From the NCBI GenBank assembly GCA_026014875.1, contig JAOZHO010000038.1, positions 1 to 33,952 on the forward strand: a stretch of DNA of 33,952 nt. The letters are read 5' to 3'. The position numbers and the translations under genes were made by a program. Each line of letters begins with the position of its first letter. Positions within the stretch are counted from its first letter, which is position 1. This document shows positions 1-33,952 of this stretch, piece after piece. The notes below the pieces were generated by a model. The model made no database searches. It saw nothing but the letters and a program-made list of their open reading frames with translations, and was not told the origin of the DNA. The stretch is from Candidatus Bathyarchaeota archaeon. GTDB lineage: Archaea > Thermoproteota > Bathyarchaeia > TCS64.

Positions 1-4
1 AGAC

Positions 5-841
5 TCATGCATCGATGAAACGGGGCTCGTCGCTCTTCCGGGGCCCCCTGACCTCGATCCCATCTCCGACGATCACCCGCATCCCGTCCCGGGCGGCCAC
101 AGCGGGGACGCCGGTCTCCTCCTCGATGTATGAGGCCTCATCCTCGGGCCCTGCGTTTACCATCTTCATCCCGAAGTGGGTGAGGAGCACGGCCCCCGGC
201 TTCGCTTCCTCGACGATCTTGAGTACCTCATCTGTGTTGAGATGGTATCTCAGGTGCTCATTACGGGGCCACATCGCGCACACGGCGAGGACCCTCAACC
301 CAGAGTAGAGCTTCCCGAGGCCCTCGAAATATCCGGTGTCCGAGGTATATCCCACGCCACCTATTTCCGGGAAGGCGAGCCTTAATCCCACGCCGTCTTT
401 TTCGCTGTGCCTCGCCTCTACAGCTTCTAGGACGATGTCCTCAATCCCGAAGGATTGCCCTGGTTGCATGGTCTCCACCTTGGCAGGGAGATTTGAGTGA
501 TACGATGAAACACTCTTGTCGCACTCGGCGTTCCCCTTGAGAACACTCACGGGTGCGGCTAGGACCCCCCTTTTCATCCTCGCGCCGCGGCTCATGGCCT
601 CGATGAGGACCTCAGCATCTGTATAGTGGTCGGGGTGGCAATGGGTGACGATGATTCCATCGAGCTTCTGGGGGCTGAGGCGTGCCCAGTTAGAGTATAC
701 GAGGGCGCCCGGCCCCGGGTCGACGTGGATGTGGGTCTCGCCGTGGACGAGGCGGATGCCCGCGGTCCTCCGCTTCTGGGTGATCATTGAGAAGCGGCCT
801 CCGCCTGTCCCGAGGAAATGGATGTCGAGGGGTGTTAACAT
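5..841 (-). CDS. Metallo-beta-lactamase-fold metal-dependent hydrolase
   Basis: A protein of 278 residues with the metallo-beta-lactamase fold. The HxHxDH metal-binding motif reads HCHPDH, preceded by GIIVT. An Asp-containing GYTSDTGYF segment and a late LLTHFG segment supply the other usual ligands. The family hydrolyses esters, phosphodiesters or thioesters using two metal ions; the substrate cannot be told here, though the compact layout resembles PhnP- or lactonase-like members. I chose the ATG at 841 because the upstream ATG at 1003 would run through the end of the neighbouring regulator gene and add a basic, non-conserved stretch. It lies 53 bases downstream of the HTH regulator on the same strand, so the two may be co-transcribed. 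The fold is certain; the reaction is not. Confidence 0.85.
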   Translation of the reverse strand: MLTPLDIHFLGTGGGRFSMITQKRRTAGIRLVHGETHIHVDPGPGALVYSNWARLSPQKLDGIIVTHCHPDHYTDAEVLIEAMSRGARMKRGVLAAPVSVLKGNAECDKSVSSYHSNLPAKVETMQPGQSFGIEDIVLEAVEARHSEKDGVGLRLAFPEIGGVGYTSDTGYFEGLGKLYSGLRVLAVCAMWPRNEHLRYHLNTDEVLKIVEEAKPGAVLLTHFGMKMVNAGPEDEASYIEEETGVPAVAARDGMRVIVGDGIEVRGPRKSDEPRFIDA

Positions 842-894
842 GAATACAGTAGAAAGAGCATCGCGGGGTTTAAAATATGCCCAAAGCAAGGAGC

Positions 895-1320
895 CTATTC
901 TGTTTCTATTTCGGATTCCTTGCTCCAGCCCACGAGGCCCAGGGAGCATGCGCAGGATTCCAGCTTCTTTAGGCTGGGCATCGCGTCCATGTGGATCTTG
1001 CACATCAGCTTCTCTCTCCTGACGGCGAGGCAGGCCGTGCAGAGCTTCATGAGTAGCATGTCCGGTGGAGACTCCTCGTTCACGATGTCCTTAGCGATCT
1101 CGGAGACGATCCCCATCACCTTGTCGGAGTCCTTGATGAGGTCCGACGCATCGCCGCCCCTGGTCCGGTTCAGGTACTGGGTGACCGCGGCGGGGGTGAT
1201 ATCCATCTTCCTCGCTATCTCGGCGTTCTTGAGGTCGTACTCCCCGGAGAGCTCCTTGGCTATCTCTACCCTGAGGGCAGGGAGGATGTACTGTACCACA
1301 ATCATGCAAGGGGGTTTCAT
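895..1320 (-). CDS. HTH transcriptional regulator with Cys-rich C-terminus (COG2522-like)
   Basis: A 141-residue DNA-binding protein. Residues 32-50 form a helix-turn-helix (AEIARKMDITPAAVTQYL), and the N-terminal IVVQYILPALR stretch is typical of the archaeal COG2522 group. The C-terminal part has C94, C97, C107, H110, C123 and C125, a pattern suited to a metal or Fe-S centre, so it may sense redox state, iron or sulfur (inference). A TATA-like box on the minus strand (TATATAAA, 1348-1355) would start transcription near 1325, giving an almost leaderless mRNA from the ATG at 1320; the ATG at 1305 is an alternative. It is divergent from a cysteine synthase remnant, and the repeat array between them is a probable autoregulatory operator. 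Confidence 0.82.
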   Translation of the reverse strand: MKPPCMIVVQYILPALRVEIAKELSGEYDLKNAEIARKMDITPAAVTQYLNRTRGGDASDLIKDSDKVMGIVSEIAKDIVNEESPPDMLLMKLCTACLAVRREKLMCKIHMDAMPSLKKLESCACSLGLVGWSKESEIETE

Positions 1321-1354
1321 ATTCCCCTGAGTCTTGCGAGGTGGGGTTTATATA

Positions 1355-1389
1355 GTTAACGCCGTTAAAAACGGGTTAACTCTGTTAAA
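1355..1389. promoter_or_regulatory. Four-fold GTTAAM array, probable operator of the HTH regulator
   Basis: The hexamer GTTAAC or GTTAAA occurs at 1355, 1364, 1375 and 1384, spaced 9, 11 and 9 bases, so that GTTAACnnnGTTAAA is repeated as a unit with a 20-base period (about two helical turns). The first copy overlaps the minus-strand TATA-like box of the regulator at 1348-1355, and the last ends eight bases before the ATG of the divergent gene. A dimer or tetramer bound here would block both promoters. The operator role is inferred from position and regularity. Confidence 0.55.
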
Positions 1390-1397
1390 GTGGTTGA

Positions 1398-1673
1398 ATG
1401 GTTATCACAAACAGAGTCACCGACCTGATAGGGGACACACCCCTCCTCAGGGTCAACAGGCTCACGGGACCCGACGACGCCGACCACCCCGCTGTAAAAG
1501 AGGCGGCCATCAGAGCTGCGAAGAACGAGGGCCTGCTGATGGGCATGAGCGGAGCCGCGATTCTCCACATTGCGCTGCAGAAAGAGGAGGGCCTCGGTAA
1601 CTGGAAACGAATAGTGGCTGTGCTTCCCGACAACGGGATGAAGTATCTCAGCACCGATTTCTACGACAGTTAA
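1398..1673 (+). pseudogene. Cysteine synthase (CysK-type) remnant with in-frame internal deletion
   Basis: The 91-codon reading frame begins like a cysteine synthase (TDLIGDTPLLRVNRL, residues 8-22) and ends like one (AKNEGLLMGMSGAAILHIAL, then RIVAVLPDNGMKYLSTDFY), but everything between is missing. A normal CysK has about 300 residues, so roughly 200 are gone, including the lysine that binds pyridoxal phosphate and its SVKDR context. The junction lies near residues 28-34 and keeps the frame open. O-acetylserine sulfhydrylase activity is therefore impossible. It is either a decayed gene, a small protein kept for another role, or an assembly collapse. Its promoter region is the repeat array shared with the divergent Cys-rich regulator. 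Confidence 0.72.
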
Positions 1674-1740
1674 TAGACACCGTTGATCAGAGGGACCTGT
1701 TTAGACGGTCCGACCCTTGGGAGCCCCGCTAAATCGGATA

Positions 1741-1750
1741 ATATTTTAAA
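1741..1750 (+). promoter_or_regulatory. TATA-like box of tRNA-Ile
   Basis: The AT-rich ATATTTTAAA lies about 30 bases before the 5' end of tRNA-Ile, the normal distance for an archaeal TATA box. It is flanked by a purine-rich stretch. Assigned by position only. Confidence 0.5.
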
Positions 1751-1778
1751 AGGGGCTTGATATCAATGGTTGTGCAGC

Positions 1779-1853
1779 GGGCCCGTGGCTTAGGATGGTT
1801 AAAGCGTTCGACTGATAATCGAAAGATCATGAGTTCAAATCTCATCGGGCCCA
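1779..1853 (+). tRNA. tRNA-Ile (anticodon GAT)
   Basis: A complete cloverleaf. The acceptor stem GGGCCCG (1779-1785) pairs with CGGGCCC (1846-1852), followed by discriminator A and an encoded CCA at 1854-1856. The anticodon stem TTCGA/TCGAA encloses the loop CTGATAA (1812-1818), so the anticodon is GAT. The T arm is ATGAG-TTCAAAT-CTCAT. There is no intron. Confidence 0.95.
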
Positions 1854-2045
1854 CCAACCATCAACCTCCCAGACCAGCGCTAGCTAGGCACGGTTCATCA
1901 TTCAATGTCAAGCACATATGCGAGGGACCGATGGCTCCAGTCCTTGAGACTGACAGGTTTCACAGAGCGGCCTCAAAATGAAGTCTCGGGGATACTGTCT
2001 CCCGCTTCATAAACCAATAAAGGTGCTTCCCTCAATAACGAATTT

Positions 2046-2294
2046 ATGATTCCCGGAGAGCTATCCCTCGACTTGGAGCAGATTGAGCCCCAAAGCCCTA
2101 GGAGACCCATGAGCCTCTACGACTCCATCCTCGACTCCTTCATCTTCAGCGAGAGCAACACCGTGGAGGTCCAGGTGCAGGGGAAGGACCCAGGCTACGT
2201 GAGAAGCCAGCTCGTGCGGAGGATCAAGGCAAGGTACCTCGGAGACATCATCGAGGCCGAGGTCGTCAACAGGAATCTCTACCTGAGCAAATAG
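2046..2294 (+). CDS. Small conserved-looking hypothetical protein
   Basis: An 82-residue protein I do not recognise. The last 45 residues (from VEVQVQGKDPGYVRSQLVRR) alternate short beta-like and helical stretches with many charged residues, like a small cytosolic alpha/beta protein. Codon use matches the neighbouring genes, with C or G in third positions, which supports coding. A second possible start, ATG at 2109, has GGAG a few bases ahead and would give a 61-residue protein beginning MSLYDSILDSF. It stands convergent to the next gene with 10 bases between stop codons. Function unknown. Confidence 0.6.
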   Translation: MIPGELSLDLEQIEPQSPRRPMSLYDSILDSFIFSESNTVEVQVQGKDPGYVRSQLVRRIKARYLGDIIEAEVVNRNLYLSK

Positions 2295-2304
2295 CGTACC
2301 ACGG

Positions 2305-2649
2305 TCACAGGGCGGCGACGCCCATGAACTCCTTCCCCAGGAAGGTCTGCTCCACGAGAAGCCCCCTGATGAGGGCGTCCATTAGACACTTGATTCTGTT
2401 CTCCACGACGCGGTCCTGGGCCATGACATCCTTGATCTGCCCCCGTAGTGCGTAATACTCCTCGACGTTCTGGAGCAGCTGGGTCACCAGTACCAGCGCC
2501 TCCTTCTCCAGGGCCGTGCATTCAATGGTGTCCAGCTGGAACAACTCGGCTAGAGGATCAGAATCCTCGCCGCCCCCTTTCTTAGAGTCGCCGGGGTTTC
2601 GTCCGCCTTGTAGATGCTTGAGGCTGCCAGGCATAGATTTTTTCACCAA
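2305..2649 (-). CDS. Hypothetical helical protein
   Basis: A 114-residue protein without a family I recognise. Residues 1-30 are basic and Gly/Ser-rich and look disordered. From residue 32 onward it appears wholly helical, with amphipathic heptad-like stretches (EKEALVLVTQLLQNVEEYYALR), as in small coiled-coil or four-helix proteins. There are no membrane segments and only two cysteines, neither in a motif. It is convergent with the previous small gene. Coding is supported by C/G-ending codons and the absence of a credible overlapping frame. Confidence 0.55.
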   Translation of the reverse strand: MVKKSMPGSLKHLQGGRNPGDSKKGGGEDSDPLAELFQLDTIECTALEKEALVLVTQLLQNVEEYYALRGQIKDVMAQDRVVENRIKCLMDALIRGLLVEQTFLGKEFMGVAAL

Positions 2650-3093
2650 CCTTCGCGATCAAGAGTGAATACGGCTTCCGAGGGTTTAGTATGTGTTTCT
2701 GGGAAATCAAACTTTACCCAAGAAATTAACACATTATATATATATTTTACGAATTACTCTGATAGAATTTAAATGAATATGTTAAAAAATGCATTTTGTG
2801 TCTTTTTCTGAAATTTTAGCGTGTAACCTCGATGTCTGCGAGTAATCCATAATGCCTGAAACAATGCAACGTCTTTGTTCGAGGATTATTAGATGCACTA
2901 AAAAATGGAGATAATGAGCTAAGGGCGTCCATCCTAGGATAGCCCGTGAAACGCCATCATGCACACGCGGGATATGGAGAGTAAATGAGGTTGAAAGCCC
3001 ATGCGCATTCCGCGAATTCCCTAGAAATGTAGCCATAGATGTATGAAGCCCGTTTTATACAGGCTGGGACAGACGTTCCCACGGGTTTTCGAG
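2650..3093. other. AT-rich intergenic stretch with promoter of the LDH2 gene
   Basis: No convincing gene. The left half is very AT-rich (a TATATATAT run near 2737-2745). The right half has normal composition and an isolated ten-base palindrome ATCCTAGGAT near 2932-2941. A TATA-like TTTATA at about 3053-3058 lies roughly 40 bases before the preferred TTG start of the dehydrogenase gene. Confidence 0.5.
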
Positions 3094-4197
3094 TTGGTTG
3101 TCATAGACGATGCGTCGCTGCGGGAGTTCACATCCAAGATACTCATAGTTGTGGGCACGGAACTGGAGGAGGCCGACTGGGTCGCGGATTGCCTCGTCCT
3201 CTCCAACCTCAAGGGGGTGGACTCTCACGGGGTCCAGCAGATTCCGGGGTACGTGAAGGCTATCGAGGACGGGTTCCTGAAGCCGGGCTCACGCCCCACG
3301 CTTATCAGGGAGAGGGCGGCAACTACGTTCTACGACGGGAACTGGGGGTACGGGTACTCCGTCGCCCGGGAGGTCATGAAAAAAACTATGGAGAAAGCGC
3401 GGGATGCCGGTTCCGCGTTCTCTGGGATCAGGAACATCCACCATATCGGGAGGGTGGGGAAGTGGGCGGAGATGGCCCTCGACCGGGGTATGATCGGCAT
3501 CGCCAGCCAGCCCGGCGGGGTCTACATCGCCCCGTGGGGAGGGATAGACAGGAAGCTCCCCATCGCCCCAATCGCCTTCGCGGTCCCCTGCGGGAAGTAC
3601 AAGCCCATAGTCGTCGATATGTCTCTGGGCCCCATCGCCGGGGGACGGACGGGTATCCTCGCGGTGCGGGGACAGAAGGTCCCCCTGGGCTGGTACATCG
3701 ACGACGAGGGGAAGCCCCACGATGATCCCTCCCTGTTCAGGGACGGGATAGGCGCTCAGCTACCCCTGGGGCAGGAGGGGCTGGGCTACAAGGGGATGGC
3801 CCTCTCGATGATGCTCAATCTCCTCGCGGGTCCCCTGCTGGGCCACGTCGTCACCCGCGACCATGCATTCAAGAGGTGCGGCGTCTTCCTCGGCGCCATC
3901 GACATCGAGGCATTCACCCCCCTCGAGACCTTCAAGGAGGGGGTGGACGCCCTCATCGACGACATGAAGTCCTCCAGGCTCGCCCCCGGATTCGACGAGA
4001 TCATGGTGCCCGGGGAGCCCGAGTGGAGGGAGCTCGAGAAAAGAGGCAAGGAGGGGCTCTACCTGGACGACGAGATCTACTGCAAGATACTCGAGACAGC
4101 TGAGAGACTCGGTGTGGACACATCAAAGTATCAGGGTCAGCCGGGGAAGCTGGACATCGGCCATCCTTCCTACACGCTGAAGGACAAGTATCGTTGA
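3094..4197 (+). CDS. Malate/L-lactate dehydrogenase family (LDH2/MDG2) oxidoreductase
   Basis: An NAD(P)-dependent 2-hydroxyacid dehydrogenase of the LDH2 family, which oxidises or reduces malate, lactate, sulfolactate or ureidoglycolate-type substrates in the cytosol and is unrelated to classical Rossmann LDH/MDH. Seen in the sequence: the GVDSHGV motif with its conserved His, the NIHHIGRVGKW segment, and PLGWYIDDEG followed by PLG..GLGYKGMALSMM. I chose the TTG at 3094, giving 367 residues starting VVIDDASLREFT, because family proteins begin just before that helix and a TATA-like box (3053-3058) sits inside the longer frame opened by the ATG at 3043. The neighbouring RraA-type aldolase suggests a joint hydroxyacid/oxoacid route. 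The exact substrate is unknown. Confidence 0.9.
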   Translation: MVVIDDASLREFTSKILIVVGTELEEADWVADCLVLSNLKGVDSHGVQQIPGYVKAIEDGFLKPGSRPTLIRERAATTFYDGNWGYGYSVAREVMKKTMEKARDAGSAFSGIRNIHHIGRVGKWAEMALDRGMIGIASQPGGVYIAPWGGIDRKLPIAPIAFAVPCGKYKPIVVDMSLGPIAGGRTGILAVRGQKVPLGWYIDDEGKPHDDPSLFRDGIGAQLPLGQEGLGYKGMALSMMLNLLAGPLLGHVVTRDHAFKRCGVFLGAIDIEAFTPLETFKEGVDALIDDMKSSRLAPGFDEIMVPGEPEWRELEKRGKEGLYLDDEIYCKILETAERLGVDTSKYQGQPGKLDIGHPSYTLKDKYR

Positions 4198-4226
4198 GGC
4201 CTGATCCTGGAAACTTTAAATCGGCT

Positions 4227-4964
4227 ATGAATCATGTGGACATGATGGATATGAAAGATTCCGAGATCATCGAGGAGCTCAGGAAGATAGACACCCCCAC
4301 CATAACCAACGTGGTGGCGACCTACCCTAAATCGGACAACTGCCTAAAGCTCTACGACGCATGGTACGGGGACTGGTACACGGACACCAGCATCAAGTGC
4401 GTCTACCCGGAGATGAGGCCCGTGGTGGGCCACGTAGCGACGGTGGTCTTCTGCGAAGAGTCCGAAAAGTACACCGGTGTGGGGCGCTGGGCCCTCCCGG
4501 AGCACATCGACTCCACGGGGAAGCCGGTCATCCTCGTGGCGGAGCAGCAGTTCCCCCCGGAGCTCGCCAACCGGGTCGGCCTCTTCGGGGAGATGATGAC
4601 CACCCAGTACAGGGCCCTCGGGGTGGCGGGCGTGGTCACAGACGGCCCCATGAGGGACATCGACGCCATCGAGCCCCTGGGGGTCCAGTACTACTGCACG
4701 GGGACCGCCCCGGGCCACGGGGACATGATGGTGAAGGCGGTGGGCGTCCCGGTGACCGTCGGGGGGATGACGGTGATGCCCGGGGACATGATCCACATGG
4801 ACCTCCACGGCGCCGTCAAGTTCCCGGCCGAATATCTCGAGGAGATCCTGATTCGCGCCAAGAAGCTCCTCGAGGACGAGGCGGGGACTGCGGCGGTCTT
4901 CAACGACCCGGGCTTCTCCCTGGAGAAATGGAAGAAGAGAGTCCAGGGCTACGAGACAGTCTGA
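4227..4964 (+). CDS. RraA/HMG-aldolase family protein (oxoacid aldolase or decarboxylase)
   Basis: About 245 residues of the RraA-like fold, which in bacteria includes 4-hydroxy-4-methyl-2-oxoglutarate aldolase and oxaloacetate decarboxylase and also the RNase E regulator RraA. The family signature is visible: GEMMTTQYRALGVAGVVTDG followed by PMRDIDAI, where the Asp-Gly...Arg-Asp set binds metal and substrate. RNase E is not expected in archaea, so an enzyme is more likely. Start choice is uncertain: ATGs at 4227, 4242 and 4251 are all in frame, and a TTTAAAT box at 4213-4219 would suit a leaderless start at 4242. It follows the LDH2-type gene by about 30 bases, consistent with pyruvate or oxaloacetate passing between them (inference). 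Confidence 0.85.
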   Translation: MNHVDMMDMKDSEIIEELRKIDTPTITNVVATYPKSDNCLKLYDAWYGDWYTDTSIKCVYPEMRPVVGHVATVVFCEESEKYTGVGRWALPEHIDSTGKPVILVAEQQFPPELANRVGLFGEMMTTQYRALGVAGVVTDGPMRDIDAIEPLGVQYYCTGTAPGHGDMMVKAVGVPVTVGGMTVMPGDMIHMDLHGAVKFPAEYLEEILIRAKKLLEDEAGTAAVFNDPGFSLEKWKKRVQGYETV

Positions 4965-4968
4965 AAGC

Positions 4969-5763
4969 CTAACGCAGTATGAAGAGGGCCTTCTCGCCCT
5001 TCCCTATGCCCAGTCTCTTCTGGGCGTTTCCCTGGTTGACGGCGAACTCCATGTAACCACCCCCTGCGACGAGGAGGAGAAGCTCCCCGTCGGGGACGGC
5101 AGAGAACCGCCTCGCATAGGGCAATCTGTATTTCTTACCCGAGACCTCAACATCGAAAAGGGAGCCTCCGCTGACCCCCAGCCGATCCAGCACCTCGTAG
5201 GTGACGTTCGTCACCATGTTGCCGAAGCCATCCACGTGGATGATGGTCGCCTCGATGCCATCCTCCGTGATCGTCGGCTCGTACATGGGCAACTTGATGT
5301 ACTCGTCGATCTCGGGGCCTATCTCCTCGGGGTCCACCCCCTTCGCGAGGAGAGCCCCCGTGGGGCCGAAGGTGTCCCGGCCGTCGAAGACGTCTGAGAC
5401 CTTCACGGGGAGGAGCTCCCTGTTCGCGATCTCGTAGACCTTCTCGACGCCGAGGCGCTCCGCAGCGGGGGCGATGAGGCCGTTGTCGGGGCCCACGAGC
5501 CAGGCCCCCTTCGCCTTGATGAATATCCCTTTCCGGCGGCTCCCGACGCCGGGGTCGACGACGCCGACGTGGACCGTGCCCTCGGGGAAGTGGGGGACGC
5601 TCCGAGCCATGTGGAAGGCCCCCTCGTCGATGCTGAAGTTTCCGACGTCGTGGCTGATGTCGACTAGGGTTGCCTCAGGGAGGATACCGAGGATGGTCCC
5701 TTTCATCTCGGCGACGTAGGAGTCCTTGATACCGTAGTCTGTTAGTAGCGTAATTATGGGCAT
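4969..5763 (-). CDS. SAM hydrolase family protein (SAM hydroxide adenosyltransferase, DUF62) with altered triad
   Basis: A 264-residue member of the family that hydrolyses S-adenosylmethionine to adenosine and methionine and that also includes the fluorinase and chlorinase. Family marks: ITLLTDYG at the N-terminus, GTVHVGVVDPGVGSRRK with the Asp and Arg of the catalytic triad, VGPDNGL, and the C-terminal GYMEFAVNQGNA. The third triad residue, His in the usual TFHGRDIF motif, is Asp here (VFDGRDTF; codon GAC where CAC would be His). Length and all other blocks are normal, so this is a substitution in an intact gene. Activity may be changed or lost. It is convergent with the RraA-type gene, with four bases between the stop codons. 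Confidence 0.9.
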   Translation of the reverse strand: MPIITLLTDYGIKDSYVAEMKGTILGILPEATLVDISHDVGNFSIDEGAFHMARSVPHFPEGTVHVGVVDPGVGSRRKGIFIKAKGAWLVGPDNGLIAPAAERLGVEKVYEIANRELLPVKVSDVFDGRDTFGPTGALLAKGVDPEEIGPEIDEYIKLPMYEPTITEDGIEATIIHVDGFGNMVTNVTYEVLDRLGVSGGSLFDVEVSGKKYRLPYARRFSAVPDGELLLLVAGGGYMEFAVNQGNAQKRLGIGKGEKALFILR

Positions 5764-5878
5764 GTTATCACAGTATCAGTCCTCGCGCCTCCAGATAAAA
5801 ACATGACTTAAACAAAGCGAAGCAACGGCAACACAGGTTCGTTTTAAAACACGCGGAACCGGGATAGACCCGAAAAAA

Positions 5879-6094
5879 TCAACCCTGGATGATCATCACT
5901 GTACGGGTGAGGATGAGCCCCATGAAGATGAGGAGGTTGGCCGCCAGCAGACCGTAGAAGCCCCCGTCGAGGAGATCGGGACTCTCAAGGTCATCGTAGT
6001 CGCCAAGGAGTAATCCCTTAATCCAATATCCCCCATCTATCCATTGGTGAATCCGGTTGAGCTTCCTCGCTGTGGACATAGGGGCCACCAACAT
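5879..6094 (-). CDS. Possible small membrane protein
   Basis: A 71-residue frame whose last third is one hydrophobic helix (YGLLAANLLIFMGLILTRTV) after an acidic stretch (LGDYDDLESPDLLDGG). The second half uses C-ending codons like real genes of this window, but the first 13 codons overlap the start of the ROK kinase on the other strand and no good internal start is visible. It fills most of an otherwise empty 290-base gap. It may be real with a different start, or chance. Confidence 0.28.
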   Translation of the reverse strand: MLVAPMSTARKLNRIHQWIDGGYWIKGLLLGDYDDLESPDLLDGGFYGLLAANLLIFMGLILTRTVMIIQG

Positions 6095-6989
6095 CAGGGT
6101 GGCCTCGGGCGACCACTCAGGATTATGGTCTAGGCTGTCGGAGGGAACTGATAGAGAGAATGGCCCCCTCGGAGTCTCGGCTCAGATCGTCCGCATGGCC
6201 CATGAGCTGGGGATGGACTCCGTGGAATCCGTGGGCGTGGGCTCCATAGGGCCCATCGACATCGCCTCCGGGAGCATCGTGGACACACCCAACTTACCTT
6301 TCAAGGATATCCCCGTGACGGAGCCCCTCCGGGCGGAGTTCCACGCCCCTGTGAGCCTGCTGAACGACTGCGCAGCCGCCGTCCTCGGGGAGAGGCATTT
6401 CGGCGCAGGGAGGGGGCTGGAGAACCTGGCGTACGTGACCCTGAGCACCGGGCTGGGGGGCGGGGCCATCGTCGACGGGCACCTGCTAATCGGGAAGGAC
6501 GGGAACGCCGTGGAGGTGGGGCACATCACCATCGATCCCGGGTCGCCCCTGATCTGCGGCTGCGGATCCCCGGGGCACTGGGAGGCCCACTCCTCGGGGA
6601 GCAACATCCCCAACTTCGTGAGGCACTCGCTTCTGGACGGGGATGGCGGGAGCCTCTTATACGAGCTTGCGGGGGGAGACCTCGAGGCGCTGAACGCCGA
6701 GATACTATTCAGTGCGGCCGAGGCGGGGGATGCGACGGCTCTCCGCGTCGTCGAGGAGCTGGGGAGGGTGAACGCGGTGGGCTTCGCCAACGTCGTTAAC
6801 GCCTACGACCCCGAACTCATAACCATCGGGGGCTCCATCGCCCTCAACAACCCGGAGCTGATACTGGAGCCCATCCTGGAGAACATTGACAGGCATCTCA
6901 TCAACAGGATGCCCCGGATCATGATCACCCCCCTCGGGGAGGATGTCGTGCTCTACGGCGCACTCTCAAGAGCGATGTCCCTGATGTAG
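6057..6989 (+). CDS. ROK family sugar kinase (glucokinase-like)
   Basis: A 310-residue ATP-dependent sugar or amino-sugar kinase of the ROK family, acting in the cytosol. The phosphate-binding VDIGATNIRV is at residues 6-15. The sugar-binding and second ATP motifs follow as LSTGLGGGAIVDG and, near the C-terminus, ITIGGSIALN. The zinc segment EVGHITIDP...CGCGSPGHWEA has His where many bacterial ROK proteins have the third Cys; a His there can still bind zinc and occurs in archaeal members. The start is a TTG; the sequence GGTGA at 6046-6050 is a well-placed ribosome-binding site that supports it. Glucose is a plausible substrate, but ROK specificity cannot be read from sequence alone. Confidence 0.9.
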   Translation: MSFLAVDIGATNIRVASGDHSGLWSRLSEGTDRENGPLGVSAQIVRMAHELGMDSVESVGVGSIGPIDIASGSIVDTPNLPFKDIPVTEPLRAEFHAPVSLLNDCAAAVLGERHFGAGRGLENLAYVTLSTGLGGGAIVDGHLLIGKDGNAVEVGHITIDPGSPLICGCGSPGHWEAHSSGSNIPNFVRHSLLDGDGGSLLYELAGGDLEALNAEILFSAAEAGDATALRVVEELGRVNAVGFANVVNAYDPELITIGGSIALNNPELILEPILENIDRHLINRMPRIMITPLGEDVVLYGALSRAMSLM

Positions 6990-6998
6990 GAGAAGAAA

Positions 6999-7019
6999 CA
7001 GGGGTCGGCCTCGACCCTG
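6999..7019. terminator. Hairpin between convergent ROK kinase and cupin genes
   Basis: CAGGG(G)TCG pairs with CGACCCTG around a GCCT loop: eight base pairs with one bulged G. It lies between two convergent genes, ten bases after the ROK stop codon, and could serve as a stop or mRNA-end structure on either strand. No strong T-run follows, so the termination role is tentative. Confidence 0.4.
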
Positions 7020-7052
7020 GGGTCGATAGGCGTTTGTACAATTAAACCCTGG

Positions 7053-7376
7053 TCAGCTCTTCACCATGACGAGGAGCATCTTGAATCGGCCCAGAGCCCT
7101 CAGCGCGTGGGGCACATCGGCGGGCATCACGATCATCTTCCCCTCGTCCAGGTGGAACGCCTCGCCGCCGATGGTTATCTCCACTTCGCCGTCCAAGACC
7201 TGGACCAGGGCGTCGTAGGGCGTCGTGTGCTCGCTGAGTCCCTCCCCTTCGGCGAATGCGAAGAGGGAGACAGTGCCCTGGGGTTTGTCGATGATCGTCC
7301 TGCTGACGACGGCCCCCTCCTGGTAGACAACCATGTTCTTGAGGGTCTCGACTTTCGGAGTAGCCTTATCCTTCAA
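7053..7376 (-). CDS. Small single-domain cupin protein
   Basis: A beta-barrel cupin of about 107 residues. Visible blocks are VSLFAFAEGEGLSEHTTPYD (metal His in motif 1), ALVQVLDGEVEITIGG, and VMPADVPHALRAL with the motif-2 His. These very short cupins are common in archaea and bacteria and usually bind one metal; many are sensors or isomerase-like, and the ligand is not known. The frame is open up to an ATG at 7544, but that extension (Ser/Arg-rich, then SRGLFLLLLSNA) is unlike the family. I prefer the TTG at 7376, which gives a family-length protein and has a TATA-like TTATTA about 35 bases ahead; ATG 7334 is the next choice. Confidence 0.75.
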   Translation of the reverse strand: MKDKATPKVETLKNMVVYQEGAVVSRTIIDKPQGTVSLFAFAEGEGLSEHTTPYDALVQVLDGEVEITIGGEAFHLDEGKMIVMPADVPHALRALGRFKMLLVMVKS

Positions 7377-7621
7377 ATCCTGAACTTCCCGAGGAAGGAC
7401 TGGGGACCGCGTGTAATAAGCATTGGACAAGAGAAGGAGGAAAAGCCCTCGGGAAGACCCAAGGGCCCGGCAGCTCGATGCTGCTCCTGTGTGCGTCAAT
7501 ATGGGACAGGTAGACGCACGTTTATCTCTGGGGGATTTTTTCATATATCCTTTCTGAGCCCTTGCTCCCGTTCCCTGATACCTACGAAAAATATAGATGT
7601 CTCATAAGTATCCGGGGGAGT

Positions 7622-9112
7622 TCAGCCCTTGGAGTAGCTCGCAACTTTTCCCTGCAGAGACTCGAGCGCCCCCGAGACCTTCCCGGTCTGGGCTTCAATG
7701 TGGATCCTGTAATTTTGGACGAGCTCATGCCTTTTCTCGAGCATCGCCCTAACATGGTCCGGGTGAGGGCTCCCCTCAGACTTTCGACGCATGAGGCACG
7801 CCTCGGGGTCGGTGGCCTGGTCGAGGTGCTCCTGGCTTATCCGGGCGCCCTTCCCGAGGACCTCCTCGGCAACAGCGTCGATCTTGGAGGGAGTGAGGTC
7901 CGAGAGGGTCTTGCCTTCGGCGAGGACTTTCCTGACCAGGGCGGCGGCTGTCCGGTAGGACTCCCTGAAGTTGAGCCCGGCCTCGGTGACCAGGGTCTCC
8001 GCGAGCTCCACTGCGACGGTGAGGCTCCCCTTGAGCCGTTCCCTCATCTTCGCCTCGTTCACTGTGAGGGTTGAGACGATGCCAGTCATCACCTCTAGGC
8101 TGGTGCGGGTGGTGTCGAGGCAGCGCCAGAGGGGTATCTTGGTCTGCTGGAGGTCCTGGTAGTAGCCGCTGTTCACCCCCTTCACCATGGTGAGGAGCTC
8201 CGTGAGGCAGCCGTAGACCTCCGAGGACTTGCCCCTGATGAGCTCCAGGGTGCTGGGGTTCTTCTTCTGGGGCATGATGCTGCTCGAGGAGGCGTACTCG
8301 TCCGCGAGCTCGACGTAGGCGAACTCGACGCTGGACCACTCCAGGAGGTCGGCTGCTGCCCTGCTCAGGTTCCCCATGAGGATGGCGCAGGTCGACGCGG
8401 TCTCCACGGCCCAGTCCCTGCCGCTGGTGGCGTCGATGCTGTTCTCGACGAGTCCGTCGAATCCCAGGAGCTCCGTGGTCTTCCGGCGGTCGACGTTGAT
8501 GCTGGTCCCCCCTACGGGGCCTGATCCTAGGGGGTTCAGGTTGACTCTGCCATAGCACTCTGATAGGCGCTGGGAGTCCCTGAGGAAAGCGTCAGCATAA
8601 GAGACGAGGTAGTGGGCGAAGGTGCCCACCTGGGCGTGCTGGCCGTGGGTGTAGAGCATCATGAGGGTATCGACGTTCTCCCCGGCCCGCTTCAGGAGGG
8701 CCTCAACGAGGTCTATGAGCTGGGCGTTTATCGCGAGGAGCTCCTCCCGGGTCCTGAGGCGCATGTCGACGACGACCTGATCGTTCCTGCTCCTGCCCGT
8801 ATGGATCATCCCGCCCACGTCCAGTCCCACCTTCTCGACCACCTTGGTCTCGATGTACTCGTGGACGTCCTCGTACTCGGCCCCGATCTCTATCTCGCCG
8901 GCGCGCCACTGGGCCCTGATCTCCTCGAGGGCGGAGAGGATCTTCACGAGGGCTTCCCGGGGGATTATGCCCTGCTCGTGGAGCATGATGTCGTGGGCCT
9001 CTGTGCCGTTGAGGTCGTCCTCGAATATGCGGAGGTCCTCGACGACCGAGGTGTGGAACCGGGCGGTCCTGTCGTCGAACTCCTTGGCCAGCCTAGACCT
9101 GAACAGGCTCAT
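7622..9112 (-). CDS. argH: Argininosuccinate lyase
   Basis: The last enzyme of arginine synthesis, splitting argininosuccinate into arginine and fumarate; a cytosolic homotetramer of the fumarase/aspartase superfamily. The 496-residue protein has the signature loop SSSSIMPQKKNP with the catalytic serine, the TGRSRNDQVVVDMRL substrate-binding block, and NPLGSGPVGGTSINVDR. The segment around the conserved catalytic His reads YTHGQHAQ where most lyases have YTHLQ.AQP, a mild divergence. Length is slightly above the usual 460-490. No other arginine gene lies nearby, so the gene is unlinked from argG in this window. It diverges from the amidohydrolase gene across about 170 bases. Confidence 0.96.
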   Translation of the reverse strand: MSLFRSRLAKEFDDRTARFHTSVVEDLRIFEDDLNGTEAHDIMLHEQGIIPREALVKILSALEEIRAQWRAGEIEIGAEYEDVHEYIETKVVEKVGLDVGGMIHTGRSRNDQVVVDMRLRTREELLAINAQLIDLVEALLKRAGENVDTLMMLYTHGQHAQVGTFAHYLVSYADAFLRDSQRLSECYGRVNLNPLGSGPVGGTSINVDRRKTTELLGFDGLVENSIDATSGRDWAVETASTCAILMGNLSRAAADLLEWSSVEFAYVELADEYASSSSIMPQKKNPSTLELIRGKSSEVYGCLTELLTMVKGVNSGYYQDLQQTKIPLWRCLDTTRTSLEVMTGIVSTLTVNEAKMRERLKGSLTVAVELAETLVTEAGLNFRESYRTAAALVRKVLAEGKTLSDLTPSKIDAVAEEVLGKGARISQEHLDQATDPEACLMRRKSEGSPHPDHVRAMLEKRHELVQNYRIHIEAQTGKVSGALESLQGKVASYSKG

Positions 9113-9281
9113 ATTTGTTCAACGCCTAGGTTGAGCCGGGGGATCGTTTAATACTTTACGACACAGCTGCCGTGAACGGGACAAGTTTAACCTCATTTAC
9201 GACAGTCGGCGTTGATCTCCCTTGAGAGGAGAACCCTGAAAACGTTAAGAACCACGTTCATCTGAGTTCGTACGAGTTCTC

Positions 9282-10913
9282 ATGGGATTGGATCTCGCGA
9301 TAATCGGCGGCATCGTGGTCGACGGATCGGGGAGGAAGGGTTACGAGGCCGGTTTAGGGGTCAAAGACGGCAGGATTGCCAAGATCGGCTCCATCAAGGC
9401 CGGCGACGCTGATGAGATCATAGATGTTGCAGGTCTGATCGTGGCTCCCGGCTTCATTGACATACATGCCCACTCAGACGCCCCACTATTGGTTAATCCG
9501 AGGGCTGAGAGCAAGGTGAGGCAGGGGGTCACCACTGAGACAATCGGGAACTGCGGAGGCTCGATCGCTCCCCTCACCGATCTGGCCAGAGAGGAGATCG
9601 TTGGGAGACTCGGCCCCTTAGGCGTGGATGCATCCTGGTCCAGTTTCGGGGAGTACCTCGAAAGGCTCGATAGGGGTGTGGCTCTGAACGTCGTCGCCTT
9701 CGTGGGCCACGGGACCGTGAGGCAGTGCGTCATGGACCTAGAGGAGAGGGCTCCCACGTCGGGGGAGCTCGAGGAGATGAAGGGGCTGGTGGGGGCGGCG
9801 ATGCGGGACGGGGCCTTCGGGATGTCCTCGGGGCTCGTCTATCCCCCCGGGAGATACGCTGACACGGCGGAACTCACGGAGCTCTGCAGGGTTGTCGCCG
9901 AGCACGGAGGAGTCTACGCCACCCACGTCCGGGGGGAGAGGGAGACCATGATCCAGGCCATCGAGGAGGCCATCAAGATAGGGGTGGAGGCCGGGGTCTC
10001 CCTCCAGATCTCCCACCACCCCGCCAAGATCGGGGCGTGGGGGACATCCACCAAGACACTGTTGATGATGGAAGAGACGACCGAGCGAGGCGTCGACGTC
10101 ATGTGTGACCTCCACCCGTACATCGCAGGCGCCACCGGGCTCACCGCGATTCTTCCCCCCTGGGCCCAGGCGGGGGGATCCCGGAGAATAGTTGAAAGGA
10201 TAAAGGATCCCGAACTCAGGGTGAGAATGAAGGAGGACATGATCGCTGACAAGGTGCCCGGGCCCGGTCACTCCGGCCTCGCGAAGAGGGGGATGTGGGA
10301 CAAGATAGTGATCCCCAGCTACCCCGAGGACTGGCCCGTAGGCCGCACCATCGCTGAGATCGCAGAGGAGAGGGGGCAGGACCCCTTCGACGCCTACTTC
10401 GACCTCGTGGAGGGCTCCGGGGTCCAGGGGGGGATCATCGGGTTCTACTATAACGAGCCGGACATCAGGAACGTCCTCCTGAGCCCCAGGAGCGTCATCG
10501 GATCGGACGGCTCCGCCCTCGCCCCCTACGGTGTCCTGGGGAGGGGGAAGAACCACCCCCGGAGCTACGGTACGTTCCCCATGATCTTCAGGAAGTACGT
10601 GAGGGGGGAGTCGAGGCCCGAACTGGTCTACGACGAGGGGGAGAAGATCATGAGCGCCGAGGAGGCGGTGAGGAAGATGACCTCCGCCCCGGCCCGGAAG
10701 CTGGGCATAGAGGACAGGGGGCTGATCAAGGAAGGATTCTGGGCGGACCTGGTGGTTTTCGATCTCGACAGGATCGCGGACACGGCGACCTTCCTCGAGC
10801 CCTATCAGTATCCCGTGGGGATCGAGCATGTCCTGGTGAACGGAGTCCCGGTGATAAGCTCGGGGGAACACACGGGAGCGTTACCCGGGAAGGTCCTGAG
10901 GCACGGGGGCTGA
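9282..10913 (+). CDS. N-acyl-D-amino-acid deacylase (D-aminoacylase family amidohydrolase)
   Basis: A 543-residue amidohydrolase of the D-aminoacylase group, which removes the acyl group from N-acyl-D-amino acids using zinc. The TIM-barrel metal motif HAHSD follows GLIVAPGFID. The family-specific segment QGVTTETIGNCGGSIAP contains the zinc-bridging cysteine. Further blocks are SSGLVYPPGRYADTAEL, ATHVRGE, QISHHPAK and IGSDGSALAP, the last with the catalytic Asp. A C-terminal beta domain ends at the family-typical VLVNGVPVISSGEH. Likely role: salvage of D-amino acids or acylated peptides from detritus, which would suit a heterotrophic sediment archaeon (inference). It appears to be a single-gene unit. 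Confidence 0.93.
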   Translation: MGLDLAIIGGIVVDGSGRKGYEAGLGVKDGRIAKIGSIKAGDADEIIDVAGLIVAPGFIDIHAHSDAPLLVNPRAESKVRQGVTTETIGNCGGSIAPLTDLAREEIVGRLGPLGVDASWSSFGEYLERLDRGVALNVVAFVGHGTVRQCVMDLEERAPTSGELEEMKGLVGAAMRDGAFGMSSGLVYPPGRYADTAELTELCRVVAEHGGVYATHVRGERETMIQAIEEAIKIGVEAGVSLQISHHPAKIGAWGTSTKTLLMMEETTERGVDVMCDLHPYIAGATGLTAILPPWAQAGGSRRIVERIKDPELRVRMKEDMIADKVPGPGHSGLAKRGMWDKIVIPSYPEDWPVGRTIAEIAEERGQDPFDAYFDLVEGSGVQGGIIGFYYNEPDIRNVLLSPRSVIGSDGSALAPYGVLGRGKNHPRSYGTFPMIFRKYVRGESRPELVYDEGEKIMSAEEAVRKMTSAPARKLGIEDRGLIKEGFWADLVVFDLDRIADTATFLEPYQYPVGIEHVLVNGVPVISSGEHTGALPGKVLRHGG

Positions 10914-11060
10914 GGGCTACTCTCCCTCGTTCATCCTCTCGCGCTGGCGTTATATTGAATAATTCATGTAATAGATAGTAGGGAGCTTGTCCACCGTGCG
11001 CGCGAGAGGATAAGGTGATAAAGCGCATAGATAGAAAATCGGGAATTTACACCCTTAACA

Positions 11061-11089
11061 CTTAAATATAATTATACAAGTTTGTATAA
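11061..11089 (+). promoter_or_regulatory. TATA-like box plus perfect palindrome, probable autoregulatory operator
   Basis: CTTAAATATA at 11061-11070 is a good TATA-like box about 35-40 bases before the GTG start of the wHTH gene. Directly after it lies TTATACAA-GT-TTGTATAA (11072-11089), a perfect inverted repeat of eight bases with a two-base spacer, placed where a bound protein would block initiation. The adjacent gene encodes a small DNA-binding-like protein, so self-repression is the simplest reading. Confidence 0.6.
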
Positions 11090-11102
11090 CTCGGTGGCAT
11101 AA

Positions 11103-11351
11103 GTGGTCCATGAACCTAGGCTTGATACGATCTTAATGGTAGAAAAGGCCATTCAGGACTTTCCATCTTATCCAAAGAAAATGGAATTATGGAGAAGCTT
11201 ACCAAAAAAGATGCAATATCAAACTTTTAAAAGAGTATTGGATTACTTTGAGGCTTCGGGTAAGATAATTTACAATTCAAACGAAATTATCTACACTGGC
11301 GGAAATAATCCAAAACTAAAAGAACTGATCCGTACAGCTGTCAAATTATAA
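11103..11351 (+). CDS. Small winged-helix-like protein, putative antitoxin
   Basis: An 82-residue protein with a GTG start. The segment ELWRSLPKKMQYQTFKRVLD followed by YFEASGKIIYNSNEIIYT has the helix-helix-recognition-helix-wing order of a winged HTH, and resembles the small archaeal wHTH proteins often found beside RelE-like toxins. The gene is much more AT-rich than its neighbours. A TATA-like box and a perfect palindrome lie just upstream, consistent with self-regulation. It faces the RelE-like gene tail to tail, with four bases between the stop codons; most toxin-antitoxin genes are instead in one operon. The DNA-binding role is fairly likely, the antitoxin role is inference. Confidence 0.6.
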   Translation: MVHEPRLDTILMVEKAIQDFPSYPKKMELWRSLPKKMQYQTFKRVLDYFEASGKIIYNSNEIIYTGGNNPKLKELIRTAVKL

Positions 11352-11355
11352 ATAT

Positions 11356-11688
11356 CTACATTTTATATCCAAACCGCTTTTCATATTCTGGATGTGTCAT
11401 TATATCAAGAATGACTGGACAAACTTCTGATTCAAACGGGTGTAAGGTATAACACGAACGAAAGCCCTCTGGATGTTTTATCAAATATAAGTTCTCTAAT
11501 CCGAATTTTCTTATGTAATAATCAGGTATTTGTTCCCTTTTTTGTTTAATGCCGCTTGTTTTGCTAATTAACAATTTATTTTTCCACTTCTCTATCCAGC
11601 GATGAAATTTATGATCTGGATCCAATGAATCTAATTTTTGTTTTAATTCTGGATCGCAATATACTGCGGTGGAACCTTTATTTGACAT
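11356..11688 (-). CDS. RelE/HigB-superfamily-like protein, putative toxin
   Basis: A 110-residue basic protein. Its second half (IPDYYIRKFGLENLYLIKHP, then a beta-strand ending in CYTL, and a C-terminal PEYEKRFGY) matches the beta-sheet pattern and terminal YEKRFGY-type motif of archaeal RelE/HigB-like mRNA interferases. Residues 1-45 carry helices before the core. Like its neighbour it is AT-rich, unlike the surrounding C/G-ending genes, which suggests recent transfer as a unit. It has its own TATA-like box (ATAAATATT near 11713-11722), so it could be transcribed without its partner. Ribosome-dependent RNA cleavage is typical of the family; it is not shown here. Confidence 0.55.
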   Translation of the reverse strand: MSNKGSTAVYCDPELKQKLDSLDPDHKFHRWIEKWKNKLLISKTSGIKQKREQIPDYYIRKFGLENLYLIKHPEGFRSCYTLHPFESEVCPVILDIMTHPEYEKRFGYKM

Positions 11689-11896
11689 ATAATACTGAAT
11701 GGCTACAAATTCAATATTTATGTGTTATTTTAATACGAAACCGCGCACGCATCCACTTCAGCCAATCCCCGAAAATATACCGATACACCTTAGCAGTATG
11801 AGGAGCCAAACGACTAAACCACCTCTGAACAATGGATGAACTAAAAACATCCACCAATAACAATCAGACAAAAACACTCTATCAAATAAAGTTAAA

Positions 11897-12403
11897 CTAT
11901 TCGTCTAATCTCTCACGCTGATAGATACCGTCGTAGCCTCTCGGGACCTCCTCGATGTCGAAGAATACCAGCTGGACCACCCGGGCGTCCCTCTTGAGCC
12001 TGATCCCGTTGGGATTGCTCACAACGAGGAGGCTGCTGCTCCTTCCCTCGTATCCCGGGTCCCAGATCGCGGTCTCAACCGAGGCCCCGTTCCTCAGCAT
12101 GGTGCTCCGGCTCCGGGCCATCGCCACGAGGTCCAGGGGGATCTTCACCACCTCGTTGTAGACGATGGTGTAGCAGCCCTGCTCCAGGGAATACCAGTCC
12201 TCGTCGTCAGGCTCCAGGGGCTCCGTGGGGGCGATCTCCCGCTCCACGTTGGAGAAGTCGACGCTCCCCCCACCCATGTAACCCAGGATCGCTCCCAGGC
12301 TGAGGTCGAATCCCGTGGGCTGAAGCTGGGTCTCCAGGTCGACATACCCGGTGATGAGCTGGTTCTCCTCGATGAGGCGCCTGATCTCGCCGGAGTTCAA
12401 CAA
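11897..12403 (-). CDS. dut: dUTP diphosphatase / dCTP deaminase family protein
   Basis: A 168-residue member of the trimeric dUTPase/dCTP deaminase family, which removes dUTP or makes dUMP for thymidylate synthesis. The core reads ARSRSTMLRNGASVETAIWD then PGYEGRSSSLLV, followed by the Gln-containing RDARVVQLVFF and the C-terminal YQRER. The WDPGYEGRS form fits archaeal dUTPase better than dCTP deaminase, which normally keeps an E following the strand for deamination; I therefore favour dUTPase, but a bifunctional enzyme is possible. The C-terminal tail ends shortly after YQRERLDE. It is transcribed alone, away from the AT-rich toxin-like islet. Confidence 0.82.
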   Translation of the reverse strand: MLNSGEIRRLIEENQLITGYVDLETQLQPTGFDLSLGAILGYMGGGSVDFSNVEREIAPTEPLEPDDEDWYSLEQGCYTIVYNEVVKIPLDLVAMARSRSTMLRNGASVETAIWDPGYEGRSSSLLVVSNPNGIRLKRDARVVQLVFFDIEEVPRGYDGIYQRERLDE

Positions 12404-12603
12404 ATCTGATCAGTCTACCTAGAGTTCATTGTCTACTAATAAACGAGAATAATAGATCTCTCATTTCGGATGAGTCTAATTTTATCACCCTCTAATGTTT
12501 CCTCTGAACACTATTTCATTGGAAGTTAAAGAATTATGTGACCTAGGCTGCCCAAAGCGCCCCAAAAAGCTCGCCTTCACCTCACGCGGGCGAAAAAGCA
12601 ATC

Positions 12604-12661
12604 CAGTAGCTATTCAGTAGCAAACACAACAAAAAAACAACCGGAAAAACACCCCAAACAC
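12604..12661 (-). repeat. Shared tail element, copy A
   Basis: Read on the minus strand this contains GTGTTTGGGGTGTTTTT (12661-12645) and then GCTACTGAATAGCTACTG (12621-12604). Both blocks are present base for base, in the same order, on the plus strand after tRNA-Arg (33492-33508 and 33573-33590). The 18-base block is itself a doubled GCTACTG with an 11-base period. The spacing between the two blocks is about 41 bases shorter here than in the other copy. Confidence 0.7.
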
Positions 12662-12672
12662 ACGCGACTACA

Positions 12673-12708
12673 CCAAAAAAAAAATAAAAATTATGGGCGG
12701 CCCGCCTA
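12673..12708 (-). terminator. GC hairpin plus T-run after the MtrH-like gene
   Basis: On the minus strand a small GGCG-GGC-CGCC stem (within 12697-12708) is followed by a T-rich run of about 20 bases (ATTTTTATTTTTTTTTT). T-runs are the main archaeal termination signal, and the position, 60-90 bases after the stop codon, is suitable. Confidence 0.55.
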
Positions 12709-12767
12709 GCCGGAGCCCTTCAGGAAGCCAGAGGAGACGAACTCCACGCTCGCCCGCGCGGCACGCC

Positions 12768-13673
12768 TCACCCTATCCTATACCTGGGATGATCTCTCCC
12801 CGGCCTCACACGCTTCTCGATCTGAAGCTGACTGTAAGCAGCGTCGACGAGAGCCACCGCAGGGAAAACGTCCCCCGCGACTTCAATGGGCCCATAGAGC
12901 ACAAAGTCAGCCCCCAGAGCCGTGGGCAGCGAACTCGCCACGGCGACCGCCGAAGTGACCGCCTTATCGCTGAACTTCTCCTCGAGCCTCTTCCACGAAG
13001 AGATGGCGTTATGGGCGCCACATCCCGAGGGGTACCCATAACGGTCCTTGACCCTGTGAATCGCCTTCAAAGCGAGACCCAACGAAGGGACATCGATGAC
13101 CACGGTATCCACAAGGACATTCTCAACCCCAGCGTCCTCCACCTTAGGCAGAAGCACGTCGAGGAGCCCACTCTTATCGGAGGAGAGCAGGGTGGTGGTG
13201 CTGTATAGAAGAAGTATCGCGCTGGAGCAGCCCACCTCCTTAATCTTCTCATAGACACGTGAGCCGGAGTGAGGAGTTAAGGAGTTGAGGACGACCCGAT
13301 CCAGAAGCCCCTGATCGCTCGCATACTGAAGAACCTCAACCTGACTCTCCTCAGAGGGGACATCCACGACCAGAGGCATCTCCGTGACCCCGGCGACAAA
13401 GTCCATATACCGCCCCGCCGCCACAGCGTTCTCCGCGACGATGTCCAACATCCCAGGGAGCCCGGTCATATCCGTCTGCTCCTCCACCCTCCTGACGAGA
13501 ACTTCAGCCCATTTCATGTCGAATAACCCCTCCCGGGGATCCCGGACGATGTTATGGCCCTTGTAGAAGATGGAGCCAATCATCACGGTGGGGGTGATGC
13601 CCGGCTCCCCTCCTACCTTGACCCCGTGGATCTCGAAGGTCTTCTGCTCGACGGCGTACTCGAAGAGCGACAA
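12768..13673 (-). CDS. MtrH-family methyltransferase (methyl-corrinoid : tetrahydromethanopterin)
   Basis: A 301-residue TIM-barrel methyltransferase of the MtrH family. In methanogens MtrH transfers the methyl group between tetrahydromethanopterin and a corrinoid; stand-alone homologues without the membrane Mtr subunits work with soluble corrinoid proteins. Seen here: EIHGVKVGGEPGITPTVMIG at the N-terminus, GHNIVRDP, MPLVVDVPSEES, VLNSLTPHSG, and GYPSGCGAHNAISSW, all typical MtrH blocks. No MtrA-G gene is present. It diverges from the UroD-like and corrinoid genes across about 135 bases, which suggests one methyl-transfer module and joint control. Toward the 3' end the gene becomes rich in G- and T-ending codons. 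Confidence 0.88.
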   Translation of the reverse strand: MSLFEYAVEQKTFEIHGVKVGGEPGITPTVMIGSIFYKGHNIVRDPREGLFDMKWAEVLVRRVEEQTDMTGLPGMLDIVAENAVAAGRYMDFVAGVTEMPLVVDVPSEESQVEVLQYASDQGLLDRVVLNSLTPHSGSRVYEKIKEVGCSSAILLLYSTTTLLSSDKSGLLDVLLPKVEDAGVENVLVDTVVIDVPSLGLALKAIHRVKDRYGYPSGCGAHNAISSWKRLEEKFSDKAVTSAVAVASSLPTALGADFVLYGPIEVAGDVFPAVALVDAAYSQLQIEKRVRPGRDHPRYRIG

Positions 13674-13808
13674 TGCGATCCCCTCTAATGTTTAAAGATG
13701 TTTAAATGAAGCCCCCCCTGACGGCAGCGACTGGATAGGATCCAGCGCAAAGGGGACCGGAGAAGAATAATAAAGTCTGAAACCCAGATACACAACCGGC
13801 GAAGCATC

Positions 13809-14867
13809 ATGGATTCCCGTCAAAGAGTCCAAATGGCCCTAGATCACAAAGAGCCCGACAGGATCCCCATCCACGACAACCCGTGGCAGGCCACCGTGGA
13901 CCGATGGCGCTCCGAGGGGCTCCCCTCAGGCGTCGAGCCCAAGGACTACTTCGGATACGAGATCGTGGGGTACAAGCCGGACACGAGCCCCCTGTTCAAA
14001 GAGGAGATCATCTCCCTGGACGACGAATACATCGTGGAGAAGGACAGCTACGGCGGAATCAGAAAGAACCACAGGGACTTCTCCACCACCCCCATGATCA
14101 TCGACTACCCCTGCAAGAGCAGAGAAGACTGGGAGGCACTGAAGCCAAGGCTGGAGCCCAGCGACTTTCGGGTGAACTGGGTCTCCGACCTCAAGGACTC
14201 CCAGAGGGAGAGAAGCAGGGGGCGCTACGTCACCTACGAAGCGGTCGTGGGGTACGACAAGGCCCAGAAGTACGTCGCCTCGGAGAGGCTGCTCCGGGCG
14301 GTTCTCATGGAGCCGGAGTGGGTGAAGGACATGTACTGGACCGACGCCCGGCTCGTGATGGCGATGTGTGACAGGATGATGGAGGGGGGCTTCGAGTTCG
14401 ACGGGGCCTACCTATTCTGCGACCTGGGGTACCGTCACGGCCTCTTCTTCAGCCCCCGCCACTACGAGGAGCAGCTCCACCCCGTCTTCCAGGAGCTCTG
14501 CGACTACTTCCACGGCCACGACATGCAGGTCATCCTCCACACGTGCGGTAACGTCAAGGAGCTCATCCCCTACTTCATCGAGGCGGGGATCGACTGCCTC
14601 CAGCCCGTCGAGGTCAAGGCGGGGATGGACCTCAGGGAGCTCAAGGAAGAGTACGGGAACAAGATGGCCTATATGGGGGGCATCGACGTACGGCTCATGG
14701 CCCTCGACGACCCCAGGCCCATCGAGGAGGAGATCAGGGAGAAGGTCACCGCGGCCAAGGAGGGAGGGGGCTACATCTACCACTCCGATCACTCCGTCCC
14801 CAACAACGTGAGCTTCCAGCAGTACAAGAGAGTCTTAGAGCTCATAAGGAAATACGGGGAATACTGA
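13809..14867 (+). CDS. UroD-like cobalamin-dependent methyltransferase (substrate demethylase type)
   Basis: 352 residues of the uroporphyrinogen decarboxylase-like fold, used by methyltransferases that move a methyl group between a substrate and a corrinoid protein. The zinc motif LHTCGNV (H244, C246) is present; C263 in IDCLQPVE follows. Near the end the protein has YIYHSDHSVPNNVS, where MtaA/MtbA have a third cysteine region, so it belongs with the UroD-like substrate demethylases (such as MtoB, which O-demethylates methoxy-aromatics) rather than with coenzyme M methylases. There is no other haem gene nearby. The corrinoid protein starts two bases after its stop codon, so the pair is one operon. 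The methyl donor is not known. Confidence 0.87.
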   Translation: MDSRQRVQMALDHKEPDRIPIHDNPWQATVDRWRSEGLPSGVEPKDYFGYEIVGYKPDTSPLFKEEIISLDDEYIVEKDSYGGIRKNHRDFSTTPMIIDYPCKSREDWEALKPRLEPSDFRVNWVSDLKDSQRERSRGRYVTYEAVVGYDKAQKYVASERLLRAVLMEPEWVKDMYWTDARLVMAMCDRMMEGGFEFDGAYLFCDLGYRHGLFFSPRHYEEQLHPVFQELCDYFHGHDMQVILHTCGNVKELIPYFIEAGIDCLQPVEVKAGMDLRELKEEYGNKMAYMGGIDVRLMALDDPRPIEEEIREKVTAAKEGGGYIYHSDHSVPNNVSFQQYKRVLELIRKYGEY

Positions 14868-14869
14868 GC

Positions 14870-15520
14870 ATGACAGACGAGAGCAAGATCCTGGGAAAGC
14901 TAAGGGATGCCATCGTCGCGCTCGACATCCCCGGCCTCCAGGAGGCGTGCGAGGAGGCCATAACGGAGGGGGTCCCCGCTTACCGTGCGGTCGTCGAGGG
15001 CATGGCCAAGGGCATGGAGATCGTGGGGCAGAAGTACGAGGAGGGCGAGTACTATTTGGCCGAACTCATCATGGCAGGGGAGACCATGAGGGAGGGGATG
15101 GTGGTCCTAGAGCTCCACCTCACTGCGGGGGAGGTGTCCCGCGCCGGGAAGGCGGTCATCGGAACCGTGAAGGGGGACCTCCACGACATCGGGAAGAACG
15201 TCTTCCTCACCCTCCTTAGGGCCGCGAACTACGAGGTCATCGACCTGGGAGTAGACGTCTCCCCCGAAGGATTCCTCGAGGCCGTGAAAGAACACAGCCC
15301 CGACATCCTGGCCATGTCGGCTCTCCTCACAACCACCATGTTGGAGATGGAGAACGTAGTCGCGAAGCTGGAGAGCGAGGGGGTCCGGGAGGGACTCAAG
15401 GTCCTCATCGGAGGCGCCCCCATCAACGACGATTACGCCCAGAAGATCGGGGCGGACGCCGCTGCGAGGGACGCCGTCGACGGGGTCAAGATCGTCAACG
15501 GCTGGACCAGAGCAGGGTAG
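14870..15520 (+). CDS. Corrinoid-binding methyltransferase protein (MtaC/MtbC/MtoC-like)
   Basis: A 216-residue B12-binding protein that carries the methyl group between methyltransferases. Residues 1-88 form the helical cap domain. The Rossmann-like B12 domain follows with GTVKGDLHDIGKNVF, where H105 of the DxHxxG motif replaces the lower cobalt ligand, then LAMSALLTTTM and the VLIGGAPINDDYA loop that holds the nucleotide tail. Length is normal for the family. It is cotranscribed with the UroD-like gene, and the divergent MtrH-like enzyme would take the methyl group to tetrahydromethanopterin. The reductive activator (RamA-like) needed to rescue Co(II) is not in this window. Confidence 0.94.
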   Translation: MTDESKILGKLRDAIVALDIPGLQEACEEAITEGVPAYRAVVEGMAKGMEIVGQKYEEGEYYLAELIMAGETMREGMVVLELHLTAGEVSRAGKAVIGTVKGDLHDIGKNVFLTLLRAANYEVIDLGVDVSPEGFLEAVKEHSPDILAMSALLTTTMLEMENVVAKLESEGVREGLKVLIGGAPINDDYAQKIGADAAARDAVDGVKIVNGWTRAG

Positions 15521-15716
15521 AATAGCCCTTCAAGGGAAAGCCTCGTCAGGCTATCCAAGGACCTAGAGTCTCTTCGTCAGCCCCCACGGGTAACCCGATC
15601 TACAGCGCTGCGCGCGCGAACCGCATGGCAAATGAATGACACTACGCGACGGTCTCCTGAAGCCATTGCACTATCGTTAAGTATCCATGAAACATCATCT
15701 GATTCTCGTGCCCAAA

Positions 15717-16124
15717 ATGGCTGAAGAGAGGTTCATGAGAATCGCGATAGACAAGGCCAAGGAAGGAATAGCGAAAGACCAGGAGCCCTTCGGGGCCTGC
15801 ATCGTGAAGGACGGGAAACTGTTGAGCGTGGCCCACAACACAGCACGGGCGGATCCCGACGTGACTGCCCACGCCGAGATGAACGCGATCCGGATGGCCT
15901 GCAAAGTCCTGAACACCATCGACCTGTCACGCTGCGAGATCTACGCAACGTTCAAGCCCTGCAGGATGTGCCAAGAGGCCTGCGAACGGGCCAACATCTC
16001 CAAGATCTACTACGGAGCAGGGCCCGAGGACATTGGATCACCCCCCCTGGAGACCAGCATTCAGATAGAGGCGGGCTTTCTGAGGGATGAATGCTTGGAG
16101 ATGCTCCGGAGGGCGCGCCAGTAG
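15717..16124 (+). CDS. Cytidine/deoxycytidylate-type nucleoside or base deaminase
   Basis: A zinc-dependent deaminase of about 135 residues. The zinc and proton-shuttle motif HAEMNAI and the second motif PCRMCQEAC are intact (PCxxC). The fold is shared by guanine deaminase, cytosine deaminase and tRNA adenosine deaminase. EPFGACIVKDGKLLSVAHNT fits the guanine/nucleobase deaminase branch, but the substrate is not certain. I prefer the ATG at 15717 (protein MAEERFMRIAIDKAKEG) because family proteins begin just before this helix; an ATG at 15687 would add ten residues. It stands alone between the methyltransferase operon and the sugar/lipid genes. Confidence 0.85.
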   Translation: MAEERFMRIAIDKAKEGIAKDQEPFGACIVKDGKLLSVAHNTARADPDVTAHAEMNAIRMACKVLNTIDLSRCEIYATFKPCRMCQEACERANISKIYYGAGPEDIGSPPLETSIQIEAGFLRDECLEMLRRARQ

Positions 16125-16183
16125 CGCTCCATCTCCCTTAATACTGATACGTTCAGATGGGGTCTCCACATCATTCATAAGGC

Positions 16184-17491
16184 ATGAAATCAGGACCATT
16201 CGTAATAGCCATGATTCCCATCCTTGGAGCCGGGCTCGCAGGGCTGAGCGCGGCGCGTAACCTGAGAGGCGACTATGTCATCCTTGAGAAGGACGCCCGG
16301 GTCGGTGGCCTCTGCAAGAGCGTGGACATCGACGGCTTCATCTTCGACTACGCCCCTCACATCCTCTTCACGAGGGACGATCACATCAGGGCCCTCTTCG
16401 AGGACCAGCTCGAGGGGAACCTCTTCAAGCACACGCGGGAGGCCTTCATCTACCTTCAGGGAGTATTCGCCAGGTACCCATTCGAGGTCAACCTCCACAA
16501 CCTGCCCGAGGACGTCATCCGGGAATGCATCGACGGAGTCACCAACAGGAAGGCCATCGAGGCGACGAACTTTGAGGAGTGGATCTACTCCACCTTCGGG
16601 GATGGCATCGCGAAGCACTACATGATCCCATACAACCGAAAGATCTGGAAGTACGACCTGTCCAAGATGAACATCGACTGGATCAGCGGAAGGGTGCCCT
16701 CCCCCAGCGTCGAGGAGATGAAGGAGGGGGCGGCGGGAACCCTCAAGAGGGACTATGGCCCCAACGCCGAGTTCATGTACCCCAAACATGGAGGAATCGG
16801 CGCCCTGGCGAACCAGCTCTCCAAGGACCTCAACATCTCCACGGGCTCCGAGGTTGTCGAGATCCGGCCATCGGGGTCCGATGTCAAAGTCAGATACGAG
16901 CGAGAGGGAGAGACAAGGGAGATCTCGGCTGAGAAGGTGCTCTCATCGATACCCTTGCCCGATTTAGTCGACATTCTTCATGACCCTCCTGAGGATGTTG
17001 TCAAGGCCGCGGGCGCCCTTGTTTACAATTCCCTAGTTTGCGTGAATATCGGCGTCAGTACGCCGGGGATCATCGACAAGCACTGGCTCTACTTCCCCGA
17101 GGACGACCTCATCTTCAATCGCATCAGCTTTCCCATGAACTTCTCGGAGCACACCACCCCCGGGGACGCGAGCAGCCTCCTAGTCGAGGTGACCCACAGG
17201 GAGGCCAGCGTGGACCTCGTGAGTATCCGGGACCGGGTCTTGGAGGATCTCGTCAAGACAGGGATACTCGAGGAGGAGGATGAGATAGAGGTGTGCGACA
17301 CCTCCGCCTTCAAGTACGCCTACGTGATCTACGACCTCGACCACGCGAAGAACGTTGGGATCATCCACGACTATCTGGAGAGCGTCAACGTGGTCCCCAT
17401 CGGGAGGTTCGGGGAATGGGAATATTTCAATATGGATAAAGCTTTATTATCCGGCAGGAACGCTGCTTCAAGAATCAGTGGAGTTTCATGA
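16184..17491 (+). CDS. FAD-dependent UDP-galactopyranose mutase-like flavoprotein
   Basis: A flavoprotein of about 430 residues with the dinucleotide-binding fold at the N-terminus: ILGAGLAGLSAARNL, then the acidic end of strand 2 in VILEKDARVGGLCKS. The segments FDYAPHILFT and IPYNRKIWKYDLSKM, and PKHGGIGALANQL, are typical of UDP-galactopyranose mutase-like and related amine-oxidase-fold enzymes used in polysaccharide or lipid pathways. The C-terminal IGRFGEWEYFNMDKALLSG is the standard flavin-closing motif. The ATG at 16211 (MIPILGAG) is an equally good start. The glycosyltransferase gene begins inside its stop codon (ATGA overlap), so they are translationally coupled. A sugar-nucleotide mutase is likely but not proven; a polyprenyl desaturase is another option. 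Confidence 0.8.
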   Translation: MKSGPFVIAMIPILGAGLAGLSAARNLRGDYVILEKDARVGGLCKSVDIDGFIFDYAPHILFTRDDHIRALFEDQLEGNLFKHTREAFIYLQGVFARYPFEVNLHNLPEDVIRECIDGVTNRKAIEATNFEEWIYSTFGDGIAKHYMIPYNRKIWKYDLSKMNIDWISGRVPSPSVEEMKEGAAGTLKRDYGPNAEFMYPKHGGIGALANQLSKDLNISTGSEVVEIRPSGSDVKVRYEREGETREISAEKVLSSIPLPDLVDILHDPPEDVVKAAGALVYNSLVCVNIGVSTPGIIDKHWLYFPEDDLIFNRISFPMNFSEHTTPGDASSLLVEVTHREASVDLVSIRDRVLEDLVKTGILEEEDEIEVCDTSAFKYAYVIYDLDHAKNVGIIHDYLESVNVVPIGRFGEWEYFNMDKALLSGRNAASRISGVS

Positions 17492-18216
17492 TATCCGTCG
17501 TCATCCCCACCTACAACGAGGAGAAGAACATCGAGAGATGCCTCAAGGCTTTCGAACAACAGACTATCCCCCGGGAAGAATTCGAGATCATCATCGTTGA
17601 TGGGCAGAGCAGCGACAAGACCACCGAGATCGCCGAGAATTATGCGGACAAGGTCATCCAGCAGGTCAGCAAGGGAGTAGGCGGGGCCAGAAACGACGGC
17701 GCCAAGATCGCCAAAGGCGATATAATAGTCACCACAGACGCCGACTGCATACCTTACGCCGAATGGCTCGAGGTTGCCCAGAAGCACTTCGAGGACGAGA
17801 ACGTGGTCGCGGTGACAGGGTTCCTTGACCCCTTCGACTACGAGGGCATGAGGAAATACGAGACCTACATCTACAGGCTGCTCTTCGGGATCTCCAACCA
17901 CATGCTGAGGGTGTTCTCGATTACGGGGTATTATCACCTCTGCGGGGCCAACTCCGCTTTCCACAGAGACACCTTCCTCGAGATCGGGGGCTACCAGGAC
18001 CTCCCCTACTCCGATGACATCGAGATCTACAAGAGGCTGAAGCCCAAGGGAAAGATGGTGCTGGACAAGAGGATGAAGGTGAACTACTCGGTTCGCAGGA
18101 TCAGGAAGATGAGCCTGTGGACGTACATCTACACGATCACCAAGAACGACTTCGTTACAATGATAATGAACGTGAAACCGAAGGACGACGGCTACGCCCG
18201 ACAGGATTACAGTTAG
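17488..18216 (+). CDS. Family 2 glycosyltransferase
   Basis: A 242-residue GT-A-fold glycosyltransferase of family 2. SVVIPTYNEEKNIERCLKAF is the nucleotide-sugar-binding start, IIIVDGQSSDKT follows, and the DxD metal motif is TTDADC near residue 91. The acceptor-side motif GANSAFHRDTFLEIGGYQ and the catalytic-loop acidic residues YSDDIE are present. There is no clear membrane segment beyond a few hydrophobic residues around LLFGISNHMLRVF and the basic C-terminus, so it is a peripheral enzyme. Its ATG overlaps the stop of the flavoprotein gene. Probable role: adding a sugar to a polyprenyl or lipid carrier. Confidence 0.92.
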   Translation: MISVVIPTYNEEKNIERCLKAFEQQTIPREEFEIIIVDGQSSDKTTEIAENYADKVIQQVSKGVGGARNDGAKIAKGDIIVTTDADCIPYAEWLEVAQKHFEDENVVAVTGFLDPFDYEGMRKYETYIYRLLFGISNHMLRVFSITGYYHLCGANSAFHRDTFLEIGGYQDLPYSDDIEIYKRLKPKGKMVLDKRMKVNYSVRRIRKMSLWTYIYTITKNDFVTMIMNVKPKDDGYARQDYS

Positions 18217-18249
18217 GGAAAAAGATGGTTTCGTGCGTGTAGATACTTC

Positions 18250-18258
18250 TTTATATAG
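18250..18258 (+). promoter_or_regulatory. TATA box for a leaderless UbiA-family mRNA
   Basis: TTTATATAG is centred about 25 bases before the ATG at 18279, so transcription should start at or next to the start codon. No ribosome-binding site is present ahead of the ATG, in agreement with a leaderless message. This also implies that the UbiA-family gene can be expressed separately from the two genes before it. Confidence 0.6.
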
Positions 18259-18278
18259 TCTCTTGGGCGTAATTGTAG

Positions 18279-19073
18279 ATGAATAATTCGCATCTTTTTT
18301 TCAGATTCACCCGATTGTGGGATTACGCCCATATGCTTTTACTGATTTTTCCTGTGATTTTCTTGATTTCTCCAACAAATCTCTTCACATATAAAGCACT
18401 GATTGTCTTCGCCGCAAATCTCTGCCTCACGGCCTACGGGTACATGTACAACGACCTTGAGGATGCCGTGGATGACTATCACGATCTCGAGAAGAGGAAG
18501 AGGAACCCGGTCGCCAGCGGAGAGATAACCAGGAATCAGAGCTATATAGCCAACCTGGTCCTCCTAGGCGCGGGCCTGTTCATGCTGGCGTATGTGAGCC
18601 CCTTCGCCTTATTCATCGGGGTAGTTTTCGCCTTCGTGGGCTTCTTCTACTCCTGGAGGCCTCTGAGACTGAAGTCCACGCCCATCTGGGACGTGATCTC
18701 TCACGTCCTATTCTTGGGGGTTCAACAGTTACTGATAACATACGTGGCGTTCCGGCCTCTCGACCTGCTTGTGACGCCTTTCCTCATGATCATCATACCC
18801 TTCTCACTGATGAATGAGATAATGCACGAGCTCATCGACTTCGAAGTGGACAAGGCGACGGAGATCAGCAACACTGTCCAGATGTTCGGGGGATTCGACG
18901 TGAAGAAGCTGCTGATCGTCTTGAGTGTCACCGTCATCATCGGAGTCTCCATCATCGTTCTCTCCCTCTCGGCGCAGTACAGGATCGTCGGCCTCGCCAT
19001 CTCCTTGTTGATCGTGGTTCCGGCAATCTATAGGATGAACGTGCGCGTTGCGAGAATAACCATAGGGAAATGA
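18279..19073 (+). CDS. UbiA-family prenyltransferase (membrane)
   Basis: A 264-residue polytopic membrane protein with about eight hydrophobic helices. The first Asp-rich motif is NDLEDAVDD at residues 59-67, the second HELIDFEVDK near residue 185; both bind Mg-diphosphate in UbiA enzymes. The family joins a polyprenyl chain to an aromatic ring, glycerol phosphate or phosphoribose. Beside a mutase-like flavoprotein and a GT2 enzyme, a lipid-linked sugar product (as in the decaprenylphosphoryl-phosphoribose route) is one reading; a quinone-type or archaeal lipid prenyltransferase is another. The lone TATA box gives it its own leaderless transcript. Confidence 0.85.
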   Translation: MNNSHLFFRFTRLWDYAHMLLLIFPVIFLISPTNLFTYKALIVFAANLCLTAYGYMYNDLEDAVDDYHDLEKRKRNPVASGEITRNQSYIANLVLLGAGLFMLAYVSPFALFIGVVFAFVGFFYSWRPLRLKSTPIWDVISHVLFLGVQQLLITYVAFRPLDLLVTPFLMIIIPFSLMNEIMHELIDFEVDKATEISNTVQMFGGFDVKKLLIVLSVTVIIGVSIIVLSLSAQYRIVGLAISLLIVVPAIYRMNVRVARITIGK

Positions 19074-19409
19074 AGGATCGCGAGCTTAATGGAGCGATGA
19101 GTCCAAGTGACTATTATGTTCCGCTTTTGACACAAACATTTAACAAAATAAATTGAGTTAACAAATTCGGATATCCGAAACCTAATCTTCTTAAAGAATC
19201 AAAAGAGTTAGTAGAAATATCATCACTGATAAAATAAGCTTCATAGAGTTTATGCATAATGGATGCAAGTAAATAGCTTGTATAAAGAGGGGGGATTCCC
19301 CTATTTTAACACGGTTATTACAATTATTTGACATATGGGCATTGGTAGGTCCAAAATTTTAAATAATAAACTATCAGATTGAATTCGGAAAAAACAAGGG
19401 GAAAACAAA
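19074..19409. other. AT-rich intergenic region with hairpin and promoter of the membrane operon
   Basis: No gene seen. AGGGG..CCCCT at 19288-19302 forms a short hairpin followed by TATTTTAA, which may end transcription from the left. A TATA-like AATTTTAAATAAT at 19355-19367 then precedes a ribosome-binding site AAGGGGA (19396-19402) eight bases before the first gene of the membrane operon, which therefore has a leadered mRNA, unlike most genes here. Confidence 0.55.
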
Positions 19410-20177
19410 ATGAGTTTTCAATTAGTAAGAGTAGACATACTAGCAGTCTTCATTATATCCTTTGGGACACTACTGATATCAGCATTCGTCTTGAAGGGTA
19501 CAAAACTACGTCAAATACCAACTGTGGAAGCTTCATTCGAAGCTGTCAGAGTAGCTACGGAGAAAGGGACACCTCTCCTCTTCGACACTGGATGGACGGG
19601 CGCCAACTTCTGGGGTCACTCAAGTGGCTTGACGACCCTGGCTTTCGTGCCTTCTACCTTGGAGTTGCTGAAGCAGATCTCTAAGGAAGCGGCTCCGCTT
19701 GGAGTCAGGATCATAACGGGCACCACCAACGCCGTCTATGCCATGATGTCTCGCGACTTCATGGAGGCGGGTTATGCTGAGGCAGGACATCCCGAGGCAT
19801 TTGTCCCAGAGGACATCAACTTCTACCCCGACAACACCGGCCTCGTAATGTCTGACGTGGATAAGATCCACAGGTTCAACATTGGAGCCGCCGTGATGAT
19901 CGGGGGACACAGCCAGACCTCGAACATCGTCATCTACGAGGCCTTGCACGCTACGGGCGCGATGCTCGTCGCCGGTGAGATCTGGCCAAACGACAACTCG
20001 ATGGCAGCACTCGTGGCTGACTACCTGAGCTTCGCAGAGGAGAACATCGCCATAGGCGCCTACCTGAGCGATGACCCCGTCCCCAAGGCAATCCTTGCGG
20101 GTGAAGATCTGATAAAGGCCTTCCTGATTGGAGTCATCGTACTCGGTAGCGTTCTCTTCCAGCTGGGGGTTCTATAG
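19410..20177 (+). CDS. Unassigned bitopic membrane protein, first gene of four-gene membrane operon
   Basis: A 255-residue protein I cannot assign. It has one membrane helix at residues 9-28, a soluble alpha/beta domain of about 200 residues, and a second helix at 237-255 that ends the protein. KGTKLRQ directly after the first helix suggests the soluble domain is cytoplasmic. The domain contains LLFDTGWTGANFWGHSSGLT and an AAVMIGGHSQTSNIVIYEAL segment that is weakly echoed in the third gene of the operon (MIG......IYVVRY..PVLEMGG). It may belong to a numbered domain of unknown function of the DUF6754 kind; I recall this only vaguely. The AAGGGGA ribosome-binding site fixes the ATG. The next gene begins with no gap. 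Confidence 0.8.
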   Translation: MSFQLVRVDILAVFIISFGTLLISAFVLKGTKLRQIPTVEASFEAVRVATEKGTPLLFDTGWTGANFWGHSSGLTTLAFVPSTLELLKQISKEAAPLGVRIITGTTNAVYAMMSRDFMEAGYAEAGHPEAFVPEDINFYPDNTGLVMSDVDKIHRFNIGAAVMIGGHSQTSNIVIYEALHATGAMLVAGEIWPNDNSMAALVADYLSFAEENIAIGAYLSDDPVPKAILAGEDLIKAFLIGVIVLGSVLFQLGVL

Positions 20178-20816
20178 TTGGGACAGCAAGAAAATTCGAT
20201 AATGGACCAGATCATGGCAAATCTGCCTACGGTCTTGGGCCTTATCGGCATGTTCATACTTGCTTCCCTCTACTGGACGGATCCCGGTTGGAGTTTCGCG
20301 GTGACTCTCAGGAACTCGGTCACGCTGTCCCTGCCCTGGCCTGTCGGCATCGTCTCGGTGCTGCTGATACGGAGACACGTCCGCAACATCATGCGGGGCG
20401 AGTCCACGTTGCCCTACGACGTCATCGTCGTCGGCGCAGCCATCTTGATGGTTGTTCTCGGGTTGGTCTCGGGACCTACTGATGTGACGCTCAAGGCAAT
20501 CTACGCCAACGTCAACATTATCGGGACTATGTCGGTCATTTCGGCAATCGCCATCAGCATCCTCTCGCCCATGATACGGATCTACCGCGCTAAGACGTGG
20601 ACCATGGCTTTCTTGATTGGGTTGAGCATCCTAGCTTTCATGACATACTCGCCTCTAGGCCAGATGATCCACCCCATTATTCCACAACTGGGTGACTTTG
20701 TACAGATATACATCTCGGGTGCGTCTGACTCAGCCTTCTGGATCAGCACGTACATCGGCGCCATTGCGCTGATCACCCGTATGATTCTGCTGAAGGAGAA
20801 GCTGAAGCCGAATTAG
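20178..20816 (+). CDS. Unassigned polytopic membrane protein, second gene of membrane operon
   Basis: A 212-residue protein with about six hydrophobic helices (near residues 16-33, 46-62, 81-100, 113-133, 142-162 and 187-205) and short loops; the RRHVRNIMRGES loop between helices 2 and 3 is basic and so cytoplasmic. I see no transporter or enzyme signature. The frame opens with a TTG immediately after the previous stop codon, with GGGGG nine bases ahead; an ATG at 20202 is the alternative and removes eight residues. Its zero spacing to the bitopic gene before it, and four bases to AGGAGG of the next, means the four products are made together and probably form one complex. Confidence 0.8.
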   Translation: MGQQENSIMDQIMANLPTVLGLIGMFILASLYWTDPGWSFAVTLRNSVTLSLPWPVGIVSVLLIRRHVRNIMRGESTLPYDVIVVGAAILMVVLGLVSGPTDVTLKAIYANVNIIGTMSVISAIAISILSPMIRIYRAKTWTMAFLIGLSILAFMTYSPLGQMIHPIIPQLGDFVQIYISGASDSAFWISTYIGAIALITRMILLKEKLKPN

Positions 20817-20829
20817 GAGGATGAATGAA

Positions 20830-21693
20830 ATGTCAAAGATAAATTGGAAGGATACACGGCTCATCTACATCATGGTCTTCGGGATAATCTATATCTCGTC
20901 GCTTGCACCGATAGCGCTTCCCGTACCCATAGTCCAATGGAGCAAAGACTTCTACGCAACAATCAACGAAGGGGTAACAGTCGACTTCGTCGACCCCCCG
21001 AGGGAGTTCGGGGGAGTCGAGGAGGGCACAAGGGTCTTCATCCTCAACAGCGGAGAAACGTCGAAGCTGTGGGGAGACATGAGTGAGGCGGTGATAACGG
21101 TTTGGAAGGACCTCAGGGCTAGGGGGGCAAACATTCTCCTCTGGTCCTCGAGCCCGGACAACGAGGCCACCCTAAACAAATATCTCCTACCGCTGATGTA
21201 CGGCGCTAACGTGCAGAACCACCCGGACTACGGCGTGAAGTTCGTCAACCTCGGCTACGTTGCCGGGGGCAACCAGCTACTAGAGCAGTGGAAGGACGAC
21301 CTCATAGCGATAACCCCCTACGATGCCTACGGTAACAGCCTGGCAGACATGCCGATGATTAGCAACTTCAACGAGATGAAGGTTGACGCAGACCTCATGA
21401 TCGGCCTTGACGCCCGTGGACTGGAGACCATCTACGTGGTCAGATACAACACCCCGGTCCTGGAGATGGGTGGAACCGACTCAGCATCCTACCTGGCCCT
21501 GAGCTACACCGCTGGATACTTCCAGGGTATGATCATGGGTCAGAGAGGAGGCGCCGAGTACGAGCTCCTATCCGGCATCCCGGGTAAAGCAATGTCCTAT
21601 CTACAGAACGCGTTCACGATCTCGACTGTAATGGTCATACTCATGATCGTGACAAACGTACAATATGTCCTAAAGAAAAAGGAGGAAAACTAA
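20830..21693 (+). CDS. Unassigned bitopic membrane protein, third gene of membrane operon
   Basis: A 287-residue protein with the same plan as the first gene: a membrane helix at residues 11-30, a soluble domain of about 220 residues, and a C-terminal helix followed by LKKKEEN. Positive charges before the first and after the second helix place both ends inside and the soluble domain outside the cell, opposite to the first gene. The domain includes VFILNSGETSKLWGDM, ILLWSSSPDNEATLNKYLLP and GGTDSASYLALSYTAGYFQG. The ribosome-binding site AGGAGG (20815-20820) touches an ATG at 20821 but is nine bases from the ATG at 20830, so I chose the latter. Function unknown. Confidence 0.8.
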   Translation: MSKINWKDTRLIYIMVFGIIYISSLAPIALPVPIVQWSKDFYATINEGVTVDFVDPPREFGGVEEGTRVFILNSGETSKLWGDMSEAVITVWKDLRARGANILLWSSSPDNEATLNKYLLPLMYGANVQNHPDYGVKFVNLGYVAGGNQLLEQWKDDLIAITPYDAYGNSLADMPMISNFNEMKVDADLMIGLDARGLETIYVVRYNTPVLEMGGTDSASYLALSYTAGYFQGMIMGQRGGAEYELLSGIPGKAMSYLQNAFTISTVMVILMIVTNVQYVLKKKEEN

Positions 21694-22422
21694 ATGGCTT
21701 CACCAATTGAACCATTGATGCCCTACCTGAACACCTTCATATTCTTCGCAGCTTATACGGTCCTGTACAAGAACAATCCCATGTACCGTATTGCCCAGAG
21801 CCTCGTCGTAGGCGTGGGTGCCGGCTACCTCCTGGTGGCCAACATCGACGCCTTCAACAGAGGCGTGATCATGAATACATTCGTAAATGGAAACATCAAC
21901 TGGGCCATGCTTCTTCCGTGGATCATGGGCCTAGCCTACCTCTGCATCTTCGTACCGAAACTGATCAACGTCTATAGAGCGGTCTCTATTCTGACGCTGA
22001 CCGTCGGTATGGGAGTGGTGCTGCCCTATGGTCCTGCGCTCTTCTGGACGGTGACCGTTGGATACGCCCAGAACGCCCTAAACTTCATGAGTGAAGGGCT
22101 GAGCGTGTCGACCGCTGGTCAATTCCTCACCGCAGTGTGCTACGCCTTGGCTCTCAGCTACTTCTTCTTCACGGACTACGCTGCTAAGCCTACTACTGTG
22201 TTCAGGAAACTGGGTCGCGTGGTGCTGCTGGTCTATACGGCCATGACCATCACGACAACTGCTTTGGGTAAGATTAACCTTTTACAGTGGAAGGTCTTGG
22301 ATACCCTTCAGGGCGTCCCTGCGACATGGTGGATTCCAGCGCTGATGTTTATTGTCATGCTTATTGACAATTTCTATCCGCTGAGGAATCTGATCGGAAA
22401 AGGCTCCGAAGTCTCAAGCTAA
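21694..22422 (+). CDS. Unassigned polytopic membrane protein, fourth gene of membrane operon
   Basis: A 242-residue protein with six or seven hydrophobic helices (roughly residues 11-25, 33-51, 68-90, 94-118, 142-161, 172-193 and 211-227). No recognised family motif; polar residues inside the helices are few. The start is set by GGAGG at 21681-21685, eight bases before the ATG, inside the end of the previous gene. The coding sequence begins directly after the previous stop. A T-rich terminator follows. With the second gene it supplies the multi-helix part of what looks like a heteromeric membrane complex. Confidence 0.8.
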   Translation: MASPIEPLMPYLNTFIFFAAYTVLYKNNPMYRIAQSLVVGVGAGYLLVANIDAFNRGVIMNTFVNGNINWAMLLPWIMGLAYLCIFVPKLINVYRAVSILTLTVGMGVVLPYGPALFWTVTVGYAQNALNFMSEGLSVSTAGQFLTAVCYALALSYFFFTDYAAKPTTVFRKLGRVVLLVYTAMTITTTALGKINLLQWKVLDTLQGVPATWWIPALMFIVMLIDNFYPLRNLIGKGSEVSS

Positions 22423-22431
22423 GCATCCCTA

Positions 22432-22457
22432 ACCCTTTTTTCTTTTATTTTTCTTTG
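22432..22457 (+). terminator. T-rich terminator of the membrane operon
   Basis: Several T-runs (CCCTTTTTTCTTTTATTTTTCTTTG) begin about ten bases after the last stop codon, without a stem, as is common for archaeal termination. Confidence 0.65.
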
Positions 22458-22660
22458 TAGAGTTTACTCTGGATCTATTCGTACTGGATGCAAGAAGTGG
22501 ATTCTTTCCGAGGTCAAGGGTGACTTAGAAGGCGTAAGGGGAGTGCAGGGATCGGAAGAAAATCCCCGGCATCTGCCCTGACTAAACGAAATGATCAAGA
22601 GCTATATACTCACCTAATCTTTAATATGCGTCATAGTCTTAGTGGAGCCGGGTACAAAAT

Positions 22661-23056
22661 TTGTTCGAGGATGCGACGCCTGAACGCGAGGAGGAGCTCA
22701 TAGAGCAGGCTGCTCAATACATCGTCAGGCACGACTTGGAGGATTTCGCGCAGATCGCCCTGGAAGGCACCGCACCATTCGGGGACATCGTCGGGGAACT
22801 AGGCTTCATGATGACCTACCCTCTCGCGGTCACCTTCTTCAACAGGACGGGCTCAGACTTCATCAACATGCTTGGCTTCAATTACAAATTGAACGCCGAG
22901 AAAATTCTGAAGAGAATCGAAGAACTGAAAAAGGTTAAGGAGCTCCAAGAAAAGCACTTCAAAGAACAGGAAAAGTTCAAGAGAAAGCTCAAGGGAGCGC
23001 CAGAGGGATGGTTCGCTCGGCAATTATGGCGCCTCGGATTCAAGCGTAAGAAGTAG
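22661..23056 (+). CDS. Hypothetical helical protein with charged C-terminal coiled coil
   Basis: A 131-residue soluble protein that I do not recognise by function. Residues 1-80 are helical with a central hydrophobic part (GDIVGELGFMMTYPLAVTFF), reminiscent of a family of small archaeal helical proteins of unknown role. Residues 82-112 form a Lys/Glu-rich coiled coil (KRIEELKKVKELQEKHFKEQ), ending in a basic WRLGFKRKK tail that could bind nucleic acid or the membrane. The start is a TTG, with GGAG 13 bases ahead; TATA-like ATATAC near 22603 is available. It is followed by the NTF2-like gene on the same strand after 33 bases. Confidence 0.65.
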   Translation: MFEDATPEREEELIEQAAQYIVRHDLEDFAQIALEGTAPFGDIVGELGFMMTYPLAVTFFNRTGSDFINMLGFNYKLNAEKILKRIEELKKVKELQEKHFKEQEKFKRKLKGAPEGWFARQLWRLGFKRKK

Positions 23057-23089
23057 GATATCATTACCCGTGCACGGAGGTGGCGAAGT

Positions 23090-23515
23090 GTGAATGGTTT
23101 AGAGTACTTGTCTGAGACGGCTATCCGGGAGCGTGTGCATAGCTTCTGTCAAGCACTGTCCATGAGAAATCTGGAGAAGCTCGAGAGCCTTCTAACGCAC
23201 GAGGCGTCTGTCTCCTGGGGGCCCTACGACTTCGATGGAAAGGAGAGTATACTGACTTGGGCGGGGGAGTTACACGAACTCTTCCCTTTTATGGCTTTCA
23301 AGCAGAAGAGCCTCGAGGTCCAAGGTCCATCGGTCAAGCACGAGTTCTTGATAGCCTTCATGACATCGCAGGGGCAGAAGGGCTGGCTCCCCTGTAAGAG
23401 CACCTACGAGTTCAAGGGTGACCTGATCGATCGGGTGAATGTGAACCTTCTCCATGGCTTCCTCGCGATTAGCAGGGACGATGTAACGAGGGTCATGCCC
23501 CACGCGACAAGATAG
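23090..23515 (+). CDS. SnoaL/NTF2-like fold protein
   Basis: A 141-residue protein with the cone-shaped alpha+beta NTF2-like pattern: an N-terminal helix (REVHSFCQALSMRNLEKLES-like spacing), LLTHEASVSWGPYDFDGKES with the typical polar pocket residues, then four antiparallel strands ending in LIDRVNVNLL. The family ranges from isomerases and cyclases to non-enzymatic ligand carriers, so the function is open. The GTG start at 23090 is supported by GGAGG at 23076-23080, nine bases upstream. The last eight codons overlap the end of the convergent U32-family gene. Its place next to the UbiU/UbiV-like genes may be functional or chance. Confidence 0.7.
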   Translation: MNGLEYLSETAIRERVHSFCQALSMRNLEKLESLLTHEASVSWGPYDFDGKESILTWAGELHELFPFMAFKQKSLEVQGPSVKHEFLIAFMTSQGQKGWLPCKSTYEFKGDLIDRVNVNLLHGFLAISRDDVTRVMPHATR

Positions 23516-24362
23516 CAATGGCTTCATCGACGTCTTCTGTCGTCGACAGCATTGACACGGGGCCCATCGGGAGAACCATTTCCTCGACACCCGTCCTCTG
23601 CAGTTCTCTAATCTCGTTCCGGGTGGATTCTACAAGGCGGAAGACCACGTTGCCGTGAAGAACGAAGCTCTTGTTGAGCTCCTTCTGCTTGATGTCGAAC
23701 GCCTTGGTCAGACATGGCTTGGTGCAGAGAGCCGGCTCAGCCTCTCCGAGGAACCTCGCCGTGTGGCACCTCATGGTTAGTGCTACGGGCACGGCATAGG
23801 TGTGAACCGCTAGCCTGAATCCGTTCTTGACGATCTTTTTGTAGTGGGGAAAACTCTTGGGAATCCAGTCAACGTCAGCGCCCTCGACGCCCAGACTCCT
23901 GTAATACTCTAAGGCTCGTCTATAGTTGAGATTGGTCTGGTAGAAAATCTTCTCGACTTTACGGCGGGCTACAAAGGAGGGGTTGGGCATCCGGGTTATC
24001 TGGTCCCAGGGGCTCCTGCCGGGGATATACACTCGGGGTCTCCCAAGTCGTATGCGGAGGCCATCGTAATCCCGCAGTAGATTGAAGACACCGATGTCCC
24101 CGATGACTACATCAACATCCTCAAAATCGCTGATGTAAGCGAGGTGTTCCCGTATTTTCTCGACTCCTACATTCGAGAGAATAGGAACAACGTAGGTGAA
24201 GGCCTTCCCTGTGTCCTCGACCTCTTCGTGCGCTTTCTTCAATGTCTCTAGGCTCGGTATTTTCCACTCGCAGAACTCCATGCCGAATCGTATGCCCTCA
24301 CACTTGCTTGCCAGGGCTTCCCTGAGCTGGCTCAGGGTTTCGGTTTGAACGGTGAACTTCAT
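23493..24362 (-). CDS. U32-family Fe-S protein, UbiV-like (pair 1)
   Basis: A 289-residue TIM-barrel protein of the so-called peptidase U32 family. Cysteines C31, C199, C213 and C217 (last three in CHTARFLGEAEPALCTKPC) match the four [4Fe-4S] ligands of UbiV (one early Cys, then C-x12-C-x3-C), here C-x13-C-x3-C. In bacteria UbiU and UbiV act as a dimer in oxygen-independent hydroxylation during ubiquinone synthesis. Archaea do not make ubiquinone, so the substrate is different. Its ATG overlaps the stop of the UbiU-like gene before it (ATGA), so the two are made together. A second such pair starts head-to-head about 110 bases from pair 1. Confidence 0.86.
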   Translation of the reverse strand: MKFTVQTETLSQLREALASKCEGIRFGMEFCEWKIPSLETLKKAHEEVEDTGKAFTYVVPILSNVGVEKIREHLAYISDFEDVDVVIGDIGVFNLLRDYDGLRIRLGRPRVYIPGRSPWDQITRMPNPSFVARRKVEKIFYQTNLNYRRALEYYRSLGVEGADVDWIPKSFPHYKKIVKNGFRLAVHTYAVPVALTMRCHTARFLGEAEPALCTKPCLTKAFDIKQKELNKSFVLHGNVVFRLVESTRNEIRELQRTGVEEMVLPMGPVSMLSTTEDVDEAIAILSRGA

Positions 24363-25432
24363 GGCTGGACCACTAGGAGTTTACACTGGAGCTTGGTCCA
24401 CGTTTGCCAGTTCAGCTTCTCCTTATATGGAGCATGGAACGCGGGGGCATAGTAGCACCGCTCCTGTTCGCAGCAGAGCTCTCGGAGATTGGTCAACGGG
24501 AGGGTCTGGGGTAGGGGTACGAAGGTGTCCTTGATGGATTCAAGCTTCTCGATGAAGCTCTCCTCGTCGCCCCGTTGGAGCATATCCAGGGATTCCCTGT
24601 ACAGCCTCGTAGTAGAGGCTTGGTACTCCTCGTTGATGCCCCTTCCCTCAATCTTCAGACCATACACGCCGGTACGGATCAGGGCGGGGAGCTTGCAGAG
24701 GGAGCAGAAGGTGTACGCGTCAACGATGGGGAAGGTGCCAAGTTTGGCCCCTTCATCACCTCTGTCGTAGACCTCGTAGGGGAGAGAACAGGGGAACTTG
24801 ACGCCGTCTATGGTGAGGTAGCCCTGGTCCATCGCGGGGAACTTGTAGTGATAGAAATAGCAGTTCACGTTCACGTTGGAGCATCCCGAGCCATGGACGA
24901 AGACCTCCACCTCCACGCCGCTGTCCCCGGCTATCTCGGGAATCTGCTCGAAGGGCACATGCCTCTCTAGGACGACGCGGGAGAAGCCCGCCCGGCGCAG
25001 GAACTCCACCGACTCCCGGTTCATCGCCGCCAGGTAGGTGCTCGCGCAGAGTTTTATGTTAGGGGCCACTTTTTTTACCAGCTGGAGCATCCCCAGATCG
25101 CCCACGATCAGGCTGTCCGCTCCCGCCTCGACGCAGTTGCGTATGTGTTTGGTCATTGTGCCCTCCATCGAGTCTATGATGAAGGGTTGGTTGATCGTCA
25201 CGAAGACCTCTACGTCATGCTTGTGGGCGTGTTCTGTGACTCGGCAGAACTCGTCGTACGTCTGGATATCCGTGGATGCTCCGCGGTATAGCTCGAATTC
25301 TTCGAGCCCGGGCGTCCGGACTCCGCAGTAAATCTCGTCAGCCCCAGCCTCTATGACTTTGACCGCCCCGGTGTAGGCCTTTGTGGGGGAGAGAATCTTG
25401 GGGATCGCCGTGATATGGGGGGAGTTGGCCAT
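24359..25432 (-). CDS. U32-family Fe-S protein, UbiU-like (pair 1)
   Basis: A 357-residue U32-family protein with AYTGAVKVIEAGADEIYCG at its start, CASTYLAAMN in the barrel, and C184-x6-C191 (in GSGCSNVNVNC) followed by C215, C243 and C246. UbiU uses a C-x6-C-x16-C-x38-C set for its [4Fe-4S] cluster; the first pair and overall order are the same, with shifted later spacings. This argues against a protease and for an Fe-S redox or radical-independent hydroxylase-type function. TATA-like CTTTAAATC at 25461-25469 would give a nearly leaderless mRNA. It is transcribed divergently from its own paralogue (pair 2), with which it shares the positions of all five cysteines. Confidence 0.86.
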   Translation of the reverse strand: MANSPHITAIPKILSPTKAYTGAVKVIEAGADEIYCGVRTPGLEEFELYRGASTDIQTYDEFCRVTEHAHKHDVEVFVTINQPFIIDSMEGTMTKHIRNCVEAGADSLIVGDLGMLQLVKKVAPNIKLCASTYLAAMNRESVEFLRRAGFSRVVLERHVPFEQIPEIAGDSGVEVEVFVHGSGCSNVNVNCYFYHYKFPAMDQGYLTIDGVKFPCSLPYEVYDRGDEGAKLGTFPIVDAYTFCSLCKLPALIRTGVYGLKIEGRGINEEYQASTTRLYRESLDMLQRGDEESFIEKLESIKDTFVPLPQTLPLTNLRELCCEQERCYYAPAFHAPYKEKLNWQTWTKLQCKLLVVQP

Positions 25433-25460
25433 AACTGTTTTCTGTGATAGTAATGGGAGA

Positions 25461-25519
25461 TTTAAAGTTATGTACCTTGGAGCCTAGGGTTTTGGCTTCT
25501 AAAAAAAATCCTTAAATCC
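25461..25519. promoter_or_regulatory. Divergent promoter region between the two U32 pairs
   Basis: The minus-strand TATA-like box (reads CTTTAAATC, 25461-25469) and the plus-strand box (CCTTAAATCC, about 25510-25519) lie back to back, each about 25-35 bases from its start codon. Both pairs are therefore driven from one 106-base spacer and may be co-regulated, perhaps by a factor that binds between the boxes. Confidence 0.5.
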
Positions 25520-25550
25520 TAACTCTGAGCAGTCTACCTTGAAATTTCAT

Positions 25551-26618
25551 ATGCCTTCTCTCATATCCGACGACGGAGTCATCCCTAACATCATGGCGCC
25601 CATCAACTCCTACGAGGGGGGAATCAGGGTTGTGGACGCAGGAGCCAACGAGGTCTACTGCGCAGTCCAGATCCCCGATATCAAGGACTTTGTCCTCTAC
25701 AGGGGGCCTTCCTCCGAGTTGCCCAGTTATGACGATCTGGGTATCGTGGTGAAATATGCCCATGAACACGGCGCCAAAGTCGACCTCGTCATCAACCAGC
25801 CCTACATGGTGGAGAGGATCGAGAAGCATATCAGGAAACATATACGGAACTGCGTCGACCAGGGCGTCGACCACCTCATCATCGGCGACTTTGGGGTCCT
25901 CTCCATCGTGAAGAAACTGAACGTGGAGGTTCCCCTCATCGCCAGCACCTACCTCGCCTCCATGAACAGTGCGGCGACGGGTTTCCTCGAGGAGCAGGGA
26001 TTCAGCAGGGCCGTTCTGGAGAGGCATCTAACTCTCGAGGAGATAAAACGAATCGTGGATAACACGAGGATAGGTATCGAGATCCTGATACATGGGGGAG
26101 GATGCTCAAACATCAACGCCAGCTGCTATCTATACCACCACCAGTTCCCCGAGCTCGTGGAGGCCCAGCGGCAGTCCAATACCTCTACCCCCTGCTCCCT
26201 CCCCTTCACCCTCCAGAACCTCGACGACCCCCAGGATAAGACCGAGGGCGTGAGAGTGATGGACGCCTTCGAGTACTGCTCCATATGCAAGCTGCCTGAG
26301 CTGATAGCGACGGGGGTGGACGGCTTGAAGATAGAGGGCCGGACGGGGAGCGTCTGGTACCAGGAGGCGACCACCAAGGTCTACAGGGAACTCCTGGACC
26401 TGATCGGTGCAGGACGCATGGAGGAGTACGGGGAGCGGCTGGAGGAGCTGAAGAACGGGGTCTACTTCCTGCCGGTTCCCTCCGATTTTTACAAGCTTAA
26501 GGACATCTGGTGCTGGCAGAACAGGTGCTACTACAGCCCCCTCGCCCAGGCCCCCTACAAGACTCCCCTGACGTGGCAGACTTGGACCAAGCAGCACTTT
26601 AGCTGGGTGCAGAAATGA
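25551..26618 (+). CDS. U32-family Fe-S protein, UbiU-like (pair 2)
   Basis: A 355-residue paralogue of the divergent UbiU-like protein; the same blocks recur (DAGANEVYCAVQIPD, ASTYLASMNS, HGGGCSNINASCYLYHHQF, YCSICKLPELIATGVDGLKI). Cysteines 185, 192, 215, 243 and 246 sit at almost the same numbers as in pair 1, so the cluster-binding set is conserved after duplication. I chose the ATG at 25551 since it aligns with the start of the paralogue; a TTG at 25539 adds four residues and would be leaderless. The UbiV-like partner gene overlaps the stop codon. The two pairs have clearly diverged, so they may act on different substrates. Confidence 0.86.
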   Translation: MPSLISDDGVIPNIMAPINSYEGGIRVVDAGANEVYCAVQIPDIKDFVLYRGPSSELPSYDDLGIVVKYAHEHGAKVDLVINQPYMVERIEKHIRKHIRNCVDQGVDHLIIGDFGVLSIVKKLNVEVPLIASTYLASMNSAATGFLEEQGFSRAVLERHLTLEEIKRIVDNTRIGIEILIHGGGCSNINASCYLYHHQFPELVEAQRQSNTSTPCSLPFTLQNLDDPQDKTEGVRVMDAFEYCSICKLPELIATGVDGLKIEGRTGSVWYQEATTKVYRELLDLIGAGRMEEYGERLEELKNGVYFLPVPSDFYKLKDIWCWQNRCYYSPLAQAPYKTPLTWQTWTKQHFSWVQK

Positions 26619-27478
26619 TGAAAATCACAGTTCAGACCGGGAACCTCTCGCTGCTGAAGGAAGCCCTGGCCAGCGACTCTCAGAGCATACGTTTCGGCTC
26701 CGAGTTCTGCATGTACGCCCTCCCTACAGGCGACGGCGTGGAGAAGGCGTACAACCTGACGAGAGACGCCGGGAAAGAATTCACATACGTGACCCCCAGG
26801 CTCGCAGAGGGCGCCATGGATTCGATAAATGAGCATCTGGTCCTCCTTAACGACCTCGGAGACGCCACCATTGTTGCAAATGACCTGGGAACGATACACG
26901 CCATGAGGGGGCTATCTGCCCTCAATCTCAAGCTTGGGAGACAACTGGTGTACACTCCATCCAGGTGCCCGTGGAATCAGATCACCGAGCACACCGTCAA
27001 CATCTTCACTAAAAGGAAAGTGAGCCAGATCTTCTACCAGACAGCCCTGAACTATATGCCCACCCTCGAGTTCTACAAAAGCCTTGGAGCCGTCGGCGCC
27101 GACGTGGATTGGATCCCCGAGCTTTTCCCCAACCTCAATTTCATCATTAAAAACAAGCTCCCCGTCTCGGTTCACATGCATTCGATCCCGGTCGCCATAA
27201 CGCGTAAATGTCACATGGCGCGCTTCCTGGGAGAGGAGGATCTGGATCGATGTTCGAGACCATGCTACACGAAGGCGTACTCCATGGAAAACGAGTACCT
27301 GGGAATAGACCTGGTTCTAGAGGGGAACACGGTCTATCAGGTGACTGAGCCCGATAGGAAGACGGCACAGCAACTGGCTAACCGTGGTGTCAGCGAACTC
27401 GTGCTGACAATGAGCCCTATTACAGGCGTCAGGTCTCTGGAGCAGATTGAGAGTCTGATTCAACGGATTCACGTCTAG
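26615..27478 (+). CDS. U32-family Fe-S protein, UbiV-like (pair 2)
   Basis: A 287-residue partner of the UbiU-like protein before it, overlapping its stop by four bases. The first block KITVQTGNLSLLKEALA and the early cysteine in FGSEFCMYALP mirror pair 1. CHMARFLGEEDLDRCSRPC supplies C-x13-C-x3-C, the UbiV-type cluster ligands. ARFLGE is identical in both UbiV-like proteins. A tandem ATG at 26618 is an equally possible start. Nothing in the sequence looks like a protease active site. The likely product is one half of a heterodimeric [4Fe-4S] protein of unknown substrate. Confidence 0.86.
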   Translation: MMKITVQTGNLSLLKEALASDSQSIRFGSEFCMYALPTGDGVEKAYNLTRDAGKEFTYVTPRLAEGAMDSINEHLVLLNDLGDATIVANDLGTIHAMRGLSALNLKLGRQLVYTPSRCPWNQITEHTVNIFTKRKVSQIFYQTALNYMPTLEFYKSLGAVGADVDWIPELFPNLNFIIKNKLPVSVHMHSIPVAITRKCHMARFLGEEDLDRCSRPCYTKAYSMENEYLGIDLVLEGNTVYQVTEPDRKTAQQLANRGVSELVLTMSPITGVRSLEQIESLIQRIHV

Positions 27479-27515
27479 TACAATTCTTCTAGTTTGAAGC
27501 TGGCTACCCAACGTA

Positions 27516-27533
27516 GCCCGTTCCCGAATGGGC
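27516..27533. promoter_or_regulatory. Inverted repeat ahead of the FGGY kinase gene
   Basis: GCCCGTTCCCGAATGGGC is an inverted repeat with one G-T mismatch, 38 bases after the U32 stop codon and just before a TATA-like TATAAAGCTAAATATAAAC stretch (27541-27559). It could be an mRNA-end hairpin of the U32 operon or an operator of the kinase gene. The loop would be very small, which favours a protein-binding site. Confidence 0.35.
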
Positions 27534-27599
27534 ATGCATCTATAAAGCTAAATATAAACTTCTTAGAAAGTATTCAATCGTTAAATCCCCATATTCAAG

Positions 27600-29108
27600 G
27601 TGAAAACGTTGGTTGGAAAGTACTATCTCACGGTTGACATAGGAACATCGGTCACCAAGACCGTTCTCTACGAGGACAACTTCAAAGCGGTTGCTAGCGC
27701 CAGCGAGGAGAATCTCTCCGCGCACACCAAGGCATGCTGGTTTGAGGAGTATCCTGAGCAATGGTGGGACAGCGTCAAAAGAGAGATAAGAAAGGTCACC
27801 GAGGGCATCGATCCCGAGGACATCCTGGGGGTCGGGACTTGCGCCCAGATGCACGCCCCGATTCTCGTGGATCGGGACGGAAATGCTCTGTATCCCTGCT
27901 TGAGCTGGCCTGATAAGAGGACCATTCAACTCGTGGATGAGGTGAGCAGGGAGACAGGTGTCCCCCAGCCCTATTTCACATCGACGGCCCCGAAGATTCT
28001 CTGGATCAACAGGGAGAGCCCCGAGATTATTGAAAAGACGTATAAGATGCTGCTCCCGAAGGACTTCATCCGGATGAAGCTCAGCGACACCTTCTGCACA
28101 TGCACATCCGACGCCCCGGGGACCGCGATGTATGACACGGAAAACCAGACATGGAACTGGAAAATCGCAGACTACATCGGTCTAGACCACGACAAACTAC
28201 CCGAGGCTTACCCCGCCGAGAAGGTCGTGGGGGCGATAACCGAGAAGGCTGCGAAAGAGACCGGGCTCCATGCCGGGACCCCTGTGATCACGGGGACCTC
28301 CGACTTCGGGATAGGGAGGAGAATCGAGCGATCGGTGCTAGAGCAGGGAAACATCCTCCTGTACCTGGGGACGGGGCCGGGCATCTGGTGGGTCTCCTCG
28401 GGGGAATCCTTCAGTCGCAGGTCCAGCCTGTGCATCCTGGGTGTGGCTGGGACCATGCCCCAGTGGTTCAAGAACACATTCTGCCAGGAAGATATTGTCC
28501 GTGCTGAAAAGCAGGGAAGAAACGTCTTCGAGCTTCTGGACTCCGAGGCGGAGAAGATCGAGCCCGGATCCGAGGGCCTCATCGTCCTCCCGCACCTCAT
28601 GGGGGAGCGGGCCTACGGGGGGAGGACGATCGCCGAGGAGGGAAGGCTGAATCCTTTCGCCCGCGCAGTGTTCTTCGGATTTTGCATGGGGCACACCCGA
28701 TACCACATGTTCCGGGCTATCTGCGAGGGCATTACCTACCATCTGCGGCTATGCTGGGAACACATCCAAGCGGCGAACCCTGGGAGCAGTTCAGACCTGA
28801 TAATAGCCACGGGGGGAGGGGCCAAGAGTCGACTCTGGCGTCAAATAATCGCAGATACATTCAACCTACCTGTGTGCCGTCTCAGTCAGTTGGAGACGAG
28901 TACGCTCGGGCTTGCCTGTCTCACCGCGGTGGGCATTGGAATGTACAAGGATTTCGATGAGGCCGTCTCGAAGGTCGAGAACCCGAAGATAGAGAAGATT
29001 CAGCCTAACCCCAGCAACATCGCTCGATACAATGAGATGTTCGAGGTGTACAAGCGGTTGGAGATGGATCTGGAATCCTTCTTTCAGCCACCTTCGGGTC
29101 AAGAATGA
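27600..29108 (+). CDS. FGGY-family carbohydrate kinase (xylulokinase-like)
   Basis: A 502-residue ATP-dependent sugar kinase with the actin-like two-domain fold. The N-terminal phosphate loop is LTVDIGTSVTKTVLYED; GTCAQMHAPILVD and the catalytic-Asp region VITGTSDFGIG lie further on; the C-terminal ATP block is IIATGGGAKSRLWRQIIADTF. It most resembles xylulokinase-type members, but FGGY specificity (xylulose, ribulose, erythritol, others) cannot be read with confidence. The start is a GTG; ATATAAAC near 27552 is a suitable TATA box. Together with the ROK kinase it indicates sugar use. It is separate from the U32 pair, whose stop codon is 120 bases upstream. Confidence 0.9.
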   Translation: MKTLVGKYYLTVDIGTSVTKTVLYEDNFKAVASASEENLSAHTKACWFEEYPEQWWDSVKREIRKVTEGIDPEDILGVGTCAQMHAPILVDRDGNALYPCLSWPDKRTIQLVDEVSRETGVPQPYFTSTAPKILWINRESPEIIEKTYKMLLPKDFIRMKLSDTFCTCTSDAPGTAMYDTENQTWNWKIADYIGLDHDKLPEAYPAEKVVGAITEKAAKETGLHAGTPVITGTSDFGIGRRIERSVLEQGNILLYLGTGPGIWWVSSGESFSRRSSLCILGVAGTMPQWFKNTFCQEDIVRAEKQGRNVFELLDSEAEKIEPGSEGLIVLPHLMGERAYGGRTIAEEGRLNPFARAVFFGFCMGHTRYHMFRAICEGITYHLRLCWEHIQAANPGSSSDLIIATGGGAKSRLWRQIIADTFNLPVCRLSQLETSTLGLACLTAVGIGMYKDFDEAVSKVENPKIEKIQPNPSNIARYNEMFEVYKRLEMDLESFFQPPSGQE

Positions 29109-29423
29109 GTCCTTGTTTAGTATAGAAAAAAGGAACAATAGAGGATTCCGATAAACTCTCATTTCTTTGAACGATTGAGGTTCACAGTTAGATTGAAGAT
29201 GGAACGGTCTCAAATCCACTGATATCCCCCGCTCAACCCCCCCATATCACCCACGAACCCGCTCCCAAGGCCCTCAAAACCTCATCCTCAAACCCAAACC
29301 ACCAACTCCCACCCGCCTCCACCTCGATAGCTCACGCTAAGACCTCGCCGCGCGCGCAAAATCAAGTAGAGCGATAACTCGAACTGATCCCGCTCTGATG
29401 ATTGATCGTGAATCATAACTCCT
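29109..29423. other. Intergenic region, C/A-rich, with possible gene remnant
   Basis: No certain gene. The part 29221-29340 is strongly C- and A-rich on the plus strand. Read on the minus strand, 29331-29233 is an open stretch of 32 codons ending in a stop codon, containing WWFGFEDEVLRALGAGSWVI; it could be the tail of a lost gene or a chance product of G/T-rich sequence. A CGCGCGCG run lies at about 29350-29358. Confidence 0.4.
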
Positions 29424-29699
29424 CTAGTCTCTGAAAGACTCGAGTAGTAAATCGATGATCAGACCTACAAGGAGCCCGGTTGTCAGGACAACCATCAGGC
29501 CCTGACAGACAATTAACACAAACCACGATTCCCCGGTAAGTTTTAGACCTATGAGAAACATTAAAGGAATGAAGATCTCTCCGCCCACGACCACATAGAA
29601 CATCACTGATTTGAGCTTTTTAATCAAAGTCTTCTTTCTATCTTCTCGAGATGTCTTTCGTTTATCGCGCGGTTTGTCCGTATCTTGTGATGGGGTCAT
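29424..29699 (-). CDS. Small two-helix membrane protein
   Basis: A 91-residue protein. Residues 1-30 are highly basic and polar (DKPRDKRKTSREDRKKTLIK), which would sit in the cytoplasm or against nucleic acid or lipid head groups. Two hydrophobic helices follow, at about 32-52 and 60-83, with a short loop, and the chain ends in LLLESFRD. No family recognised. A TATA-like ATTAAATG about 30-40 bases upstream and GATGAGG just before the ATG support expression. The nearest genes on both sides are far off (over 300 bases), so there is no operon context. Confidence 0.6.
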   Translation of the reverse strand: MTPSQDTDKPRDKRKTSREDRKKTLIKKLKSVMFYVVVGGEIFIPLMFLIGLKLTGESWFVLIVCQGLMVVLTTGLLVGLIIDLLLESFRD

Positions 29700-30070
29700 T
29701 CCTCATCGGTCGTTTCGGACCTCATCCTTACAACATTTAATCCTTGTTGACAGTTAAATAGGAGGGAGGAGGGTGAAAGTATAAACGCTCAACTCTTTTA
29801 CAGATGAGCTGGAAATGGGAAGATATCGAACGCTTTGTAAATGAATAGAAGTTTATGACCTGCCCCCCTTAGTTAGCAAATTCGGGCTCTTCGATTTTTG
29901 CGTGCCAGTAGGAGAGTGTTTGATCCCAGTAGAAACTCTTCGAAGCAGATAAATTCACTTCAAGCAGAGAACTGCCAACATGGATTTTTGTATATATTTG
30001 ATTGGGAGAGTAGAGAACACTGCTAACTTTGGTGTAAAATGAACGCTTGGCTCCTGGAGATATTCGTCCC
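29700..30070. other. Intergenic region with no clear gene; palindrome at its right edge
   Basis: The stretch has mixed composition with AT-rich patches (a TGTATATATTTG segment near 29990). I see only very short open frames. At the right edge CCCTCACGTGAGGG (30068-30081) is a perfect 14-base palindrome that includes the stop codon of the RNase J-like gene; it could fold as a hairpin in its mRNA or bind a protein. Confidence 0.45.
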
Positions 30071-31435
30071 TCACGTGAGGGTATATTGTTTCCCGAGGAC
30101 GGGGGGTGTTGAATTTTTATGTAATTCGCCGAACATTTCCGGGTTCTCGGTGTGGACGGGGAACAGTTTGCTTGGGTTCACGGTCTCGATGGCTTCGGCG
30201 AGTTCTTTCCTGCTGAGGTGCCCTGAGGCGTGGAGCTGGTGGTATCGGAGGCTGAAGTGGGTGAGCCAGTTGTGCATCACTTTTTCCTCTAGGTCATCCT
30301 CTCCGAAGGGTTCGCTCATGCTGTAGATGAATGGGCTTCCGGCGTCGGGGCGGATGTCGATGAGCTCTGCTAGGTCGTAGAAGCTTAGGTTCACGATGTA
30401 TTCCTTGGGGCTGTTCTTGAGGTCCTCGGGGGTGACGATGGCTTCGAGGAAGTCCCTCTCCCATTTGTAGTAGTCTTTCTCGGAGTATGTTCCGCTTTTC
30501 TTCTTCTTGTAGTAGACTTTGATGGTGTCGTCCCGGAGGGGGTCGGGGAGGTTGAGTCTCTGGTCCTCGACGAGTCTGTTGAGCAGGTAGGCGGTCCTAG
30601 TGTTCACAACTAGTTTGCGGTGGCAGCCCTCGGCGGAGATGGAGAATGTCCTGAGCCGGTCCATGTCCCTGGGGCTGTGGGTGTAGAATACCGTTTTTCC
30701 GTTTGTGTCTGCCTCCTGGCAGATTTTGACGACGCCGTTGAGGACCTGGGATTCGCTGAGGTGTCTCCGTTTCCCTCTGCGGGCCATTCGGGTTCCCTCG
30801 GTGATCATCGCGATTGGCTCCTTGTATTCGGCGGCTTCTAGGAATTCCTGGGTCATTTCGTGGCGGGGTCCGTGGGCTCGCAGGTCCCCGGTGTAGACGA
30901 CGCATCCTTCCGGGGTGTGGATTATGTAGCCGTAGGCGGCGGGTATTGAGTGGTCCACGTGGATGGGTTCGATCTCCAGGGAGTCGAGGCGTATCTTGTC
31001 TCCTGTTCTGAAGTTTCTGTAGTCGTGGTTCCCGTAGTTGGCGTAGCTGCTGGTCTTCTCCATGGCTTCCATGAAGAGCTTGGTGCCTGCGCCGGTGTAT
31101 ATGGGGATCTCGGGGTCGATGAATTGGATATGGGTGACGTGGTCGGCGTGGGCGTGGCTTATGAAGACTCCGTCGTAGGAGGGTTCCTCGTGTTTGAGTT
31201 CGGTGTGGGTGAGCTTATCCTCTGCGTAGAGGCCGGGGAGTCTGGGGAGGAGGCTGAACTCGAAGTAGTCTTTGAGGCCGTTTGATCTCCGGGGTTGAAG
31301 CCAACTCGTATAGTAGTCCTCCCCCATGGTGAATGATTTGCCAAAGTCGAACCAGATCCGGGTGTCCCCGTCTTCCAGGAGGATCTTGTTTCCGCCGATC
31401 TCGTTTACGCCGCCGTGGAATGTGAGGGAGACCAT
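30071..31435 (-). CDS. RNase J-like beta-CASP metallo-beta-lactamase nuclease
   Basis: A 454-residue nuclease-type protein. The metallo-beta-lactamase core starts FHGGVNEIGGNKILLE, then the metal site SHAHADHV, a His in HVDHSIPAAYGYIIHT, the Asp in VYTGDLRAHG and a late FPVHTENPEMF. A beta-CASP insertion lies between the Asp and the last His. In RNase J such proteins degrade RNA 5' to 3' and process it endonucleolytically, using two zinc ions. The gene has C- and A-rich third positions, the opposite of the genes just to its right, because the plus strand is G/T-rich in this whole region. A 5' TATA-like box is not obvious. Whether it acts on RNA or DNA is uncertain. Confidence 0.86.
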   Translation of the reverse strand: MVSLTFHGGVNEIGGNKILLEDGDTRIWFDFGKSFTMGEDYYTSWLQPRRSNGLKDYFEFSLLPRLPGLYAEDKLTHTELKHEEPSYDGVFISHAHADHVTHIQFIDPEIPIYTGAGTKLFMEAMEKTSSYANYGNHDYRNFRTGDKIRLDSLEIEPIHVDHSIPAAYGYIIHTPEGCVVYTGDLRAHGPRHEMTQEFLEAAEYKEPIAMITEGTRMARRGKRRHLSESQVLNGVVKICQEADTNGKTVFYTHSPRDMDRLRTFSISAEGCHRKLVVNTRTAYLLNRLVEDQRLNLPDPLRDDTIKVYYKKKKSGTYSEKDYYKWERDFLEAIVTPEDLKNSPKEYIVNLSFYDLAELIDIRPDAGSPFIYSMSEPFGEDDLEEKVMHNWLTHFSLRYHQLHASGHLSRKELAEAIETVNPSKLFPVHTENPEMFGELHKNSTPPVLGKQYTLT

Positions 31436-31552
31436 GACGTTTACTCGTGTCTGGGGCTATAAGTAGCGTTCGAGGGATTATGGGTGTAGAATTGTTGGAT
31501 CGGCCGACTAAAGGACCGATTTGATGGGTCTGGCTGGGCTTGATTCTCGGGG

Positions 31553-31762
31553 TCACCTGACGTTGTATGGCACACGTGCGGGGTAGTGCATGAGGGCCCG
31601 GGTCAGGGCGTCGTTCATATTGAACGCTTTGGCCTCCTCTATGAGTACCATGTTCTGCGGGGTCTTCAGGTTCTTCTCCCATAGGTTCATTTTCTCCATG
31701 TCTTTCACCACGGGCTTGAGTCGTGGGACGATTATTAAGGGCGACTCACAGTTGGTGGTCAC
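31553..31762 (-). CDS. Small hypothetical protein
   Basis: A 69-residue basic-to-neutral protein with no family I recognise. The reading from residue 22 (MEKMNLWEKNLKTPQNMVLI, then EEAKAFNMNDALTRALMHYP) looks like a genuine folded sequence, while the opposite strand gives a frame rich in Ser/Phe without such pattern. It is separated from the MobB gene by a divergent promoter region of about 30 bases and from the RNase J-like gene by 117 bases. ATG 31762 or 31699 may be the start. Confidence 0.45.
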   Translation of the reverse strand: MTTNCESPLIIVPRLKPVVKDMEKMNLWEKNLKTPQNMVLIEEAKAFNMNDALTRALMHYPARVPYNVR

Positions 31763-31793
31763 CTCGGATCATCACTTCTTATAGTCACATGTT

Positions 31794-32615
31794 GTGAGTG
31801 TTCTGGCGGGGGTGAAGGATATATCCGACGGGTCCATGGTGTATCCGGGCGGGATTGTGTTGGCGAGGGCTGTTTCTGTGGTGGGTTTTAAGGACTCGGG
31901 TAAGACGAGGGTGGTGGTGGCTCTCGTGGGGGAGCTGGTGGGTAGAGGTTTCAGGGTGGGGACGTTGAAGCATACTGCGGAGAGCGTTCTTCTTGATACT
32001 CCGGGTAAGGATTCTTGGCGTCATAGGGAGGCGGGTTCGGTGGCGACGGGGATTCTCCATGGGAGGGGCTCGGCTTTGTTCCTTGATAGGGTCTTGACGG
32101 TGCGGGAGGCGGTTGTTAGGTTGGGGGAGCTGGATTTCGTGGTGACGGAGGGGTTTAAGTCGGTGGGATCGATGGCGAAGCTCATCGTTCCTCGGGTGGA
32201 GGGGGAGGTGGGGGAGTTGTCTAATGGGTTGGAGATCGGGATAGTGGATGTGGATGGGAGGGGTGTCCGGGGCGGGGGTGGGGTCCAAGTGATTCCCCTG
32301 GGGGATGCGGGTGGCCTTGCCGATGTGGTGGAGGAGAGGGCGTTCCCGGTTCTCCCTGGTCTCGATTGCCGGGGCTGTGAGTTTGATTCTTGTCTGGAGT
32401 TTGGGAGGGCGCTCTTGGCGGGGGAGGCGGAGCTGGGGGCGTGTGTGGGTTTCGGGTCGGGGTTCAGTCTGAGGGTGGACGGGGAGGAGGTGGCGCTCGG
32501 GCCGTCTGTCCAGGATGTCACGAGGAGTGTGGTGCTGGATCTTTTGTCGTCGTTTGAGGGGGTAGGGCGGCTTGGGCGTGTGGAGATTAGCTTCGAGGTG
32601 GGTGACGGGGTTTGA
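31794..32615 (+). CDS. Archaeal MobB-like GTP-binding protein with C-terminal Fe-S motif
   Basis: A 273-residue protein for late molybdopterin or tungstopterin cofactor steps. The N-terminal part is MobB-like: the P-loop GFKDSGKT (residues 31-38), RGFRVGTLKHT, and LDFVVTEGFKS. The C-terminal part carries C192-x2-C195-x4-C200-x16-C217 within LPGLDCRGCEFDSCLEFGRA, the cysteine spacing of the [4Fe-4S] domain found in CdhE/AcsC-type corrinoid proteins. The start is uncertain: GTG 31794 as given, or ATG 31836, which would place the P-loop near residue 17 as in other MobB proteins. Codon use is strongly G/T-ending. The XPF gene overlaps its stop codon. Confidence 0.82.
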   Translation: MSVLAGVKDISDGSMVYPGGIVLARAVSVVGFKDSGKTRVVVALVGELVGRGFRVGTLKHTAESVLLDTPGKDSWRHREAGSVATGILHGRGSALFLDRVLTVREAVVRLGELDFVVTEGFKSVGSMAKLIVPRVEGEVGELSNGLEIGIVDVDGRGVRGGGGVQVIPLGDAGGLADVVEERAFPVLPGLDCRGCEFDSCLEFGRALLAGEAELGACVGFGSGFSLRVDGEEVALGPSVQDVTRSVVLDLLSSFEGVGRLGRVEISFEVGDGV

Positions 32616-33343
32616 GTGAGGGTCTGCGGATATGCGTTGACAGTAATGAGGCGTCGGGGCGCCGGGATATCGTGAATTATCTCAGGTTGGCGGGGTTCCA
32701 GGTGGACGTGCAGAAGCTGGATGTCTGCGATTACGTTGTCTCGGATCGCTGTGGGGTGGAGCGTAAGTCCGTGGGGGATTTTCTGGGGAGCATGAGGGAT
32801 GGGCGTTTGTTCAGTCAGGCGGGGGATATGGCTCGGGTGTATGAGAAGCCTGTGCTGGTGTTGGAGGGGAGTTTGTCTCGGGCGTTCAGCAGGAGTCGGA
32901 TGAGGCCTGCGTCTGTGTATGGGGCGTTGGCGAGTCTGGCGTTGGATTATGGTTTGTCGGTGATTCCGACGGTGGGTCCTGATGGGACGGCTGTGTTGTT
33001 GCATCGGTTGGCGTATCGGGAGCAGGTGAAGGAGGAGAGGCGTGTGCAGTTGAGGAGCGTGCGGAGGGATCTGCCGCCGCATCAGCAGCAGGTGTTCCTG
33101 TTGTCGGGGCTGCCCCAGGTGGGGACGACGTTGGCGGAGGAGTTGTTGGGGGTGTTTGATTCTCCGTTCAGGGTGTTGGAGGAGTTTGCGTCGGCGGAGG
33201 TGCGTGTGTCTGCGTCGGGTAAGACGAGGAGGTTGTTGGGGGCGTTGGCGGATGTGCGGGGTGTGGGGCCTGTGATCGTGGGGCGGGTTCAGGGTGTGTT
33301 GAATGGGTCTTATCGGGAGCTGTGCGAGCTGGGTGAGGGTTGA
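32612..33343 (+). CDS. xpf: XPF/ERCC4-family structure-specific nuclease with HhH domain
   Basis: A 243-residue DNA repair nuclease of the XPF/Mus81 type, cutting branched or flap DNA as a homodimer, usually with PCNA. The nuclease domain has the hallmark GVERKSVGDFLGSMRDGRLF (E50, R51, K52, D56), preceded by the Asp of VCDYVV. The C-terminal tandem helix-hairpin-helix part reads LSGLPQVGTTLAEELL and LADVRGVGPVIVGRVQ. There is no helicase domain, as in crenarchaeal XPF and unlike euryarchaeal Hef. The start is a TTG inside the stop of the MobB gene (TTGA overlap). Third positions are G or T almost throughout. Confidence 0.93.
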   Translation: MSEGLRICVDSNEASGRRDIVNYLRLAGFQVDVQKLDVCDYVVSDRCGVERKSVGDFLGSMRDGRLFSQAGDMARVYEKPVLVLEGSLSRAFSRSRMRPASVYGALASLALDYGLSVIPTVGPDGTAVLLHRLAYREQVKEERRVQLRSVRRDLPPHQQQVFLLSGLPQVGTTLAEELLGVFDSPFRVLEEFASAEVRVSASGKTRRLLGALADVRGVGPVIVGRVQGVLNGSYRELCELGEG

Positions 33344-33394
33344 CGGGGTCAGCGGAAACGCTTTAATCGTGTGTCTTCCGTGGGGTTGTTGCGA

Positions 33395-33467
33395 GGGCCC
33401 GTAGCAGAGTGGATAATGCGTCGGCCTCCGAAGCCGGAGATCATGGGTTCAAATCCCATCGGGCCCG
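33395..33467 (+). tRNA. tRNA-Arg (anticodon CCG)
   Basis: The acceptor stem GGGCCCG (33395-33401) pairs with CGGGCCC (33460-33466), with discriminator G and no encoded CCA. The anticodon stem TCGGC/GCCGG holds the loop CTCCGAA, so the anticodon is CCG (codon CGG). The T arm is ATGGG-TTCAAAT-CCCAT. There is no intron. A TATA-like CTTTAATC at 33361-33368 lies about 30 bases upstream, and a T-run follows immediately (33469-33475). Confidence 0.95.
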
Positions 33468-33491
33468 CTTTTTTTCTTCTGTTGTGGTGGG

Positions 33492-33590
33492 GTGTTTGGG
33501 GTGTTTTTTGGGGGTGTTTTTGGTTTTGGGTTGTTTTTCTGGTTTGTTTTGGTGTTGTTTTGGTACTGTTTAGCTACTGAATAGCTACTG
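33492..33590 (+). repeat. Shared tail element, copy B
   Basis: A G/T-rich tail after tRNA-Arg containing GTGTTTGGGGTGTTTTT (33492-33508) and GCTACTGAATAGCTACTG (33573-33590). Both are identical to blocks downstream of the MtrH-like gene on the opposite strand at 12661-12645 and 12621-12604, in the same order after a T-run. In this copy the 18-base block is preceded by TA, making TAGCTACTG-AA-TAGCTACTG, a doubled nonamer. Confidence 0.7.
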
Positions 33591-33952
33591 TTTTGCTTGA
33601 GGGGTTGGTGGGGGTGGTTTCCGGGTGTTTTTAGGGTTCTTTTCGGTGTTTGGCGGGTTTTTCACGGGTGGTTGGTGTACCTCCCTTTCTCCTATTGTTG
33701 GGGTGGCGTTTTCGGGCCTCGTTTTAATGTAGGGGGTCGCGGAACCTGTTGACCGACGTTTTTTTTGGGGGATAATTGTTTCCCTGCATGTTGATGCGGG
33801 GTGTGGTTGATATGTTGGCGGAGTTTAGCACTTGTTTTATCTTCACTTTTTCTCTAATATCTGAGTGGGGAACGGCTGCATTAATTTCTAAACGCTCTAG
33901 TGCGCGAGGCCGTCGAGTACGGGCTATCTGTTCACGGGTGAAATAGTTTCCA
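33591..33952. other. G/T-rich intergenic stretch with undecided partial frames at the window edge
   Basis: No firm gene. Two overlapping possibilities reach the right edge. On the minus strand a frame without a stop runs from the window end to a TAA at 33726-33724 (about 75 codons, including REQIARTRRPRALERLEINA), which could be the tail of a gene starting beyond the window. On the plus strand an ATG at 33788 opens a frame of about 50 codons. The G/T-rich composition makes chance frames likely. Confidence 0.3.

Follow-up and report, generated by a model that had tools for sequence, protein, structure and literature searches.

DUF6754 (PF20539) is entered in Pfam as a single domain of unknown function, without cassette, partners or topology, and we found no literature naming it in a search that mostly lay outside subscription journals. 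Proteins of the MutL/GlmL family (PF13941, glmL_fam) share an ASKHA ATPase core with characteristic motifs. Actin-fold ATPases with bitopic partners are known in envelope machines, for example PilM-PilN-PilO of type IV pili, where a cytoplasmic ATPase of this fold works with bitopic inner-membrane proteins. ECF (group II) transporters, built from ABC ATPases and small S proteins, let many substrate modules share few energising modules, and Rnf has inverted homologous subunits.

The system described here comprises a cassette of four membrane-protein genes (A-D) and a soluble partner module (E, F and G). Protein A belongs to DUF6754. G has the ASKHA core and motifs of MutL/GlmL proteins, but carries about 100-150 extra C-terminal residues and occurs with F, E and ABCD instead of mutase genes. 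As in type IV pili, a predicted actin-fold cytoplasmic ATPase goes together with bitopic membrane proteins; unlike PilN and PilO, which matched neither A nor C by fold or sequence, these have six-unit alpha/beta domains between two helices and occur in many copies per genome. The likeness to ECF transporters is in idea only, with a predicted actin-fold ATPase and four membrane proteins per module here, and no sequence relation was found. F contains a barrel-sandwich stretch weakly similar to RnfC_N (E 0.012), and no Rnf/Nqr subunit matched in A-D. We know of no characterised four-protein membrane complex with ATPase partners of this kind and, from this knowledge and a limited survey of the literature, the assembled system appears to be undescribed, though its individual domains have database names.

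Conservation of the four-gene cassette

The window, that is, the whole analysed stretch of 33,952 nucleotides, comes from a 2.5 Mb genome of a Candidatus Bathyarchaeota archaeon, and those of its relatives that appear in named collections belong to Bathyarchaeia. The initial annotation had singled out four packed genes sharing one promoter and one T-run terminator, two of them with strong ribosome-binding sites, and all these features were recovered (Table 1). The gene coordinates agreed, with spacings of 0 (A-B), 13 (B-C, to the ATG at 20830) and 0 (C-D) bases; a TATA-like consensus match was located 41-53 bases upstream of A; and the terminator-like run after D and the AGGAGG motifs preceding C and D were read from the sequence. 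The later of two possible starts of C was chosen, as it fits both the Shine-Dalgarno motif and the N-terminus of the homologue in a related genome (G022), and the homologues of B begin at the same place as B of the window.

Table 1. Genes and putative expression signals of the cassette in the window.
Feature	Positions	Strand	Description	Basis
Gene A	19410-20177	+	255 aa; bitopic, DUF6754; soluble domain predicted cytoplasmic	Pfam, AlphaFold, topology, HMM
Gene B	20178-20816	+	212 aa; TTG start; polytopic membrane protein, no family	HMM, homologue starts
Gene C	20830-21693	+	287 aa; bitopic, extracytoplasmic alpha/beta domain, no family	AlphaFold, topology, HMM
Gene C, alternative start	20821-21693	+	ATG at 20821, giving 290 aa	ORF open from there
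Gene D	21694-22422	+	242 aa; polytopic membrane protein, no family	HMM
Gene E	22661-23056	+	Small soluble protein, beyond the segment initially annotated	Cluster, HMM
TATA-like archaeal promoter element	19357-19369	+	Putative	Consensus match only
BRE-like stretch	19350-19356	+	A-rich, upstream of the TATA-like element	Read from sequence
AAGGGG	19396-19401	+	Ahead of gene A	Read from sequence
AGGAGG	20815-20820	+	Shine-Dalgarno of gene C; overlaps the stop codon of B	Read from sequence
AGGAGG	21680-21685	+	Shine-Dalgarno of gene D	Read from sequence
T-rich run	22436-22457	+	After D; probable archaeal transcription terminator	Read from sequence

Cassettes were sampled from 40 regions of related genomes, 80 contigs retrieved through protein F and 40 regions round further bacterial and archaeal DUF6754 genes. 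All 88 distinct complete cassettes run A-B-C-D with the four genes on a single strand, separated by 7, 0 and -4 bases (medians), and their carriers included Bathyarchaeia, Culexarchaeia, Bacillota, WOR-3, Zixibacteria and Fermentibacteria, among others; the four genes thus stay together in relatives. Gene A was found in 29 of the 61 related genomes, all within the taxonomic order of the window, at 1-15 copies each, and up to 15 diverged cassettes coexist in a single genome. In the window, the four contiguous same-strand genes were each recognised by HMMs built without the window's clade (A, E 8.9e-46; B, E 5e-26; C, E 3.5e-44; D, E 7.7e-28), and none of the A-D HMMs matched a sister protein. 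The bacterial cassettes grouped as a single clade of 34 leaves (support 0.998) nested in a broader archaeal diversity, with a single Patescibacteria-labelled contig (n = 1) grouping with the archaea. Since the neighbouring genes vary freely, the conserved unit is the cassette and not its surroundings.

Together with one other cassette, the copy in the window deviates the most, differing at 28% of the strongly conserved positions against a median of 8%. Four genomes nonetheless retain it under purifying selection, with dN/dS of 0.05-0.13 relative to two related genomes (G020 and G022) and of 0.08-0.37, a noisy estimate from few substitutions, relative to the close relative G002. It is probably a specialised version. 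Cassette distances correlated for every pair of A-D proteins (mirror-tree r of 0.82-0.88; permutations at most 0.14), indicating that the four proteins evolve as a unit. As part of this correlation stems from shared ancestry, the mirror-tree analysis was repeated within a single genome (G014), whose 15 paralogues share 17-47% identity; r was 0.39-0.68, with at most 4 of 500 permutations as high. A-D are inherited in matched sets, a pattern that fits an obligate heteromeric complex. The heteromeric unit proposed initially is supported, by gene order and mirror-tree, as a co-evolving set, from which we infer physical assembly.

Topology and fold of A-D

Protein A exceeded the DUF6754 gathering cut-off of 27 by far (87.2 bits, E 1.2e-24, residues 14-252), and bacterial A proteins matched the family at E 1e-121 to 1e-123. 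B, C and D had no Pfam match above cut-off; none of A-D matched NCBIfam or, by sequence search, a solved structure; and no characterised relative of A, C, F or G was found among solved structures. Comparisons with Pfam, NCBIfam and the PDB (at the level of folds for A and C) revealed neither a relation of A-D to characterised transporters nor clear homology to a known transporter or respiratory complex. The earlier statement that the locus matches no known system accordingly holds for characterised systems, but not for families, as gene A does belong to one. A role in anti-phage defence was rejected, A-G being without a PADLOC model match, as was plasmid or phage cargo, a bacterial A protein having no match in plasmid and phage collections.

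In both A and C, one helix lies at either end of a soluble domain some 200 residues long, as first proposed and as seen in both the models and the topology analysis. Positive charges lie on the side of the soluble domain in A and on the other side in C, indicating that A faces inward and C outward. The positive-inside rule places the soluble domain inside for 73 of 80 A homologues and outside for 77 of 81 C homologues, and the prediction is the same for the window proteins, in keeping with the opposite topologies first suggested. For B and D, the original count of six to seven helices was not reproduced: a crude hydropathy scan, a method that undercounts, gave five helices in B and three in D of the window, and 4-5 and 3-4, respectively, in most homologues. 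Homology between B and D was considered and discarded, as profile comparison detected no similarity. A conserved cysteine cluster suited to redox centres was not found in A-D.

The AlphaFold models of A and C (pLDDT 88 and 89, respectively) have the same order of elements, namely, a helix, six beta-alpha units and a helix. Foldseek returned no close solved structure for either, with best TM-scores of ~0.2-0.3 for C and ~0.35-0.39 for A, the latter to sugar-phosphate isomerase-like (MurQ) folds. Profile-profile comparison aligned A and C along their length with a score of 35.9, against a maximum of 26.1 for column-shuffled profiles and 16.8 for a reversed profile. For the soluble domains alone, the score was 31.5, a value that an unrelated alpha/beta family equalled. 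Because unrelated alpha/beta families score this high against the soluble-domain profiles, the ancient duplication put forward in the initial annotation is unproven by sequence; the profile score above the shuffles and the shared element order make it suggestive, and common descent of A and C plausible. The segment MIG...IY...GG, noted in both proteins from the outset, maps to alpha/beta unit four in the A and C models alike and is at least in register.

Bitopic proteins next to a putative actin-fold ATPase recall PilM-PilN-PilO and raise the idea of an envelope machine in which such an ATPase would power a complex for scaffolding or trafficking lipids, surface proteins or envelope polymers. 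The long exported N-terminal extensions of bacterial A proteins would suit it, as would the genes for UbiA prenyltransferase and glycosyltransferase that immediately precede the cassette in the window. However, these upstream genes are not kept within the same clade, the window-type cassette of G020 adjoining shikimate genes; C does not have a PilN/O-like fold by search; and 15 diverged copies would not be expected of such a machine, which we therefore consider quite unlikely.

The soluble partner module

Three more families, E, F and G, travel with the cassette; neither this module nor the multiplication of paralogues had been noted initially. G, of about 610 residues, contains the MutL/GlmL ASKHA core (PF13941, E 3.5e-114), in which the phosphate-1 motif is kept in 65 of 69 and the adenosine motif in 67 of 69 sequences, and is predicted to be a MutL-type actin-fold ATPase. 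In NCBIfam, it fails the cut-offs for the GlmL equivalog (201.8 bits versus 475), Or-4 (205.5 versus 600) and glmL_fam (142 versus 204). F has about 385 residues and a C-terminus that looks KOW-like, by eye and from a weak Spt5 match. The presence of lipoate ligase in bacterial operons suggested that F could be a lipoyl or biotinyl carrier, an idea rejected because its lysine is out of the canonical register: eleven residues ahead of the conserved glycine of the hairpin, 49 of 53 sequences have a leucine, not a modifiable lysine, and the conserved lysine (K111, alignment A1; 46 of 53) is two residues past the canonical site. The small soluble protein E, which clusters in 18 loci, accompanies both cassettes and the G-F pair; E of the window was recovered by an HMM built without its clade (E 7e-22) and is conserved in the sister genome G002.

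G and F are adjacent in virtually every complete locus, often beside E. Among 41 genomes chosen only for having F, 37 contained A, whereas none of 14 well-known control genomes carries DUF6754; within the class, the genomes holding G-F almost coincide with those holding A, with G039, which has G-F-E without a detected A, as the exception. All seven genes form the run A-B-C-D-E-G-F in an archaeal locus (L232, in G014) and the run E-G-F-A-B-C-D in bacteria (L097, L146 and, with several cassettes, L113). That the seven adjoin one another in both domains, and in a different arrangement in each, argues strongly for a functional link. With 1-5 G-F pairs per genome against up to 15 ABCD cassettes, the copy numbers suggest exchangeable modules sharing an ATPase.

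Numerous diverged copies in variable contexts would also be compatible with transmembrane sensors, in which C would bind an outside ligand and A would signal to G-F-E controlling metabolism or transcription, the paralogues sensing different ligands. The mirror-image arrangement of A and C would suit the passing of a signal, and so would a G'-F' subfamily that has a degenerate ATPase motif and is divergent to an ArsR-like HTH gene. Yet the HTH genes adjoin G'-F' and not ABCD, no kinase, cyclase or HTH protein is a partner of the cassettes themselves, and two conserved polytopic subunits exceed what a sensor needs, so that we regard this explanation as unlikely.

The G'-F' pair is shorter than G-F, with a degenerate ASKHA phosphate motif, and is found in many of the same archaea, mostly without adjacent ABCD (L221 8179-10861, L222 7894-10579, L223 8699-11335 and L224 8493-11136). 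Recurrent neighbours of E and the cassettes include a small membrane protein that carries the motif (N)DYxAGAMLANG and weakly resembles DUF3792/TIGR04086 (L056:9610-10071, L051:9439-9909, L063:11550-11972 and L062:960-1370). In six archaeal loci, D is followed by a DUF483-related protein some 290 residues long, and in Bacillota a relative of it comes after G-F (L037:5419-6309, L051:4817-5698 and L093 are examples of these loci).

Gene neighbourhoods and a candidate function in solute transport

In 14 bacterial loci from several phyla, glycine-cleavage P-protein genes, often with gcvT and gcvH, lie 2-6 genes upstream on the same strand, preceding G-F and often the whole run E-G-F-ABCD (L097, L102, L110, L112, L117, L122, L124, L125, L127, L132, L139, L140, L143 and L146); several glycine-cleavage loci have lipoate ligase downstream. 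Chance alone would, on a rough calculation, yield less than one locus of this kind in the set of contigs, and in these bacteria the upstream genes tie the system to the breakdown of amino acids. GlmL, which occurs beside glutamate mutase, and a GlmL-like protein of ornithine breakdown offer an analogy by which the complex might serve as a factor that, anchored in the membrane, activates or reactivates amino-acid enzymes, given that G matches MutL (PF13941) and sits in glycine-cleavage operons, some with lipoate ligase. This role seems very unlikely to us, as the scores of G fall far short of the GlmL equivalog cut-offs, most cassettes are far from glycine-cleavage or mutase genes, and four membrane proteins in numerous versions are more than such a factor would require. 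A literature search for GlmL together with glycine cleavage returned nothing relevant.

The copy numbers, the glycine-cleavage loci and a gut-bacterial cassette with four C genes (A-B-C-C-C-D-C; L147 11179-18096), an arrangement expected if C recognises substrates, lead us to favour, tentatively, a new multi-subunit solute transporter, in which exchangeable ABCD membrane modules would be served by a common G-F ATPase module. A, B, C and D would form one heteromeric membrane complex, with B and D as the polytopic core and solute path. The alpha/beta domain of C would meet the substrate outside, and that of A, built on the same plan, would relay the state of the complex in the cytoplasm. ABCD would work with the soluble module of G, F and E, and G-F would drive or gate it at the expense of ATP, the presumed ligand of G. 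The putative task is to take up or exchange small solutes connected with the breakdown of amino acids, each ABCD cassette being one substrate version and one or few G-F pairs serving all cassettes of a cell.

Several observations weigh against the transporter. Its components are homologous to no transporter or solved structure; bacterial cassettes often adjoin unrelated housekeeping genes; and the G-F pairs of the window genome are on other contigs (C35 and C50) than its cassette. The neighbours of archaeal and Bacillota cassettes include M20 peptidases, amidohydrolases and aminotransferases, but such catabolic enzymes are hardly above background: the three classes pooled gave p 0.02, a weak result as they were picked after seeing the data, and M20 peptidases were discarded as a substrate clue, with 7 observed against 5.0 expected in a genome-wide test. 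Nor do cassettes seem to replace ABC permeases, which, by count, are not scarce in genomes with many cassettes. The fuller proposal of an undescribed transporter class, ancient and spread across archaea and many bacterial phyla, in which homologous, mirror-image A (inside) and C (outside) would flank a polytopic core energised by a shared actin-fold MutL-type ATPase, is more doubtful.

Were the transporter reading correct, it would imply a new principle of energisation, with an actin-fold ATPase in place of an ABC ATPase or ion gradient, could explain the uptake of organic nitrogen by Bathyarchaeia and related anaerobes, and would give MutL/GlmL-type proteins a role. Even as a sensor or an envelope machine, a seven-protein membrane system present in two domains of life, and in up to 15 versions in some uncultured archaea, marks a widespread gap in the cellular parts list.

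Elsewhere in the window, a gene of the URO-D family (methyltransferase-like) is followed by one for a B12-binding corrinoid protein (13809-15517), and a pair of minus-strand genes that overlap each other occupies 23493-25432, the first of which (289 aa) resembles, by eye, a U32-type peptidase.
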